A DNA stretch of 64,000 bases, from the NCBI GenBank assembly GCA_027491075.1, contig JAIXWX010000008.1, positions 1-64,000 on the forward strand, given 5' to 3'. The first letter of the stretch is position 1. Each line of letters starts with the position of its first letter. The DNA comes from Flavobacteriales bacterium. Lineage in GTDB: Bacteria; Bacteroidota; Bacteroidia; Flavobacteriales_D; Sanyastnellaceae. Positions 1 through 64,000 of this stretch are shown one piece after another. The translations under genes and the position numbers were made by a program. The notes beneath the pieces were generated by a model. It worked only from the letters and a program-made list of their open reading frames with translations. It did not search any database and had not been told where the DNA came from.

Positions 1-3000
1 CAATCTGCCTTAAAGGAAGTTGGGAAGCTCTGAGTAGACCACTGAGCCCAATCTTTCTTATTCTCAAATGTAACGTTCAAGTTAAAGCCTCCATTTGGGT
101 TTTCTGTGCTCACCAATTGTGCAGTGGCCACAGCTGTACCGTTTGGATACTCTACAAAATCTCCGCTAAGGATGGTATAGTACTTATACATTTCTGGAGC
201 ATTCCAGAAGGCCATCGCCCAGTTTACAGGATAGAAGCAATTTCCGCTGCTGCCTTGTGGTGTTAAAATGTCGCAATCTGCAATGGAGCCTTCGGCAGGA
301 ATTTCTCCTAAGTAGGACTCTTCCATGTCCACCCAAACTGGACCGCCACAGTTGTCCGTCGCTTCTACTTCAGGAGCTGCAGGGATAGCGTCTTCACATG
401 TAAGCACGATGCTTTCTGGAAGACTCACAAATACAGGAGCAATAGTATCGGTAACAGTAATGGTATACGATGTTGTTGCGGTGTTTCCACATTCGTCTGT
501 TGCAAGGTAAGAAACCAAAACAACGGTGTTGCCGCAATCGTCTGCTGAGAGAATCTCGGTAGAACGAACCACAGTTGCACTAGAGCACACATCAGAGGCT
601 GTAAGCTCTTCAAGCTCAGGCATTCCGCATGCTACCACTACATCCTCTACCTCAGTATCAAATGTTGGAGCAATATTGTCGAACACAAAGTAAGTAGCTG
701 AAGCGACAGCGGTATTTCCGCAGTCGTCTGTAGCGGTCCATGTACGAATGGTTTGAATACCACATACCGGCTCAGAGCCACAGTTAAAGTTACCAGCGTC
801 TTCTTCGCCTTCATGCCAATTGAGATTGATGGTTTCCATCGCATCTTTCAATTCGTTGAGCGTGTAGTTCGTCGCACATCCACCAAGACGATTGTTTGCA
901 ATTTCCACCACTTCACTGATGGTCATTCCTTCGAAAACACCATTGGAATAAATAGCATCTCCGATAAACCCTGAAGCATCTCCGAAATTAGGATCGTATG
1001 CATCAAAACCAATAGCCAAACTTGCAGCGACCAATTGACTTGCCAATTGATTGTTGTAGGAGTTGCCTGGATTCAAAAGATCTGAAGTCAATACAGAAGA
1101 AGGCCCACCAGCTGGTAAGAAGTTCTCCACATCTTGAGAAGTTGAAAGGGTAAGAGTAAATCCATCCTCACATCCCACTACAAGACCATTGGGGAATGCG
1201 TCTTCAAAGTTCGCATCACGGTATTGCGCTGCTTGGCTGTTGTTTGCACCCCATCCTCCTTGAGAGTACGAAGTAAACTGTCCGCAATCTTCATCTTCAC
1301 CAGGTAGGCTAATCACTTCTGTAGCGTCATTGAAGGTGACAACCGCAAAGCTGCATGCGTCATCGGCCGTGGCTGCGGGTATACCATCGAACTCAGAGCA
1401 CAAGAACGTACCACCTTCGGGAACGAACACAAAGTAAGGATCAACGTTGTCGATCACCTCGATGATTTGTGTGTGAGTAATGGTATTACCACAGCTATCT
1501 GAAGCAGTGAATACGCGAGTAATGGTATAGCTGCCTAAGCACTCTCCTGGAGTGTTCGATTCTTCAACACTTGCATTGATAAGACCATCACAAACGTCAC
1601 TTGCAACAGCAGAAGAGCTTGGAATTACTTCTGTACAGTTATAAGAGGCATTCTCTGGAATGCTTATCCACGTTGGAGCAATAGTGTCAACGATCGAAAT
1701 AATTTGAACTACAGTTTCCATGTTGCCACAGTGGTCCGTTGCGATCCATGTGCGTGTAACAGTTCCACCACAATTCAAACTCTCTTCATTTTCATTGAAA
1801 GAGACTTCAATCTCTAAGTCGCAATTGTCGATGAATACAGGTTCAGACCAAGGAATAGAATTTCCACATTGAACAGTAATATTTTCAGGAGCAAAATCAA
1901 CTTCAGGCTTCACTTCATCTAGAAGATAAATTGTTTGCTCAAAAGTGGAGCTATTTCCGCAGGCATCCGTTGCTATGTACAATCTGTTTAAAGAACCAGC
2001 GCAAGCATCATCAGTTGGGGTATCTATAAATGAGACTTCCACTGAATTACAAACGTCATCTACGATTACATAGCTTTGATTTGAATTGAAGTTTTCGCAG
2101 AGCACCTCCATAAAGTCAGAACCTTCTATGGTTGGAGCAATTGTGTCAGCAATAGTGTAGTATTGATAGAATGGATCGGACACGTTTCCACAAGCGTCTG
2201 TCGCAGTGTAAATAAATGCACCTTCAGTGAAACAGTCATTTTCAGAAAACAAAGTATCTGAAACCGAAATGATAAATGCGCTGCATGAATCAACAGCAGT
2301 AGGCTCGATACCAACGGCATTTTCAGTACAATAGAATGTTAAGCTAGAAGGCACTTGATTTTGTGACCAAACAGGTGCTTCACTATCTTTTACTTCGATT
2401 GTTTGGATTGCTTGGGAGGTATTTCCACATGCGTCTGTAGCATTAAAAGTGCGCGTAATGGTATAGAGTACAGGACAGTTGCCATATGTAGTATCTACTA
2501 CAGTCTCATAAGAAAACTCATTACAGTTGTCCGAAAGAACGGGATTCTGGTAGTCAATAAACTCGTAGCACTGCACGTCAATATTCCCTGGAACGAAGTC
2601 GAAATTTGGACCAATTGTGTCTACCAAGTAAATTACCTGATCGACAGAGAACGTATTATTACAATTGTCTGTGGCGCTCCAAGTTTTTATATAGTGCTTG
2701 TTACAAAGCTCATTTACGAATTCAATTGAAGAAGTTATATTCAATAGTTCGTCACAATTATCAGTAAACACTACTTCATCAAAATCCAAATCTTCAATAG
2801 TACAATTAACGTATAGATCCTGCGGTTCTTCCGCACTTGGCAATACAGTGTCAATTAAGAAAATGAATTGTTCGAATTCGCTAATGTTACCGCAGTTATC
2901 GTCTACAACGTAGTTGCGGATAATGCGTCCTTCGCAACCACCCGATACTACTTCATCCTCAAAAGAAATGGTGATATTTTCTGAGCAATTATCTTCTGCG

Positions 3001-5414
3001 GTTATATAAACACCAAGTTGCGCATCGCACGCAATTTCTATTTCAAGTTCTCCTGTAATCACTGGAGCCTCATTGTCTAGCACAGAAATAGATTGAAGGA
3101 ACTCTGATTCATTTCCACAAGCATCTATAGCAACCCATCTTCTTTGGAAACCATAGTTGCATCCTTCATACCAGAAGTTTTCATCAGAAGATTCGATAGA
3201 GAAGTCACTGCAATTGTCTGAAACAACTGGCGTAACTATACCTACTTGCTCGTCACAATTGTATACGAAAACAGAAGTGTTTTCGTCGCTAAACTCAGGT
3301 CCTTTTGTATCAGAAACGGTATAAGTAATAATAGCTGTAGTGCTGTTTTCACAGTTGTCTGTGGCAGTCCATGTATACACTATTTGATGGTTGTTTGGAC
3401 AATTTCCTTGGATAGTGTCTTGAGAAAATACAATATCTAAATCAAGATCGCAATTGTCTTCAAATACTGGCGCAAGTGGCGCAACAATTGTTTCAGCGCA
3501 ATCAAATGAAGCGTCTTGCACTGGTGAATGCGTTGGATTTTCTAGGTCCGTTACCGTTATAACTGTAGTTTCTATAGTTTCATTTTCGCAATAATCCATT
3601 GCACCGTACGTCCAAATGATCTGATAAGTACACTCATCTATAGGTACTATTTCTTGTGAGCTTTGGGTAATGGTGATATCCAATCCACAAGCGTCATAAA
3701 CGAGTACATCTTGCATTTCCGTTGGTGCATCAGCGCAATCAACGGTGTAGTCTGCAGGATTCTCGATCACAGGACCAGTGAAATCTTCAAGACCAATGTA
3801 TTGAACGATACTCGCGGAGTTGCCGCAAGCATCAGTGGCAGTGTAAGTACGAATAATGGTTCCTAAACAACCGCCTGACGCCAAGTCATCTATCCATGTT
3901 AAAGTAATGTCTCCCGTGCAGTTATCCGAAACTTCAGGAAGTTCAAGATTCTCTAATTGATCGCACTCAATGTAGATAAGTGGAACGATCGGCCCGAATT
4001 CAGGAGCTTCTGTATCTATGAAGAAAAATTCTTGAGTACAAGTAACAGTTTGATCGCACTCGTCTACGGCAAGATAAGTTCTAGAGATTGTTATTGGACA
4101 ACCTTCATTAGAATAAACATCACCTGTCCATGAGATATTCATTAATCCACATCCTGGGTGGTTTACGATTACACCTTCAATATTCGGTGCAGGCAATTCT
4201 GACAAGCAGCTAATTTCTTGGTTTTCTGGACAAGAAATAGAAAGATTGAAGCACTCTGTTCCTTCTGCCATAATAGGTTCTGATAATTCGAAACAGCCGT
4301 CATCCGATGCATCGAGCTGATCGATGTTGTCTCCTACATTCAACATTGTGAAGTCTCCATCGTAGCTTAATCCATAGAAATATACGGGGTCACTAACGAA
4401 GGATGTTACATCAAACTCACCTGAGGTATTAAAGTCAAGGATATTTCCCAATGCATCTGTCATTAGGAAGTAATAGTTGGATGTTGCGAATGAATTGGAA
4501 AGAACCTGAACAATGTCATCATCTGAATCGTTGGTGCAAAAAGATAGGGGGGAAGGGCCGCTCTCAAAAGTGAGTGAACCTGCTTGACAAAAGAAGATAG
4601 AAAGTGATTCTGCTTTAATGAAAACACCTGAGTCGAGCACGGAGTCAGAAATATCTGCTACTACAAATTTGAAGGAGTATGTTTGTCCAGGTATTACTGC
4701 AATTTGCGCACTAAGCACAATGGTGAAACCATCATAGCCTATTGTTAAACCGGTAGTATTGTCTATGTAGTAGGCTGAATTAGAAAGTGACTGACAATTT
4801 GATGCAGAGCCATTCGAACCAGGTGAACCGTTATTTACGGTGTTAATGGCAACCGGTAGATTAGTGAATGGCACTAGAGCAATGTTTTGATTATTATAGT
4901 TGCCGCCGAGAGGGTTTTGACCAGATACAAAAAAGGCGAATATGTCATTAAAATTGGAGCATACATATTCGTTGTATTCTTCAGAAGCAAATACATATTG
5001 CACCATGATCATATCGCTTTCCGCAACGAAGTCAAACGACAATTCGCATACGTCATTGATGGAGAATGGCGTCAATGGGTCCAAATCAACGTCTCCATTC
5101 AGAGAAGATGACGATTGATTGAACGAAGTATTTCCTGCGACATTAGGACCGTTTGCATCGGAGGCAAGCCCCGTGGTAAGTAAAATACCTTCGGAAATCC
5201 CAATGTTGGTAGTATTCCCTTGGCTAAACGTACCGAAGGCATCTTCGCCACATCGCATTTGAACATTAGAAACTGTCACGCCAGTTCCCAAAAGACTGTT
5301 CGCTAAATCCTCCGGCGTGGCCGAAGTATTTATAACCAATTGGCCAATACTCGAGCTAGCACTCAGCAAGAGAATTGATACCAATAAGGTTAGGTTTTGG
5401 TAAAAATGTTTCAT
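1..5414 (-). CDS. Giant secreted repeat protein, choice-of-anchor L plus HYR-like repeats (partial, C-terminus outside window)
   Basis: An open frame runs from an ATG at 5414 to the left edge without a stop, giving 1804 residues of an incomplete protein. It begins with a signal peptide (about residues 1-25, ending SSSIGQ). Residues about 26-290 match the choice-of-anchor L domain: an SEGILLTTG motif, then FDFVAESD, then YVFASEEYNEYV and IFAFFVSGQNP. From about residue 385 there are about 14 repeats of 75-85 residues. Each has paired cysteines, a TDACGN-type motif and an ending like IxDTxAPxF, as in HYR-like domains. Repeats 13 and 15 carry inserted segments. Proteins of this build usually end in a T9SS type B sorting domain, which would lie beyond position 1; that part is inference. 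It is probably a cell-surface adhesin or structural protein. It lies 29 bp downstream of a small secreted protein and is probably co-transcribed with it. Confidence 0.9.
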   Translation of the reverse strand, partial: MKHFYQNLTLLVSILLLSASSSIGQLVINTSATPEDLANSLLGTGVTVSNVQMRCGEDAFGTFSQGNTTNIGISEGILLTTGLASDANGPNVAGNTSFNQSSSSLNGDVDLDPLTPFSINDVCELSFDFVAESDMIMVQYVFASEEYNEYVCSNFNDIFAFFVSGQNPLGGNYNNQNIALVPFTNLPVAINTVNNGSPGSNGSASNCQSLSNSAYYIDNTTGLTIGYDGFTIVLSAQIAVIPGQTYSFKFVVADISDSVLDSGVFIKAESLSIFFCQAGSLTFESGPSPLSFCTNDSDDDIVQVLSNSFATSNYYFLMTDALGNILDFNTSGEFDVTSFVSDPVYFYGLSYDGDFTMLNVGDNIDQLDASDDGCFELSEPIMAEGTECFNLSISCPENQEISCLSELPAPNIEGVIVNHPGCGLMNISWTGDVYSNEGCPITISRTYLAVDECDQTVTCTQEFFFIDTEAPEFGPIVPLIYIECDQLENLELPEVSDNCTGDITLTWIDDLASGGCLGTIIRTYTATDACGNSASIVQYIGLEDFTGPVIENPADYTVDCADAPTEMQDVLVYDACGLDITITQSSQEIVPIDECTYQIIWTYGAMDYCENETIETTVITVTDLENPTHSPVQDASFDCAETIVAPLAPVFEDNCDLDLDIVFSQDTIQGNCPNNHQIVYTWTATDNCENSTTAIITYTVSDTKGPEFSDENTSVFVYNCDEQVGIVTPVVSDNCSDFSIESSDENFWYEGCNYGFQRRWVAIDACGNESEFLQSISVLDNEAPVITGELEIEIACDAQLGVYITAEDNCSENITISFEDEVVSGGCEGRIIRNYVVDDNCGNISEFEQFIFLIDTVLPSAEEPQDLYVNCTIEDLDFDEVVFTDNCDELLNITSSIEFVNELCNKHYIKTWSATDNCNNTFSVDQVIYLVDTIGPNFDFVPGNIDVQCYEFIDYQNPVLSDNCNEFSYETVVDTTYGNCPVLYTITRTFNATDACGNTSQAIQTIEVKDSEAPVWSQNQVPSSLTFYCTENAVGIEPTAVDSCSAFIISVSDTLFSENDCFTEGAFIYTATDACGNVSDPFYQYYTIADTIAPTIEGSDFMEVLCENFNSNQSYVIVDDVCNSVEVSFIDTPTDDACAGSLNRLYIATDACGNSSTFEQTIYLLDEVKPEVDFAPENITVQCGNSIPWSEPVFIDNCDLEIEVSFNENEESLNCGGTVTRTWIATDHCGNMETVVQIISIVDTIAPTWISIPENASYNCTEVIPSSSAVASDVCDGLINASVEESNTPGECLGSYTITRVFTASDSCGNTITHTQIIEVIDNVDPYFVFVPEGGTFLCSEFDGIPAATADDACSFAVVTFNDATEVISLPGEDEDCGQFTSYSQGGWGANNSQAAQYRDANFEDAFPNGLVVGCEDGFTLTLSTSQDVENFLPAGGPSSVLTSDLLNPGNSYNNQLASQLVAASLAIGFDAYDPNFGDASGFIGDAIYSNGVFEGMTISEVVEIANNRLGGCATNYTLNELKDAMETINLNWHEGEEDAGNFNCGSEPVCGIQTIRTWTATDDCGNTAVASATYFVFDNIAPTFDTEVEDVVVACGMPELEELTASDVCSSATVVRSTEILSADDCGNTVVLVSYLATDECGNTATTSYTITVTDTIAPVFVSLPESIVLTCEDAIPAAPEVEATDNCGGPVWVDMEESYLGEIPAEGSIADCDILTPQGSSGNCFYPVNWAMAFWNAPEMYKYYTILSGDFVEYPNGTAVATAQLVSTENPNGGFNLNVTFENKKDWAQWSTQSFPTSFKAD

Positions 5415-5443
5415 GGTTGAAATTAGGTTGTAAGAAAGTAAGG

Positions 5444-5821
5444 TTATTGCTTAATAGGATTCTGGCTACAGTGGCTCAAAAGAAGAGCGTTCCAATCTGC
5501 AACAGTTCGTCCTGGATTCGCCTTGATAGATAGGATTAGAATCCCTTTGTTTTCTGAAGGTTTATAACGAAAAGTAAAATTGGCAGTGTTTTTTCCGCTA
5601 AGGAAATTGATCAATTCCACCTGGTCGGAGGTATTTACACCACTTAGATCAAAAAGATAATTTTCGCTAAGCGGCTGATCCAACGGAAGCTGAATAATCC
5701 CTTGAGAATTGATCGTTGCATTCGAGTAGGATTGGGCCGCGGCGTCAAAAGAGAATAAAATAAGAGCTAAAGCGCTCAACAAAAAAGTCGACAAAGACTT
5801 CCTTAAAGTTAGGTTGTTCAT
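5444..5821 (-). CDS. Small secreted protein of unknown function
   Basis: This 125-residue protein has a clear signal peptide: a basic start, a hydrophobic stretch LLSALALILFS, and a likely cut after DAAAQ near residue 30. The mature part is about 95 residues with one cysteine near the C-terminus and no motif I recognise. It starts with ATG at 5821 and ends 29 bp before the start of the giant repeat protein on the same strand, so the two are probably one transcript. It could be a partner or surface-assembly factor for the large protein, but that is inferred from position only. Confidence 0.75.
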   Translation of the reverse strand: MNNLTLRKSLSTFLLSALALILFSFDAAAQSYSNATINSQGIIQLPLDQPLSENYLFDLSGVNTSDQVELINFLSGKNTANFTFRYKPSENKGILILSIKANPGRTVADWNALLLSHCSQNPIKQ

Positions 5822-5899
5822 GGTGTTAGTGTCCGTTTTTTAATTAATAAATAACAGTGTTTCAATGATTTAACAAGTGTTCGATTGTTAAAATCCATA

Positions 5900-5907
5900 C
5901 AAAGATA
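5900..5907 (-). promoter_or_regulatory. Promoter -7 box (TATCTTTG) for the small secreted protein and giant repeat protein
   Basis: Reading the minus strand, TATCTTTG matches the Bacteroidota -7 consensus TAnnTTTG exactly. It lies about 79 bp upstream of the ATG at 5821. No clean -33 TTG element is seen at the usual spacing, so the call rests on the -7 box and its position. Confidence 0.5.
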
Positions 5908-6071
5908 GACCTTTTGCATAAGTTTCCTAATTTTTTCTAAGAAAAAACGAATTTCGTCGGTAAAAAATACAATTTAGTGGAGTGGTTAAAAAGTTTAATC
6001 GAAACGACAATTATGAATTTGGTACGTTTTGGGCTGCCTATTACAACTTAAGTTAACAGCGTCGGTTGTAC

Positions 6072-6079
6072 TATTTTTG
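6072..6079 (+). promoter_or_regulatory. Promoter -7 box (TATTTTTG) for the DUF3109 gene; predicts a leaderless mRNA
   Basis: TATTTTTG matches TAnnTTTG exactly. It is followed by only four bases (GCGC) before the ATG at 6084, so transcription would start at or next to the start codon. This supports the ATG at 6084 over an upstream in-frame TTG at 6066, which lies upstream of the box itself. Confidence 0.6.
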
Positions 6080-6083
6080 GCGC

Positions 6084-6671
6084 ATGATAATAGTTGGGGA
6101 TACTTTGGTGAGCGAAGAAGTATTTGAGGAATACTTTGTTTGTGACTTAAGTGCTTGTAAAGGTGCTTGTTGCGTAGAGGGCGAGTCTGGCGCTCCATTG
6201 GATCAAGATGAGCTTGTTCTTCTTGAGGAAGTATACGATCTCGTGAAGCCGTTCATGAGAAAGGAAGGAATTGAGGCCATAGAGCGCGAAGGTCTCTACA
6301 CCCTTGATCAAGATGGAGATTTCGTAACTTCTTTGGTGGGCGATCATGGCGAATGTGCGTTCGTTACCTATGATGCCAATGGAATAGCGAAGTGTTCTCT
6401 AGAATCGGCGCATTTGGCGGGTGTCACTACCTGGAAAAAGCCCATTAGCTGTCATTTGTATCCAATACGTCTTCAAAAACTTTCCGAATATATTGCTGTG
6501 AATTATCACCGATGGCCAGTATGCAGCCCTGCTTGTGAATGCGGATCAAAATTGAAAGTTCCAGTATTCAAATTCTTAAAAGATCCATTGATAAGAAAGT
6601 TTGGGGAGTCGTGGTTCTCTGAGTTATTGGGTGTCTATGAAGTATGGAAGCTCAATGACAGTCAAAGTTAA
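6084..6671 (+). CDS. DUF3109 family cysteine-cluster protein
   Basis: This 195-residue protein begins MIIVGDTLVSEEV, the usual start of the DUF3109 family found across Bacteroidota. It has an N-terminal cysteine cluster CDLSACKGACC and further cysteines in ISCHLYPIR and PVCSPACECG, giving a likely metal-binding site similar to YkgJ-type zinc/iron clusters. It is soluble, without a signal peptide. The molecular function of the family is not established to my knowledge. The start is set by the -7 box four bases upstream. It stands alone, facing away from the giant protein operon. Confidence 0.85.
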   Translation: MIIVGDTLVSEEVFEEYFVCDLSACKGACCVEGESGAPLDQDELVLLEEVYDLVKPFMRKEGIEAIEREGLYTLDQDGDFVTSLVGDHGECAFVTYDANGIAKCSLESAHLAGVTTWKKPISCHLYPIRLQKLSEYIAVNYHRWPVCSPACECGSKLKVPVFKFLKDPLIRKFGESWFSELLGVYEVWKLNDSQS

Positions 6672-6744
6672 TTCACCAGTAGCGTTTTATAATTCTATAA
6701 TTATTAGTACAAAACAGTGAGAAGGGTGGATCATCTTTGTCTCT

Positions 6745-8661
6745 ATGAGCCGCTATTTATTTTTTGTGTGCTTCTTTTTTTTCGCTCAGGCTGCTTTGAG
6801 CCAGTTTTACTATGAGGTCACTCCTCTAAAGATTGGAAATACGAAGGGTTTCGATTTAATATGTGGCAAGATTGGTGAAGACGTTATTTATCTTTCGGAC
6901 GCTGTCAAACTAAAATCCGAGGTGCCATTGATAGAAAAAGGTGCAATGGCTCTATCTCGCGCCGACTTAAATGAGACGTTTAATAGTATCCAAAGTCCGG
7001 AACCACTTTTCCCTTCTTATGGCTCTAAGAGTGATGGTGCGGCTTGTTATAATCCGAATGATTCGACGTTGTATTTCAGTACATACAATTCCATTATTCC
7101 TGAACTACAATTGAACACTTCTGCAATCTATCAGGTAAAGTGGAATGGCAAGGGATGGAGTAAAGCCGAGATTCTTACTTTTTGTAATGATGGATTTAAT
7201 TACCTCCATCCTTGGTTTGATGCAGAACTAGGAGTATTGGTTTTTTCTAGTGATAGAAAAGGTGGACATGGTGGAGCGGATATTTGGTTCGTTTATAAAA
7301 CTAAAGAAGGATGGACTCTGCCAGCCAACGCTGGAGGACAGGTAAACACCGCTGGGAATGAACTTTTTCCAACAACCTTTGAAGGAGACATTTTTTATTC
7401 TTCAAATGGATTAGTGCCAGAAAGGGGCTTCGAGCTTTTTAAAGCAGAGGGGAGAAATCAATGGATGAATGCCATTCAATTAGAAGAGCCATTGAATTCT
7501 AAGGCGGATGATTTGAGAATTGTTTTTCTTTCAAAAGATAAGGGAATGCTTTCATCCTCTCGATCAGGCGCGTTGGGCGGTTTGGATATTTTTATTTTTG
7601 ATAGAATACCGAGATTGAAAAGTCAGCACAATTATTCTGCAATTATAGAAGCGAATGGAAATCCTTTGCCAGATATAGGTTTAGGCGTCTATGAAGAGTC
7701 TGGAGCATTATTGCATGAATTCAAAACGAATCTCCAGGGAAGAGTTTCATTGAACTCACTTCTATTGAATAAAAAGTACCTGGTGAAAATTAAGAATGTT
7801 ACTCCAAAACTTGTCACTTCCACGGAGCTCAAAGTGTTGGATGAAGCGGGTAATGTATTGGGGATTTTTAGGTTTAATGATAAAGGAGAATTGGTATTAG
7901 AACTTTTGGAATTCAAGTACCTTGATCTACCACTGGCCGAAAATGTAGATCAAAGTGTTTTGAATATTTCTCTCGAAGGATTAGTGCTTACCAACTCTGC
8001 TATCAAGAAAAGGATTCCTATATTGATAGAAGATATGGACGGAAACATTATAGCGTCTATTTATTCGGATGATACAGGTAGTTTTTTCGTGGATGGAATA
8101 AGTCCAAAGGCCGAGTATGTTTTTAGAATTGGTTCAAAGTTTAATCCTGATCGCATAGTAGTTCTAAATAGCGGTAAAACGCTTGTCCTTCCTTTTCTGA
8201 AAGAAGAAGCATATTATCGAAGAATCTCCCCAGAGAACGTTATAGAGTTAAAGAATGAGAAGGGAGAATCAATACAAATATCAAGGGATGATGTGTTTAT
8301 AATCAACCGTATCTACTACGAAACGAATAGTGCAAGATTGACCGAACAATCGTTCGGTCAGCTAAATGAGCTTCTCAAGATATTGCGTTTGAATGATAAT
8401 ATAGATCTTCAATTGGTAGCTCACGCGGATTCTCGCGGAAGTCAGGAACATAATTTTAAGCTGTCTTTACTTCGAGCAAAGGCCATTCAAGAATATTTGA
8501 ATTCCAAGGAGAATTTGAATACGAGAATAGAAGTGCAAGCAAAGGGCGAAACGGATTTGATGAACTTATGTAACGACGGAGCTATTTGTTCTGATCAGGA
8601 ACATGCAATAAATAGACGTACAGAGATTAAATTTGTACGCAGATCATATTCTCAAAAGTAA
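6745..8661 (+). CDS. PD40 beta-propeller / OmpA-family outer membrane protein
   Basis: This 638-residue protein has a signal peptide (cut near AALSQ, residue 20). The N-terminal half contains WD40-like PD40 repeats, for example FSSDRKGGHGGADIW (about residue 167) and FYSSNGL. The middle carries carboxypeptidase-regulatory-like beta segments (NGNPLPDIGLGVYEESG and a second copy near residue 425). The C-terminus is an OmpA peptidoglycan-binding domain with the ADSRGS...N..LS..RA signature (about residues 520-635). The layout resembles the T9SS/gliding accessory proteins PorE and SprE, but the TPR region of PorE is not seen. Just upstream, CATCTTTG (7 of 8 to the -7 consensus) sits five bases before the ATG. 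The next gene starts 3 bp downstream, so they form an operon. Confidence 0.88.
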   Translation: MSRYLFFVCFFFFAQAALSQFYYEVTPLKIGNTKGFDLICGKIGEDVIYLSDAVKLKSEVPLIEKGAMALSRADLNETFNSIQSPEPLFPSYGSKSDGAACYNPNDSTLYFSTYNSIIPELQLNTSAIYQVKWNGKGWSKAEILTFCNDGFNYLHPWFDAELGVLVFSSDRKGGHGGADIWFVYKTKEGWTLPANAGGQVNTAGNELFPTTFEGDIFYSSNGLVPERGFELFKAEGRNQWMNAIQLEEPLNSKADDLRIVFLSKDKGMLSSSRSGALGGLDIFIFDRIPRLKSQHNYSAIIEANGNPLPDIGLGVYEESGALLHEFKTNLQGRVSLNSLLLNKKYLVKIKNVTPKLVTSTELKVLDEAGNVLGIFRFNDKGELVLELLEFKYLDLPLAENVDQSVLNISLEGLVLTNSAIKKRIPILIEDMDGNIIASIYSDDTGSFFVDGISPKAEYVFRIGSKFNPDRIVVLNSGKTLVLPFLKEEAYYRRISPENVIELKNEKGESIQISRDDVFIINRIYYETNSARLTEQSFGQLNELLKILRLNDNIDLQLVAHADSRGSQEHNFKLSLLRAKAIQEYLNSKENLNTRIEVQAKGETDLMNLCNDGAICSDQEHAINRRTEIKFVRRSYSQK

Positions 8662-8664
8662 ATC

Positions 8665-9159
8665 ATGAGCCAAAGAACAGGGTTTGATAAATTATTTCCA
8701 GACACGAAATTATCTACGACTAAGGGTATTATTCAGGAAAGTGGAAACTCTCCTCTTCCTGACAGTCAACAGCATCGACCAGTTAGATGGCTGAAGGTAG
8801 ATAATAAGTATTTCACCAATTTGGATGACGGATTATACCACAGCGCTTATGGAGAAGAAATAGCTCTCGTTTATGATAGGGATGGCAAGGTAGTAGCTTA
8901 TAAGAATCTGACCAGAGGTACTTCAAGTGAGGCAAGTTCAAGCGGAGTCATTGGTTCGATTGCGATGGTGCTAATTTTAACTGCTATTGGCTACTACGGG
9001 GGAGTCTGGAATTTTATCTGGAAAGGAATCTCCGAGTGGTGGTTGACTATTTTCATCATTTTCTGTTTTAGTCTTTATGCGATTGTTTGGACTCCCATTT
9101 TTGCCTATCGCGAGTCATTTAGGGAAAGAGAGGGACATAAAATGCTCGAAGGTTTATAG
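8665..9159 (+). CDS. Unknown membrane protein with two transmembrane segments
   Basis: This 164-residue protein has a polar N-terminal part (residues 1-95) and two hydrophobic segments at about 96-113 and 125-145. I do not recognise a family. It starts with ATG 3 bp after the stop of the PD40-OmpA gene, so it is very likely co-transcribed and may act with it in the envelope (inference). Its 3' end overlaps the convergent gene 9154-9552 by 6 bp. Confidence 0.7.
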   Translation: MSQRTGFDKLFPDTKLSTTKGIIQESGNSPLPDSQQHRPVRWLKVDNKYFTNLDDGLYHSAYGEEIALVYDRDGKVVAYKNLTRGTSSEASSSGVIGSIAMVLILTAIGYYGGVWNFIWKGISEWWLTIFIIFCFSLYAIVWTPIFAYRESFREREGHKMLEGL

Positions 9160-9552
9160 ATCGACGTCTTCATCCTCGGACGAATCATGGCCTTTGAAAA
9201 CATAACTGCCAATGAAGCCGACCAAGAAAGCCACAAAGGCCGGGATGAAGATGGAGGCGCTTCTAGTGGTGCCAGAGAAGTAGAGCAGTACGGCGAGGAA
9301 AAGTAAGTTGCGTCCTACAAAAGAAGACCATTCGAAAAAGGATCTTTTTTTTCGTATGAATATGATCGTAGTTCTAATGGTCATCAAGCCCATTCCCACA
9401 GCCATGAACAAGAACCAATGGGGGATATGCATCATTTGCATTAATACACCGATGAATAAAATCCCCAGTGAAACGTATCCAATCAGCGAATAAGTTTTTG
9501 GCTTTTCATCCTTTTCAGGTAAATCTAAAATGGGTTTTTCTTCGTCTGTCAT
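9154..9552 (-). CDS. Small multi-pass membrane protein, faint resemblance to GldL
   Basis: From the ATG at 9552 this gives 132 residues with an acidic N-terminus, about four hydrophobic segments and an acidic tail (SSEDEDVDL). The segment around GVLMQMMHIPHW is reminiscent of the KxxHWPG region of GldL, the T9SS motor subunit, but the rest does not clearly match, so I do not assign a function. A TTG further upstream (9567) is a less likely start. It is divergent from the DUF72 gene, with 43 bp between starts, and its stop overlaps the 3' end of the gene at 8665. Confidence 0.65.
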   Translation of the reverse strand: MTDEEKPILDLPEKDEKPKTYSLIGYVSLGILFIGVLMQMMHIPHWFLFMAVGMGLMTIRTTIIFIRKKRSFFEWSSFVGRNLLFLAVLLYFSGTTRSASIFIPAFVAFLVGFIGSYVFKGHDSSEDEDVDL

Positions 9553-9595
9553 GTGTTTCTGAACCAAGCAAATCTATTATTGTTGCAATATATTT

Positions 9596-10501
9596 ATGAA
9601 GTTCGGAAAATTAGATCATATTGATGGTTTAGATTGGAGATTGCCTGAAATGCATCCCCAGTCAAGTAGAGTATTTTCAGGAGGTATGGCAACAACATCC
9701 GTATATTCTGGAGGTACTATGTGGAATATTCCTGAATGGGTTGGAAAGGTATATCCGCCAAAAACACCGAAGAAGAATTTTTTGAAGGAGTATGCCAAGC
9801 AATTTTCTACAATAGAATTAAATGCAACGCACTACCGCACTCCAACCCAACAAACCGTTTCTGATTGGCTGGAACAATCGGCTGGAACAATCAAGTTTTG
9901 TCCGAAGTTTCCTCAGTCCATTTCTCATTACAGGAGGTTTTCAAATTGTGAATCCATCACCGATGAATTTCTTGAAGCGATATTGAACTTTAAGGATGCT
10001 CTTTCATTTAGCTTTATTCAATTACCAGAAAATTTGGGGCTGAGCAGACAGAAAGAGTTGTTGAATTATTTAAGATACTTGCCTAGAGACATGCATTTTG
10101 CGTTAGAGCTTAGACATTCTGAATGGTTTCAAGGTTCAGCCAGTGCCGAGGAAGTCTGGTCTGCAATGGAGGAATTAAATATTACTTCGATAGTTAGCGA
10201 CACAGGCGGTAGAAGAGATGCGGTGCATATGCGGTTTACCGCGCCAAACATCATAGTCCGCTTCGGAGGCAACAATCTACATGCAAGCGATTATGAACGA
10301 TTAAACGATTGGATAAGAGTTATTGAAGGATTTGCTAATTGTGGATTGATAGAGTTTCAACTTTGGATGCATCAAACCAACAGTCTTTTGACACCAGAGA
10401 CGTTGATTTATTTCAGTCAGGCATTGAAAAAGCAAGTGGGGATATTTTGCCAAGCTCCGACGATTGTGGCACCAGGCACCCTGGACTTGTTTTCACACTG
10501 A
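9596..10501 (+). CDS. DUF72 (YecE-like) family protein
   Basis: This 301-residue protein shows DUF72 features: SGGTMWNIPEWVGKVYPP near residue 40, the ELNATHYRTPT segment, KFCPKFPQSISH, FIQLPENL and ALELRHSEWF. DUF72 proteins are TIM-barrel-like soluble proteins of unestablished biochemical function. The N-terminus is about 30 residues longer than typical members. The ATG at 9596 is the only plausible start. It is followed by a hairpin terminator shared with ftsZ. Confidence 0.85.
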   Translation: MKFGKLDHIDGLDWRLPEMHPQSSRVFSGGMATTSVYSGGTMWNIPEWVGKVYPPKTPKKNFLKEYAKQFSTIELNATHYRTPTQQTVSDWLEQSAGTIKFCPKFPQSISHYRRFSNCESITDEFLEAILNFKDALSFSFIQLPENLGLSRQKELLNYLRYLPRDMHFALELRHSEWFQGSASAEEVWSAMEELNITSIVSDTGGRRDAVHMRFTAPNIIVRFGGNNLHASDYERLNDWIRVIEGFANCGLIEFQLWMHQTNSLLTPETLIYFSQALKKQVGIFCQAPTIVAPGTLDLFSH

Positions 10502-10507
10502 AATAAA

Positions 10508-10538
10508 AAAAGCCGGAACAGAGTGATCCGGCTTTCTT
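10508..10538. terminator. Bidirectional terminator between the DUF72 gene and ftsZ
   Basis: The stem AAAGCCGGA / TCCGGCTTT has an A-rich run on its left side, so it can act as a rho-independent terminator on the minus strand (ftsZ) and more weakly on the plus strand. It lies between two convergent stop codons. Confidence 0.75.
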
Positions 10539-10561
10539 CTCGAAAATTTGCAGGTTTCGAA

Positions 10562-12184
10562 TTAATCCACGTTGTCGTGGAGGAATGAATTGTTGTCTCT
10601 TAATTCTGTTCTCTTTTCACCATTCTCATTCGTAAATTCATCCAATGTGAATTTAGAAACCACACTTTCGTTGCTCTTCTGAACATTTTCTAGAGAAACT
10701 TTTCTTCTCAAATAGGCAGGTTCGTTTTCGAGATCGTTCAATCCACTTGGAGACTTGAGCTTCAAGGTAAACTCTTTGATCTTCATTTCGCGATCCTTAT
10801 TTCTTGCAATCATCTCTGCTCTTGCTGGGCGATCGCTGATAGCGGTAGTATTTTCCTTTAGAAAGAATGTGTCACTAGGTTGTGAGGATTTATTGAGAAC
10901 CTCATTTTTCACCTCGTCGTTTAAAGCGATATAATTTGGTTTTTCAAATGAAGAAGGTTCTTCGCTTTTTAACTTTAAAGTAGAAAGCTCAGGTATGTCA
11001 TCATTTTGAAAGAGGCTAGGCTGAGGAGTTGCTGACTTTAAGAAAGGTTCGCTGGATTCAATAGCCTCCTCTTGCTTTTGAGCAATTGGTTCTACTGGCT
11101 TTACTTCCTCTGTAGGTTTCGATACTTTGTTTGTTACTTCAACTACACCAGAGTCGAGCATGTGCTTAACGGGCTCTTGTTGTGTTTCTTGAAGCGGCAC
11201 GATGCTTTCAAGTGATTTGCCTTTAAAGCCAGTAGCGATTACAGTTACACAGATATCTTCTCCGAGATTGGCGTCATGGCCATATCCCCAGATTACCTCG
11301 GCATTCATTCCAGCTTGTTCTTGAATATGATCAGTTATTTCACTGATTTCATCCATGAGTAATTCGTCTGAGCCGAATGTAACGTTCAAGAGAATAAAGT
11401 TGGCGCCGTGGATATCGCTATCGTTGAGAAGCGGAGACTCCAATGCCGTTTGGATTGCGCGAATCGCTCTGCCTTCACCACTTGCTTTTCCGCTACCCAT
11501 AATCGCATATCCGCTGTCTTTCATGACCGTTTTAACGTCATTCATATCCACGTTCACGGTTCCAGTGATCGTGATTACTTCAGCAATCCCTTTTGCTGCG
11601 GTGCAAAGCACTTCATCCGCATGGCTGAACGCCTGCTTAAGCGTTAGGTTGCCATATAGTTCGCGCAATTTATCGTTGCGAATAATGAGCAGCGTATCTA
11701 CGGCTTCTCTCATTTCTTTGAGACCGAATTCTGCTTGAACAGATCTTTTTCTCCCTTCAAATACAAATGGGATGGTGACAATACCGACGGTAAGGATCCC
11801 CATGTCTTTTGCAATCTTAGCAATGACCGGTGCGGCGCCCGTTCCCGTTCCACCCCCCATACCAGCAGTTACAAAAACCATGTTGGTATTGGTTGAAAGC
11901 AACTCTCTTACCTCCTCAAGGCTTTCAATGGCAGCATTTTTTCCTACTTCAGGAATGGAACCCGCGCCTCTTCCTTCTGTAAGGGTAGATCCAAGCTGTA
12001 CTTTACGAGGCACTGAACTCTTGTCTAGTGCTTGAGAATCCGTGTTGCAGACAATGAAGTCTACACCTGTAATTCCTTGTTCGTACATATAATTAACAGC
12101 GTTGGAACCGCCGCCTCCTACACCAATTACTTTGATGATTGAGGAGTTTTCTCTTGGAAGGTCAAATCTCAATGAGTTTTCCAT
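10562..12184 (-). CDS. ftsZ: Cell division protein FtsZ
   Basis: FtsZ is the tubulin-like GTPase that forms the division ring. This 540-residue protein has the GTP-binding motif [11 protein letters not shown] (residues about 108-118), the N-terminal [13 protein letters not shown] and the catalytic-loop region NVDMNDVK. The core ends near residue 320. It is followed by a long polar linker of about 190 residues and a conserved C-terminal peptide ending [10 protein letters not shown], which recruits division partners. The long linker is typical of Bacteroidota. The gene stands alone: no ftsA, ftsQ or mur gene is next to it. The 184 bp to the divergent GGGP synthase gene should hold its promoter, but no clean TAnnTTTG box is seen on this strand. 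Confidence 0.97.
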
Positions 12185-12356
12185 GGGGCCTTGATGATTT
12201 ATGCGTTGTTTATCAGCCGAATACTATTCGAATGATAGATGTCTTTACTAACTTCGAAGAAACTACCATTTTTCTTTTCGAAAACGGTGAGTTTTGAAAA
12301 GAGTGAACGTAGGAGTGTTAGTAAATGTGTGTTTAGTTTTGCTTGAGAAAGTTGCC

Positions 12357-12364
12357 TAACTTTG
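12357..12364 (+). promoter_or_regulatory. Promoter -7 box (TAACTTTG) for GGGP synthase; predicts a leaderless mRNA
   Basis: TAACTTTG is an exact TAnnTTTG match, and four bases (ACCT) separate it from the ATG at 12369. A TTTTG at 12337-12341 may serve as the -33 element, although the 15-bp spacing is shorter than usual. Confidence 0.6.
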
Positions 12365-12368
12365 ACCT

Positions 12369-13118
12369 ATGAACGCAGTGCTTCCATCACTTATAAACCT
12401 TCGCAAATCGCGGAAAAAAGCGCTCGCCGTTTTAGTTGACCCTGATAAACTATCTTCTAACGAACAGTTATTAGATATAGCTGAACTTGTGGTGCATAGC
12501 GGCGTAGATTTACTGTTTGTGGGGGGTAGCTTAATGTTGGAAGAGCATTTTCGAGAAGCAGTAAGAGTTCTCAAATCAAAAGTGAAAGTACCGGTGGTAT
12601 TGTTTCCTGGAAGTCCTTTGCAAGTGGTACCTGGAGCTGATGCAATTCTATTCTTATCTCTTATTAGTGGTAGAAATCCTGAGTTGCTCATTGGCCACCA
12701 TGTGCTTGCTGCACCGGCAATTCGAAAATGGAATATGGAAGTTATACCAACCGGATATATGCTTATAGACGGTGGCCGTCCCACAAGTGTGTCCTATGTA
12801 AGTCAAACCCTCCCAATTCCAAACAACAAACCGGATATCGCCGTGGCAACGGCTTTAGCGGGTGAGATGCTGGGTTTGAAGTGCATTTATATGGATGCGG
12901 GAAGTGGCGCTGAAAACCCGATTTCACCAGAAATGATAAACGCAGTGAGCAGTGAGGTTAACCTACCGCTTATTGTAGGTGGAGGTCTACGTGATGAGAA
13001 ATCAATCCAACAAGCTTTCACCGCGGGAGCTGACGTGGTAGTCGTTGGAAATGCTATTGAAAACGAACCTGAATTGCTTTTTTCTTTCTCAGAAATTAAA
13101 GATAAAAATTATAAATAA
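12369..13118 (+). CDS. Geranylgeranylglyceryl phosphate synthase (GGGPS/PcrB family)
   Basis: The family makes an ether bond between sn-glycerol-1-phosphate and a polyprenyl diphosphate. The 249-residue TIM-barrel protein shows the family motifs VDPDKL (residues about 24-29), a central FPGSPLQV..ADAILFLSLISGRNPELLIG segment, PTGYMLIDGG, MDAGSGA, IVGGGLRD and VGNAIE. GGGPS is known in archaea and also in several Bacteroidota, where its in vivo product is less clear. It is followed 10 bp later by 3-hydroxyanthranilate dioxygenase on the same strand. No downstream ether-lipid enzymes are present in the window. Confidence 0.93.
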   Translation: MNAVLPSLINLRKSRKKALAVLVDPDKLSSNEQLLDIAELVVHSGVDLLFVGGSLMLEEHFREAVRVLKSKVKVPVVLFPGSPLQVVPGADAILFLSLISGRNPELLIGHHVLAAPAIRKWNMEVIPTGYMLIDGGRPTSVSYVSQTLPIPNNKPDIAVATALAGEMLGLKCIYMDAGSGAENPISPEMINAVSSEVNLPLIVGGGLRDEKSIQQAFTAGADVVVVGNAIENEPELLFSFSEIKDKNYK

Positions 13119-13128
13119 CATTACCAAA

Positions 13129-13656
13129 ATGATACGCAGACCATTCAACCTTTCCGCGTGGATTGCTGAGAATAGAAACTTATTGAAACCTCCAGTAGGC
13201 AATAAAAATCTATACACAGAAGCTGGTGATTACATCGTTATGATTGTAGGTGGACCCAACGCCCGAAAAGACTATCATTACAATGAAACGGAAGAGTTGT
13301 TTTATCAGCTTGAAGGTGATGTTAACGTTCGAATACAAGAAGATGGAAGGGCAGTGGATATTCCAATTAAGCAAGGGGAAATGTTTCTATTGCCTGCTGG
13401 AGTGCCACATCAACCGCAAAGAGGTGAAAATACCGTGGGCCTGGTTATTGAAGTGAAACGCAGTGATCGAGAAATGAAGGATGGACTTCTATGGTTTTGT
13501 GACAATTGCAATAACAAACTGCATGAGTCTTATTTTGTTTTAGAAAATATTGAAAAGGACTTTATTCCTCGATTCAAGGCTTTCTATGGAAGTGAAGACT
13601 TGAGAACATGCAAAAATTGTGGAACAGTAATGCCTGTAGATCCTCGATTCGTGTAA
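13129..13656 (+). CDS. nbaC: 3-hydroxyanthranilate 3,4-dioxygenase
   Basis: The enzyme opens 3-hydroxyanthranilate to 2-amino-3-carboxymuconate semialdehyde in the kynurenine route to quinolinate and NAD. The 175-residue cupin has metal ligands in KDYHYNETEELFYQ and LPAGVPHQP, and a C-terminal rubredoxin-like site with CDNCNNK and CKNCG, as in bacterial NbaC. The ATG at 13129 matches the family start MxRRPFNLxxWI; an upstream GTG/ATG extension inside the previous gene is not used. It is probably co-transcribed with the GGGPS gene. Other kynurenine genes are not in the window. Confidence 0.95.
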   Translation: MIRRPFNLSAWIAENRNLLKPPVGNKNLYTEAGDYIVMIVGGPNARKDYHYNETEELFYQLEGDVNVRIQEDGRAVDIPIKQGEMFLLPAGVPHQPQRGENTVGLVIEVKRSDREMKDGLLWFCDNCNNKLHESYFVLENIEKDFIPRFKAFYGSEDLRTCKNCGTVMPVDPRFV

Positions 13657-13680
13657 TTCAAATATATACTCACTACAAAT

Positions 13681-15708
13681 ATGAAGTTCTTTATTCTTGC
13701 ATTTGGGATACTATTTTCCAATTTGTGTAAAGGCCAAGTAGAATCTTATGACGTCTTTATTTTTTCGAACACCGCTTCTCAAGGTCCCACCAACGTGTCG
13801 TGGCAATTAAGAAATGAATCGAATGTCATTTTGTTTAGTGGAGCTCTCTCATTTAGTGTGGATGTCAACTCCTACACTATTCCAGTGGAACTGGAGCAAG
13901 GTTGTTATGAGCTGCGATTGGTTGGAAACGGGCAGTCGAACCCATCGAGCTTTTATGGAAATATTCAGCAGGAAGGGGCGGTGCTTCCTCCAACTTCTAA
14001 TCTCGTTTTCGGGACACAGGTTTTTGAGTATCCTATTTGTACAACCATTGTTGGAGAGGTGTGCAATGCGCAATTTGAGGTGGTTCAATTAGAAAATGGT
14101 CTTATCTCAATAGTAAATCAAAGCACGTCTTCTTCAGTCTTAAACTACTCTTGGTTTCTAGGCAATGAAGTCGTCGCGTCGGAGTTAGAAAATCCAGAAT
14201 TTCAATTTACAGCCAACGGCGCGTACTCTGTTTGTCTCTATGCCTATTCAATGACTGAAAATGTTATTACTTGCGAGGATGAATTTTGTCAGCAGGTTGT
14301 CATCGACAATTACTTCAATGAGGATTGTCCTGCTGATTTCTTCTCCAGTGGGGAATGTTCAAATTGGATTTTTGAGCTTGATCAAGTTGGTCCTAATGCT
14401 CAGGTAATCTGGAGTTTTGGAGAAGAAGAAATAGTGGGTGGTAATTTTATACAGTATAATTTCCCCGAGTCGGGAATCTATCAAGTTTGTGCAATCACAG
14501 AAACACCTGATTGTCCTGAAGGCGTGCAGGTTTGTCAAACAATTGAGGTGGATGAGTGCGGGTCTCAGGAGTGTGCCATTGAAATAGTAGCCATCAACCT
14601 TGGCAACAGTACTTTCGAATTTACTGCTTATGGCAGCCCGGAAGTTTATCCGATGTATTGGAATTTTGGTGATGGAGCTACGCTTGCTGCTACTTGGGTT
14701 GTAGAACATGTTTATTCTCAAATCGGTGAATACGAAGTTTGTGCATTTGTCGAAGCTCCTAATTGTGGTATCCCGGTTGGCGATTGTATAACAGTAACAG
14801 TTACTTCAACGAACCCTTGCACCGATGTTAGCATTGGTATCGACAGCTTTATTCAGGATGGAGGGGCAAGTTTTTTTGAATACAGCTTAATAAACGCTAA
14901 TACGGAAAGCGTGCTGTTATCAGGGGTTGCGCAATACTCTATCAATGTTCCTTATTTCGATCTAATGGCTTGTTTGGAGGAGGGTTGCTATGATCTAATT
15001 CTTTGTCCTGGAAGTAATCCGATCAATTGGCAGGCTGTAAATTTATTGGCAACCGGAGGAATCGTTATCAACAGTTGGGATCCCGCTTGCGGAGGAAATG
15101 GTCGTATTTATCATTTATCACTTAATTCAAAATGTGATCAAGGATGTTTGAACAATCTTGTATCGGTAATTCTCGAATCTGAAGTTGAGCCAAATTTGTC
15201 GATTCCAATTCATTTTGAGTTCAACTCTGAATTGATTGAAAACACTTTAGAATTGATTGTGGAGAATGGATTGAGTCAGGATTTAGAGTTTTGCGTTCCA
15301 ATGGATTGCTATGATCTTTCGATAGGAGTTCTTTCAGAGGAGTCGCTGTTAGGAAGTATTGTGGTCCTGTCGGACGGGGAGTTGCTCGTAAACAGTCCTT
15401 TGGAGATTCAAGGAAGTGCTTCATTTCATTTGGAAAACATTCCTGTCGGATTTCCTCAGGGCGTTTCCTGCTTGACCTCCGTTGATGAGAACTTACAAGA
15501 TTCATTGGTGGTCTATCCCAACCCAAGTCAAGGTTGGATGTATTTGGATGGAAATACTCAAGGCATATTTTATATTCATGATATGGGGGGGCGCCTTGTC
15601 GGAAGTCATTCCAAGAGCGAGGGAAACTGGATGGACTTGACGCATCTTGCCCCAGGGGTTTACATAATTCGATCAGGGAGTAATGCGGTTCGAATAATCC
15701 TTGAATAA
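13681..15708 (+). CDS. T9SS-secreted PKD-type surface protein
   Basis: This 675-residue protein has a signal peptide (cut near CKGQ, residue 19). It contains several PKD-like beta-sandwich segments, such as LNYSWFLGNEV, WSFGEEEIV and YWNFGDGATLAATWVVEHVY, with many cysteines. It ends with a clear T9SS type A sorting domain (about residues 600-675): VYPNPSQGWMYL, YIHDMGGRLVG, LAPGVYIIR and ARIILE-like VRIILE. It should be exported by the type IX system and attached or released at the cell surface. It starts 25 bp after nbaC, so it could share the transcript, although the functions are unrelated. Confidence 0.92.
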   Translation: MKFFILAFGILFSNLCKGQVESYDVFIFSNTASQGPTNVSWQLRNESNVILFSGALSFSVDVNSYTIPVELEQGCYELRLVGNGQSNPSSFYGNIQQEGAVLPPTSNLVFGTQVFEYPICTTIVGEVCNAQFEVVQLENGLISIVNQSTSSSVLNYSWFLGNEVVASELENPEFQFTANGAYSVCLYAYSMTENVITCEDEFCQQVVIDNYFNEDCPADFFSSGECSNWIFELDQVGPNAQVIWSFGEEEIVGGNFIQYNFPESGIYQVCAITETPDCPEGVQVCQTIEVDECGSQECAIEIVAINLGNSTFEFTAYGSPEVYPMYWNFGDGATLAATWVVEHVYSQIGEYEVCAFVEAPNCGIPVGDCITVTVTSTNPCTDVSIGIDSFIQDGGASFFEYSLINANTESVLLSGVAQYSINVPYFDLMACLEEGCYDLILCPGSNPINWQAVNLLATGGIVINSWDPACGGNGRIYHLSLNSKCDQGCLNNLVSVILESEVEPNLSIPIHFEFNSELIENTLELIVENGLSQDLEFCVPMDCYDLSIGVLSEESLLGSIVVLSDGELLVNSPLEIQGSASFHLENIPVGFPQGVSCLTSVDENLQDSLVVYPNPSQGWMYLDGNTQGIFYIHDMGGRLVGSHSKSEGNWMDLTHLAPGVYIIRSGSNAVRIILE

Positions 15709-15774
15709 TTGGATTTTGGTTAAATCCGGTTAATAAGATGCCTCGATAGTGTAAAAAGGAGGGGCACATCGACT

Positions 15775-15782
15775 TATCTTCG
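15775..15782 (+). promoter_or_regulatory. Probable -7 box (TATCTTCG) for the DUF2723 gene
   Basis: TATCTTCG matches the TAnnTTTG consensus at seven of eight positions and lies 24 bases before the ATG at 15807, in the 98-bp gap after the T9SS cargo gene. Confidence 0.4.
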
Positions 15783-15806
15783 CCACCATTGTTTTAATTT
15801 TAGGAC

Positions 15807-18800
15807 ATGTCATATAACAGACTGAACATCATCACTGGGTGGTTGCTTTTTGTGTTTGCAACTGCGGTTTATTATCTCACTTTAGAACCGACAATGCCTT
15901 TTTGGGATTGTGGAGAGTTCATAGCATCGGCCTATAAACTCGAAGTGGGGCACCCGCCAGGAGCGCCATTGTTCATGCTGATTGCCAGGCTGTTTTCGGC
16001 TTTTGTAGCTCCCGAGAGCGTTCCATTTATGGTCAATATGTTGTCGGCAATTTCATCGGCTGCTACAATCATGTTTTTGCATTGGACCATTACGCATTTA
16101 GCTAAAAAATTGGCGGGAGAGCTAAACTTAGCGCGCACTTGGGCGGTAATTGGAAGCGGAATCATAGGGTCTATAGCTTACACTTTCAGCGATTCATTTT
16201 GGTTTTCTGCTGTTGAAGGTGAGGTATATGCCATGTCTTCGCTCTTTACAGCAGTGGTCTTTTGGGCTATTTTGAAATGGGAATCGGTGGTGGATGAAAG
16301 GGGATCGCTTCGCTGGATCATTCTTATCGCATATTTGATGGGCTTAAGTATCGGTGTCCACCTATTGAACTTGCTTGCAATTCCAGCCATTGCATTTGTA
16401 TATTACTTCAAGCGCTATGAATTTTCATGGAAGGGTGCAATTGCTACCGCACTGGCTTCATTGGGTTTGCTTTGGCTCATCCAGAGTGGAATCATCATAT
16501 ATGTAGTGAAGCTTGCTGGATTTTTCGAAAGAACCTTTGTAAACAGCATGGGCTTGCCATTTAACACGGGCTTGTGGTTTTACATTGCGCTGTTGGCTGG
16601 CTCTCTAGTTTTTGGAGTTTACTACACGGCGAAAAAGAATAAAGTTGTCTTAAACACGCTCATTCTCGGTTTTGCTGCTGCGGTTATTGGATATACTTCT
16701 TTTGCGACCATCCTTATTCGTTCACAAGCGAATACACCCATGGATGAGAACAATCCTGAAAATCTTTTTGCCCTTTTAAGCTATTTGAATCGTGAGCAAT
16801 ATGGTGATCGTCCGCTTTTATTCGGCCAGTACTTCAACACACCAGAGGATAAACTAGATCCCTACTTGGATGGGGCAGATGTGTGGGTAAAATCATTCAG
16901 TGTAAGAGAAGATAAATCTACCAATAGACTTGTCTTAAGCGCACGTGAGCGCTTTGAGGCGGAAAAGTACGTGGCGGAGCATCCTGATCAAAAATTGAAG
17001 ATTATTGAAGAGTACGTCGAAAGTGGTGAAAAGAAAGAAAGTGTAGTCAACTATCGAAAAGAGTATTCAGGGGTTTTTCCAAGAATGTACAGCAGTCAAG
17101 GAAACCATACTCAACAATACAAAGAGTGGAGCAATTATCGAAATTGGAACACGCCTTCAGGCAGAACCAAGGTAACCGAGGATGAGAATTACATAGCAAG
17201 ATTAGAATACCAGTTACAAAACGCCGAGACACGAGAGGATTTCAACTCGTTGATGCGTGCTTTGGATAAGAAGTACGCGGAAATGGTTCCTACCAAAGGC
17301 GAAGACTTATCGTTCTTTTTCTCCTACCAAATCAATTGGATGTACTGGAGATATTTTATGTGGAATTTTGCAGGAAAACAAGACGACACGCAAGGAAACG
17401 GCGATTTTGTAGATGGCAATTGGCTCTCTGGATTTAATGTAGTCGATGAGGCACGTTTGGGCAGCAGACAGAGTTTACCTGAAATGGAACTCAATAACAA
17501 GGGGTTGAATAAATTCTACTTTTTGCCATTGATCTTAGGATGCATCGGATTGGTGTTCCAATTGCTTCGCAATACGAAAGACTTTTCAGTGGTGGCAATG
17601 CTTTTCCTACTTACGGGCTTGGCTATTGTTATTTACTTGAATCAAACTCCAATGCAGCCTCGCGAAAGGGATTATGCTTACAGTGGTAGCTTTTATGCCT
17701 TTGCCATATGGATTGGGCTTGGTATCTATGGATTGTATTATGCCGCAAATAACATGTCCTGGAAGCAATTGGGGACGCTCGCGGCAATGACTCTCGGAGG
17801 ATCTATTGTTTTGTATGGAATAGAAAGCACTCAAGATGGAGGCGCTGGATTCAGCTTGTCTCTTTTAGTAATGAGCACAATAGCAGTTATTGCATTTGCT
17901 ATTTGCACAGCGATCAACTCTGTTATGAAAGGCGAGTCTATCGTAAAGGCTGGATTGGCTATTGCAATTGGTCTCCCCACCCCTTATGTGATGGGTTCTG
18001 AGGGTTGGGATGATCACAATAGAGAAAATCGCAGAACTGGAATTGATATGGCTATTAACTATTTGAATTCCTTGCAGCCCAACGCAATCATATTCACCAA
18101 TGGCGATAACGATACCTTCCCGCTTTGGTATGCCCAGGAAGTTGAAGGCATTAGAACGGATGTTCGTGTGGTAAATCTTTCTCTACTCAATACGGATTGG
18201 TATATTGATCAAATGAAGAGACGCGCCTACGATAGCGCTCCAGTACCTTTCTTGATACCTGAAAGCAAGTATAGACAAGGTACTCGTGATGTGTTGTTCT
18301 TGGATCCAAAAGATCAAACCAAAGGATTTATGCCTTTGAGCGAGGTAATAGAATTTGCAACCAATGATGCTAACGTTATCAAAAACGGAGATAGAAACAT
18401 TCACTATATTCCGAGCTACATGTTCAGTTTGAAGGTGGATAGCGCAGCACAAGAAATGTTTAAGCCGTTCTTAAAAGATGGCGACTCGTTGGTAACAGAA
18501 ATGAAGTGGGGCTTGGTAGATTCCAAAGGCAATCCTAAATCGTATATCACAAAGTCTCAGCTTCTAATGATGGACTTGCTAAAGAACATGGACTGGTCAC
18601 GTCCCGTGTATTTCGCAGTTACAACGGGCGGTGATGCGTACTTGGGCTTAGAAAGATACTTCCAATTAGAAGGATTGGCTTACCGCTTAACACCCATATT
18701 ACATAAGGTAGCGGATAATCCGAACTTAGAAGGGGGTGTTGCCACCGATTTGATGTATGACAACATGATGAGCAAGTTCCGTTGGGGAAATGTAGATACA

Positions 18801-19373
18801 CATGACCTCTACCTTGACGAGAACAATAGAAGAATGACATCCAATTTGCGTCTTCAGTTTACGCATTTGGCGGAGCAATTAATCGGAGAAGGCAAAACCA
18901 TGAAAGCGTTGGAGGTTCTAGATAAATGCATGACGGTGATGCCTGAGAAAAACGTACCGTATGATCAGCCTCAGATAATGTGGTCAATCAGCGAGCTTTA
19001 TTACGAAGCGGGCGACTCATTGAAGGCGTTCGAGTTGGCTAAGAGAATGTATGAGCTCAATCAACAAGAAATTGATTATTACAATTCTCTCGATCCAGCA
19101 AGACAGGGTGCATTGCAAAGAGAAGTGGATATGAGAGCTCGTCTGAATGCCATCATGGTGGGTCAGGCTGAGGAATATTTTCCAGAAAATCCCGACTTGA
19201 AGTTGATGCGCCAACAAGTGGATGAAGTGTTAAATAAACTGGAGATTGACGGAGACCTTGTGCGTCCAATTAAACCAAACGTTCCAGCAGCAAAAAAGGA
19301 TACGATTAAGCAGCAGACTCGAGTGATTGAGTTTAATGACAGTATGGAGCCTAAAAAGCCTTCAAGAAATTAG
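15807..19373 (+). CDS. DUF2723 integral membrane protein, candidate protein O-glycosyltransferase
   Basis: This 1188-residue protein starts with the DUF2723 signature: YYLTLEPTMPFWDCGEFIASAYKLEVGHPPGAPLF in its first 55 residues, with an acidic motif (WDCGEF) in the first extracytoplasmic loop as in GT-C glycosyltransferases. About 12-14 hydrophobic segments follow to about residue 720, then a large soluble domain with NGDNDTFPLWYAQEVEG and a TPR-like C-terminus. The human DUF2723 protein TMEM260 is an O-mannosyltransferase acting on IPT domains, so glycosylation of exported proteins is a reasonable inference here. The first motif is written here only as key residues: W-D-C-G-E-F near residue 33 and H-P-P-G-A-P near residue 50. 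It sits directly after a T9SS cargo gene and 14 bp before terC. Confidence 0.88.
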   Translation: MSYNRLNIITGWLLFVFATAVYYLTLEPTMPFWDCGEFIASAYKLEVGHPPGAPLFMLIARLFSAFVAPESVPFMVNMLSAISSAATIMFLHWTITHLAKKLAGELNLARTWAVIGSGIIGSIAYTFSDSFWFSAVEGEVYAMSSLFTAVVFWAILKWESVVDERGSLRWIILIAYLMGLSIGVHLLNLLAIPAIAFVYYFKRYEFSWKGAIATALASLGLLWLIQSGIIIYVVKLAGFFERTFVNSMGLPFNTGLWFYIALLAGSLVFGVYYTAKKNKVVLNTLILGFAAAVIGYTSFATILIRSQANTPMDENNPENLFALLSYLNREQYGDRPLLFGQYFNTPEDKLDPYLDGADVWVKSFSVREDKSTNRLVLSARERFEAEKYVAEHPDQKLKIIEEYVESGEKKESVVNYRKEYSGVFPRMYSSQGNHTQQYKEWSNYRNWNTPSGRTKVTEDENYIARLEYQLQNAETREDFNSLMRALDKKYAEMVPTKGEDLSFFFSYQINWMYWRYFMWNFAGKQDDTQGNGDFVDGNWLSGFNVVDEARLGSRQSLPEMELNNKGLNKFYFLPLILGCIGLVFQLLRNTKDFSVVAMLFLLTGLAIVIYLNQTPMQPRERDYAYSGSFYAFAIWIGLGIYGLYYAANNMSWKQLGTLAAMTLGGSIVLYGIESTQDGGAGFSLSLLVMSTIAVIAFAICTAINSVMKGESIVKAGLAIAIGLPTPYVMGSEGWDDHNRENRRTGIDMAINYLNSLQPNAIIFTNGDNDTFPLWYAQEVEGIRTDVRVVNLSLLNTDWYIDQMKRRAYDSAPVPFLIPESKYRQGTRDVLFLDPKDQTKGFMPLSEVIEFATNDANVIKNGDRNIHYIPSYMFSLKVDSAAQEMFKPFLKDGDSLVTEMKWGLVDSKGNPKSYITKSQLLMMDLLKNMDWSRPVYFAVTTGGDAYLGLERYFQLEGLAYRLTPILHKVADNPNLEGGVATDLMYDNMMSKFRWGNVDTHDLYLDENNRRMTSNLRLQFTHLAEQLIGEGKTMKALEVLDKCMTVMPEKNVPYDQPQIMWSISELYYEAGDSLKAFELAKRMYELNQQEIDYYNSLDPARQGALQREVDMRARLNAIMVGQAEEYFPENPDLKLMRQQVDEVLNKLEIDGDLVRPIKPNVPAAKKDTIKQQTRVIEFNDSMEPKKPSRN

Positions 19374-19387
19374 AATAGACTAGAATT

Positions 19388-20155
19388 ATGCAGGAGTATT
19401 TATTGCCATTTCAATCTGCCACGGGAATCATCGATCTTCTGACGTTGGTAGTAATGGAGATTGTATTAGGAATTGACAATATCATCTTTATTGCTATTAT
19501 TTGTGGATACATTGAAAATAAAAAGCAGCAGTCGCGAGCCAGATTTATCGGATTGACAATGGCTTTAGTGGTTCGAATCATCTTGTTGTCCACAATATCG
19601 TTCATCACTCAAATGGTGAATCCTTTCTTTCATTTAGGAGATCATCCTATTACTGGAAGGGGATTGATTCTTTTCGCGGGGGGGATGTTCTTGATCGTTA
19701 AAACTACTCTAGAAATTTACCATAAGTTCAAAGCAGCTGACTCGGAAGAGGCTGCTAAGAGCCGTCGTTTGACAATGGGACAAGCCATTCTTCAAATCAC
19801 CTTTATTGATATTGTCTTCTCCTTCGATTCTATCATAACGGCAGTTGGTCTGAGCAATCACATACCTGTGATGGTTATGGCAGTTGTAATCTCTATGATC
19901 GTAATGTTATTATTCGCGCCATACGTTTCCAATTTTATTGAGAGGTATCCCACCATTAAAATGTTAGCGCTGGTATTCTTGATTGTGATTGGGTTGATCC
20001 TAACACTGGAGGCACTAGAAGATGCACATTTCCTTCACATGGCGGAAGGCGTTGATGTGAAAACCTATGCATACGTTGCTTTGGCATTTGCGATGATAGT
20101 TGAGTTGCTCAATATTCGTTTGCGAAATGTAAAAGAGAAAAGTGCTGCACGATAA
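19388..20155 (+). CDS. TerC family integral membrane protein
   Basis: This 255-residue protein has about seven to eight transmembrane segments and the two TerC signature motifs with buried aspartates: LGIDNIIFIA near residue 28 and FSFDSIITAVG near residue 142. TerC-family proteins act as metal (often Mn2+) exporters, sometimes associated with protein secretion. It starts 14 bp after the DUF2723 gene and ends 2 bp before pdeM, so the three are likely one operon. The substrate cannot be read from the sequence. Confidence 0.92.
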   Translation: MQEYLLPFQSATGIIDLLTLVVMEIVLGIDNIIFIAIICGYIENKKQQSRARFIGLTMALVVRIILLSTISFITQMVNPFFHLGDHPITGRGLILFAGGMFLIVKTTLEIYHKFKAADSEEAAKSRRLTMGQAILQITFIDIVFSFDSIITAVGLSNHIPVMVMAVVISMIVMLLFAPYVSNFIERYPTIKMLALVFLIVIGLILTLEALEDAHFLHMAEGVDVKTYAYVALAFAMIVELLNIRLRNVKEKSAAR

Positions 20156-20157
20156 TC

Positions 20158-20811
20158 ATGGACTCTCGCTTCTTTCAAGAAGTAGTGATAAATGGTGAGC
20201 ACCTTCAAATTTTTGCCTCCAAAGTAGTTTTTCATCACGAGTCACAATCGCTAATCATTTCTGATTTGCATATTGGAAAAGCGGCCCATTTTAGAGCGAA
20301 TGCTATTCCCATTCCAACGATTGCGAACAAAGAGAATTTTTGGAGATTGGTAGAGGCAATAGAGAAGGTTAATCCCCGAAAGTTGATCTTTCTAGGTGAC
20401 TTAAGTCACTCAAAATGGAACACGGAGTGGGATGATTTTAAAGACTTTCTTAAGCAGTACGACACTGTTGAGAAACTACTAATCAAAGGAAATCATGACA
20501 TTCTTCATTCGAAAGAATATGAAGAAGCAGGAATAAATGTGATGCCTTTTTGGAAGACAGGAAAAGTTCTATGGACACACGAGCCGATTGATTCAGAAGA
20601 ATTTTATGTTATATCAGGCCATTTGCACCCAGCTGTTAGATTGGTTGGTTCCGCAAAACAAAGCCTACGTTTGCCTTGTTTCTGCTTTGGAGAAAGACAA
20701 GGGTATATACCTGCTTTTGGGCAGTTCACTGGAACTGCCTTATATCAACCAAAAGAGGGAGATCAAATTTGGGTAATTGCTAATGATTCCTTGGTGAAAA
20801 TACCAACCTAG
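20158..20811 (+). CDS. pdeM: PdeM-type metallophosphoesterase (ligase-associated DNA damage response)
   Basis: This 217-residue protein has the calcineurin-like phosphoesterase motifs in order: SDLHIGK (about residue 40), FLGDLSHS (about 79), KGNHD (about 113), and SGHLHPAVR (about 155). The overall form matches the PdeM family, often linked to a DNA ligase/helicase repair cluster; those partners are not in this window. It follows terC by 2 bp. Its TAG stop forms a CTAG shared with the convergent YwqK-like gene. Confidence 0.88.
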   Translation: MDSRFFQEVVINGEHLQIFASKVVFHHESQSLIISDLHIGKAAHFRANAIPIPTIANKENFWRLVEAIEKVNPRKLIFLGDLSHSKWNTEWDDFKDFLKQYDTVEKLLIKGNHDILHSKEYEEAGINVMPFWKTGKVLWTHEPIDSEEFYVISGHLHPAVRLVGSAKQSLRLPCFCFGERQGYIPAFGQFTGTALYQPKEGDQIWVIANDSLVKIPT

Positions 20812-21179
20812 TATTTCACTTCTTTGATGAGCTTTCCTTTGCTGTAGTGCGATTCTTTAGTTTTCTTACCGTGTATATCGTAATCTACGCACACACCATC
20901 CTCTTTACCATTGATGTAGTTCTGCTCAGATTTTATTCTGCCATTTTCATAAAAATACTTCCACGTACCGTTTTCTACTTCATTTTTATAAGTACCAGTC
21001 CATTGTAAGTTTCCATTAGAAAAGAAAACTTCCTCTTTGACCATTTCTTTTGTAGAATTACTGAAATAAATTACCACATACGGCTTACCGTTAGGATGCT
21101 TTCGCATTACTTGTTTGGTGGTGTCAGCCTGAGAAAACATGCTGATAACCAATAATATCATTGATAAAACTTGAGTCAT
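20808..21179 (-). CDS. Exported MORN/YwqK-repeat protein
   Basis: This 123-residue protein has a short signal peptide (cut near SMFSQ) and three to four YwqK/MORN-variant repeats: HPNGKPYVVIYF, FFSNGNLQWTGTYKNEVENG, YENGRIKSEQNYINGKEDG and IHGKKTKESHYSKGK. Database labels such as antitoxin are common for this fold, but no toxin gene is adjacent, so I treat it as a small exported repeat protein of unknown role. It converges on pdeM and shares a CTAG double stop. Confidence 0.8.
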   Translation of the reverse strand: MTQVLSMILLVISMFSQADTTKQVMRKHPNGKPYVVIYFSNSTKEMVKEEVFFSNGNLQWTGTYKNEVENGTWKYFYENGRIKSEQNYINGKEDGVCVDYDIHGKKTKESHYSKGKLIKEVKY

Positions 21180-21248
21180 TCTCTAAAGGATGGATACTTT
21201 CTTACGTTAAAAAAGAATCTAAGTTTCAATCGGGATAAGCCTTTCTAG

Positions 21249-21779
21249 TTATGGTGTTACATTTACAGTAAACTCGCCCGTAAACGAAAACTCTGGGCCC
21301 ACCAGATCTCCTTCGATGCTTTCACGGAGCACAATGCTAAAGCGAACAGTCTCAGTACCTCCGAAAAAGGCGGGAATCACTTGAATGCGACCAGAAACGG
21401 CAACGTATTCCCGAAGAGGGATTAAAAAATCATTTTGGTTCACCTCTTGAGCAATAGCAGAAAATTCATTCAATGTTTCGGTGATATCGAAAATAGATTC
21501 TTCTACGTTTTCTATTTCTATGATAAGATTTACACCATGAGGCTGCGGATCGGTATCAGCTTTGACGTCAGCCGTAATGTAATACCTTCTGCTCAAGCTA
21601 CTGTCAGGGTGCACCAAAATATAATTAGCGTCCAAAAGCTTGTAGCTGCTTCCCCTCCATGAATACTCCCCGCAATCGCAGGCATAGGGTACTGCAACGT
21701 ACTCCTCGTTTTTTTGACAAGAAAAAAACACCAGTGAGACAGCAATACTCAAAAGAAATAATATGGACTTACGCTTCAT
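21249..21779 (-). CDS. Lipoprotein of unknown function
   Basis: From the ATG at 21779 this is 176 residues with a lipobox VFFSC (cysteine 21). The mature part has CDCGEYSW near its start and beta-rich sequence ending FTGEFTVNVTP. I do not recognise a family. An upstream start at 21827 would add 16 residues before the basic signal region and is unlikely. It lies 31 bp after the NamZ gene on the same strand, so it is probably co-transcribed. Confidence 0.75.
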   Translation of the reverse strand: MKRKSILFLLSIAVSLVFFSCQKNEEYVAVPYACDCGEYSWRGSSYKLLDANYILVHPDSSLSRRYYITADVKADTDPQPHGVNLIIEIENVEESIFDITETLNEFSAIAQEVNQNDFLIPLREYVAVSGRIQVIPAFFGGTETVRFSIVLRESIEGDLVGPEFSFTGEFTVNVTP

Positions 21780-21810
21780 GATTTTTGGATAGGACCACGA
21801 AGATAAGGAA

Positions 21811-22995
21811 TTATTTAAAATCTGCATATAGAAGATACTTGGCCCGAATGGACATATATCTTTTTAGTTCCTCGCTGTATAAAGCCCTTATTTCTGAGGC
21901 GTCTTTACCTTCTGTTAGCCAAACGCGAAGCTTTTTACTCCCTGCAAGCTTATCGAAGAAATCTGAAGGCAAGAAGAATGACTCTTTTAAAGGAAACTCT
22001 CTGTAAGCCCCTACGAGCCAATCAAGATACAATTGCTTGTGACTTGTAAACCAAAATTCTGAAAACTCATTGACAAGGTGTCCTTTGCAAATTTCTCCTT
22101 CAAAAGGAGGGTTCAGAACTACGCCGGGAATGTCTACAGGGGTAAATGTGTAACTGCCATGCGGAGCATTGGGATAGCCAAAGCTTTGGAAAGGATAGGG
22201 AGTGCCGCGACCTACACTAATAGAGGTTCCTTCAAAAAAGCACAGAGAAGGATAGGCATAGACAGCATTCATGTTGGGTAGATTGGGAGACGGGGGAATG
22301 GGAAGAACATACTTGTCTTTGTGGCTATAATTTTTGCATGGAATTACTTTGATTGACGCTTGTATTCCATTCTTTAACCATTTCTCGCCGTTGATCATTT
22401 GTGCCAATTCACCTACCGTACAACCGTGGACCACTGGAATGGGAATCACCCCTACAAACGATGTAAACTCTTTTTCCAAAACAGGTCCGTCTACATAAAA
22501 ACCATTGGGATTTGGGCGATCTAATATAATCAATGGAATAGACAGTTCTGCGCATGCCTCCATCGCATAGTACATAGTGGATATATAGGTGTAGAAGCGA
22601 GCGCCAACGTCTTGAATATCAAATAGAACAACGTCTAAGCCTTGAAGCATCTCAGGCGTTGGCTTTTTATTTTTTCCATACAAAGAAATCAATGGAAGTC
22701 CAGTTTTAGCATCGATGCCATCCAACACTTTATCACCAGCTCCTACATTACCTCTAAAACCATGCTCTGGTGCAAATACCTTTTTGACCGCTATTCCTTT
22801 AGAAATTAAAGTATCTACCAAGTGAGTTGTGCCAATGGTCGTGGTGTGATTAGAGATCACTCCTACTTTTTTATTTAGCAGCAACGGGATGACTTCAGAG
22901 TCCAACTGTTCCGCTCCTGTGAAGATTCTTGTTGAAGAAGTCTGGGCGCTACAGCTCAATTGCGCGACTAGGAAAATAAAAAAAATCAATCTCAT
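21811..22995 (-). CDS. namZ: Exo-beta-N-acetylmuramidase NamZ family (DUF1343)
   Basis: The NamZ family (GH171) removes N-acetylmuramic acid from the non-reducing ends of peptidoglycan fragments. The protein (394 residues from this start) has an export signal (LIFFIFLVAQLSCSAQ). It carries family segments VGVISNHTT, VFAPEHGFRG, LISLYGK, DVVLFDIQDVGARFYTYISTM, ILDRPNP, VVHGCTVGELA, FFEGTSISVGRGTPYPFQ. The start at 22995 is favoured because a near-consensus -7 box ends four bases upstream; an ATG at 23010 would add five residues. It is divergent from the LolC/E-type permease and followed by a lipoprotein gene. Confidence 0.9.
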   Translation of the reverse strand: MRLIFFIFLVAQLSCSAQTSSTRIFTGAEQLDSEVIPLLLNKKVGVISNHTTTIGTTHLVDTLISKGIAVKKVFAPEHGFRGNVGAGDKVLDGIDAKTGLPLISLYGKNKKPTPEMLQGLDVVLFDIQDVGARFYTYISTMYYAMEACAELSIPLIILDRPNPNGFYVDGPVLEKEFTSFVGVIPIPVVHGCTVGELAQMINGEKWLKNGIQASIKVIPCKNYSHKDKYVLPIPPSPNLPNMNAVYAYPSLCFFEGTSISVGRGTPYPFQSFGYPNAPHGSYTFTPVDIPGVVLNPPFEGEICKGHLVNEFSEFWFTSHKQLYLDWLVGAYREFPLKESFFLPSDFFDKLAGSKKLRVWLTEGKDASEIRALYSEELKRYMSIRAKYLLYADFK

Positions 22996-22999
22996 ATGG

Positions 23000-23007
23000 C
23001 AAAGTTG
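23000..23007 (-). promoter_or_regulatory. Probable -7 box (CAACTTTG) for namZ
   Basis: On the minus strand CAACTTTG matches TAnnTTTG at seven of eight positions and is separated from the ATG at 22995 by four bases (CCAT), the same spacing seen at 6084, 12369 and 37346. Confidence 0.4.
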
Positions 23008-23056
23008 CATCTTTCTTCATTTCAAATATCAAGCCTGATGTAATTTTACGCAGTAA

Positions 23057-24574
23057 GTGAATTTTACAAGATTTATATCTCAACGTGTTATTCGCGGCGA
23101 TCGCGAAAGCAGAATATCCCGTCCCATCGTGCGCATTGCCACTATAGGAATTGCGGTAGGCGTCGCCCTTATGATTCTTTCTCTTTCCATTGTGAAAGGA
23201 TTTCAGAAAGAGGTGCGAAACATGGTCGTTGGTTTTGGTTCTCATTTTCATGTGGTTTCAAACCGGGATAATAGTTCCAAAGACTCTCAACGCATAGAGT
23301 ATAGCGACTCATTGTACAATAGTCTAAAGTCCATTTCAAATGTTAAACACGTTCAGGTGTTTGCTTCAAAACCAGGAATTATCGAGTCGGCTGAAGGTCT
23401 GAGAGGTGTCGTAATTAAAGGAGTAAGCCATGATTTTGATTGGAGCTTTTTGAAAGGGGTGTTGAAATCAGGAGATATAATTCCTGTGGATAGTTTAAAT
23501 GCGAATCAAATCGTTTTATCGTCGCTCATCGCAAAAAAACTGAAGGTTGAAGTAGGCTCAAAAGTGAGTTTATTTTTTATCAATGATCAAAGTGATGTTC
23601 GTCAACGCAATTACACCGTTCAAGGAATTTACGAAACAGGTTTGGAAGACTATGATTCGCAATTTGTGTTCGTAGGAATATCGCACGTTCAAAAGCTTTC
23701 AGGATGGGGTCTTGAAGCGCAATTGTTGATTGATACCGTTAGTAACAACGGTTGGATCGCAATGGGAGCAAGTGGCTTCGGTGGAGATGGAAATTACAGG
23801 TACGAATGGTCTGTTCCTAGTTGGAAAGGCGAGGGGCCGCATTTTCTCAATGCTTTAGGAGATACTTCTGTATTTGTAATTGTAAAGGATCTTAACAATA
23901 CCAAATTTGATACTTCGAAGACGGTCATAGATTTTATTGAAGATCCAAGTCCTACAAGCGCTGGAAAGTTTGTCGTTAGAACTATAGATACAGGAGGAAG
24001 TGAAAGCAATTATATCGGGGGATATGAAATTTTAATTAAAGATTACGAGGCCCTTTTGGTGAGCGATGATCAAATTTTTAATCTTCTACCTTTTGATTTG
24101 ACGGTAAATAAAATTACAGAAAGAAGTCCTGAGATTTTCAGTTGGCTGGCCATGTTGGATATTAATGTAATCATCATCATCGTGCTCATGATTGTGATTT
24201 CCATCGTCAACATGACTAGCGCCTTATTGATTATTATTCTGGAAAGGCAACAGATGATTGGGACATTAAAGGCACTTGGAGCTACCGACAGACCTATCAT
24301 GTGGATTTTCATGAATAACGCAGCATTCATTGTTGGTCGGGGATTACTATTTGGAAACATTCTGGGGTTGGGAATAGCTATCTCTCAGTACTATTTTCAC
24401 TTTATTCCTTTGGACCCAGTAAATTATTATGTAGACACGGTGCCCATAGAATTGGTGTGGATGGATTTTCTAATTCTGGACCTCGGAGCCATTGTTGTTT
24501 GTCTCATCGCGCTTTTGATTCCTGCGAAATACGTAAGTCGGATTTCTCCGATAAAATCTATTCGTTTTAATTAA
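23057..24574 (+). CDS. FtsX-like ABC transporter permease (LolC/LolE type)
   Basis: This 505-residue protein starts at a GTG; a stop codon directly precedes it, so no longer form exists. It has a first transmembrane segment at about 28-50 (RIATIGIAVGVALMILSLSIVKGF), a large periplasmic domain (about 50-365), and three C-terminal segments. The FtsX signature is ERQQMIGTLKALGA near residue 397, and the end is RISPIKSIRFN. This is the LolC/E layout for lipoprotein release from the inner membrane or a MacB-like export system. No ATPase gene is adjacent, as is common in Bacteroidota. The membrane segment cited spans residues 27-49 (R-I-A to K-G-F). Confidence 0.9.
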   Translation: MNFTRFISQRVIRGDRESRISRPIVRIATIGIAVGVALMILSLSIVKGFQKEVRNMVVGFGSHFHVVSNRDNSSKDSQRIEYSDSLYNSLKSISNVKHVQVFASKPGIIESAEGLRGVVIKGVSHDFDWSFLKGVLKSGDIIPVDSLNANQIVLSSLIAKKLKVEVGSKVSLFFINDQSDVRQRNYTVQGIYETGLEDYDSQFVFVGISHVQKLSGWGLEAQLLIDTVSNNGWIAMGASGFGGDGNYRYEWSVPSWKGEGPHFLNALGDTSVFVIVKDLNNTKFDTSKTVIDFIEDPSPTSAGKFVVRTIDTGGSESNYIGGYEILIKDYEALLVSDDQIFNLLPFDLTVNKITERSPEIFSWLAMLDINVIIIIVLMIVISIVNMTSALLIIILERQQMIGTLKALGATDRPIMWIFMNNAAFIVGRGLLFGNILGLGIAISQYYFHFIPLDPVNYYVDTVPIELVWMDFLILDLGAIVVCLIALLIPAKYVSRISPIKSIRFN

Positions 24575-24586
24575 GGTCCGTGACAT

Positions 24587-24594
24587 TACCTTTG
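24587..24594 (+). promoter_or_regulatory. Promoter -7 box (TACCTTTG) for cystathionine beta-synthase
   Basis: TACCTTTG is an exact TAnnTTTG match 17 bases before the ATG at 24612, in the short gap after the permease gene. A T-rich stretch at about 24561-24568 may cover the -33 position. Confidence 0.5.
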
Positions 24595-24611
24595 CTGTCA
24601 ATATTTTTAGT

Positions 24612-25973
24612 ATGAAGTACGCTCAGAATGTATTGGAAACCATTGGAAATACTCCAATGATCAAACTCAATAAAATCGTTAAGGATATTCCCGCTTTGGT
24701 ATTAGCCAAGGTAGAGACAACCAATCCAGGAAACTCCATCAAGGACAGAATGGCGCTGAAGATGATCGAGGATGCGGAGAAAGACGGTCGTTTAAAACCA
24801 GGAGGTACGATCATCGAAGGTACCAGCGGTAATACTGGAATGGGCTTGGCTATAGCTGCTGTTATAAAAGGCTATAAATGCATTTTTACCTCTACAGATA
24901 AACAATCGAAGGAAAAATTTGATGCTCTTCGCGCCTTTGGTGCAGAAGTAATTGTCTGTCCTACGAATGTAGATCCAGAAGATCCTCGATCATACTACAG
25001 TGTCTCTTCTCGCTTGGAAAAAGAAGTTCCCAATAGCTGGAAACCCAATCAATATGATAATCCAAGCAATGCTCGTGCACATTATGAATCTACTGGTCCA
25101 GAAATATGGGATCAAACAGGAGGAAAAATTACTCATCTGGTGGTGGGAGTTGGCACAGGTGGCACCATCTGCGGTACCGCTAAATTTTTAAAAGAGAAAA
25201 ATCCCAATGTGAAAATTATAGGGATTGATACTTACGGTTCTGTATTCAAGAAGTATAAGGAAACTGGCGAGTTCGATAAGAACGAAATTTATCCTTACAT
25301 CACAGAAGGAATTGGTGAGGATTTTTTACCAGAGAACGTGGACTTTTCTCTTATTGATCATTTTGAGAAAGTGACGGACAAGGATGCTGCGATCTATACA
25401 CGATTGATTGCGAGACAAGAAGGAATTTTCGTTGGGAATAGCGCTGGTTCTGCTATTGCGGGGCTTATTCAAATGAAAGATAAATTCACAAAAGACGATG
25501 TTGTAGTTGTTATTTTTCATGATCACGGCACGAGATATCTTGGAAAGATGTTCAACGATGAATGGATGCGAGATAGAGGTTTTTTAGAAGAAGAAAAAAA
25601 ATCTGCCGCGGATCTAATCAAATCTCATCAAGACAAACCTCTCGTCTCCATTGGCTCAGGGGAGTTGGTGAGTCACGCCGTTGCGAAGATGAAGAAATTT
25701 GGTATTTCTCAAATTCCAGTTTTTAAAGATGGAGTGCCCGCAGGCTCTGTGGATGAAAGCCATATTTTCCAATTATTCGTTGACGATGCTAAAACCATGG
25801 ACAAGAAAATTGAAGATATAATGGGAATGGCATATCCAACGGTAATGGAGGACGCGTCAATTGAAGAAGTATCAAGACTTATCAATAAAGAAACTCCAGC
25901 AGTACTGGTAAAAATGAGTTCTGGTAAATATCATATCATTACTAAATATGATATTATCCAGGGCATATCCTAG
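24612..25973 (+). CDS. Cystathionine beta-synthase-like PLP enzyme with CBS domains
   Basis: This 453-residue protein belongs to fold-type II PLP enzymes. It has the PLP lysine in NSIKDR (K44), the substrate loop TSGNTG (71-76) and the phosphate-binding GTGGT (181-185). Residues about 335-453 form a CBS-domain pair, giving the full cystathionine beta-synthase layout. The reaction would condense serine (or O-acetylserine) with homocysteine, or make cysteine/H2S. Which one cannot be fixed from sequence. It converges on rocD with only 3 bp between stops. Confidence 0.92.
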   Translation: MKYAQNVLETIGNTPMIKLNKIVKDIPALVLAKVETTNPGNSIKDRMALKMIEDAEKDGRLKPGGTIIEGTSGNTGMGLAIAAVIKGYKCIFTSTDKQSKEKFDALRAFGAEVIVCPTNVDPEDPRSYYSVSSRLEKEVPNSWKPNQYDNPSNARAHYESTGPEIWDQTGGKITHLVVGVGTGGTICGTAKFLKEKNPNVKIIGIDTYGSVFKKYKETGEFDKNEIYPYITEGIGEDFLPENVDFSLIDHFEKVTDKDAAIYTRLIARQEGIFVGNSAGSAIAGLIQMKDKFTKDDVVVVIFHDHGTRYLGKMFNDEWMRDRGFLEEEKKSAADLIKSHQDKPLVSIGSGELVSHAVAKMKKFGISQIPVFKDGVPAGSVDESHIFQLFVDDAKTMDKKIEDIMGMAYPTVMEDASIEEVSRLINKETPAVLVKMSSGKYHIITKYDIIQGIS

Positions 25974-25976
25974 TTC

Positions 25977-27236
25977 TTAGTGCTTTTTGAACTCTAGCAC
26001 TGCTTTGCGGATGATGCTAACACATTCAAGCAGTTGATTCTGCGTTATTACCAGTGGTGGAGCAAAGCGAATTATATTTCCGTGAGTGGGTTTTGCGAGC
26101 AATCCTAGTTTGGCTAGATTCATGCACAAATCCCAAGCAGTGTGGCTGTCTTCGCTGTCGTTGATTACAATTGCATTTAACAGCCCCCTTCCTCTTACAA
26201 GGGTAATAAGGTCTGTTTCGTCTTGTAGATTTTTCATTTCTTTTCGAAAAATCTCACCAAGTTCGAAGGCATTTTGAGAAAGATTTTCATCAACAAGAAC
26301 CTGAAGTGCTTCCGTAGCAACCGCGCAGGCCAATGGGTTTCCGCCGTATGTAGATCCGTGCTCTCCCGGTTTAATTGTGAGCATGATGTGATCATTAGCA
26401 AGCACTGCGGCTACGGGAAGTGTACCTCCACTGAGGGCTTTCCCCAAAACTAAAATATCGGGCTTCACATTTTCATGATCGCAAGCAAGCATTTTTCCAG
26501 TTCTGGCCAATCCCGTTTGCACTTCATCTGCAATCATCAGCACATTGTACTTAGAACACAGATCGCGCACTCCTTTCAAATAACCATCATCCGGTACCAC
26601 TACACCTGCTTCTCCTTGGATGGGCTCAAACATAAATCCTGCAATATTTGGCTCGTCTTTGAATGCCTGCTCTAGAGCGTGTAAATCATTGTAGGGAACT
26701 ATTATATATCCAGGTACAAAAGGTCCAAAACCGTTGGTGCTACTTGGGTCTTGAGATGAGCTAATCGCAGCCAATGTTCTCCCCCAAAAGTTACCACTTA
26801 CGAAAACCATTTTCGCTTCGTTGGCTGGAACTTTTTTCACATCATAAGCCCATCGTCGAGCGAGTTTCATAGCGGTTTCGCCGCCCTCAACTCCTGTATT
26901 CATGGGAAGTACTTTATCGTAACCGAAGAAATTAGTTATAAACTTCTCGTATACCCCGAGTTGGCTATTGTAAAACGCGCGAGATGTAAGGGTAATCTTC
27001 TGCGCTTGCTGAACAAGTGCCCCTACAATTCGAGGATGTGAATGACCTTGATTAACGGCAGAATAAGCACTCAGAAAATCATAATAACGCTTGCCCTCTA
27101 AATCCCATACAAATACTCCCTCTCCACGGTCTATAACCACGGGTAGTGGGTGATAGTTATGCGCACCATAACGGTCTTCAAGTTCTATAGCTTTTTGTGA
27201 GGTTAAAGAGGCTTGGTACACCTGAGATTCAGACAT
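25977..27236 (-). CDS. rocD: Ornithine--oxo-acid aminotransferase
   Basis: This class-III PLP aminotransferase converts ornithine and a 2-oxo acid to glutamate semialdehyde and an amino acid. The 419-residue protein has [13 protein letters not shown] at the N-terminus, the [17 protein letters not shown] segment, the cofactor aspartate in [14 protein letters not shown], the PLP lysine in VLGKALSGG, and [13 protein letters not shown]. The length and motifs match RocD closely. It has its own promoter (box at 27252-27259) with a leader of only a few bases. Confidence 0.96.
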
Positions 27237-27251
27237 AATTATTTTTTTTTA

Positions 27252-27259
27252 CAAAGTTA
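27252..27259 (-). promoter_or_regulatory. Promoter -7 box (TAACTTTG) for rocD
   Basis: On the minus strand TAACTTTG matches TAnnTTTG exactly and ends 15 bases before the ATG at 27236, predicting a leader of roughly ten bases. Confidence 0.5.
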
Positions 27260-27335
27260 ATTGAAACAATTCATTGGAAAAGAAATAGGTTTGTTCTTGT
27301 TGTACTTTAATCCTATTTCGAATACTAAAAGACAG

Positions 27336-27343
27336 TACATTTG
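27336..27343 (+). promoter_or_regulatory. Promoter -7 box (TACATTTG) for the structured RNA candidate
   Basis: TACATTTG is an exact TAnnTTTG match located 33 bases before the left arm of the long hairpin at 27377. The -33 region has TTTCG at 27316-27320 at a slightly short spacing. Transcription would start near 27350. Confidence 0.5.
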
Positions 27344-27376
27344 CTGTATATTTCAAACAAGAGTTGTTTCTTCAAC

Positions 27377-27480
27377 AAAAGACAGAATCAGTGTGGGGGG
27401 CTATTTCGTGGCTCTGATTTATCAAGACCTGCCGTTTTGGGAGAGAGGACGGTAGGAACCCCACACTGAATCTGTCTTTT
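27377..27480 (+). ncRNA. Long-hairpin structured RNA candidate (6S-Flavo-like)
   Basis: The 306-bp gap between rocD and ndk holds no plausible gene but has a striking fold. A 22-base left arm (27377-27398) pairs with 27459-27480 with a single A-A mismatch (27387/27470). Inside is a second 8-bp stem, CCTGCCGT (27428-27435) with ACGGTAGG (27449-27456), closed by a 13-base loop. Between the two stems the left side has 29 unpaired bases and the right side two, so the bubble is strongly asymmetric. The right arm runs into TTTTTATTT, which could end the transcript. A promoter box lies upstream. Size, asymmetric bubble and host group fit 6S-Flavo RNA, an RNA polymerase-binding 6S relative of Bacteroidota; the class name is inference. 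Confidence 0.6.
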
Positions 27481-27542
27481 TATTTCCTCCATCCTGGATT
27501 TATACCTATTTTCGCAGACTATACGTAAAAGTACATCATACA

Positions 27543-27962
27543 ATGTCAGGAAAAATAACCTTTACAATGATCAAACCTGATGCAACAGCAGCAGGACATA
27601 CCGGAAAAATCATTGACAAAATTATTGGTGCCGGATTTAAAATCAAGGCAATGAAATGGACAAAACTCAGCAAAGAAGAAGCTGGCGAGTTTTATGCAAT
27701 CCACCGCGAACGTCCATTTTTTGGAGAATTAGTAGACTATATGACAAGCGGTCCAATCGTTGCTGCGATTCTCGAGAAAGACAATGCTGTGGAAGATTTC
27801 AGAAAGCTCATCGGAGCTACTGATCCTCAAAAAGCAGAAGAAGGTACCATTCGTAAAATGTTTGCTACCAGCATCGCTGCCAATGCTGTCCATGGTTCTG
27901 ATTCAGACGAAAACGCTGTTATTGAAGGCGCATTCTATTTCTCCTCTAGAGAGCACGCCTGA
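27543..27962 (+). CDS. ndk: Nucleoside diphosphate kinase
   Basis: Ndk transfers phosphate from ATP to other nucleoside diphosphates through a phosphohistidine. The 139-residue protein matches the family along its length, with TFTMIKPDA near the start and the active-site NAVHGSDS (H117). A TATTTTCG at 27507-27514 (seven of eight to the -7 consensus) probably drives it. A strong hairpin terminator follows the stop. Confidence 0.98.
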
Positions 27963-27981
27963 ACATAACGAATAAGTTATC

Positions 27982-28017
27982 AAAAAGAGCAATCATGGAA
28001 ACGTGATTGCTCTTTTT
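27982..28017 (+). terminator. Terminator after ndk
   Basis: A 14-bp stem, AAAAAGAGCAATCA with TGATTGCTCTTTTT, and an 8-base loop follow the ndk stop and end in a T run. The A-run on the left also allows use from the other strand. Confidence 0.85.
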
Positions 28018-28069
28018 GCTTTTATCTTCACCCTCACTATTAAACCAAATACTTTTTTTAATTAACGAC

Positions 28070-29296
28070 ATGAAGAAAATCAAAGTCGCCAATCCCGTCG
28101 TGGAAATGGATGGAGATGAAATGACCAGAATAATCTGGAAGTTCATTAAAGAAAAACTGATATTCCCCTACTTGGATCTCGATATCAAGTATTATGATCT
28201 AGGAATTGAGAATAGAGACAAGACCGATGATAGAGTTACAGTAGAGGCAGCGGAAGCAACTCTCAAGTATAATGTGGCGATCAAGTGTGCTACCATTACA
28301 CCGGATGAGGCAAGGGTGAAAGAATTCGGTCTGAAAAGTATGTGGAAAAGCCCTAATGGCACAATACGAAACATCATCGGGGGAACAGTGTTTCGAGAAC
28401 CAATCGTGTGCACCAACATCCCAAGATTAGTGCCTGGTTGGACTAAGCCAATAAATATAGGTCGGCACGCTTTCGGAGATCAGTACAGGGCAACGGATAC
28501 AGTTACGCATGGAAAAGGAAAACTGACCATGACTTTCACCCCTGAAGATGGCGGTCCCGCTCAAACATGGGAGGTATATAATTTTCAAGGCAACGGCGTG
28601 GCCATGTCAATGTATAATACCGATGATTCCATTTATGGGTTCGCCAGAAGCTGTTTCAATCAAGCACTCGCCAGAAAGTGGAACCTCTATCTTTCTACAA
28701 AAAATACCATTCTGAAGGCCTATGATGGAAGGTTCAAAGACATTTTTGAGGAAGTGTATCTTAGTGAGTTTAAAGGCAGGTTTGACCTAGCGGGAATTAT
28801 CTACGAGCATCGTTTGATCGACGATATGGTGGCTTATTGCTTGAAAAGCGAAGGTGGATTTGTTTGGGCTTGTAAAAATTACGACGGTGATGTTCAGTCC
28901 GACATCGTTGCCCAAGGATTTGGTTCTTTGGGATTGATGACTTCTGCTCTTATTACTCCAGATGGTAAAACGATGGAAGCTGAGGCTGCACATGGAACAG
29001 TTACGCGTCACTATAGAATGCACCAACAAGGTAAAAAAACATCAACAAATCCAGTGGCATCTATTTTTGCTTGGACGCAGGGCTTAGCCTTCCGAGGCTC
29101 ATTGGATAAGAACCAAGAGCTTATCAATTTTGCTCAAACGCTAGAATCTGTTTGTGTTCAAGTTATTGAATCCGGCAAAATGACAAAGGATCTTGCATTG
29201 TGTATCTATGGAGACAAAACAAAAGATGAACACTGGATGACTACCGAAGATTTTCTCGATGCAATTGAATCTGAATTGAGAAAAAGAATGTCATAG
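28070..29296 (+). CDS. icd: NADP-dependent isocitrate dehydrogenase
   Basis: This enzyme decarboxylates isocitrate to 2-oxoglutarate in the TCA cycle. The 408-residue protein starts [20 protein letters not shown] and carries [42 protein letters not shown] and [10 protein letters not shown]. These are typical of the eukaryote-like (type II) NADP enzyme rather than the E. coli Icd form. The ATG at 28070 gives the standard N-terminus; an in-frame upstream start at 28007 lies inside the terminator region and is rejected. Confidence 0.96.
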
Positions 29297-29307
29297 AACG
29301 CGCCGAC

Positions 29308-29335
29308 ACGTAGTGCGCTGAAAAGCGCACTACGT
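29308..29335. repeat. Perfect 12-bp hairpin with GAAA loop between convergent genes
   Basis: ACGTAGTGCGCT and AGCGCACTACGT flank a GAAA tetraloop with no mismatch. It lies in the 44-bp gap between the icd stop and the stop of the LysM lipoprotein gene. No T tract follows on either strand, so it is either an unusual bidirectional terminator or an RNA-stabilising hairpin. Confidence 0.7.
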
Positions 29336-29340
29336 ATGCG

Positions 29341-31113
29341 TTATCGAATACGTTGAATACTAAAGTCTGATGTTTGCAGTAAATGGTAGAACTTGTTTTC
29401 AAAACCACTTTCATTTCCTGTTCTGAAGAAATCAAATCCAGTTCCTTGAAGCCCTTGTACCTTTAATTCTGAAAAGTGATTTGGAAAGTCTTTGCCATAA
29501 AACAATAGTCCTGTACCGTAGTATAAAAACAAATCATAACCCAAAACAGAGAACTCTGTAGGCTCTGTCTTAAAGCGTTTTCTATACGCTTCCATCCATT
29601 CGATATTTTTCTCGCTGTTATAATCCAAGTAAATCGTATTGGGATAACTAACTTGGTACTTATTTCTATTGTCCGCAGTGATGGTCTCTAGGTTCTCCCA
29701 CGATTCTGGTCCAATCACGATGCTATTTGTGTTTTTTATAGCTTCGAATACCGCGTAAATCGCTTTCTTATCTTTAGAAGGAAGCACGACGATATTGCGC
29801 TTGGTTTTGGACAACTTCGAGGTAAGTTCCGTAAATGATCCTTGACCGGAGTACTTTAAGGTCAAAACAGAGTCTTTTCTTTCAGCCCAATAGGATTGAG
29901 CAAAAACTTGAACTTTGCGTGTGTCTTCCAGATCTGTTGAATTAATCAACACAACGTAATCGGAAGAAAAGGTCTTTGCTATTTCTCCACCCATAGCTTC
30001 CCATACTGTTGCTTCGCTTGGACATGCCTTGCTCATATTTGGCGAGCTCAAGAGCACTTTATTGCTTAGAGGGAATGGAACAACGATATGTGCACCTGTT
30101 TTTTGAGAAAAAATACTTAACTCCTGAATAGGGTCTTTGAATCCAGGGCCAATGAACAAATCTGCTTTTGAAACTCCTTTGTCAGTTAAGGCAGCTTTAA
30201 TGGATGATTTGCCATCAACCACGTCTTTCACATATATAGTAGCGTTGAGCCCTTTATTTTGTAGAGTATCGGCGGCCATTTGAATACCGCGGTACAAGTT
30301 AATTGCTGCGTCTCGAAAGGTACGATCCCGCTCAGTCATCAAAGAATCTGGAGTCTGACTGAAAAAAGGCAGTAGAACAGCAGCAGTGTATTTTTCCTTT
30401 TTCTCACCTCCAATGATGACGACGGGCGTGCTTACCGTTGGAGTTGTTTCGGTAATCGGAGCAATCGAATGATCATTCGGTAATGCTTTTACGGGAATAT
30501 TGATTTTCTGTCCTACACTCAAACTCTCCTGCATGCCTGGATTGGCAGACTTAATCGCCTCTACGCTTACTTTGTATTGGCGAGAAAGGGCGAATAATGT
30601 TTCGCCCGCAACCACTTCATGCTGGTGAAAATTTTTATCGGAATTGGTTTCGGCGTTGGTTGCGGAGGGAATTGGAATGAGTATTTCTTGTCCTTTCTTT
30701 ATTCCGTTCTCAGATCCAGGATTATTCTCAACTAGTAAGTTGATGTCAACATTGTATAGCTTAGCAATAGAGTAAAGAGTTTCTCTTTTGTCAACGGTGT
30801 GTGAAATATAACTTTTATTGTTCCGAACGATGGTTTTGCCTTTGGCTATTCCGGAAGCATCCCGAGGTATTTTTATTATTTGACCTTCCTTAAGCGAAAT
30901 GTCTGCTCCTGGGTTTGCTGAGGCAATAGAATTCACATCGCATTTATAGATCTTGGAGATGGCATATAGTGTCTGACCTTTTTCTACAGTATGAAAGTAG
31001 AACGACTGTCCATTAACCTCTTGCAACGGCCCTACCACTTGTGCTTTGCTGCTACATGCAGAAAGGAGCACCGAAAGAACCACAATAAAACACAGTTGAA
31101 ATAATTTATTCAT
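29341..31113 (-). CDS. LysM lipoprotein with a periplasmic binding-protein-like domain
   Basis: From the ATG at 31113 (an upstream TTG is rejected) this is 590 residues. A lipobox LLSAC puts the lipidated cysteine at position 20. Three LysM repeats follow: HTVEKGQTLYAISKIYKCD, HTVDKRETLYSIAKLYNVD and HEVVAGETLFALSRQYKVS. Residues about 235-590 resemble a type I periplasmic binding protein (AAVLLPFFSQTPDSL...YRGIQMAADTL...FIGPGF), similar to LpoA-like or amino acid-binding folds. It probably binds peptidoglycan from the outer membrane. It begins 1 bp after guaA, an operon order I know from other flavobacteria. Confidence 0.88.
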   Translation of the reverse strand: MNKLFQLCFIVVLSVLLSACSSKAQVVGPLQEVNGQSFYFHTVEKGQTLYAISKIYKCDVNSIASANPGADISLKEGQIIKIPRDASGIAKGKTIVRNNKSYISHTVDKRETLYSIAKLYNVDINLLVENNPGSENGIKKGQEILIPIPSATNAETNSDKNFHQHEVVAGETLFALSRQYKVSVEAIKSANPGMQESLSVGQKINIPVKALPNDHSIAPITETTPTVSTPVVIIGGEKKEKYTAAVLLPFFSQTPDSLMTERDRTFRDAAINLYRGIQMAADTLQNKGLNATIYVKDVVDGKSSIKAALTDKGVSKADLFIGPGFKDPIQELSIFSQKTGAHIVVPFPLSNKVLLSSPNMSKACPSEATVWEAMGGEIAKTFSSDYVVLINSTDLEDTRKVQVFAQSYWAERKDSVLTLKYSGQGSFTELTSKLSKTKRNIVVLPSKDKKAIYAVFEAIKNTNSIVIGPESWENLETITADNRNKYQVSYPNTIYLDYNSEKNIEWMEAYRKRFKTEPTEFSVLGYDLFLYYGTGLLFYGKDFPNHFSELKVQGLQGTGFDFFRTGNESGFENKFYHLLQTSDFSIQRIR

Positions 31114-31114
31114 T

Positions 31115-32647
31115 TTATTCCCATTCAATGGTTGCAGGTGGCTTGGAGCTTATGTCGTAAACTACGCGATTTACTCCTTTTACTTTATTGATAATATCAT
31201 TAGAGACTTTGGCTAAGAATTCATGTGGAAGTCGACTCCAATCTGCTGTCATTCCATCTGTACTATTCACCGCGCGCAGAGCTACAGTGTTTTCGTAGGT
31301 GCGTTCATCCCCCATTACGCCTACACTTTTTACAGGAAGTAAAATCGCACCCGCTTGCCACACTTCGGTGTAAAGATTATTTGATTTCAAAGCATCGATC
31401 CATATCGCGTCGACCTCTTGCAAGATGCGTACCTTTTCTAAAGTAATATCTCCCAAGATTCTTATTCCAAGTCCAGGGCCAGGGAATGGATGTCTCTCAA
31501 GAATAGATTCTTTTATTCCCATTGATCGACCAACACGGCGAACTTCGTCCTTAAATAAGAGCCTTAGCGGCTCCACAACTTTTAACTTCATGTAGTCAGG
31601 AAGACCTCCAACGTTGTGATGCGACTTAATGGTCTGGGAAGGACCTCCGCTTGCTGATACCGATTCAATTACATCGGGATAAATGGTACCCTGACCTAGC
31701 CATTGAGCATTTTCTATTTGTTTCGATTCCTCATCAAAAACATCAATAAATGTTTTTCCAATCGCCTTGCGTTTTGCTTCGGGATCTGACAAGCCCTCCA
31801 GGGCTTTATAGAAGCGACTGGATGCATCAACTCCTTTCACTTGTAAGCCCATATCTCTATAGCTATGAAGTACATCGTTGAATTCGTTTTTTCTCAAAAG
31901 TCCATTGTCCACAAAGATGCAATGCAAGTTGCTTCCAATAGCCTTGTGCAAGAGCATAGCGGCCACCGATGAGTCAACACCACCAGAAAGACCCAGAATA
32001 ACTTTATCATTTCCAAGTTGGTTACGCAAGTCTTCGACCGTTTCCTCGACAAATTGATTGGGAGTCCAATCACCTTCGCAGCCACATATATCAAGTACAA
32101 AATTGGAAAGGAGCTGCTTTCCATCGATGCTGTGGTATACCTCAGGATGAAACTGTACCCCATAAATTTTCTCTTCTCCCAATTGATAGCCTGCATATTC
32201 AATATCTCCTGTGGAGCAAATCACTCTAGCATTCGGGCCCGCTGACTTGATGGTGTCTCCATGTGACATCCAAACTTGACTTCCTTCAGATATGTTTCGC
32301 ATTAAGGCGTTCGAACCTTCCACTTTGGATAAATGTGCTCTTCCATATTCGCGGTGGGTTGAGCGCATCACTTCTCCTCCAAGGCTCTCTGCCAATAGCT
32401 GAGCACCATAACATATTCCAAGGAGAGGTCTCACGGAAGTATATTCTCTCACGTTTGGTTTCGGGGCATTTTCTTCTTTAACAGAAAAAGGGCTTCCAGA
32501 GAGAATTACACCTTTAACATACTCGGTGATTTCGGGCGCTTTATTCCAAGGATGTATTTCGCAATAAACGTTGAGTTCGCGAATTCTTCTGGCAATGAGT
32601 TGAGTGACTTGTGAACCAAAGTCAAGAATAATGATCGTTTGATGCAT
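31115..32647 (-). CDS. guaA: GMP synthase (glutamine-hydrolysing)
   Basis: GuaA aminates XMP to GMP. The 510-residue protein has an N-terminal glutamine amidotransferase with the nucleophile in [10 protein letters not shown] (C79) and HPEVYHS. It also has the PP-loop [11 protein letters not shown] (about 219-229), [12 protein letters not shown], and the dimerisation/XMP domain ending [10 protein letters not shown]. Full length. It is divergent from maf with 53 bp between the starts. Confidence 0.98.
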
Positions 32648-32673
32648 GCTGCGAAATTAGTTATTTGCGAGCA

Positions 32674-32681
32674 TACATTTG
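32674..32681 (+). promoter_or_regulatory. Promoter -7 box (TACATTTG) for maf
   Basis: TACATTTG matches TAnnTTTG exactly, 19 bases before the ATG at 32701. It lies downstream of a possible TTG start at 32665, which argues for the ATG. Confidence 0.5.
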
Positions 32682-32700
32682 TCCAAGAATATTAAGCACT

Positions 32701-33282
32701 ATGATACTTTCTAATTTACTCAGAAAAAGATTGGTATTGGCTTCGAAAAGCCCAAGGAGAAAGCAATTGTTAGAAGGTTTAGGTTTAAGCTTTGAAATTA
32801 GACTCAAAGAAGTAGAAGAGGAATTCCCCTCAGATTTAAAGGCTGGCGAAATTCCATTGTTTCTTGCGTCACTAAAAGCGGCTGCTTTTCGGTCTGAAAT
32901 GAAGGATGATGAAGTTATTATTACCGCAGATACTGTAGTATGGCTAGGAGACAAGGTATTGAACAAGCCTCAGGACCGCACTGAAGCATTGTCAATGTTG
33001 GAGAGGTTAAGTGGCCGCGCTCATACGGTTTACACTGCCGTGAATATTATGTCTAATTCCAGATCTATTTGCTTGTTAGATGAGACGGAGGTTCGGTTTA
33101 AGAAACTGGATAAGAATGAGATAGAGTATTATGTAGATGAGTTTAAGCCTTTTGACAAAGCGGGCGCTTATGGAGTTCAAGAGTTCATCGGATATATCGG
33201 AATTGATAGTCTGAATGGGTCATTTTACAATGTAATGGGGTTGCCAATACATAGGGTTTATGAAGAGTTGAAGCAATTCTGA
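32701..33282 (+). CDS. maf: Maf-like nucleotide pyrophosphatase
   Basis: Maf proteins hydrolyse non-canonical or excess nucleoside triphosphates to monophosphates. The 193-residue protein has the family motif LVLASKSPRRKQLL near residue 10, the catalytic acid in ITADTVVWLGDKVLNKP, SGRAHTVYTAV, and DKAGAYGVQE. It starts at the ATG 32701, downstream of its promoter box, and is followed by the tRNA cluster. Confidence 0.94.
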   Translation: MILSNLLRKRLVLASKSPRRKQLLEGLGLSFEIRLKEVEEEFPSDLKAGEIPLFLASLKAAAFRSEMKDDEVIITADTVVWLGDKVLNKPQDRTEALSMLERLSGRAHTVYTAVNIMSNSRSICLLDETEVRFKKLDKNEIEYYVDEFKPFDKAGAYGVQEFIGYIGIDSLNGSFYNVMGLPIHRVYEELKQF

Positions 33283-33291
33283 GTTAAAATA

Positions 33292-33321
33292 TTGTTTATA
33301 TCACATAAATTTCTATTTTTG
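33292..33321 (+). promoter_or_regulatory. Promoter of the tRNA cluster (TTG -33, TATTTTTG -7)
   Basis: TTG at 33292-33294 and TATTTTTG at 33314-33321 are separated by 19 bases, the best -33/-7 pair of the plus strand in this window. It lies directly upstream of tRNA-Ser. Confidence 0.7.
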
Positions 33322-33344
33322 CCCCCTCAATTTCGAGAACGTTC

Positions 33345-33433
33345 GGAAGGGTGGGTGAGTGGCTGAAACCAACAGTTTGCTAAACTGTCGTACTGGGTAA
33401 CTGGTACCGGGGGTTCGAATCCCCCCCCTTCCG
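33345..33433 (+). tRNA. tRNA-Ser (anticodon GCU)
   Basis: Acceptor GGAAGGG pairs with CCCTTCC, discriminator G. The anticodon stem ACAGT/ACTGT frames the loop TTGCTAA, giving anticodon GCT, and GGTTCGAATCC marks the T arm. The long variable arm (about 33390-33410) is typical of tRNA-Ser. CCA is not encoded. Confidence 0.95.
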
Positions 33434-33442
33434 CAAAATTAT

Positions 33443-33517
33443 CGGGGTGTAGCGTAGTCCGGCTATCGCGCCTGCTTTGGGAGCAGGAGGTCGCAGGTTC
33501 GAATCCTGCCACCCCGA
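33443..33517 (+). tRNA. tRNA-Pro (anticodon UGG)
   Basis: Acceptor CGGGGTG pairs with CACCCCG, discriminator A. The anticodon stem CCTGC/GCAGG frames TTTGGGA, giving anticodon TGG. The T arm contains GGTTCGAATCC. CCA is not encoded. It lies 9 bp after tRNA-Ser. Confidence 0.95.
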
Positions 33518-33543
33518 CTTAACTTGGTAAAACAGGTGAATTG

Positions 33544-33572
33544 AAAGACAACGCCGGTTGTCTTTTATTTTT
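33544..33572 (+). terminator. Hairpin with T tract between tRNA-Pro and tRNA-Arg
   Basis: AAAGACAAC and GTTGTCTTT form a 9-bp stem around GCCG, followed by TATTTTTT. This would end or weaken transcription of the first two tRNAs, so tRNA-Arg may rely on read-through or its own promoter. Confidence 0.7.
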
Positions 33573-33582
33573 TGGAAAGTTT

Positions 33583-33656
33583 GATCTCGTAGCTCAGTTG
33601 GATAGAGCATCTGCCTTCTAAGCAGACGGTCAGGGGTTCGAATCCCTTCGGGATCA
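33583..33656 (+). tRNA. tRNA-Arg (anticodon UCU)
   Basis: Acceptor GATCTCG pairs with CGGGATC (one G-T pair), discriminator A. The anticodon stem TCTGC/GCAGA frames CTTCTAA, giving anticodon TCT. The D arm AGCTCAGTTGGATAGAGC and the T arm GGTTCGAATCC are standard. CCA is not encoded. Confidence 0.95.
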
Positions 33657-33666
33657 CTAAAAAGTA

Positions 33667-33704
33667 AGGGCCTTCTCTATTTCAGCGAGAAGGCCCTTTT
33701 TTTA
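33667..33704 (+). terminator. Terminator after tRNA-Arg
   Basis: AGGGCCTTCTC and GAGAAGGCCCT form a GC-rich stem followed by seven T. It closes the tRNA cluster. Confidence 0.88.
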
Positions 33705-33737
33705 TGGAATAAATTCAAACTTACTCACGCGTTTTTT

Positions 33738-34175
33738 TTACTTCCCCTCTTCAACCAAGGGGGGCGCTATTTTAGGCTTACCCAATCTACTGGCTTCTAG
33801 GATAGGAATATTGGCTTCTGTGGGTATATAAATTACTTCTCCGCTTCCATCGTTTAAGCCTTTTACCCATAAATACTTAATATAATCTTCATTGCCCTTC
33901 AAGCCCTCTCCGATAATGCGGTTGGCCTCTGCTACCCCGCGTGCTCTTTCTATTTCGGCTTCGGCATTCAACTTTTCTGCCTCTAAATTGGCTTTGGCTT
34001 CTTCTACTTTAATCTTTCTGTTTTGTTCTGCCTTGGCAAACTCCGCTCTCCCTTCCATCTCTTGCGACCATACACGATAATAGGGCCTAATACCCACAAA
34101 AAGACCTAGTAATACTATGATAACGACAACTAGCATCGTCACTTGCTTGCTCATTTGTTTAGGATTGTAATTCAT
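33738..34175 (-). CDS. Short membrane-anchored coiled-coil protein, SPFH-like C-terminal stub
   Basis: This 145-residue protein has one N-terminal membrane segment (VTMLVVVIIVLLGLFVGI, about 12-29), then a charged Ala/Glu-rich helix (about 42-85: AEFAKAEQNRKIKVEEAKANLEAEK in part) and ERARGVAEANRIIGEGLKG. The helix and the following NEDYIKYLWVKGL resemble the C-terminal part of prohibitin/SPFH proteins, but the band-7 domain itself is absent. It could be a dedicated short protein or a remnant. An alternative ATG lies at 34154. It converges on the tRNA cluster terminator. Helix residues are quoted only in part: A-E-F-A-K-A-E to L-E-A-E-K. Confidence 0.75.
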   Translation of the reverse strand: MNYNPKQMSKQVTMLVVVIIVLLGLFVGIRPYYRVWSQEMEGRAEFAKAEQNRKIKVEEAKANLEAEKLNAEAEIERARGVAEANRIIGEGLKGNEDYIKYLWVKGLNDGSGEVIYIPTEANIPILEASRLGKPKIAPPLVEEGK

Positions 34176-34313
34176 TTTGTTTTTTAATTTGAGTTGTTTG
34201 TGCGAATTTAAGGTATCTTATTCATCCTGACATATATCATAGAGCTGTGTAACATAAGTAGCCGACTTTAGTCCTAGCAAACCTCAATTTTGTGGCCAAT
34301 AAAAGATAACAAA

Positions 34314-35729
34314 ATGAAGCTAGAACAAATCTACACTGGTTGCATAGCACACGCAGCATACTACCTTGAGAGCAATGGAGAGGCGGCCATTTTTGATCCG
34401 CTTCGAGAAGTACAGCCCTATTTAGACAGAGCACATAAATCTGGAGCTTTAATAAAGTACGTTTTTGAAACGCATTTTCATGCGGACTTCGTAAGTGGTC
34501 ATTTGGATTTGAAGAAAAAGATAGGCGCTCAAATCGTTTATGGTCCGACTGCTAAACCAGGTTTTGAAGCGATCGTTGCAGAAGATGGACAAGAATTTAA
34601 AATTGGAGACGCAACCATTCGTGTGATCCATACTCCAGGACATACCATGGAAAGCACTACCTACTTGGTAATCGATGAAACAGGCAGGGAGCATGGGATC
34701 ATTACCGGCGACACATTGTTTATCGGCGATGTGGGCAGACCTGATCTTGCTCAACATGTGATAGCCGATTTGACCCAAGAGAAGTTGGCAGTCCTTCTCT
34801 ATGATTCATTGCGAAATAAAATAATGACGCTTCCAGATCATTTGATGGTCTACCCTAATCATGGAGCGGGCAGCGCCTGCGGAAAAATGATGAGCAAGGA
34901 AACAACAGATACATTGGGCAATCAGAAAAAAGTAAACTATGCGTTGCAACCCAATCTTTCGAAGGAAGACTTTATCCATCAATTGTTGGATGGATTAACC
35001 ACTCCTCCCGGGTATTTCCCACAGAATGTTCTGATGAATATGAAAGGCTATGATAGCTTGGATGTAATTCTGGAAAGAGGACTTCAGGAACTGAGCGCCG
35101 AGGCTTTTGAGGCAGCGGCAAATGAAACGGGAGCGCTTGTTCTCGATACACGATCTGGGGACCACTTTGCAGCTGGATTTATTCCTAATAGCATAAACAT
35201 CGGTATCGATGGAAACTTTGCTCAATGGGTGGGAGAATTGGTTCCAGATGTTAAGCAATCAATTCTTCTTGTTGCCGATCCTGGCCGGGAAGAAGAATGC
35301 ATCACTCGACTTTCGCGCGTCGGTTATGACAATACCATTGGCTTCTTAAAGGGTGGATTTGAAACTTGGCAAAAAGGCGGAAGGCCATACAATAGTTTTA
35401 ATCGAGTTTCACCGCAAGAAGCAAAAAAGAGAATATTACAAAAACAGGTTTTGATTATCGACGTAAGAAAGAAAAGTGAATTTGTTTCTGAGCATGTTTT
35501 GAGTTCTGTAAACATTCCTTTGAATGAACTAAACAAACACCTCTCGGAGATTCCAAAAGACAAACATTTTCTGATTTTATGCGCTGGAGGTTATAGAAGC
35601 ATGATTGCGGCTTCAATTCTTCAGCAAAGAGGCTGGACGAATTTTGAAGATATCATTGGAGGCTTCGCAGAGCTTAAAAAATCAGGTGTCACAATTTCTG
35701 AGTATGTCTGTCCAACAACAATGTTATAA
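34314..35729 (+). CDS. Persulfide dioxygenase-like MBL hydrolase fused to two rhodanese domains
   Basis: This 471-residue protein starts with an ETHE1-like metallo-beta-lactamase domain (1-240). Its metal motifs are THFHADFVSGH (about 54-64), TPGHTMES and GDTLFIGDVGRPDL; the last is the ETHE1 signature. Two rhodanese domains follow. The first (about 260-365) lacks the catalytic cysteine, with VADPGREE at the active loop. The second (about 375-470) keeps it in LCAGGYRS. This layout oxidises glutathione- or bacillithiol-type persulfides to sulfite and passes sulfane sulfur. The bacillithiol gene bshB1 lies in the same window. The ATG at 34314 is preferred over a TTG at 34290. Confidence 0.92.
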   Translation: MKLEQIYTGCIAHAAYYLESNGEAAIFDPLREVQPYLDRAHKSGALIKYVFETHFHADFVSGHLDLKKKIGAQIVYGPTAKPGFEAIVAEDGQEFKIGDATIRVIHTPGHTMESTTYLVIDETGREHGIITGDTLFIGDVGRPDLAQHVIADLTQEKLAVLLYDSLRNKIMTLPDHLMVYPNHGAGSACGKMMSKETTDTLGNQKKVNYALQPNLSKEDFIHQLLDGLTTPPGYFPQNVLMNMKGYDSLDVILERGLQELSAEAFEAAANETGALVLDTRSGDHFAAGFIPNSINIGIDGNFAQWVGELVPDVKQSILLVADPGREEECITRLSRVGYDNTIGFLKGGFETWQKGGRPYNSFNRVSPQEAKKRILQKQVLIIDVRKKSEFVSEHVLSSVNIPLNELNKHLSEIPKDKHFLILCAGGYRSMIAASILQQRGWTNFEDIIGGFAELKKSGVTISEYVCPTTML

Positions 35730-35890
35730 CAAGAGTGTACACCATATCCAAGTCGAAAACATAAATTGTAATGGTTGTGTTAAGACCATTACAGAACACG
35801 TAAGTATTTGGTTATCCAGAAAAAGGTAACAACTCCGTGCTTTCGAAAGCCAAATCAAATGTAAGCTGCGCTTTAGGAAGGTTTTCTTAA
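35704..35890 (+). pseudogene. Internally deleted and frameshifted HMA metal-binding protein
   Basis: In frame from ATG 35704 the sequence reads a heavy-metal-associated domain start: VHHIQVENINCNGCVKTITEHV, with the metal-binding CNGC, then meets a stop at 35829. In the +1 frame from about 35774 it continues VFGYPEKGNNSVL, SKAKSNVSCALGRFS and a stop at 35890. GYPE and the SKAKSxVSCAxGR tail are what I recall for the C-terminal end of flavobacterial HMA proteins. About 35 residues of the middle of the domain are missing, along with the reading frame. The start overlaps the end of the MBL/rhodanese gene and the ancestral stop falls in a TTAA shared with the SLC13 gene. The N-terminal motif spans residues 12-33 of the first frame. 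Confidence 0.6.
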
Positions 35891-37305
35891 AGAATCATCC
35901 AAAGCAAAGCCATGAGCAAAAGTTGAGACACTATATTGATCCATACACCTGCCTTAAACATTTGTGAAGCTTTGACATAACCACTACTATATGCTATAGC
36001 ATTTGGTGGGGTACTCATAGGAAACATAAAGTCGCAGCTTGCAGCAATGGTTACTGGAATTGCAAAGAGCACAGGATCTATGTTTAGTCCGACGGCCAAG
36101 GCACCAACAACAGGTACGAAGATGTTTACCATCGCTAAGTTACTCATAAGAGCAGTTAGGATCAAGCCAGTAAAGCACAATGCACTCACAAACAGAAACG
36201 TGCTTTGACCCTGAAGGGAATTCATCAAAATGGTTATTTGATCTATAAGTCCTGATTCTTTAAATGCCTCTGCTAACGCTAAGCCGCCACCAAACATCAA
36301 AAGTACACCCCACGGCAGTTTAGAGGTATCATCCCACTCGAGCAAACGTTCGGTTTTATTGGAAGATGGAAGAATAAACAAAACGATGCCCGCAATCATT
36401 GCGATGCTTACATCACTGAATTCAACCCCGTAAGGCTTGACAGCAGCCGAAATAGGTTCTTGTATTATCCAAAAAATGGCCGTTAAAACGAAAACGGTAA
36501 AAACCAGTTTTTGCTCCATAGTCCAACGTCCTAGAACCTGATATTCCTTCTCAATGATTTCATTGCCTAAAGCAAACGTACCCAACTTATTCGGGTAAAC
36601 TAGTTTGACCAGAATAAAGTAGGTGATCAAAAGGAGAGCAAAACTGAAAGGAAGACCAAGTTTTAACCAATCAAAAAAACTCACTTGGCGCTGGAAAACT
36701 TCTGAGCTAAGAATTCCCGCCATGGCTGCATTTGGCGGACTACCAACCAAGGTCGCAATGCCACCGATACTCGAACCATATGCGATGCTTAGCATAAGGG
36801 CTATAGCAAAGTTCTTTTGACCTCTTCCATGAAGTTTTTTATCTTCTCCTAGTAGTAATTGAACAACAGAAAGTGCTATTGGAAACATCATCAGTGCAGT
36901 GGCAGTATTACTTATCCACATTGAAACAAGATAGCTGGACAGTAAAAAACCGAGAATAATATGATTGGCACCAGATCCTGTGCGTTTCACTATACCTAAA
37001 GCTAGTCGCTTATGCAACTGCCATTTCTCCATGGCTAAGGCAATAATAAAACCACCTAAAAACAAAAAGACGAATTTGTTGCCATAGGACAAAGTAGTTT
37101 TTTCTATGCTCAATATTCCTGAGGCAGGAAATAGTACGATAGGTAACAATGATGTAACACCCATTGGAACGACTTCTGTAATCCACCAAATCAGCATCCA
37201 AGAAATGATCCCAAGTACAAAGGCGTAGTTTGTAGGTATCAATAATGCCAGTAATACACAAGAAATTGGACCTGCTAGTAAAGAAATGATTTTATGTCGG
37301 TGCAT
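35887..37305 (-). CDS. SLC13/DASS family sodium-dicarboxylate (or sulfate) transporter
   Basis: This 472-residue integral membrane protein has about 11-13 hydrophobic segments and the two Ser-Asn-Thr-type substrate motifs of the DASS family: SNTATALMMFP (about residue 132) and SNLAMVNIFVP (about 390). It also has GSPPNA and MSTPPNAIAYSSG near the C-terminus, the usual DASS signature. Likely substrates are C4-dicarboxylates with sodium; sulfate is possible. The second motif has L in place of T. Its start region overlaps the upstream extension of the next gene, but not the real start of either. Confidence 0.92.
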   Translation of the reverse strand: MHRHKIISLLAGPISCVLLALLIPTNYAFVLGIISWMLIWWITEVVPMGVTSLLPIVLFPASGILSIEKTTLSYGNKFVFLFLGGFIIALAMEKWQLHKRLALGIVKRTGSGANHIILGFLLSSYLVSMWISNTATALMMFPIALSVVQLLLGEDKKLHGRGQKNFAIALMLSIAYGSSIGGIATLVGSPPNAAMAGILSSEVFQRQVSFFDWLKLGLPFSFALLLITYFILVKLVYPNKLGTFALGNEIIEKEYQVLGRWTMEQKLVFTVFVLTAIFWIIQEPISAAVKPYGVEFSDVSIAMIAGIVLFILPSSNKTERLLEWDDTSKLPWGVLLMFGGGLALAEAFKESGLIDQITILMNSLQGQSTFLFVSALCFTGLILTALMSNLAMVNIFVPVVGALAVGLNIDPVLFAIPVTIAASCDFMFPMSTPPNAIAYSSGYVKASQMFKAGVWINIVSQLLLMALLWMIL

Positions 37306-37333
37306 GGCCTCAAATGTAACAGAAATGATACAC

Positions 37334-37341
37334 TACCTTTG
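37334..37341 (+). promoter_or_regulatory. Promoter -7 box (TACCTTTG) for the RlmD-type gene; predicts a leaderless mRNA
   Basis: TACCTTTG is an exact TAnnTTTG match and lies four bases (GCAA) before the ATG at 37346. It confirms this start over an in-frame start at 37286 that would precede the promoter. Confidence 0.6.
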
Positions 37342-37345
37342 GCAA

Positions 37346-38776
37346 ATGAGTCAGCGTTTATTCAAAAAGAACGACCTTATAGAAATCGAAATCCGAGACA
37401 TGGCCTTCGGCGGCGTGGGTGTTGGAAAGGTTCCAACTGAAAAGGGTGAGTTCACCGTGTTCGTTCAAAATTCCATCCCTGGTCAAATCGTTAGCTCCAG
37501 GGTCGTCAAATCCGGTGATCGATTTGCAGAATGTAAACTGGAGCAAGTAATTAAGGAAAGCCCTCAAGAAATCGATCATCCGTACCAAGCAATACCGGGT
37601 GCGCCGTATGCTACGCTGCCTATCGATATTCAACAGGAATATAAGAAGCGCACCACACTAGAACTTTTCAAACGAATTGGAAAGCAGGACCAAATAGAGG
37701 AAGTGTTGGACGAGTTTATTTCTAGTCCTGCTATATGGCACTATCGAAATAAGATGGAGTATAGCTTCTCCGTAATTCGTTATGATCAGTCTTCTGGAAA
37801 TGAGGTAGATGATTTTGCTCTGGGATTCAAGCATCGCGGCACATGGTGGTGTGTGGAAAACTTGGACAAAGACTCTGGAATGTTCGATGAGGATTGGGAA
37901 ACAAAGTTGATTCAACTTCGAGCTTGGTTCGAAGCGTCTGGTTTACCAGCTTGGTTGCCGCCAAAAAGATCGGGCTTCTATCGTTTCTTGGTGGTAAGAA
38001 AAAGTTTTTTGGAAGATCGATTATTGATTAATTTAGTTACTACAGACCGAATGATCGATCGGTTCGATGTTTCTGGCTTTATAAAAAAGGTGCTGGAACT
38101 ATACGGGTCTCGAATTGCTGGCATAATTCATACTATTAATAACGATGAGGGAGATAGAGTAGACCCTTTGAACGGCAGCACGAGACTCATCTACGGGGTT
38201 CCCAAGATCACAGAACGAATCAACGGATTGAATTTTGAAATAAGCATGCAAAGTTTTTTCCAGACAAATCCAGCCAGTGCAGAGCGATTGTATAGTAAAG
38301 TTGTCGATTACTGCAGTGATTTGAGCAAGGGTGGTTTTGTTTTGGATTTATTTTGTGGAACAGGCACCATAGCGCAGCTATTGGCTGGTAAAACAACGCT
38401 GCCAGTTATTGGAGTAGACATCATTGAGTCTGCCATAGCGGATGCCAAGAAAAATGCTGCACGCAACGGAATCTCTAATGTTAGTTTTCATGCCGCGGAC
38501 GTCGGAAAGTTTCTTTTGAGTTTTCCGGAGTATGAAGGCAAGATAGACACGCTTGTTTTGGATCCACCAAGGGGTGGCATTGCCCCAAAGACACTTCGAA
38601 AGGTGATAGCATTAGGTGCTCGGAGAATTGTCTACGTGAGCTGCAACCCAGCTACACAAGCTAGAGATACCCTAGAGTTAACACAGGCGGGATATGTTTT
38701 GAAGAAAATTAGTTTGGTGGATCAATTTCCACATACTTCTCACATTGAATCCGTAGCATGTTATGAGAAGATTTAA
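37346..38776 (+). CDS. rlmD: 23S rRNA (uracil-5-)-methyltransferase, RlmD/TrmA family
   Basis: The family methylates C5 of a uridine in rRNA (or tRNA). The 476-residue protein has an N-terminal TRAM domain (IEIEIRDMAFGGVGVGKV), the SAM site LDLFCGTGTIAQLLA, IDTLVLDPPRGG, the catalytic cysteine in VYVSCNPATQARD, and HIESVACYEK. The usual Fe-S cluster motif CxxCGGCxLQH is replaced by GAPYATLPIDIQQEYKKR, with no cysteine, so the cluster is absent. Target position within rRNA is inferred only from the family. The start is set by the -7 box. Confidence 0.88.
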   Translation: MSQRLFKKNDLIEIEIRDMAFGGVGVGKVPTEKGEFTVFVQNSIPGQIVSSRVVKSGDRFAECKLEQVIKESPQEIDHPYQAIPGAPYATLPIDIQQEYKKRTTLELFKRIGKQDQIEEVLDEFISSPAIWHYRNKMEYSFSVIRYDQSSGNEVDDFALGFKHRGTWWCVENLDKDSGMFDEDWETKLIQLRAWFEASGLPAWLPPKRSGFYRFLVVRKSFLEDRLLINLVTTDRMIDRFDVSGFIKKVLELYGSRIAGIIHTINNDEGDRVDPLNGSTRLIYGVPKITERINGLNFEISMQSFFQTNPASAERLYSKVVDYCSDLSKGGFVLDLFCGTGTIAQLLAGKTTLPVIGVDIIESAIADAKKNAARNGISNVSFHAADVGKFLLSFPEYEGKIDTLVLDPPRGGIAPKTLRKVIALGARRIVYVSCNPATQARDTLELTQAGYVLKKISLVDQFPHTSHIESVACYEKI

Positions 38777-38805
38777 TGTAACTTTCCAACTTTAATTAAG
38801 ACAGA

Positions 38806-39315
38806 ATGACCATAGAAAGGACTTTAATTGTAGATGCCACTACGGTGAATATGAAAATTACCCGTATGGCTCATGAACTCTACGAAAGACATCATAAGTC
38901 TAAGGAAATTTTTCTTGTCGGTATAAAGGGACAGGGTATGGATTTAGCCCAAAGAATCGGTCGCGAATTATCCCAAATCTCTCCTTTGGAGGTTCATGTT
39001 GAAACGATCTCCTTGATTAAATCAAACCCTAGTAACAAGGAAATCAGTTTTTCGAGTGAAAGATCGGCTTTGAAAGGAAAAACAGTAGTCTTGATTGATG
39101 ACGTGCTCAATAGTGGGCGAACCTTAATTCACGCTGCTGGTTTTTTAGTTGAAGCAGAATTAAAACAAATGAGTATTGCAACATTGGTTGAGCGCTCTCA
39201 TAGAAGATTTCCAGTAAAAGCAGACATAGTAGGGTTAACAATATCAACTAATTTGAAAGAACATATTTCCGTTGAACTAACTAAGGGTAAAGAAGGAATT
39301 TACTTGGAAGCTTAA
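38806..39315 (+). CDS. PyrR-like phosphoribosyltransferase
   Basis: This 169-residue type I phosphoribosyltransferase has the PRPP loop VVLIDDVLNSGRTLIHA (about residues 94-110) and the N-terminal region of PyrR-like proteins (ITRMAHELYERH, FLVGIKGQGMDLAQRI). PyrR proteins regulate pyrimidine genes and may have weak uracil phosphoribosyltransferase activity; this one could be either. It follows the RlmD-type gene by 29 bp, with TAACTTTC (38779-38786) as a possible weak -7 box. Its TAA stop forms a TTAA shared with aroK. Confidence 0.85.
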   Translation: MTIERTLIVDATTVNMKITRMAHELYERHHKSKEIFLVGIKGQGMDLAQRIGRELSQISPLEVHVETISLIKSNPSNKEISFSSERSALKGKTVVLIDDVLNSGRTLIHAAGFLVEAELKQMSIATLVERSHRRFPVKADIVGLTISTNLKEHISVELTKGKEGIYLEA

Positions 39316-39830
39316 TGGAGGTGTTGATGCACTTTGTTTAAAATCGTATGGACATCCTCGTGACCATCTAGTAAAAGTTCAACTCCCGTTTCTTTATAGA
39401 AAGTCATCCTGCGACTCAATTCTTGCTCGATAAATGATATCATTTCGGCTCTGTTTTTATCTCTAATCAAGGGGCGATTTTCTTTTTGAAAAAATAATCG
39501 CTCGGTCAATACGGCCGGTTGAACATTAAGAAAAAAACAAGTTGTGTGTTCTCGCAACATTTGACGATTGAGTTCATTTAGAATGACTCCTCCTCCGCAG
39601 GCTATTACAATGTCATGGTGTTTATTAGCAAGAATTTCCTTTAATGCTTTGTGCTCTGCCTCTCTGAAGTAGGGTTCTCCAAATTCATAAAAAATAGAAG
39701 CAACTGTTCTTCCTTCATTTTCTTCGATGCAGTGATCAAGGTCGATATATTGGTAACCCATATCAGAGGCAAGCGCTTTTGCGCAAGTGGACTTGCCGCT
39801 GCCCATAAACCCAATGAATGAAATTCTCAT
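39312..39830 (-). CDS. aroK: Shikimate kinase
   Basis: AroK phosphorylates shikimate in aromatic amino acid synthesis. The 172-residue protein has the P-loop GFMGSGKST (7-15), the shikimate-binding aspartate/arginine in DLDHCIEENEGRTVASIF, FREAEHKAL, the conserved ACGGGVIL and the lid arginine in ENRPLIRD. The start MRISFIGFMG at 39830 fits the family; a longer frame to 39914 does not. It converges on the phosphoribosyltransferase and shares a TTAA double stop. Confidence 0.96.
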   Translation of the reverse strand: MRISFIGFMGSGKSTCAKALASDMGYQYIDLDHCIEENEGRTVASIFYEFGEPYFREAEHKALKEILANKHHDIVIACGGGVILNELNRQMLREHTTCFFLNVQPAVLTERLFFQKENRPLIRDKNRAEMISFIEQELSRRMTFYKETGVELLLDGHEDVHTILNKVHQHLH

Positions 39831-39972
39831 AAGTGAATAAATTTTCGGACGAGTAGTCAGTAATCCATGAGCCTCTCCAACTTTATGGCATAGGTAGTAA
39901 AAAAAAGGTGACAATTTTTCACGAAGTACTGAATGGAACGGAAAATGTTGTGCCCTTTTAAAATCAAAAGAA

Positions 39973-42591
39973 ATGGATTTCTCAAAATTTACTTTAAAGT
40001 CTCAAGAGGCCATTGAGCGCGCTCAGCAAATAGTGCTTTCTAAAGGTCAACAAACCATTGAGAATGCTCATTTAATGAAGGGACTTTTGGAGGTGGATGA
40101 GAATGTTACTCCCTTTCTCTTAAAGAAATTGAATGTGAATGTATCGCTTGTAGAGCAAGCAGTGGATAAGATTATTGATTCGCGACCAAAGGTAAGCGGT
40201 GGCCAGATAGGCTTGTCTAGTGACAGTTCCAATACCCTTCAACTTTCAATCGCTTTAGCCAGAGAGCTAAAGGACGATTTTGTAAGTGTTGAACACCTCT
40301 TACTTGGTTTGGTAGAAGGTAGAGACCATACCTCGCAGATGTTGAGAGACGCAGGTTTGAATAAAAAGGATCTAAAAGCAGCGGTACTAGAGTTGAGAAA
40401 AGGAAAGAATGTTACAAGTTCTTCTCAAGAGAATACTTATAATTCTCTAGATAAGTATGCCAAAAATTTGAATAAAATGGCGGAATCGGGCAAACTCGAC
40501 CCGGTGATTGGTCGTGATGAAGAGATTCGTAGAGTAACTCAGATCTTGAGCAGAAGATCGAAAAACAACCCGATCATTATTGGAGAGCCGGGGGTTGGAA
40601 AAACAGCAATCGCAGAAGGTCTTGCACACCGTATTGTAAAGGGCGATGTGCCTGAGAATCTTAAGAGCAAGACCATTTTTGCTCTAGATATGGCCGCGCT
40701 TATTGCTGGAGCGAAGTACAAAGGAGAGTTTGAAGAGCGTCTAAAGAGTGTTGTCAACGAAGTGCAGTCAAGCGAAGGAGAGATCATTTTATTCATAGAT
40801 GAAATTCATACCTTGGTTGGCGCTGGAGGTGGAGAAGGTGCTATGGATGCAGCTAATATTTTGAAACCTGCTCTCGCTCGTGGTGAATTAAGGGCCATTG
40901 GCGCTACTACATTGAACGAGTATCAAAAATATTTTGAGAAAGACAAAGCGCTAGAGCGAAGATTCCAGAAAGTCATGATCGATGAACCAGATAGAGAAGC
41001 GGCCATTAGTATTCTTCGGGGCTTAAAGGAGAGATATGAAAATCACCACAAGGTTCAAATTAAAGACGATGCCATTATCGCTGCCGTGGAGTTGTCACAG
41101 CGCTACATCACGGATCGTTTTCTTCCCGATAAAGCGATCGATTTGATTGACGAGGCTGCCGCTAAGTTGCGAATGGAAATCAATTCAAAGCCGCAAGAGT
41201 TGGATGAAATTGAAAGAAAAATTATGCAACTCGAAATTGAGAGGGAGGCCATCAAAAGAGAGAATAATACTTCGAAGCTGGAAGAACTGAACCGCGAATT
41301 AGCGGAGCTAAATGATGCTAGAAACGATCTTAATTCGAAATGGCAGGCAGAGAAGGGGATCGTTGATGCTATACAAAATGCGAAAAAGGAAATAGAGAAT
41401 TTGAAGTTTCAGGCAGAACAAGCAGAGCGAGAAGGAAATTATGGCTTGGTCGCGGAAATTCGCTACGGGCGGATTAAAGAGTTTGAGAATACCATTGAGC
41501 AAGAACAAAGAAAATTGCTCGAAATTCAGTCTAGCTCAAAGCTAGTCAAAGAGGAGGTGGATCCTGAAGAAATCGCAGATGTTGTATCTCGCTGGACGGG
41601 AATACCAGTTACACGATTGGTGGAAAGTGAGCGGGTAAAATTGCTTCGACTGGAAGAAGAGATTGGAAGAAGGGTTGTTGGGCAAGAAGAGGCTATTGCA
41701 GCGGTAAGCGACGCGGTGAGGCGCAACAGATCAGGATTAAGCGATGAAAGAAAGCCCATAGGCTCATTTATTTTCCTTGGCACAACAGGAGTGGGAAAAA
41801 CAGAATTAGCGAAAGCACTTAGCGAGTTTTTATTCAATGATGAAAATAGCATGACGCGCATAGATATGAGCGAGTTTCAGGAAAGACATGCGGTGAGTCG
41901 ATTAATCGGAGCTCCTCCAGGTTATGTGGGCTATGATGAAGGAGGTCAATTAACAGAAGCGGTTCGTCGAAAGCCGTATAGCGTGGTTTTATTGGATGAA
42001 ATAGAAAAAGCACATCCGGATGTATTCAATATTTTGCTACAAGTTCTAGACGATGGCAGGCTAACCGATTCCAAAGGTCGTGTGGTGAATTTTAAAAATA
42101 CCATCATCATTATGACCAGCAATATGGGAAGTTCAATCATTCAAGAAAATTACGATTCTAGCAAGAACCCGGACGATCCTGCTGTTTTTGAAAAAACCAA
42201 GGAGGAGGTGATGTTGGTATTGAAGCAGAGTTTAAGACCTGAATTCTTAAACCGAATTGATGAGATAATCATGTTTACCCCACTAAGAAAGTCGCAAATC
42301 GAAGCAGTTGTTAAGCTACAATTGGATTTGCTTTCTGAAAGATTGAAATCTAACGATATAAAATTGGTAATTACCCCATTTGCGTTGCATTATCTTGCAG
42401 AAAAGGGTTTCGATCCTCAGTTTGGAGCCAGACCCGTAAAACGAGTTATTCAGAAAGAAGTACTTAATGAACTTTCAAAATACATATTGTCGGGTAAAAT
42501 AGATAAAACCCAGGAAGTTGTTCTGGATGTATTTGATAATCAAGTGGTTTTCAGGAAGAAGATTGATAAAGAGGAGCTCATTGAGATTTGA
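39973..42591 (+). CDS. clpB: ATP-dependent chaperone ClpB
   Basis: ClpB is the Hsp100 disaggregase. The 872-residue protein has the Clp N domain (1-145) and nucleotide-binding domain 1 with Walker A GEPGVGKT and Walker B ILFIDEIH. The coiled-coil middle domain spans about 405-525. Nucleotide-binding domain 2 has GTTGVGKT and [14 protein letters not shown]. Full length and intact. The 142-bp upstream gap shows no recognisable TAnnTTTG box or heat-shock operator. It is followed by an AT-rich inverted repeat and a strong terminator. Confidence 0.97.
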
Positions 42592-42648
42592 TCTTGAAAA
42601 AAGATTGGATTTTTTGAAACCTTATATTGAGAGCGTGCGTAACAATGG

Positions 42649-42676
42649 TCAAATGTTTCATGGTTAGAACATTTGA
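42649..42676. repeat. AT-rich 9-bp inverted repeat downstream of clpB
   Basis: TCAAATGTT and AACATTTGA flank a 10-base spacer 58 bp after the clpB stop. It may be a weak hairpin in the clpB 3' end or an operator-like dyad; nothing else supports either reading. Confidence 0.35.
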
Positions 42677-42730
42677 TTAATAAAGAAATCTTCTCATTAA
42701 GAGTATTAAGGTTAATTAAGGTTAAGCAAT

Positions 42731-42765
42731 AAAAAACCCCGGAACGCCGGGGTTTTTTGTTTTAT
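42731..42765. terminator. Bidirectional terminator between clpB and the LPP20-like gene
   Basis: AAAAAACCCCGG and CCGGGGTTTTTT form a perfect stem around AACG, with A and T tracts on both sides. It can end both converging transcripts. Confidence 0.92.
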
Positions 42766-42777
42766 TTAAATCAAAGC

Positions 42778-43362
42778 TTATTTTCCTTCAGAAAGCTTTT
42801 GCATTTCCTTTTCAAAAGTCTCCTTGAATTTTTCATAATTGTAGTCTGCCTTCAACTTTTCGTTTTGAGAAAGACCGCTGCTATAGGCATCTGCGATTTT
42901 TTGACCAGACAGCTCAAGAGCAATATAGTGAACATAAACTCCATCGGTTCTTTTGGTGGTCACCTCACAAATCTCCATTGCTCCTTTCAACTGTTGATCA
43001 ACTACAGTGCGAGCCATTTCCTGAAAAGTTTCAGTTACTTCTTCTTTATTGTTGAACTCTGTAGAGTTGACATAATTGTCTCCAACAATTTTCATCGTAG
43101 AGCTAATGGTTTTAGCCAATTCAGCCTGCGCATTAGAACGTGCTTTTTTCTTAGCCGTTTCTCGGTCTATACTTTCACCAGTCGCAGTTGATCTGAAAAC
43201 ATCTGAAGTGCTTCTGTAATCTTTTCCTGAGCAGTATTCGTTGATAACTACCTCACCAACTGGTGCTGGCGTTTCAACGACTTTGTTTTTCTTTTTACAG
43301 CCAACTCCGGCAAATGAAATAAGAGCTACTGAAAGAATAAGGGTAAATTTTCGAGTATTCAT
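42778..43362 (-). CDS. LPP20-like lipoprotein
   Basis: This 194-residue protein has a lipobox AGVGC (cysteine 22) and a basic stretch after it. It has the LPP20/FlgP-like alternating pattern: an early CSGKDYRSTSDVFRSTATGES, then RETAKKKARSNAQAELAKTIS, then TTKRTDGVYVHYIALELS. The core A-x-x-x-A helix plus a strand ending in an aromatic residue and A/L-L is the LPP20 fold (also FlgP and the N-terminal part of FlgT). It is the last gene of a four-gene envelope cluster and has its own promoter box inside the end of the previous gene. Function unknown. The first motif covers residues about 43-62. Confidence 0.78.
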   Translation of the reverse strand: MNTRKFTLILSVALISFAGVGCKKKNKVVETPAPVGEVVINEYCSGKDYRSTSDVFRSTATGESIDRETAKKKARSNAQAELAKTISSTMKIVGDNYVNSTEFNNKEEVTETFQEMARTVVDQQLKGAMEICEVTTKRTDGVYVHYIALELSGQKIADAYSSGLSQNEKLKADYNYEKFKETFEKEMQKLSEGK

Positions 43363-43413
43363 AATGTTGGTTTTTTTCTTTATTATGTGTTTGATGTTTT
43401 TCTACAATCGTGC

Positions 43414-43421
43414 CAAAGCTA
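43414..43421 (-). promoter_or_regulatory. Promoter -7 box (TAGCTTTG) for the LPP20-like gene
   Basis: On the minus strand TAGCTTTG matches TAnnTTTG exactly and lies 52 bases before the ATG at 43362, overlapping the stop region of the preceding gene. The last gene of the cluster can therefore be expressed separately. Confidence 0.5.
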
Positions 43422-44807
43422 GAAAATTGATTCGATAATTGAAGGAACAATTTGCTCTTCGAGGCGCTGTTGACCTTTTTTATAGGCTTCCATCCCAGCT
43501 GCGGCCTTATTCAACTGCAATCCTTTGATGTTGTTTGCCCCTTCTTTAAACACAATGTTACCCGCTTTATCAGTAACAATGATGTTCATATCCAAAAAGG
43601 CAACGGTGAAACCTTGAGCTTCTCCCCCCTCTCTGGTATCTGCATTTATTTTTACCAAATAGTCAGCATTGGCGCTTTGGGTGAGTTTTAGACCTTTTTT
43701 TACCATTTCGGATTGAAGCGCTGTAGATAGGACACTGGAAGCCGTGTTTGCTCCGTATTGAAGCTCTGAAGCCTGCACAGCAAAGGTTGGAGGAATAAAC
43801 TCAATAGGGACTTTGCGTACTTCCGTTTTTAAGTTACCCATAATCCCCTCAGTGATTTTACGGTCCAAGTCGACAGGTTGAAGAGGGGTTAAGTCAATCT
43901 CGATGGTTAATTCTGGATTTTTTTCTGAGGTGTTTAGGTCTTGTATTAAAACAGCAACGTATCCTTTTTCATCCGAGGCAACAGCGCGAGGCCTCATGAA
44001 TCGACTACGAGGATACTGATGAAGTGTGCTAATGCCTTTGACTGGTAGGTCTTTATAAATCACATTGAATCCCGTGGAGGCAACATAGTTGTTTTCTGCC
44101 CCAAGCATTATTTTTTGTTGGGTGGGTTTAATGCTTAGGCCTGAACACATCTTCTGGAGATCCGAATAAATCTGGTTGTCCAAGAATACCTTAGTGCCAT
44201 TTTGATCAAACTCGTTCACTTCGTTCCAATAGTCTTTGATGGCTAATAGCCCTCTTAGATATAAATCTACCGCAGCAGGCAGATTGCCCATATTCTCGGC
44301 ATCCTTCCCTTTGAGATAATAATCATTGGCTACGGAGAGGGCCAAATTCTTTTTTTCCCTTTTCTTGGCTTGATATTGAGCCTTATTGAGTCGATAAAAA
44401 ATCCAGTATTCATTTTCATTCTCCCAAATACCGGCAACCTCAAAGTCTTCAATCTTCTCGTCGGAACTGGTAGAAATGGTAGAAATAAATTCTTCGCTGA
44501 AATTCTTATTGACTTCAAGGGTATTCAGAAAGGTGGAGCCCTGAACTCTCACAGATATTTCTGTGGCTAAATCGTTGAGCGCATTTTTCTTAGCAATATT
44601 TTGATAGTCTATTGGCTGTGCCTTTTTATTTGCGCTGCCAATTCCAATGTAATAAGATCCGTTTACTGGACGGCTATCTATCCAACCGGGCTTCGGCTCT
44701 GTTGTTGGTGGTTTGTTGGAACTACTTGCAGTTGGTTTTGTCGAGCAGGCTAGAAGCAATACCATTGCAAAAAAGGCGCTAAAAAGGGATGATAAAATAG
44801 TCTTCAT
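43419..44807 (-). CDS. LPP20-family lipoprotein with C-terminal assembly domain
   Basis: This 462-residue protein has a lipobox LLLAC (cysteine 21), a Ser/Thr/Pro-rich linker, then an LPP20 domain (about 40-150): PGWIDSRPVNGSYYIGIGSAN, QNIAKKNALNDLATEISVRV, and EYWIFYRLNKAQYQ. Residues about 155-225 are helical (TPR-like) and the C-terminal 230 residues are beta-rich. The layout recalls FlgT-like proteins, but no flagellar genes are expected in this phylum. It starts 1 bp after the CsgG-like gene, so the two are tightly coupled. The first LPP20 motif spans residues about 41-61. Confidence 0.82.
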   Translation of the reverse strand: MKTILSSLFSAFFAMVLLLACSTKPTASSSNKPPTTEPKPGWIDSRPVNGSYYIGIGSANKKAQPIDYQNIAKKNALNDLATEISVRVQGSTFLNTLEVNKNFSEEFISTISTSSDEKIEDFEVAGIWENENEYWIFYRLNKAQYQAKKREKKNLALSVANDYYLKGKDAENMGNLPAAVDLYLRGLLAIKDYWNEVNEFDQNGTKVFLDNQIYSDLQKMCSGLSIKPTQQKIMLGAENNYVASTGFNVIYKDLPVKGISTLHQYPRSRFMRPRAVASDEKGYVAVLIQDLNTSEKNPELTIEIDLTPLQPVDLDRKITEGIMGNLKTEVRKVPIEFIPPTFAVQASELQYGANTASSVLSTALQSEMVKKGLKLTQSANADYLVKINADTREGGEAQGFTVAFLDMNIIVTDKAGNIVFKEGANNIKGLQLNKAAAGMEAYKKGQQRLEEQIVPSIIESIF

Positions 44808-44808
44808 G

Positions 44809-46176
44809 TTATTTTACTATTTGCTTCACAGTGGCGCCAATATCGTTAGACATTTGTTTAGAAATGTGATTGAACAACTCATTGGAAAGTTCTCCAGCTG
44901 GTCGAAGCTCTTGACGTGCATTGAAGAGTCCTATCAATGATCTGCGATCTTGCTGATTAAAATTCACATTGCTTCCGTTTGAAGGAAATAACTCATTCAC
45001 ATCACCATCATAGCGTCCATATCGGACTTCATCGGTTATAGACTTTTCAAGGATATCCGTTTTAATGAGCTCTCCCGTTTTAAGATCTATTAATTTAAAC
45101 TGAAAACTCACATTACAGCTACTGCTATTGCTATACTCTGTGAACGTAACAGGCTTGTAGCGGGTCTCGAAGTAATATTTACCGTCTTCATTGTTTAACT
45201 TCTTTACACGAAAAGCTTCATAAGCTTCTCTGTTGGAGGTGCGCAATTGACCTTGACGAGTGCTATAATTAAGAACTGTTCCGGTAAGGATGGCTTGTGC
45301 TCCTACAAGTTGACCAACATTTACGGCAGTCTTATCGTCGACTACTCCAGAAAGCTGGAGTTTTTGTTCTTGCAGAATGGCTTGCATGTGCTCACGATCT
45401 ACAATGCGGAGAAAAGGATCATTGATATTCGTAAGTGCTTCCAATGTATAAGCTGAAACTTTTGCATCCAGACCTGATGTAGAAGTGGAGTTGACAAATG
45501 GCAACAAGGCTATGGTATAGGTGCCTTTTTCCAAACTCTGGCTCATTAGTTTTTTTGCGTCCTTGTAATCACTTCGTCGAGCCACAACTTTTTCAAAGCT
45601 GGCATAGGCTTCCCGGTAGTGTTCTGCTTTCATGGCGCTGACACCCGCATTGTAGAGTGGTTCCATAAAGGCAATGTCAGCAAGATCTCTGGTGTCCTTG
45701 TAATTAGGTTCGAGGGTCTTAATTTCCTTGAACTTTAATTCAGCCTCTTGAAACTTTTGTTCTTCAAGAAGCAATGCTCCTTCATCATAGAGCTGTTTGA
45801 GGTAGTCGGACTTCACATTTTCATAATCACTTAAATAGAAATCCGCTAATTCTAGTCGAATGCCCACACCTTGAATTTTATCTCGGTAGTCCCGTGCTTT
45901 TTGAAAGTTATAGACAGCTTCTTTTTTTGAACCAAAATTTCTATCGCGTGCAAAATCGTTGAGCATTTGATTCAAAACCAACTGCCCTGTTTTTTTCATA
46001 CCAATCTGCGCCTCGATGTTGTTGCGGTTTTTCATCAAGGCAATATAATAGTTGTTAGCTGCTTCTGTTGTTAAACCAGCTGCCTCCTGCTTCAAGGCCA
46101 TTTTGGTGAATTTCTTACTCGTGTTACACCCCAATAGTGAAGCGAATATGACAAGGAAAATAAAAAGCTTTTTCAT
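44809..46176 (-). CDS. CsgG/HfaB-like outer membrane lipoprotein
   Basis: From the ATG at 46176 this is 455 residues with a lipobox SLLGC (cysteine 17). The N-terminal part is helical with TPR-like repeats (AANNYYIALMKNRNN, AELKFKEIKTLEPN, EAYASFEKVVARRS; about 30-215). A CsgG-type domain follows: TYTIALLPFVNSTSTSG, DPFLRIVDREHMQAILQEQK, VGQLVGAQAILTGTVLNYS. In curli and holdfast systems this fold forms an outer membrane pore or anchor. Here it is followed by two LPP20-like lipoproteins and preceded by a DUF4476 protein. The fusion of a TPR region to CsgG is unusual compared with curli CsgG. Confidence 0.85.
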   Translation of the reverse strand: MKKLFIFLVIFASLLGCNTSKKFTKMALKQEAAGLTTEAANNYYIALMKNRNNIEAQIGMKKTGQLVLNQMLNDFARDRNFGSKKEAVYNFQKARDYRDKIQGVGIRLELADFYLSDYENVKSDYLKQLYDEGALLLEEQKFQEAELKFKEIKTLEPNYKDTRDLADIAFMEPLYNAGVSAMKAEHYREAYASFEKVVARRSDYKDAKKLMSQSLEKGTYTIALLPFVNSTSTSGLDAKVSAYTLEALTNINDPFLRIVDREHMQAILQEQKLQLSGVVDDKTAVNVGQLVGAQAILTGTVLNYSTRQGQLRTSNREAYEAFRVKKLNNEDGKYYFETRYKPVTFTEYSNSSSCNVSFQFKLIDLKTGELIKTDILEKSITDEVRYGRYDGDVNELFPSNGSNVNFNQQDRRSLIGLFNARQELRPAGELSNELFNHISKQMSNDIGATVKQIVK

Positions 46177-46206
46177 AAGCAGTTTGGTAAAAAAGAGAGA
46201 GTAGGT

Positions 46207-46238
46207 GGAATGCCGATCTGATTGAGGTCGGCATTCCA
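46207..46238 (-). terminator. Strong hairpin between the DUF4476 gene and the CsgG-like gene
   Basis: On the minus strand GGAATGCCGACC and GATCGGCATTCC pair over 12 bp (one G-T) around a 7-base loop. A pyrimidine stretch with a six-T run follows about 12 bases later. It may be a partial terminator or a processing site that separates expression of the two genes. Confidence 0.6.
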
Positions 46239-46247
46239 AGAAGTGCT

Positions 46248-47252
46248 TTACTTTGACTCGATGTATTGATTCAGCTCATCGATACTGCTTTCAAAGCTGA
46301 ATGCGTCGTTGACTAAAAAGTAATTGTTTTTGTCTACACAATAGTCGTAGGCGAACTTTGCGAAGTCGAGCTTAGTTTCCTCAAACCCAAACAGGGAAAT
46401 TACTTCTTTGATTTGAGCTACCGACATACAGTTAGACTTCGCTACTTGTTTGGCAGTAGTAAGTTTGGTGTCATCAAATCCTTTGCTGCTGATGCTTCCT
46501 TTTGCAGAGTTGAAGGTATTGGTGTCCATCGCTCTTGCACATCCTGCAACTACTTTCTCCTGAACAACTACCTCTTGTCTTGGACGACTTTGTGTGGTGT
46601 TACCAGTACTAGATGAGCTCGAGCTGGAACTTGAAGTGGTGGTGGTAACGGTAGTGGTTTCTTGAACTTCAACTCCGTCCATTCCTTCAATATTCATGTT
46701 GATACCCATATTAAGTCCTCCAACATTCATATTGACGTTTACCTTTTCCCCATCTGCTGGCTTAGAGGTTACCGTGGTAGTTGTGGTCGTAGTTGCAACT
46801 GGTTTTGTAGTAGTAGTGGAAGTAGTCGTGGGAGTGCTGATTGTTTCTTCGTTTTGACTGTAGTCCGTAATAACAGTACCGTTCGTAGAAGAAGGTTCTG
46901 CAGTGGTTGTAGATGCCCCTCCCATTTCAGAAGCACTCATAAAGCGCAATACGTATTCTCCCTTTTTGTTGACGCGAATAACGTATGTGCTCTCCATTCC
47001 TTTTTGCACAGCAAAATTGTTGTTGCTGAAGTCGGGTAACTTCGTGTCTTCAAAATCAATACGGGCCATGTAGAATTCAGATGTAAGGTTTGAAACCTTT
47101 ACATTCGTTTGTGGGCTAGCATTTTGTTTTTCTCCATTGAGGATCAGAGTAAACTTATCTCCATTTTCAGAAAAAACCACTGCATTTGCGGTTTGGGCGA
47201 ATGCTGCAGAAGAGAATAGAGCAAGGGCTAAAAAAGTAAAAATGTGTTTCAT
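46248..47252 (-). CDS. Exported DUF4476 protein with a Thr/Ser-rich linker
   Basis: This 334-residue protein has a signal peptide (cut near SAAFAQ, residue 20) and a beta-rich N-terminal domain (20-110). A very Thr/Ser-rich linker (about 112-225, with runs of T and a run of S) follows, then a C-terminal DUF4476 domain (about 235-330: GCARAMDTNTFNSAKGSI, SNCMSVAQIKEVISLFGFEETKL and FAYDYCVDKNNY). DUF4476 is a small helical domain common in exported Bacteroidota proteins; its role is unknown. The linker is a likely O-glycosylation target. It leads the CsgG/LPP20 cluster. The middle C-terminal motif is at about residues 278-300. Confidence 0.85.
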   Translation of the reverse strand: MKHIFTFLALALFSSAAFAQTANAVVFSENGDKFTLILNGEKQNASPQTNVKVSNLTSEFYMARIDFEDTKLPDFSNNNFAVQKGMESTYVIRVNKKGEYVLRFMSASEMGGASTTTAEPSSTNGTVITDYSQNEETISTPTTTSTTTTKPVATTTTTTTVTSKPADGEKVNVNMNVGGLNMGINMNIEGMDGVEVQETTTVTTTTSSSSSSSSSTGNTTQSRPRQEVVVQEKVVAGCARAMDTNTFNSAKGSISSKGFDDTKLTTAKQVAKSNCMSVAQIKEVISLFGFEETKLDFAKFAYDYCVDKNNYFLVNDAFSFESSIDELNQYIESK

Positions 47253-47342
47253 GTTGCTTTTTTTATTTGGCGGTTAAAATTAGTGTTTCGCAGCCAAATG
47301 GCTAAGGTTGTGCCAAAAAAAATCTATTCTCATCGAAACCGC

Positions 47343-47350
47343 TATTTTTG
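47343..47350 (+). promoter_or_regulatory. Promoter -7 box (TATTTTTG) for the saccharopine dehydrogenase-like gene
   Basis: TATTTTTG matches TAnnTTTG exactly and lies 40 bases before the ATG at 47391. It lies downstream of an in-frame start at 47244, which is therefore rejected. Confidence 0.5.
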
Positions 47351-47390
47351 TCGGGTCTTTGACCTGATTTCAAAGGCTAATGAGCAGGAT

Positions 47391-48722
47391 ATGAAAAAGA
47401 TACTTGTTTTAGGTGCGGGAAGAAGCAGTGCGCACGTCATTCGATATTTATTAGAGAATTCTGAAGGTCGTTGGGAGGTCTGGGTGGCTGACGTAGAAAA
47501 GTCGGCCTCGGAGTCTAAAATATACAATCACGAATATGGTAAGGCTTTCGCGTTGGACAGTCATAACGAGGAGCTACGAAGAGAGTTGATTTCTAAATCG
47601 GACATAGTGATTTCAATGCTTCCCGCGAGCATGCACCCATTGATTGCCACAGATTGCGTCATCTTAAAGAAACATCTCATCACTCCTAGTTATGTATCGG
47701 ATGAAATGTGGCAATTGGACCAGGCTGCGAAGGAAGCTGGAGTGCTACTCCTGAATGAAATGGGAGTAGATCCAGGAATTGATCACATGTCGGCCAAGAA
47801 AATATTGGACGAGATTCACAAGAAAGGCGCTAAGCTGCTGAGCTTCGAGTCATATACAGGCGGACTCATTGCGCCGGAAAGTGACAATAATCCTTGGAAC
47901 TATAAGGTAACCTGGAATCCTAGGAATGTAGTATTGGCTGGATATGGCGGTACTGCGAGATATCAAAAGGACGGATCTCCAAGATACATACCCTATCACC
48001 GGCTTTTCAAGGAAGTGGAGCGAATTCAACTCGAAGGATTCGGTGGTTTTGATGGATACGTAAATAGAGACTCTTTAAAGTATAAGAAAATCTATAATCT
48101 GGAGGAAATTCCGACCTTGTTGCGTGGAACCCTGCGAAGAGAAGGCTTTTGTGAAGCTTGGGATGCTTTGGTTCAAATGGGTTTAACTGACGATAGCTTT
48201 TCTCTGGAAAATCCTTCTTCAATGACATGGTCACGGTTGACATCTTCATTCCTTGACCTCAATTCACAAGAGAGCTTACCAGAGGTTTGTGCTCGAAAAC
48301 TTCAGTTAAGCGCTGAGGTTGTTGAAAAACTAGATTGGTTGGGAATATTTGATGATTTACCCTTGGGTATAGAACAAGGCAGTCCTGCTGTGGCCTTGCA
48401 GAAACTTATTGAGCAAAAATGGAAGTTAGATGAAGGTGATAAGGACATGATTGTGATGTGGCACCGCTTCAGATATCAAACAACCACCGGTCAAACAAAG
48501 GAGCTCACTTCTGCTATGGTTTGTCTTGGAGAGGATGAAGTATATACGGCCATGTCCAAAACGGTTGGTCTACCCATCGCCATAGCAGCAAAACTTATTC
48601 TTTTGGGTCAATTGATCTTAAAAGGTGTTCAGTTGCCATTGCTTCCAGAGATTTACGAACCAGTTTTAGAAGAATTAGCGAAATTTGATATTGTTTTCGA
48701 TGACAAGGAATCCAATCTATAA
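47391..48722 (+). CDS. Saccharopine dehydrogenase-like oxidoreductase
   Basis: This 443-residue protein has an N-terminal Rossmann fold, MKKILVLGAGRSSAHVIRYL, and the saccharopine reductase-type core: DIVISMLPASMHPLIA, LLNEMGVDPGIDHMSA, and SYTGGLIAPESDNNPWNYKVTWNPRNV. It has the length of the Lys9/SdhC-type saccharopine dehydrogenase (glutamate-forming). The pathway could be lysine degradation. No partner LKR gene is seen here. It overlaps the next gene by 1 bp (TAATG). The third motif begins near residue 158. Confidence 0.9.
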   Translation: MKKILVLGAGRSSAHVIRYLLENSEGRWEVWVADVEKSASESKIYNHEYGKAFALDSHNEELRRELISKSDIVISMLPASMHPLIATDCVILKKHLITPSYVSDEMWQLDQAAKEAGVLLLNEMGVDPGIDHMSAKKILDEIHKKGAKLLSFESYTGGLIAPESDNNPWNYKVTWNPRNVVLAGYGGTARYQKDGSPRYIPYHRLFKEVERIQLEGFGGFDGYVNRDSLKYKKIYNLEEIPTLLRGTLRREGFCEAWDALVQMGLTDDSFSLENPSSMTWSRLTSSFLDLNSQESLPEVCARKLQLSAEVVEKLDWLGIFDDLPLGIEQGSPAVALQKLIEQKWKLDEGDKDMIVMWHRFRYQTTTGQTKELTSAMVCLGEDEVYTAMSKTVGLPIAIAAKLILLGQLILKGVQLPLLPEIYEPVLEELAKFDIVFDDKESNL

Positions 48723-49237
48723 TGAGAAGCTTCTTATGTATTTTATTTGTTTTGCTCGTTGTTGAACTTTTTTCACAGCCTGGTAGGCCTGTTCTGCCCG
48801 AGACCTATAGCAGAAATACTACTGAGGATTTTCGTAAGGATCAAGAGCTGGTAGAAAAGTGTTTGGTATGGTTGTGTAAAACACCAATTAATGAAGATGT
48901 TGCCTTTCGAAGCGAAGTGAATTACTTTGTTATGGAATGGCTCGCTGGAAGCCCACAGATTACTATAGATGTGAAGACCAAGTACGCTCCTTTTGTAAAC
49001 GACTATCCGGAATTGATGTTTAGTTTGATTCATGGAATGGCCCTGTACGCGTTAAGGCATAAGGCTCCATATGATGAGGAAAAAATTCACCTAAAAGGCC
49101 TAGAAACTGTTTGCGATATGATTGAAACCAGCGAAACACTATATGAGCAGAAAGAACTGCGAAGAGCTTTAAAAGCGAAGAAGCGAAATAAGTTAAAGGC
49201 ATATATCGAAAAAGAATATCTGTCGCAAGAGAAGTGA
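48722..49237 (+). CDS. Exported helical protein of unknown function
   Basis: This 171-residue protein has a signal peptide (cut near ELFSQ, residue 19). The rest is helix-rich and charged, with the motif WLCKTPINED near residue 50 and a lysine-rich C-terminal end. I do not recognise a family. Its ATG overlaps the stop of the saccharopine dehydrogenase-like gene, so it is translationally coupled. ispH follows after 36 bp. Confidence 0.72.
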   Translation: MRSFLCILFVLLVVELFSQPGRPVLPETYSRNTTEDFRKDQELVEKCLVWLCKTPINEDVAFRSEVNYFVMEWLAGSPQITIDVKTKYAPFVNDYPELMFSLIHGMALYALRHKAPYDEEKIHLKGLETVCDMIETSETLYEQKELRRALKAKKRNKLKAYIEKEYLSQEK

Positions 49238-49273
49238 TCGAACAAATGTCCCGTTGTTTTTTTTATATGAAGA

Positions 49274-50488
49274 ATGAAAAAGTTTGAAATTCCTGAGAAG
49301 TATAAATCGAGTGTCATCGCAACTGTAAAGGATTGGAGAAAAAGACGCGATCCTCGCAAGCAGGATGTATCTCCGTCTAGCTTGGATTTTGGTCCAGTTG
49401 AGTTTATTCTTCCACGTCACTTTGGGTTCTGCTATGGTGTAGAAAATGCAATAGAAATTAGCTATAAGGCCATAAATGAGAATCCTGATAAACGCATATT
49501 TCTTTTAAGTCAAATGATCCATAATCCTGCTGTCAATGAGGATTTGGAAGCAGCAGGCATTCGATTCATTATGGACACAGAAGGCCATCAGTTCATCGAT
49601 TGGTCAGAAATTACAAGTGAGGATGTGGTTATTATACCGGCATTTGGTACAACTATAGAAATCGAGGAGAAGCTCAAGTCCTTAGGAGTAGAAACGAAGA
49701 AGTACAATACGACTTGTCCATTCGTAGAGAAAGTATGGAAACGAAGTGCAGAAATTGGACAAAAAGGGTATACCAATATTATTCATGGAAAATATAAGCA
49801 CGAGGAGACTAGAGCCACTTTTTCTCACAGCAACCAGCACAGTGCCAGTATCATTGTTAGAGATATGAAGGAAGCACAAAAGCTTGCCGGATATATCACG
49901 GGTGATTCACCTGCAGACTCGTTCTATGAAGTTTTTAAGGGCAAGTACAGCGAAGGTTTTCAAGTGGAATCTGATCTAAAGAAAATTGGAGTAGTGAACC
50001 AAACCACCATGTTGGCTACGGAAACACAAGAAATTGCCGATTTTTTCAAGGGAGTTGTTACTAATAAGTATGGACCAGATGCGTTCGCTGATACGCGAGA
50101 TACATTGTGCTATGCCACTAACGACAATCAAGACGCTACGAACGCAGTGCGGTCGGTTGGTGCCGATTTAGCCATCGTGATAGGCGGTTACAACAGCTCG
50201 AATACCAGTCAGTTGGTCACTATTCTAGAGGAAACCATGCCTGTTTACTTTATCAAAGACCAAAATGAGATAATTGATAGAAATACCATACGTCACTTTA
50301 ACTATGGGCAGAATCAACTCATTACTTCTTTTGGCTGGTTGCCCATCAAAGCGAAAGTGCGAATTGTGCTTACCAGCGGGGCATCTTGCCCTGACACTGT
50401 CGTGGAGAGTGTTTTAGAACAAATTCTTGGAACATTCGAAAACACTCACGAAATAGAATCTGTGTTAACGCAACTTATTCAGGAATAA
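49274..50488 (+). CDS. ispH: 4-hydroxy-3-methylbut-2-enyl diphosphate reductase (plant/cyanobacterial-type IspH)
   Basis: IspH is the last enzyme of the MEP pathway, making IPP and DMAPP through a [4Fe-4S] cluster. The 404-residue protein has the three cluster cysteines in HFGFCYGVENA (C53), NTTCPFVEKVW and SGASCPDTVVE, plus the acidic site in VNQTTMLATET. At about 400 residues with an N-terminal extension it fits the longer plant/cyanobacterial form rather than the roughly 310-residue E. coli form. It provides precursors for the carotenoid cluster 5 kb away. A weak hairpin (CCCCTC/GAGGG) lies after the stop. Confidence 0.95.
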   Translation: MKKFEIPEKYKSSVIATVKDWRKRRDPRKQDVSPSSLDFGPVEFILPRHFGFCYGVENAIEISYKAINENPDKRIFLLSQMIHNPAVNEDLEAAGIRFIMDTEGHQFIDWSEITSEDVVIIPAFGTTIEIEEKLKSLGVETKKYNTTCPFVEKVWKRSAEIGQKGYTNIIHGKYKHEETRATFSHSNQHSASIIVRDMKEAQKLAGYITGDSPADSFYEVFKGKYSEGFQVESDLKKIGVVNQTTMLATETQEIADFFKGVVTNKYGPDAFADTRDTLCYATNDNQDATNAVRSVGADLAIVIGGYNSSNTSQLVTILEETMPVYFIKDQNEIIDRNTIRHFNYGQNQLITSFGWLPIKAKVRIVLTSGASCPDTVVESVLEQILGTFENTHEIESVLTQLIQE

Positions 50489-50544
50489 AATAGCGTCGAA
50501 TTCTTAATGTACCTTTAACCCCTCTAAAAATGAGGGATTGATTC

Positions 50545-52374
50545 ATGCCTGACATTATTCAACTTTTACCGGATTCAGTCGCCAATCAAATAGCGGCAGG
50601 AGAGGTGGTTCAGCGCCCTGCCTCGGCTGTTAAAGAATTAGTGGAGAACGCCATCGATGCAGGTGCGGATACGATTCGAGTGATTGTAAAAGATGCTGGA
50701 AAAACGCTCATTCAAGTAGTTGATAATGGCAAAGGAATGTCAGCGATGGATGCGCGCATGTGCTTTGAGCGCCACGCAACTTCTAAAATCAAGAAATCCG
50801 AAGATTTATTTCATATTCTCACTAAGGGATTTAGGGGAGAGGCATTGGCGAGTATTGCAGCGATTGCACAGGTCGAGTTGAAAACACGGCAATCACAAGA
50901 TGAGCTGGGAACCCAAGTGGAAATTGAAGGCTCAAAATTCAAGTCAAGTGAACCGATAAGTTGTCCCGCGGGCACTAGCTTTTCAATAAAGAATTTATTT
51001 TTCAATGTACCTGCGAGACGCTATTTCCTTAAAAGTGATGGAATTGAGCTGAAGCATATTATGGATGAAGTGCAGCGTGTAGCATTGACCCATCCTGATA
51101 TAGAGTTTAGCTTGCATCACAACGGAGCGGAGTTATTTTCTTTTGTAAAAACCAATTTGCGACAGCGCATTGTGCATGTCCTTGGAGCGCGATATAATGA
51201 AAAATTGGTTCCAGTTTCCGAGGAAACGGACATAGTTGGAGTGTCTGGATTTATCGGAAAACCAGATGCTTCCAGAAAAACTAGAGGAGAACAATTTTTC
51301 TTTGTAAACAATCGATTCATTAAGAATGCTTATTTACACCATGCGGTGATGAGCGCTTATGAGCAAATTTTACCGGATGGTCATTTCCCACTCTATTTGA
51401 TATACCTGGATATAGATCCTGATTTGATTGATATTAATATTCACCCCACCAAGACAGAGATTAAGTTTCAGGATGAAAGGGCGATTTATGCGATCCTACA
51501 TGCAGCCATAAAAAGAGCATTGGGAAAGAACAATATTACTCCCAGTTTAGATTTTTCTCAAGATCCATCTATCGCTATTACTACTCCTTTAACCCATCAG
51601 GAAATCAAGGTTCCAGAAATAAAAGTCAATCCAGACTATAATCCTTTTGGAGAATCATCGAAAAGAGAGAGTCTCGCGCAGCGCTGGGGAGGTGAACGCG
51701 CTGGAAACTCCAAGGGATGGGCTGAGTTATTGGAGATTAGCAAAATGGTATCGCCCCAAGAGGAACATGTGGCGACATTATCAGGAACTTCCGATTTATT
51801 CGAATTGGAAGAGGGAATTCAGCCTATTCAATTGCATAGGAAGTACATTTTTTTCGCAGAGGAAAATGGGTTGATTTTGGTTGATCAGCAACGAGCCCAC
51901 CGGCGAGTGTTGTTTGAAAGATATCTCTTGCTCATGGAGCGAGGAAAGGGAAGTGTTCAGCAATTGTTGTTTCCTGAAGAAATAGAACTTTCGCCAGCTG
52001 ATATTCATTTGATAAAAGAAATGGAGGGTGATATTCAGTCTCTTGGATTTGAAATATCATGGCCTAGTGCTACGTCACTAGAAATTCGTGGAGTACCAAC
52101 GGAAGCAAATATTTCCGATGTAGGCGGTTGGATAGAATCTTTCTTGGAATTATTTAAGAATGAGGCTCATTCCTCCACCGTTGGTCTTCGTGAAAAAACG
52201 GCTTGGGCAATGGCCAGTGGCACTTCCATCCGTTATGGCCAAATGTTGACAACACCAGAAATGCAAGAGTTGTTAGAAAGATTATCACAATGCAAACAGC
52301 CTCAGGTTATTCCTTCTGGGAAACCTGTTTATCTTCGAATCAGTTTAAACGAATTGGCTCAACAATTTAAATAA
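50545..52374 (+). CDS. mutL: DNA mismatch repair protein MutL
   Basis: MutL couples mismatch recognition to strand removal. The 609-residue protein has the GHKL ATPase: VANQIAAGEVVQRPASAVKELVENAIDAG, VDNGKGM, HATSKI, and FRGEALASIA, then the FFVNNRFIK and IHPTKTEI segments. In the C-terminal domain the endonuclease motif DQHAxxExxxxE appears as DQQRAHRRVLFE, and the CPHGRP zinc motif is reduced to PSGKP. It therefore probably lacks nicking activity. It is followed 1 bp later by a rhomboid gene. The ATPase motif begins near residue 11. Confidence 0.95.
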   Translation: MPDIIQLLPDSVANQIAAGEVVQRPASAVKELVENAIDAGADTIRVIVKDAGKTLIQVVDNGKGMSAMDARMCFERHATSKIKKSEDLFHILTKGFRGEALASIAAIAQVELKTRQSQDELGTQVEIEGSKFKSSEPISCPAGTSFSIKNLFFNVPARRYFLKSDGIELKHIMDEVQRVALTHPDIEFSLHHNGAELFSFVKTNLRQRIVHVLGARYNEKLVPVSEETDIVGVSGFIGKPDASRKTRGEQFFFVNNRFIKNAYLHHAVMSAYEQILPDGHFPLYLIYLDIDPDLIDINIHPTKTEIKFQDERAIYAILHAAIKRALGKNNITPSLDFSQDPSIAITTPLTHQEIKVPEIKVNPDYNPFGESSKRESLAQRWGGERAGNSKGWAELLEISKMVSPQEEHVATLSGTSDLFELEEGIQPIQLHRKYIFFAEENGLILVDQQRAHRRVLFERYLLLMERGKGSVQQLLFPEEIELSPADIHLIKEMEGDIQSLGFEISWPSATSLEIRGVPTEANISDVGGWIESFLELFKNEAHSSTVGLREKTAWAMASGTSIRYGQMLTTPEMQELLERLSQCKQPQVIPSGKPVYLRISLNELAQQFK

Positions 52375-52375
52375 G

Positions 52376-53116
52376 ATGTACCAAATTACTCCGGTAGTTA
52401 AGAATATTATCATAATTAATGTCCTTGTTTACTTAGCTTGTGCAGTAATACCAGGACTGCAAGAGCAGGTGACAGGATATTATTTTACTTCAGAAAATTT
52501 TCGGCCCTGGCAAATTTTGACGCACATGTTTGCGCATGCACCTCTTCGCAGCGGAAACTTTGCGCATATATTTTTCAATATGTACGCACTCTATATTTTT
52601 GGTTCGAGGTTGGAACTACAATGGGGTGCAAAAAGATTTTTAACCTACTACCTTATCTGTGGGGTGGGAGCATTTTTTCTCCATGAGTTCATCAATTTCA
52701 TGGAGATATCAAAAATCACTAAAAGTTTGACGTCGGAAGAATTGAGATTGGTGTATGAACAAGGTTCGGACGCCATTCGGGAAGGAAAGAACTTCGTAGA
52801 TACTCGGCTCGCAGATTTGAATATTGCGTTGAACGTAGGAGTTGTTGGAGCATCGGGTTGTGTGTTTGGTATATTGTTGGCCTTTGGAATGCTCTATCCG
52901 AATACAGAATTAATGCTCTTATTTCCACCAATTCCATTGAAAGCAAAATGGTTTGTGATGATTTACGGTGCATTAGAACTGTATTTGGCACTTGGCAATA
53001 GACCCAACGACAATGTGGCTCACTTCGCGCATATTGGAGGAATGATCTTTGGCTATTTATTGCTGAAGTACTGGCAAAAGAAGGACGGACATTTTTATGG
53101 TAACAGTCAGTTTTAA
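52376..53116 (+). CDS. Rhomboid intramembrane serine protease (first copy)
   Basis: This 246-residue membrane protein has about six transmembrane segments. It keeps the rhomboid features: the HMFAHAP..FAHIFFNMYAL region, the catalytic serine in GASGCVFG (S160) and the catalytic histidine in FAHIGG (H219). An inserted polar stretch (about 110-150) lies between TM segments. It starts 1 bp after mutL and is followed 3 bp later by a second rhomboid. Substrates are unknown. Confidence 0.94.
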   Translation: MYQITPVVKNIIIINVLVYLACAVIPGLQEQVTGYYFTSENFRPWQILTHMFAHAPLRSGNFAHIFFNMYALYIFGSRLELQWGAKRFLTYYLICGVGAFFLHEFINFMEISKITKSLTSEELRLVYEQGSDAIREGKNFVDTRLADLNIALNVGVVGASGCVFGILLAFGMLYPNTELMLLFPPIPLKAKWFVMIYGALELYLALGNRPNDNVAHFAHIGGMIFGYLLLKYWQKKDGHFYGNSQF

Positions 53117-53119
53117 TGA

Positions 53120-53998
53120 ATGAGCGCTTTTACTGAGATCAAGAGTTATCTTCGAGCAGGCGATGGGTTCAAGCGTTTGCTGATCATTAATTTTTCCCTA
53201 TTCATTCTCATTCAAATTGCACATGTGATATGGAGAATTACCGATCAGTCTGAATTGTCGCGCTTTCATCCTGATGTTTATTTAGCAGCCTCTAGCAGTT
53301 TTTCGGAAATGCTTAAACGCCCGTGGTCTCTTATTACGCACATGTTTGCTCATGAAGATGTTGGTCATTTTCTTTTTAATATGATCGCACTGTACACCAC
53401 GGGTAAGTTGTTCAGACATTTTCTTGGACCTTCAAAACTGGTAGTAAATTATATACTCGGAGGATTATCGGGGTATTTTCTTTTCTTTCTATTTTATAAT
53501 TTATTTCCTGCTTTTGATGAAACTAGTTTCATACTGGGTGCCTCCGCTGCGGTGATGTCAATCATCATCACTGTAGGGGTTCTACGGCCAGACTACTCGA
53601 TTCGATTGTTTGGTGTTTTCGAAATGAAGTTGATTTGGTTATGCGGAATTCTAGTACTTGTAGATTTGATAAGTCTTAGAAAGGGATTCAATTCAGGGGG
53701 GCATATTGGTCATTTAGGAGGAGCTTTGTTTGGTTTCATATACGCAACTCAATATAAAAAGGGAAAAAATATGGCAAGCTGGCTTGAACGTTTATTTTAC
53801 AAATGGAAAGGTCTGTTTTCTTCTAAGTCCAAAAAGAGTTATAACACTGGCAGGCCGAAAACCGATGAGCAGTTTAATTCTGAAAAACTTGCACGTCAAA
53901 AAAGAGTAGATCAAATCTTGGATAAAATTGGCAGAGCAGGCTATGATAGTTTGTCCAAGGAGGAAAAGGAGTTTTTATTTAAGTATAGTCAGAAGTGA
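53120..53998 (+). CDS. Rhomboid intramembrane serine protease (second copy) with C-terminal extension
   Basis: This 292-residue protein has the rhomboid core with THMFAHEDVGHFLFNMIAL, the catalytic serine in LGASAAVM (S142) and the histidine in GHIGHLGGA (H198). A cytoplasmic tail (about 215-292) contains a basic linker and a short helical domain (DQILDKIGRAGYDSLSKEEKEF) seen in many Bacteroidota rhomboids. The stop overlaps the GTG start of the next gene. Adjacent copies of unequal sequence suggest an old duplication with divergence. Confidence 0.94.
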   Translation: MSAFTEIKSYLRAGDGFKRLLIINFSLFILIQIAHVIWRITDQSELSRFHPDVYLAASSSFSEMLKRPWSLITHMFAHEDVGHFLFNMIALYTTGKLFRHFLGPSKLVVNYILGGLSGYFLFFLFYNLFPAFDETSFILGASAAVMSIIITVGVLRPDYSIRLFGVFEMKLIWLCGILVLVDLISLRKGFNSGGHIGHLGGALFGFIYATQYKKGKNMASWLERLFYKWKGLFSSKSKKSYNTGRPKTDEQFNSEKLARQKRVDQILDKIGRAGYDSLSKEEKEFLFKYSQK

Positions 53999-55149
53999 CC
54001 GAAACGGCAGCAAATAGCGAAAAGAAAAAACGGACATTCACTTTGAATAAGGTGCTATTGTGGTCCAACTTTGGGAGCATTCTATTGCTATTGCTCTCCT
54101 ATTTGTGCGTCCATATATCACCTAAGTCTCTGGGATATCTGACGCTTTTGGGTTTGGCATATCCTGTTTTGTTATTGGTGAATATACTGTTTCCAATTGT
54201 TTGGTTTTTTAGGAGAAAGCGATTTATGATTCTTTCTCTCCTGGCCATTTCTATTGGATATACCCATCTCACTGATTTTTTTAATTTCTCTCTGGGAAAA
54301 GAGGCATCCGAAATGGATCAGTCCAGACTTGAAGTGATGACCTATAACGTTCATTTGTTTGGGCTTTATGATGGTGAGGAAAATGTAAAGAAGAGAAATA
54401 AAATTTTTGATTTGCTTAAAGGCGAAGCACCCGATGTTTTATGTTTTCAAGAATTTTTTCATTCAGATAAAAAGGATTTTTTTGTTACCAGGGATACATT
54501 GATAGAATTTCTACCTACGAAGTATTATCATGAGCGATACACGCACGCGAACAATGGACGAAATTATTTTGGTGTCGCATTGTTTTCGAAGTATCCAATC
54601 GTGAACAAAGGATTCATTCCTTTTGAGAATGACGTCAACAATTTTTGCATCTACGCGGATTTGAAGGTTCAAGGTGATACGGTTCGCGTTTACAACGCAC
54701 ACCTTCAAAGCATTCGATTTAAGCCAGAAGATTATGCTTTTGTGGATGAGAACAAGAATCAAGAGGAATTAAAGACAGGGGTAATTCGGATTGCATCTCG
54801 TTTGAAGAGAGCGTTTTTAAAACGTCAGGAACAAGTAGATAAAGTAGCTGCGAGTGTTTTAGAGTGCAAACACCCTGTAATACTATGTGGCGATTTTAAC
54901 GATCCTCCCATATCCTATACATATGAAACTTTTACTGATATTCTTGAAGATTCATTCAAGGAATGTGGAAGTGGTATAGGAAATACCTATAATGGCGTTT
55001 TTCCATCGTATCGTATTGATTATGTAATGCACTCTAAAGATTGGAAAGCCGTAGATTATAGAACCGTGAAAGCGGATTTATCAGATCATTTTCCTGTTGT
55101 AGTGGGGTTGAAGCGCAGAACAGAAACAGAAATGGCATTGAACCAATAA
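53995..55149 (+). CDS. Membrane-anchored endonuclease/exonuclease/phosphatase family protein
   Basis: This 384-residue protein starts at a GTG that overlaps the previous stop. It has three N-terminal transmembrane segments (about 19-97), then an EEP hydrolase domain: MTYNVHLFG, DVLCFQEFF, YGVALFSKYPI-like FGVALFSKYPI, VYNAHLQSIR, ILCGDFNDPP, YRIDYVMHSK and LSDHFPVVVGL. All catalytic positions (Asn, Glu, Asp, His) are present. It is anchored in the membrane with the domain probably outside the cytoplasm. The substrate is unknown; a phospholipid or sugar phosphate is as likely as DNA. Confidence 0.9.
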   Translation: MTETAANSEKKKRTFTLNKVLLWSNFGSILLLLLSYLCVHISPKSLGYLTLLGLAYPVLLLVNILFPIVWFFRRKRFMILSLLAISIGYTHLTDFFNFSLGKEASEMDQSRLEVMTYNVHLFGLYDGEENVKKRNKIFDLLKGEAPDVLCFQEFFHSDKKDFFVTRDTLIEFLPTKYYHERYTHANNGRNYFGVALFSKYPIVNKGFIPFENDVNNFCIYADLKVQGDTVRVYNAHLQSIRFKPEDYAFVDENKNQEELKTGVIRIASRLKRAFLKRQEQVDKVAASVLECKHPVILCGDFNDPPISYTYETFTDILEDSFKECGSGIGNTYNGVFPSYRIDYVMHSKDWKAVDYRTVKADLSDHFPVVVGLKRRTETEMALNQ

Positions 55150-55172
55150 TGTGAGCTATTGTTTGAAAGAGT

Positions 55173-56648
55173 ATGGCTAAAATGAAAGTAGTCATTATTG
55201 GGTCTGGAGTTGCTGCTTTAGCTGCAGCTGCTCGTCTTACACAAGCAGGATTCCATGTGCATGTTTTTGAGAAAATGGCTACGCCCGGCGGTAAACTCAG
55301 CGAAAAATGGATTGGTCAATACCGATTCGATTTGGGTCCAAGTCTCTTTACCCTTCCGGAGAATGTAGAAGAGGTATTGGACTTATTTGGCAAGAATAGA
55401 AGTAGTTTTTCTTACAAGAGATTAAATCCAGTTTGCGAGTATTTCTATGAGGACGGCACTCGTTTTTCGGCAGCAGCAGATCATACGGTTTATGTGGAGA
55501 AATTGAGCGAAGTATTTAATGAAAAGAAACACACCATAGAGAAATTTTTAAAAAGCTCGAAAGCCACTTATGAGTTAACCGCTCCTGTTTTTTTGAAGAG
55601 TGAACTTTCTTTTTCAAAATTACTTTTTAAGGCGGATACATACAGAGCAATTTTCCAACTCTATAAATTGCCATTGCTAGGGAGTCTAAATGGAAGTTTG
55701 AAGAAACGTTTTCGATCGGAAAAGATTATTCAATTATTCAATCGGTATGCTACTTATAATGGTAGCAACCCTTATTCTACGCCAGCGATGATGCAGTTGA
55801 TTCCTCACCTAGAAAACGGTATCGGAGCTTTTCTTCCAGAGAAGGGGATGTATGATATTTCTAGAACTCTATACAATCTTGCGCACGAAAATGGTGCTGT
55901 ATTTCATTTTAATTCGAGCGTCGAAGAAATAATTCATGATGGATCAAAGGTGAAAGGAGTGAGAGTGAATGGGGAAGTAATCTCCTCTGAGATTGTTATA
56001 TCTAATCTGGATATTACACCAACCTATCGTTATCTTCTTAAAAATTTTAAGGCACCTGAGCGTCTACTCAATCAAGAGAAGTCGAGCTCTGCTTTGATTT
56101 TTTATTGGGGTGTTAAGGCGGTATTCTCGGAAATGCATGTACACAATATTTTTTTCAGTGATAATTATAAAGAAGAATTTGATCATATTTTTCTCAGAAA
56201 AGATCTCTACTCGGATCCTACGGTTTACGTGAACATAACCTCTAAGGAATGCACTCAAGACGCTCCGGTGGGTTGTGAAAATTGGTTTGTTATGATCAAT
56301 GTACCTCACCTTGCTGGTCAGGATTGGCCTGATCTTATTGAGAAATCTAGAAAGAGAATTATTGCTAAGTTGAGCAGAATATTGAAGAAAGATATTGACT
56401 CGTTGATCGAAGTAGAAGAGGTTCTCACGCCCCAGCTAATTCAGGATCGAACGGGATCATTTTTGGGCTCATTGTATGGAAATGCTTCCAACAATACATT
56501 TGCTGCCTTCCGACGGCATAATGTCCGAAGCAATGATTTGAAAGGAATGTATTTTTGTGGTGGTAGTGTTCATCCTGGTGGTGGCATCCCTTTGTGTATG
56601 TTTAGTGGAAAGTTGGTGGCTGAGGCAATTAAAGAAGAATATCTATGA
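55173..56648 (+). CDS. crtD: Carotenoid 3,4-desaturase (CrtD type)
   Basis: This 491-residue flavoprotein of the CrtI family has the FAD motif VVIIGSGVAALAAAARL, the FEKMATPGGKL segment, FDLGPSLFTLPE, and the C-terminal GMYFCGGSVHPGGGIPLCMFSGKL. In flavobacterial clusters the copy next to cruF acts as the 1-hydroxycarotenoid 3,4-desaturase, so that role is inferred here. The other CrtI-type gene (60360) pairs with crtB. Its stop overlaps the cruF start (ATGA). Confidence 0.87.
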   Translation: MAKMKVVIIGSGVAALAAAARLTQAGFHVHVFEKMATPGGKLSEKWIGQYRFDLGPSLFTLPENVEEVLDLFGKNRSSFSYKRLNPVCEYFYEDGTRFSAAADHTVYVEKLSEVFNEKKHTIEKFLKSSKATYELTAPVFLKSELSFSKLLFKADTYRAIFQLYKLPLLGSLNGSLKKRFRSEKIIQLFNRYATYNGSNPYSTPAMMQLIPHLENGIGAFLPEKGMYDISRTLYNLAHENGAVFHFNSSVEEIIHDGSKVKGVRVNGEVISSEIVISNLDITPTYRYLLKNFKAPERLLNQEKSSSALIFYWGVKAVFSEMHVHNIFFSDNYKEEFDHIFLRKDLYSDPTVYVNITSKECTQDAPVGCENWFVMINVPHLAGQDWPDLIEKSRKRIIAKLSRILKKDIDSLIEVEEVLTPQLIQDRTGSFLGSLYGNASNNTFAAFRRHNVRSNDLKGMYFCGGSVHPGGGIPLCMFSGKLVAEAIKEEYL

Positions 56649-57283
56649 CACAATTGTTTCGAGAGAGAAATTTTCTGATCTTTTTTCTTTCTATTCTGCA
56701 TATCGCAGGTATCATAGGATTGCTTGTAGCTAAAGATCTATTTTTATTGCTTACTCCTTTGAATTTGATCTTGTGCTCCTTGCTCTTACTCAATTACTCC
56801 AGAATGTTTTCATTGAGAACATTGATTCCCCTTATAGCTATTGCTTTTGTAGGGTGGGCTGTGGAAGTAATTGGTGTTCGCACAGGTTGGATTTTTGGAC
56901 ACTATGAGTATTTGCATGGTTTGGGTTGGCGGGTTCTAAGTGTGCCGATTTTGATAGGTCTTAATTGGGCGATGCTCTGTTTTTCCTCTGTTCAATTAGT
57001 GCGTTATCATTTTCAAGTGACCAATCCTTTTCGGGGAGCATTGTTGGCGTCTTTATACATGACCGCTTTGGATTCTATAATGGAATTCGTTGCACCAGAT
57101 TTGTTTTTCTGGACCTTTTACAGCGATTACGCCCCCTTGCAGAACTTTATCGGATGGTTTGTCGTAGGTTTTTTATTGAGTTTTACTTTCTTTAAAGAAA
57201 TGGGAAAAGAGAAGAACGACGTTGCACCGTATTATCTATTCATTCAAACAATATTCTTTACAGCACTGTATTTCTTACTCTAG
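56645..57283 (+). CDS. cruF: Carotenoid 1,2-hydratase CruF
   Basis: CruF adds water to the psi-end of gamma-carotene or lycopene derivatives, giving a 1-hydroxy group. The 212-residue protein has about seven transmembrane segments and the family motifs VGWAVEVIGVRTGWIFGHYEY, LNWAMLCFSS, and ALDSIMEFVAPDLFFW. It is co-transcribed with crtD. Its TAG stop forms a CTAG shared with the convergent crtYcd gene. The first motif begins near residue 69 (V-G-W-A-V-E-V-I-G to H-Y-E-Y). Confidence 0.92.
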   Translation: MTQLFRERNFLIFFLSILHIAGIIGLLVAKDLFLLLTPLNLILCSLLLLNYSRMFSLRTLIPLIAIAFVGWAVEVIGVRTGWIFGHYEYLHGLGWRVLSVPILIGLNWAMLCFSSVQLVRYHFQVTNPFRGALLASLYMTALDSIMEFVAPDLFFWTFYSDYAPLQNFIGWFVVGFLLSFTFFKEMGKEKNDVAPYYLFIQTIFFTALYFLL

Positions 57284-58011
57284 TGTGCTCGTTTAAGCAT
57301 GCGCTCGTACACAGTGATGGTGAGTAAAAGCATTGCCATTCCGTAAAAGAAATCATCTAAAGGAACGCTCCAGATTCTAATTCCCAAGTTGTGTGAGTCG
57401 TTGTACCAAACAATCATGTCAGAAACTGTTTCTGGACGTAAATTGACCAAGGGATATTGAAAGAAGTTTAGCCCTGTAAGCACTCCGTTTGAGAGGAAAA
57501 AAGGAATCAGCAATATCAACCAAGATAAATGGAAGTATCCCATGTAGTTTGACTTCCATACAAAGGTGTTCAACGCCAAAAGAATAAATGCTGCTAATGA
57601 TGCGCTGAAGGTATACCAATGGCCAAAAAATACTATCATGAATGCGATAGTTACGACCATGTAGAAAATGCTGATAAAGAAGGAAGCGGTTTTTAAAGGT
57701 TGTTCAGGAAGGAAATAACGGACACATTCATACGAGAAGACGCAGGCGTAGGGAATGCAGATAAAGAATAGCCACTCTTCAATTGGCAGTTGAAGCAGTT
57801 TAACTCCAAGTATGTAATTGGAATTGAATCCCCAAATCGAATTCGCGGTGAAGTACGCGTCCCAGGGAATGAAGACCATCATCATGGTGATGGTGGCTGG
57901 TAAAAGGGCCTTCCAATTTTTATAGAAAGGCATGATTTTTTGAAAGCTCAGTAGGAAAGGAAAAACAAAACACAACGCATCTACTAAAAGGTAATAGAGG
58001 TGGGTACTCAT
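57280..58011 (-). CDS. crtY: Lycopene cyclase, fused CrtYcd type
   Basis: This 243-residue membrane protein contains two tandem copies of the CrtYc/d half. The acidic motifs are LPIEEWLFF (about 76-84) and VPLDDFFYG (about 216-224). Each half has three transmembrane segments. In flavobacteria this fused cyclase makes a beta-ring on one or both ends of lycopene. It overlaps crtZ upstream by 4 bp and shares a CTAG stop with cruF downstream. Confidence 0.94.
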   Translation of the reverse strand: MSTHLYYLLVDALCFVFPFLLSFQKIMPFYKNWKALLPATITMMMVFIPWDAYFTANSIWGFNSNYILGVKLLQLPIEEWLFFICIPYACVFSYECVRYFLPEQPLKTASFFISIFYMVVTIAFMIVFFGHWYTFSASLAAFILLALNTFVWKSNYMGYFHLSWLILLIPFFLSNGVLTGLNFFQYPLVNLRPETVSDMIVWYNDSHNLGIRIWSVPLDDFFYGMAMLLLTITVYERMLKRAH

Positions 58012-58481
58012 GCTGCTTTTGTGGCTTTGTTTGCTTTGTACTGTGCGGCTTCTTTAAAATACTTCAGAGGAACCCAGAGCATTCCAAAGCATTCACCATG
58101 AGCTTTTCCTAAGTGTTTATGGTGTACCTTATGAGCTTTCCGAATAGCTCTGAAGTAAAGATTGTCAGTGCGTTTGAACCAGTCGAATCGCTGATGAATG
58201 AGCACATCATGTACTAGAAAATACGCAATTCCATAAAATAGGATGCCCATGCCCATGTAAAATTTAAAATCAAATCCGTGCATTGCTCCAAACATCATCA
58301 GCAACCAACTTGGAACAGCGTATATCAAAAAGAACACATCGTTTTTCTCGAAGAAATGTTTATGAGGAACGTGGTGATCTTCATGAAAAAACCACATGAA
58401 GCCATGCATCACAAATTTGTGAGTTGCCCAGGCCATAAATTCCATAACTACAAATGTGGCAATTACAATAAGGGCATTCAT
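58008..58481 (-). CDS. crtZ: Beta-carotene 3-hydroxylase
   Basis: CrtZ hydroxylates beta-rings. The 157-residue membrane protein of the fatty acid hydroxylase superfamily has the histidine clusters HKFVMHG, HEDHH, HDVLIHQR and HKVHHKH that bind the di-iron centre. It lies between idi and crtYcd, with a 4-bp overlap downstream, so it is part of one crt operon. Confidence 0.95.
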   Translation of the reverse strand: MNALIVIATFVVMEFMAWATHKFVMHGFMWFFHEDHHVPHKHFFEKNDVFFLIYAVPSWLLMMFGAMHGFDFKFYMGMGILFYGIAYFLVHDVLIHQRFDWFKRTDNLYFRAIRKAHKVHHKHLGKAHGECFGMLWVPLKYFKEAAQYKANKATKAA

Positions 58482-58482
58482 T

Positions 58483-59004
58483 TTAGACTGTTATTTTATT
58501 GCGTTCTTTGATTACCAGTGGAAGAGCGATTTTGAACCATTCGGTATACATTTTAGGATTGATCCTAACATCATTTAAAAGTTCATCTAAAGAAACAAAC
58601 TTATAATCGCTTACCTCTTCTGGATTGGGAGAAGGAGTGCCTGAAAAGCTTCCAAACAGAACATGATCCAATTCGTGTTCCGTGAGCTCATTGTCCAATG
58701 GGGCTTTGTAAATAAAAGAAAACATTTCCTTCAAGTCGCAGGCAATGCCCATTTCCTCTTGAAGTCGTCTTTTTCCAGCGGCGATATTGGATTCGCCAAG
58801 TCGCTGATGGGAACAACACGCGTTGGTCCAGAGACCACCGCTGTGGTATTTATTCATCGCACGACGGTGAATGAGCATCTCTTCTTGTTCGTTGAATAAG
58901 AAAATTGAAAAGGCACGGTGAAGTTGTGCTTCCCTATGCGCCTGCATTTTCTCCATCACGCCAATTTCGTGATCGTATTCATCCACAAGAATGACAGATT
59001 CCAT
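58483..59004 (-). CDS. idi: Isopentenyl-diphosphate delta-isomerase type I
   Basis: Idi interconverts IPP and DMAPP. The 173-residue Nudix-fold protein has the catalytic cysteine in LWTNACCSHQR, the glutamate in RLQEEMGI and ELTEHELDHVLFG. Its start overlaps the stop of the unknown exported protein by 1 bp and crtZ follows 1 bp later, so it belongs to the operon. Confidence 0.95.
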   Translation of the reverse strand: MESVILVDEYDHEIGVMEKMQAHREAQLHRAFSIFLFNEQEEMLIHRRAMNKYHSGGLWTNACCSHQRLGESNIAAGKRRLQEEMGIACDLKEMFSFIYKAPLDNELTEHELDHVLFGSFSGTPSPNPEEVSDYKFVSLDELLNDVRINPKMYTEWFKIALPLVIKERNKITV

Positions 59005-59513
59005 TATACCTGATACTTTTTGAACTCGTTTACCAATGAGGAAGATAGTTCTCCGCTTGCAACGATAAATTTAATTGCTTTTTTCCAAAAATCATTTCTA
59101 AAATCAATTTGATTGCTTTTAAGAGCGTTCAGAATGATGTTGGCGTCCTCGTTTAAATTTGAACTGTAGTTTACAATCCATGGAACTTCTGCTTGAACCG
59201 AGTATCTCAAGAATCTAATTTCTGGATTCCAAAAATCTGCCTGGATAGCGTCTTCTATGAGTTGTTTGCCTTTTCCGAAGTATGAAAACTTTTCGTCTAC
59301 CCCACTAACGACTTCCGCATACATCGCAGTGGCAACTCCTTTATACGCTTTGAAAACGGCATTACTTTCGTTTGCATTGCTCACACCATTGTAATAACTC
59401 TTTATTCCAGCTTCTCCTTGCGCAGCAAAATACAGATTTCTATAATTCTCCAGTTGGGAGTGAGCCTCAGCGTGAAAAACAAGAACAAGAAGTAATATTA
59501 TCAGTCGCTTCAT
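59004..59513 (-). CDS. Exported protein of unknown function inside the carotenoid operon
   Basis: This 169-residue protein has a signal peptide (LIILLLVLVFHAEAHSQ, cut near residue 20). The mature part is helical, with NLYFAAQGEAGIKSYY, FGKGKQLIEDAI and NPEIRFLRYSVQAEVP. I do not recognise a family. It starts 1 bp after crtB and its stop overlaps the idi start, so it is firmly part of the operon, yet it is exported while its neighbours act in the cytoplasm or inner membrane. Confidence 0.85.
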   Translation of the reverse strand: MKRLIILLLVLVFHAEAHSQLENYRNLYFAAQGEAGIKSYYNGVSNANESNAVFKAYKGVATAMYAEVVSGVDEKFSYFGKGKQLIEDAIQADFWNPEIRFLRYSVQAEVPWIVNYSSNLNEDANIILNALKSNQIDFRNDFWKKAIKFIVASGELSSSLVNEFKKYQV

Positions 59514-59514
59514 A

Positions 59515-60357
59515 TTAGAGCATGTTGAGATTGTGTTGAACGTAACTCTTCAACACCAGTGCAAACTTCTTCTGGTTTGGAATGCGTATGCGTTCCTGCA
59601 TGATTCTATTGCTCGGAAGTGATTTAATTTTCTGAAACAAGCGGATATAATAAGTGTATGCGACATATACCCCAAATCGAGCATCTTTTGGCAACATAAG
59701 AATTCCTTTGTAAGCCTCATGAAAATCTTCCGCAATCTCTTTTTCGATCTTCGTTTTCGTACCTTCATCAAAACGGCTTAGATCTAGCTCTGGAAAATAA
59801 GCTCTGCCAAGACTTTCGTAGTCGGCTTTTATGTCTCTTAAGAAATTGATCTTCTGAAATGCAGCTCCCAAGCGCATTGCATAGGGCTTTAAACGCTGAT
59901 ACTCTTCAGTATCTCCTTGTGTAAATACCTTGAGGCACATGAGTCCTACCACTTCCGCGGACCCTAGAATGTATGTTTCATAACCACCACGATCGTAGGC
60001 GGTATTGTCCAAGTCCATTTCCATGCTTTTCAAAAAAGTATCTACTAATTCCCAATCGAAATTATAGTCGTGATATGCTTTCTGAAAACTATTGAGAATA
60101 GGATTTAAGGAAATTCTATCTTCAATTGCGTTCACTGTATCTGCTCGAAAACGTTCCATTAATAAGGTTTTATCATAGTCATGGAACGTATCAACGATTT
60201 CATCTGCGAACCTTACAAATCCATAAATGGCATACACCGGATCCCGGAATCTTTTTCCGAGTGTTTTGATACCCATGCTAAAGCTAGTGCTGTAAGCATG
60301 AGTGGTTTTGCGGCTGCAATAAATCGACACTTCGTCAAATAGCGCTTTTTGGTTCAT
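59515..60357 (-). CDS. crtB: Phytoene synthase
   Basis: CrtB joins two GGPP to phytoene. The 280-residue protein has the family signature with aspartate-rich sites FADEIVD (about 48-54) and YILGSAEVVGLMCLKVF, FQKINFLRDI(K)AD, and the Arg-rich YYIRLFQKIK end. It follows crtI by 2 bp and leads into the unknown exported protein. Confidence 0.97.
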   Translation of the reverse strand: MNQKALFDEVSIYCSRKTTHAYSTSFSMGIKTLGKRFRDPVYAIYGFVRFADEIVDTFHDYDKTLLMERFRADTVNAIEDRISLNPILNSFQKAYHDYNFDWELVDTFLKSMEMDLDNTAYDRGGYETYILGSAEVVGLMCLKVFTQGDTEEYQRLKPYAMRLGAAFQKINFLRDIKADYESLGRAYFPELDLSRFDEGTKTKIEKEIAEDFHEAYKGILMLPKDARFGVYVAYTYYIRLFQKIKSLPSNRIMQERIRIPNQKKFALVLKSYVQHNLNML

Positions 60358-60359
60358 GG

Positions 60360-61853
60360 TTAAACGGTTTCCGGTTTAGAGAGTAGGATAAATTTATGTA
60401 CTTCGCCTGCAGCAACTTGGCCGCTAATAAGGCTTGGAGGTACGCCAGGGCCTGGGGTGGTCAATTGACCTGCATAAAAGAGATTATCTAGTTTTCTACT
60501 TTTCATTCTAGGCTTGAGAAATGCAGTTTGCATCAGTGTGTTGGCCAAACCGTATGCATTTCCTTTGAAGGAATTGTAATCACTGATAAATTCTTCGTGG
60601 GCGTAGCTTCTTGAGTAGACAATGTGGTTGGTAATGTCTTCTCCTGTATATTTCTTTATTCGCTCAATGATGACTTGCAAGTACTTGGCTCGAGCAGTTT
60701 CATCACTTTTCATTCCAGGTGCAACGGGTATCAAGGCAAACAAGTTTTCGCATCCTTCAGGAGCAACACTTGGATCTGTTTTGGATGGCGCACATATGTA
60801 AAAAAGTGGCTTGCTCGGCCATTTTGGATCATCATATATCTCGTGTGCATGATGATTGAAGTCTTCATCGAAAAATAAATTATGATGGAGAAGTCCGTTT
60901 ACTTTTTTGTTTATTCCAAGATAAAAAAGCAGTGAACTTGGCGACATCACTCGTTTTTCCCAATAATCTTCGGAATAGGTGCGGTATTCTGGGCTAAGTA
61001 ATTGTGATTCCACATGGTGATAATCAGCACCAGCAATTACGGCATCACAATAGGAAAGGTTGCCGTTACTCCATACTCCAGATACTTCTCCATTGCTTAC
61101 TTCGAGTTTTTCTACTGGAGAGTTAGTAAGGAATTTAACCCCTAACTCTTCCGCTAGCTTGGTCATCGCTTTGGCGATTTCAACCATACCTCCGATAGGA
61201 TACCATGTGCCTAATGCAATGTCAGCATAGTTCATCATGCTATATAGAGCAGGTGTTTTCGAGGGTTTGGCTCCGAGAAAGAGCACAGGAAACTCGAGCA
61301 ATTGAAGAATCTCTTGATTCTTGAAGTACTTTCTTAAGTGAGAACTTATCGAGGTAAAAAGCTGCAAGCGGAAAGATTCCTTTAAAAGACGGAACTCTGC
61401 AAACTCCATAACAGACAGGGAGGGCTTCCAAACAAACTCACCCATTCCTGTGTCGTATTTTATCTTTGCCTCGTTAAGAAAACGATCCAAGGCATTGCCA
61501 GCACCGGTTTCCATCGATTCCAAAAGCTCCTTGAATTCATCTAGATTGGCTGGAATATCCAAACCCGTTTTGTCTTTGAAGAAGACCCGATAAGAAGGAT
61601 CCAACCGAATCAAATTATAGTAATCCGATGTTTTCTTACCGAATTTGGCAAAGAATGCGTCAAAAACCTCAGGCATCCAGTACCAACTCGGTCCCATATC
61701 GAACATAAAACCGTCTTCAGAAAAGTGACGTGCCCTTCCTCCAGTGGTACTGTTTTTCTCGAAAACAGTAACTTGATGACCTTGGGAGGCGAGCGTACAC
61801 GCTGCGGAAAGCCCCGCAAATCCACTTCCTATAACGATTACTTTGGATTTCAT
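60360..61853 (-). CDS. crtI: Phytoene desaturase
   Basis: CrtI desaturates phytoene to lycopene. The 497-residue protein starts MKSKVIVIGSGFAGLSAA with the FAD-binding GxGxxG, then GGRARHF, FDMGPSWYWMPE, and the C-terminal NLFYAGQLTTPGPGVPPSLISGQVAA. An ATG at 61910 would add 19 residues; the shorter start matches the family. It is the first gene of the minus-strand crt operon. Upstream, 144 bp separate it from the M23 gene, with that gene's terminator in between. The C-terminal motif is at about residues 452-478. Confidence 0.95.
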   Translation of the reverse strand: MKSKVIVIGSGFAGLSAACTLASQGHQVTVFEKNSTTGGRARHFSEDGFMFDMGPSWYWMPEVFDAFFAKFGKKTSDYYNLIRLDPSYRVFFKDKTGLDIPANLDEFKELLESMETGAGNALDRFLNEAKIKYDTGMGEFVWKPSLSVMEFAEFRLLKESFRLQLFTSISSHLRKYFKNQEILQLLEFPVLFLGAKPSKTPALYSMMNYADIALGTWYPIGGMVEIAKAMTKLAEELGVKFLTNSPVEKLEVSNGEVSGVWSNGNLSYCDAVIAGADYHHVESQLLSPEYRTYSEDYWEKRVMSPSSLLFYLGINKKVNGLLHHNLFFDEDFNHHAHEIYDDPKWPSKPLFYICAPSKTDPSVAPEGCENLFALIPVAPGMKSDETARAKYLQVIIERIKKYTGEDITNHIVYSRSYAHEEFISDYNSFKGNAYGLANTLMQTAFLKPRMKSRKLDNLFYAGQLTTPGPGVPPSLISGQVAAGEVHKFILLSKPETV

Positions 61854-61951
61854 AGATTGGTTAATACAGTTCAAACATCCTTTTCTAAGGTTTTGTTCAA
61901 CGTTTATCATTAATCACTTTTTATGCGTAACATTTTGATAATAAAAATAAA

Positions 61952-61979
61952 AAAGCCGCTAAGTACTATTAGCGGCTTT
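61952..61979 (-). terminator. Terminator after the M23 peptidase gene
   Basis: On the minus strand AAAGCCGCTAA and TTAGCGGCTTT pair over 11 bp around a 6-base loop and are followed by TTTATTTTTATT. It closes the LysM-M23 gene before the crt operon starts. Confidence 0.88.
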
Positions 61980-61997
61980 GAGGAACGTTAAACAAAA

Positions 61998-62954
61998 CTA
62001 ACGGTATCTTAATTTTTGACCTTCTCTGATAATGGAGGTCTCTCTCAGCTTATTCAACTTGCACAGAGCCGAAACAGAAGTGCCTCTCTTTCTCGCAATA
62101 GCGCTAAGGGTTTCTCCTCTTTTTACAGTGTGGAATTTCTTGGATTCCCTGCGTGCCTTAGAGGCATCTTTATTGAATTCTGCAACCGCTGCACTATGAT
62201 TGAAGTGAGACTTGTGCAATACAAATTCCCAATCACGCAAAGATTTTTGATTCGGGTCCACCAATAATGCTGGATTGATGGCATCCCCCATGAATCGCAC
62301 CTCAAAGTGCAAGTGCGCACCGTATGAACGACCTGTATTTCCACCCAAACCTATTTGATCACCAGCCTGCAAGTAATCTCCAGGTTTTACATGTCTTTGA
62401 CTCAAGTGTGCATAAAGGGTTTCAAGACCATTGGCGTGGCGAACCACCACTACATTTCCGTAAGAAGCATGGTATTGACTGATTCTCACCATTCCTTCAA
62501 ATGCAGCCCAAACAGGATCACCCGTCTCCAAATCGATGTCCAATCCGTAGTGCATTCTGCCCCAGCGTGGACCAAATGGGGAGGTGATCAACCCATTGGC
62601 TGGATAAACAAAATCACATGCTTCTCTACATAAAACAATGCTAAGAGGCTCTGCAAGGGCGTCCTTGGCCTCTTTTTGCTCAAAGAGGTTTTTAGTATCC
62701 CAGTCGCAATACATATCGTATGCAGGGATACGCTCTAGAGAATCTTCTAGACTCCATAAACCCAAATCAATACTTTCTTCAGAATATAAAGATACGTTGT
62801 CCAGATCACTTTCTAATGTCCCTCCAACATGTGGCTCATAATTCTCCCATGAAGCAGTATCCTCCATGAGTTCTATAGCGCTTTGGGTATATGCCTGATT
62901 GGCATACAACACCATGGCGATTATAGCAATAGTATATGAGCGGAGCAGGTTCAT
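61998..62954 (-). CDS. M23 metallopeptidase with C-terminal LysM
   Basis: From the ATG at 62954 this is 318 residues. A signal segment (about 1-25) ends near AYTQ. The M23 (LytM) domain (about 125-240) has the zinc ligands in HYGLDIDL, AHLSQRH and GAHLHFEVR, with the first histidine region SPFGPRWGRMHYGLD. A LysM repeat closes the protein (HTVKRGETLSAIARKRGTS, about 270-315). It probably cleaves peptidoglycan cross-links. The longer frame to 62993 begins with a TTG that is really the -33 promoter element. Confidence 0.94.
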   Translation of the reverse strand: MNLLRSYTIAIIAMVLYANQAYTQSAIELMEDTASWENYEPHVGGTLESDLDNVSLYSEESIDLGLWSLEDSLERIPAYDMYCDWDTKNLFEQKEAKDALAEPLSIVLCREACDFVYPANGLITSPFGPRWGRMHYGLDIDLETGDPVWAAFEGMVRISQYHASYGNVVVVRHANGLETLYAHLSQRHVKPGDYLQAGDQIGLGGNTGRSYGAHLHFEVRFMGDAINPALLVDPNQKSLRDWEFVLHKSHFNHSAAVAEFNKDASKARRESKKFHTVKRGETLSAIARKRGTSVSALCKLNKLRETSIIREGQKLRYR

Positions 62955-62962
62955 TCCGGCGG

Positions 62963-62993
62963 CAAAAGTATTCTTTGAGCCTATTCTCGCCAA
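62963..62993 (-). promoter_or_regulatory. Promoter of the M23 peptidase gene (TTG -33, TACTTTTG -7)
   Basis: On the minus strand TTG (62993-62991) and TACTTTTG (62970-62963) are separated by 20 bases, a good Bacteroidota promoter. The box ends eight bases before the ATG at 62954. Confidence 0.72.
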
Positions 62994-63091
62994 CTAAAAC
63001 TTGTCAACGAAACGTTAATGCGCCTACTACTCGGCAAATGTGTCGACCAATCGAGGCTAACGTTCGATGAAAATGATTTTATGATTCGTCG

Positions 63092-63099
63092 TACTTTTG
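63092..63099 (+). promoter_or_regulatory. Promoter -7 box (TACTTTTG) for bshB1
   Basis: TACTTTTG matches TAnnTTTG exactly and lies 17 bases before the ATG at 63117. No clear TTG is seen at the -33 position. Confidence 0.5.
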
Positions 63100-63116
63100 C
63101 ACCCGAAACAAGAGGT

Positions 63117-63818
63117 ATGAAACTAGACATTTTAGCCATTGCAGCGCATCCCGACGATGTAGAAATTAGCGCCGGAGGTACCATCATACGAGCAGTGAAT
63201 GAAGGAAAGAAAGTAGGAATTGTTGATCTAACCAAGGGTGAAATGGGAAGCAGAGGCAATGGAGAACTTCGACTTCAAGAAGCGGAGCATGCTTCGAAAA
63301 TATTAGGTATTGAGGTCAGAGAGAATCTTCATTTAGCCGATTGTTTTTTCACCCACAACGAAGAATCACTAAGAGCAATTATTGCCGCAGTTCGAAAATA
63401 CCAACCCGATATTGTCTTGACCAATGCCCCCAGCGATCGTCACCCCGATCACGGAAGGGCGTCTAAGTTGATTCGTGATGCCTGTTTTTACAGCGGATTA
63501 AGAAGAATAGAAACCAACCAAGAACAATGGAGACCGAAGGCGGTGTACATGTTTAACCAGGATTATTACAACGCACCAGATTTCGTGGTGGACGTCACCG
63601 ATGTATGGGAACAGAAGATTCAAGCGCTGAAAGCATATAAAAGTCAGTTCTTCAACCCAACAAGTCCAGAGCCTGCGACTCCCATTTCTGGTTCTGAGTT
63701 TTTCGATTTTCTAAAGTCAAGATGCATGGATTTTGGACGTCCTGCGGGATTTTTGATGGCAGAGGGATTCTTGGTTGACCGGACGCCTGGCGTTCGAAGT
63801 CTCTTTGATTTGATTTAA
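63117..63818 (+). CDS. bshB1: Bacillithiol biosynthesis deacetylase BshB1
   Basis: BshB1 deacetylates GlcNAc-malate in bacillithiol synthesis. The 233-residue LmbE-like protein has the zinc/catalytic motif AAHPDDVEIS near residue 10, LTKGEMGSRG, the third ligand region NAPSDRHPDHGRAS, and the C-terminal RTPGVRSLFDLI. The start MKLDILAIAAHPDD at 63117 is the family start; the longer frame to 63018 lies upstream of its promoter box. It converges on a partial glycosyltransferase gene, 7 bp away. Confidence 0.95.
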   Translation: MKLDILAIAAHPDDVEISAGGTIIRAVNEGKKVGIVDLTKGEMGSRGNGELRLQEAEHASKILGIEVRENLHLADCFFTHNEESLRAIIAAVRKYQPDIVLTNAPSDRHPDHGRASKLIRDACFYSGLRRIETNQEQWRPKAVYMFNQDYYNAPDFVVDVTDVWEQKIQALKAYKSQFFNPTSPEPATPISGSEFFDFLKSRCMDFGRPAGFLMAEGFLVDRTPGVRSLFDLI

Positions 63819-63825
63819 CAGAGCA

Positions 63826-64000
63826 TTATCCCAAGGACTTTTTATAGACTGCATCAAACTTTTTTGCTACGGCAATAAAACCATATTGCATGTCTGTGGA
63901 AATTTTCAATGCCTGTGCTTTGGTTTCATCGTAAGGTTCATTTGCGATAGATTGAAGGCCATGAACAAGAGCTTTTTCGTCTCGTTTGGGAATCAAAATG
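63826..64000 (-). CDS. C-terminal end of a probable GT-4 glycosyltransferase (partial)
   Basis: The minus strand is open from the right edge to a TAA at 63826, giving the last 58 codons. The sequence reads LIPKRDEKALVHGLQSIA near the edge and ends FDAVYKKSLG. A proline plus R/DxxAL segment followed by helices and a VY-type end is typical of the C-terminal domain of GT-B (family 4) glycosyltransferases. BshA is one possibility given the neighbour bshB1, but too little is visible to decide. Confidence 0.55.
   Translation of the reverse strand, partial: ILIPKRDEKALVHGLQSIANEPYDETKAQALKISTDMQYGFIAVAKKFDAVYKKSLG

Follow-up and report, generated by a model that had tools for sequence, protein, structure and literature searches.

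A conserved small RNA gene candidate in the rocD–ndk gap, restricted to one genus of Flavobacteriales

Judged from its sequence and from its counterparts in two genomes of the same genus, an element located between rocD and ndk of a Flavobacteriales bacterium (family Sanyastnellaceae; GenBank assembly GCA_027491075.1, 3.02 Mb) is a small RNA gene that is conserved, has not yet been given a name, and matches no known 6S family. The element is conserved and structured, favors one strand, is present as a single copy at a fixed position, and is followed by a separate ndk box. With respect to its role, we favor with moderate confidence a free-standing, genus-restricted, and separately transcribed small RNA that would act in trans through two invariant hairpins. 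In the following, the term window designates the whole stretch of DNA analyzed, i.e., 64,000 nucleotides of contig JAIXWX010000008.1 (positions 1 to 64,000, forward strand).

Location and fold of the element

The element lies in a gap of 306 nt between two divergent genes, which we take to be rocD (minus strand) and ndk (plus strand) on the basis of their sequences and of the names given in the initial annotation. The gap holds two complementary arms, a TAnnTTTG box, and a T-run (Table 1); a second box, TAGGTTTG, is present at position 27286. The arms have a length of 22 nt each, are 95% complementary, and are separated by 60 nt. They form the 22-bp closing stem with one mismatch (A27387/A27470) which the initial annotation had described, and the TAnnTTTG box upstream of this stem as well as the U-rich end following it, i.e., the T-run at the end of the 3′ arm, are likewise present. 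The first four T residues of this run are the outermost and least conserved pairs of the 3′ arm. A terminator scan with a loop limit of 8 nt listed nothing at the end of the RNA.

Table 1 Coordinates in the window of the element, its parts, and its neighbors
Feature	Position	Strand	Remarks
rocD	25977..27236	−	Divergent neighbor outside the RNA
Candidate −7 box TACATTTG (TAnnTTTG) of the RNA gene	27336..27343	+	Predicted RNA start near 27349
5′ arm of the closing stem	27377..27398	+	GACAGA (27381–27386) identical in 3/3 species
Left hairpin of the three-way junction	27399..27413	+	Loop TTTCG here, TATTTCG in the relatives (UUUCG and UAUUUCG in the RNA)
Junction strand	27414..27427	+	Length varies
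Right hairpin, 11 bp	27428..27456	+	Loop GGGAGAG (27439–27445)
3′ arm of the closing stem	27459..27480	+	
T-rich run TTTTTATTT, terminator-like	27477..27485	+	Weak in G002, clear in the other two species (window and G001)
Candidate ndk promoter box TATTTTCG	27507..27514	+	36 nt before the ndk ATG; outside the RNA
ndk	27543..27962	+	Neighbor outside the RNA

The minimum free energy calculated for positions 27340–27500 is −60.3, compared to a mean of −40.1 for shuffled sequences (z −5.0), and none of 200 shuffles was as good. Between the closing stem and the inner stem, 29 nt (27399–27427) on one side face 2 nt (27457–27458) on the other, which is the count of the initial annotation; the long strand, however, is not the open bubble proposed there, its first 15 nt being folded as a hairpin. 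As about half of this strand is thus a hairpin, the RNA is a three-way junction composed of the closing stem, a left hairpin, and a right hairpin. The inner stem reported earlier exists and comprises 11 bp when G-U pairs are counted (27428–27438/27446–27456) rather than 8 bp. The four inner pairs of the left hairpin have pairing probabilities of 0.97–1.0 in the window and of 0.96–1.0 across all three species, and its outermost pair reaches 0.72 in the window and 0.96 and 0 in the other two species; the innermost pair of the closing stem has a probability of 0.18 in G001. Two segments are invariant across the three species, namely TTTCGTGGCTC (27404–27414) in the region of the left hairpin and TGCCGTTTTGGGAGAGAGG (27430–27448) in the right hairpin.

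Conservation within the genus and distribution beyond it

The element is present in all three genomes of the genus that were examined, one of which (G002) is 69% complete, and the gene order rocD-RNA-ndk-icd is the same in both other genomes (G001 and G002). In pairwise comparisons, the core shows identities of 64/83, 62/83, and 75/81 (75–93%), whereas at the four-fold sites of the neighboring ndk 16/52, 23/54, and 25/52 positions agree (31–48%). For the 140 nt upstream of the element, identity is 0.55 in each of the three pairs (0.51 with an sd of 0.02 for shuffled letters of one pair), and the values for the downstream stretch are 0.57, 0.43, and 0.46. Neutral positions have thus largely turned over while the core was kept, which argues that the core is under selection.

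In the RNAalifold consensus, 107 of 112 pair cells are standard, a count that is based on three sequences and on an alignment built manually with knowledge of the fold, so that it leans towards the structure. Both-sided changes occur at the window pairs 27394–27463, 27390–27467, and 27389–27468, with G002 being gapped at the last two; a fourth such pair, at alignment columns 12/98, does not hold in G001. Of the five broken cells, three belong to the outermost pairs, one to columns 12/98, and one to the left hairpin. In the right hairpin, one-sided changes are found at three pairs, pairing being maintained via G-U. When the alignment is read on the minus strand, 19 cells are mispaired, and the consensus energy amounts to −32.5 compared to −44.3 for the plus strand. 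Against 500 column shuffles, z values of −8.1 (plus) and −7.2 (minus) were obtained, i.e., both strands fold well, and for this reason the choice of strand is based on the G-U pairs, the T-run, and the energy difference; with these, the element is probably an RNA of the plus strand. The junction strand has a length of 13, 16, and 15 nt in the three species, and since these lengths differ out of frame, no protein is read through the element. The conservation of the core, together with stem pairs that are kept by compensatory or G-U changes, argues for a conserved RNA gene. The comparison of orthologous rocD–ndk gaps proposed in the initial annotation therefore supports, with three sequences, a conserved structure, and conservation and structure together speak for what that annotation had named as its second choice, a new structured RNA.

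Outside the genus, the element was not detected. A covariance model of the core matched 3 of 114 genomes of the family and 3 of 399 genomes of the order, in both cases the same three; these scans used stricter filters and scored at most 42 (family) or 12 (order) candidates per genome, so that weak relatives could be missed. A search in the family with a 25-mer and up to three mismatches likewise returned 3 of 114 genomes, all of the genus (control: none), and a looser gapped pattern returned the genus and G078, with the reversed control matching two genomes. A gapped exact pattern searched in 84,980 species yielded four stretches, i.e., the two genus-mates and two chance matches. The latter two, at the loci L071 and L072, lack model support; the match in L072 lies in a coding frame, and the surroundings of L071 read nearly the same. 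Similarly, the phage contig L069 contains an exact 18-mer, but this is located inside a coding frame and has no model match.

The long inverted repeat and the confinement to one genus, with sister genomes having the gap without the element, would also fit a mobile-element remnant, or a mere terminator or palindrome with no further function. We regard this as very improbable, as the genome contains one full copy, which speaks against the multi-copy mobile element that the initial annotation had considered as a refutation, and as conservation of the core exceeds that of neutral sites and the loops are invariant. In addition, no match to the element was found in plasmids, and in phages five records gave only matches of 24–25 nt with E of 1 or more. 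A self-search of the genome with E up to 10 gave 11 matches, comprising the element, its arms matching each other, and eight stretches of 14–23 nt, and in 444 kb of the genome (the window and 19 further stretches) there is no second inverted repeat with arms of 20 bp or more, one mismatch or none, and a spacing of up to 120 nt.

Promoter boxes and the relation to ndk

The motif TAnnTTTG is described as the −7 consensus of Bacteroides fragilis, confirmed in Flavobacterium johnsoniae, according to PMC7366714. Boxes were counted in 144 upstream regions taken from 19 stretches of the genome (L080–L098) and a 74-base piece, with the window left out. TAnnTTTG is present 47 times upstream of genes, compared to 25 times on the opposite strand and a mean of 11.9 in 20 resampled sets; the corresponding numbers for TAnnTTCG are 31, 12, and 6.7. 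TAnnTTCG is thus enriched about as much as the textbook motif TAnnTTTG (31 vs 6.7 and 47 vs 11.9). These counts suggest that the −7 box in this lineage is TAnnTTYG, as in the candidate box of ndk. For the RNA, the box at 27336–27343 is a candidate for a promoter of its own; in the 250 nt preceding the RNA, neither relative has an exact TAnnTTYG box.

With its 3′ end 57 nt upstream of ndk, an orientation shared with that gene, and conservation across the three species, the RNA might be regarded as a cis element, i.e., a leader or attenuator of ndk. Several observations make this reading highly unlikely. The candidate ndk box lies between the RNA and ndk in all three species, the distance to the ATG being 36 nt in the window and 36 and 43 nt in the two genus-mates, and the 3′ end of the RNA is shaped like a terminator. 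Moreover, in seven sister loci without the RNA a TAnnTTYG box is located 33–38 nt before ndk, and the distance from the marker to ndk is 188–212 nt in these loci compared to 376–557 nt in the genus. Ten sister loci were viewed. In seven of them (L033, L035, L036, L038, L039, L040, and L041), rocD adjoins ndk and the gap can be read; L043 was set aside because of unread bases, and L037 and L042 because rocD is not located there. As ndk has its own candidate box after the RNA, and this box is kept in relatives without the RNA, the element is probably not an ndk leader.

Known RNA families, the 6S question, and the proposed role

At the curated cut-offs, none of 4227 Rfam families matched the element. 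When E values of up to 10 were admitted, mir-128 (12 bits, E 8.3) and psRNA6 (8.5 bits, E 5.2) were obtained far below their cut-offs and were discarded as chance matches, and at the loci of the homologues (E up to 5) the matches obtained, three in number, all lay away from the element. Keyword searches of the open-access literature on 6S-Flavo, on 6S RNA of Bacteroidetes, and on structured small RNAs of Flavobacteriales yielded no title or abstract opening that describes the RNA. Elsewhere in the window, positions 42700–42784 match the gammaproteobacterial rimP leader of Rfam (48.4 bits, cut-off 47). This segment forms a terminator-like hairpin, bordered on one side by a clpB-like gene and on the other by an unknown gene in convergent orientation, and because no rimP adjoins it, the match is probably a false positive.

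The initial annotation had likened the element to 6S-Flavo RNA and had proposed a search with the corresponding covariance model. This search was negative: RF01685, like the general 6S model, matched neither in the window (at the gathering score) nor in positions 27200–27600 (E up to 10), and the two loci of the homologues gave no match to 6S-Flavo or 6S with E up to 5. Bacteroidales-1 (RF01693, "suggested 6S-Bacteroidales"), searched at the element and its homologues, matched none of them. In the whole genome, RF01685 had no match at E 0.001 (106 of 106 candidates scored) or at E 1 (73 of 106 scored); the controls for these searches matched 0 of 14 genomes at E 0.001 and only the archaeon Methanocaldococcus at E 1, and as they were nearly silent, the searches show little about an absence of 6S-Flavo. 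For 6S RNA (RF00013), no match was present in the genome with E up to 1, the control search having matched 6 of 14 genomes. RF01685 matched 5 of 149 genomes of the class, none above the Rfam cut-off, and 1 of 39 relatives (E 0.26). It was undetected in all 25 genomes of the family that were searched, and its non-detection is therefore not special to this genus.

Four of the five 6S-Flavo matches in the class (L061–L064, 49–83 bits, below the cut-off) sit between two genes which we take to be zapA and rny from their sequences, a position that could help to find diverged 6S RNAs. In the genome studied here, the distance from the zapA stop codon to the rny ATG is 82 nt (L121:15012–15093; contig 195012–195093), and this gap has no RNA match. 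As 82 nt are too short for a 6S RNA of that size, the place occupied by 6S in those four genomes is empty here, and a location elsewhere, loss, or replacement of 6S are open alternatives. For beta- and gammaproteobacteria, PMC7641849 likewise describes ssrS as located behind zapA.

The element might be a relocated, strongly diverged, or newly evolved 6S-like RNA that binds the main RNA polymerase as a mimic of an open promoter. Such an origin would agree with its long closing stem, asymmetric internal loop, and terminal hairpin, with the 82-nt zapA–rny gap, and with the lack of a 6S-Flavo or 6S match elsewhere in the genome; furthermore, the loop strand TATATTTCGTGGCTC of the relatives resembles the ndk box TATTTTCGCGGCTC of one sister genome (L035). 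We nevertheless consider it unlikely. 6S RNAs in general are described in PMC1242208 as having a closing stem, a large internal loop (central bubble), and a terminal loop; the element has the closing stem and the terminal loop, but about half of the long strand of its internal loop (29 nt) is folded and the opposite strand has 2 nt; a large loop open on both strands, as in 6S RNA (RF00013), does not appear to be present. The letters of the bubble also miss the local −7 consensus: TAnnTTTCG and TATTTCG are each found three times at gene starts, compared to 2.75 and 2.3 expected, and are not enriched, in contrast to TAnnTTTG and TAnnTTCG. Finally, the element and both homologues lack a model match, and the element is confined to one genus.

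With 6S-Flavo, the element shares the intergenic location, a length of about 100–130 nt, a rod with an internal loop and a terminal hairpin, and the occurrence in Bacteroidota. It differs by the lack of a covariance match and of the ACUCAAC...GGAGUUU ends, by other internal loops (compared by eye with the consensus), by its three-way junction and one-sided loop, and by its position between rocD and ndk instead of zapA and rny, the latter location being an observation made here and not a published criterion. An identity with 6S-Flavo, as suggested in the initial annotation, is thus not upheld. A related proposal, according to which a lineage without 6S at zapA–rny evolved, in this genus, an unrelated polymerase-binding RNA in the rocD–ndk gap as a stand-in for 6S, appears decidedly improbable to us.

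For the free-standing trans-acting RNA that we prefer, the following sequence of events can be envisaged. A gene which arose or arrived in the rocD–ndk gap of one genus would be transcribed on the plus strand from its own promoter with the box at 27336, yielding an RNA of 105–137 nt that extends from about 27349 or 27377 to 27485 and may be terminated at the closing stem and the T-run. The closing stem opens into the three-way junction with its two hairpins, in which the exposed letters UUUCG and the following GUGGCUC as well as GGGAGAG are unchanged in the three species. The invariant hairpins would be the working parts and may act in trans, most likely as a protein-binding site, with long antisense pairing less favored. 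The ranking of protein binding as first and of short-seed pairing as second choice was reached by elimination.

Trans-acting antisense small RNAs typically carry exposed, invariant loops on strong stems, and it is possible, if rather doubtful, that the loops GGGAGAG and UUUCG of the element serve as short seeds on mRNA starts. Outside the element, an exact 11-nt complement of the right loop is absent from the three genomes, a weak test with about one such match per genome expected by chance. At 316 gene starts, short complements of the loops show no clear excess in a comparison of low power: CTCTCCC occurs at 2 starts (0.97 expected, 0 antisense), TCTCTCC at 4 (1.37 expected, 4 antisense), and CGAAATA at 5 (2.75 expected, 2 antisense). 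For the small RNA Rfp18 of Flavobacterium psychrophilum, PMC9723704 describes a strong predicted fold and a predicted pairing with targets via a stem-loop. By this description, the element resembles Rfp18 and other structured small RNAs of narrow flavobacterial groups in being free-standing, in its strong predicted fold, and in its occurrence in a narrow group.

As a well-supported RNA gene under strong selection that was observed in one genus only, the element represents a clear case of a narrowly distributed yet tightly constrained bacterial small RNA, and the short zapA–rny gap raises a testable question, namely whether the function of 6S RNA is carried out at all in this branch of the Bacteroidota and, if so, by what.
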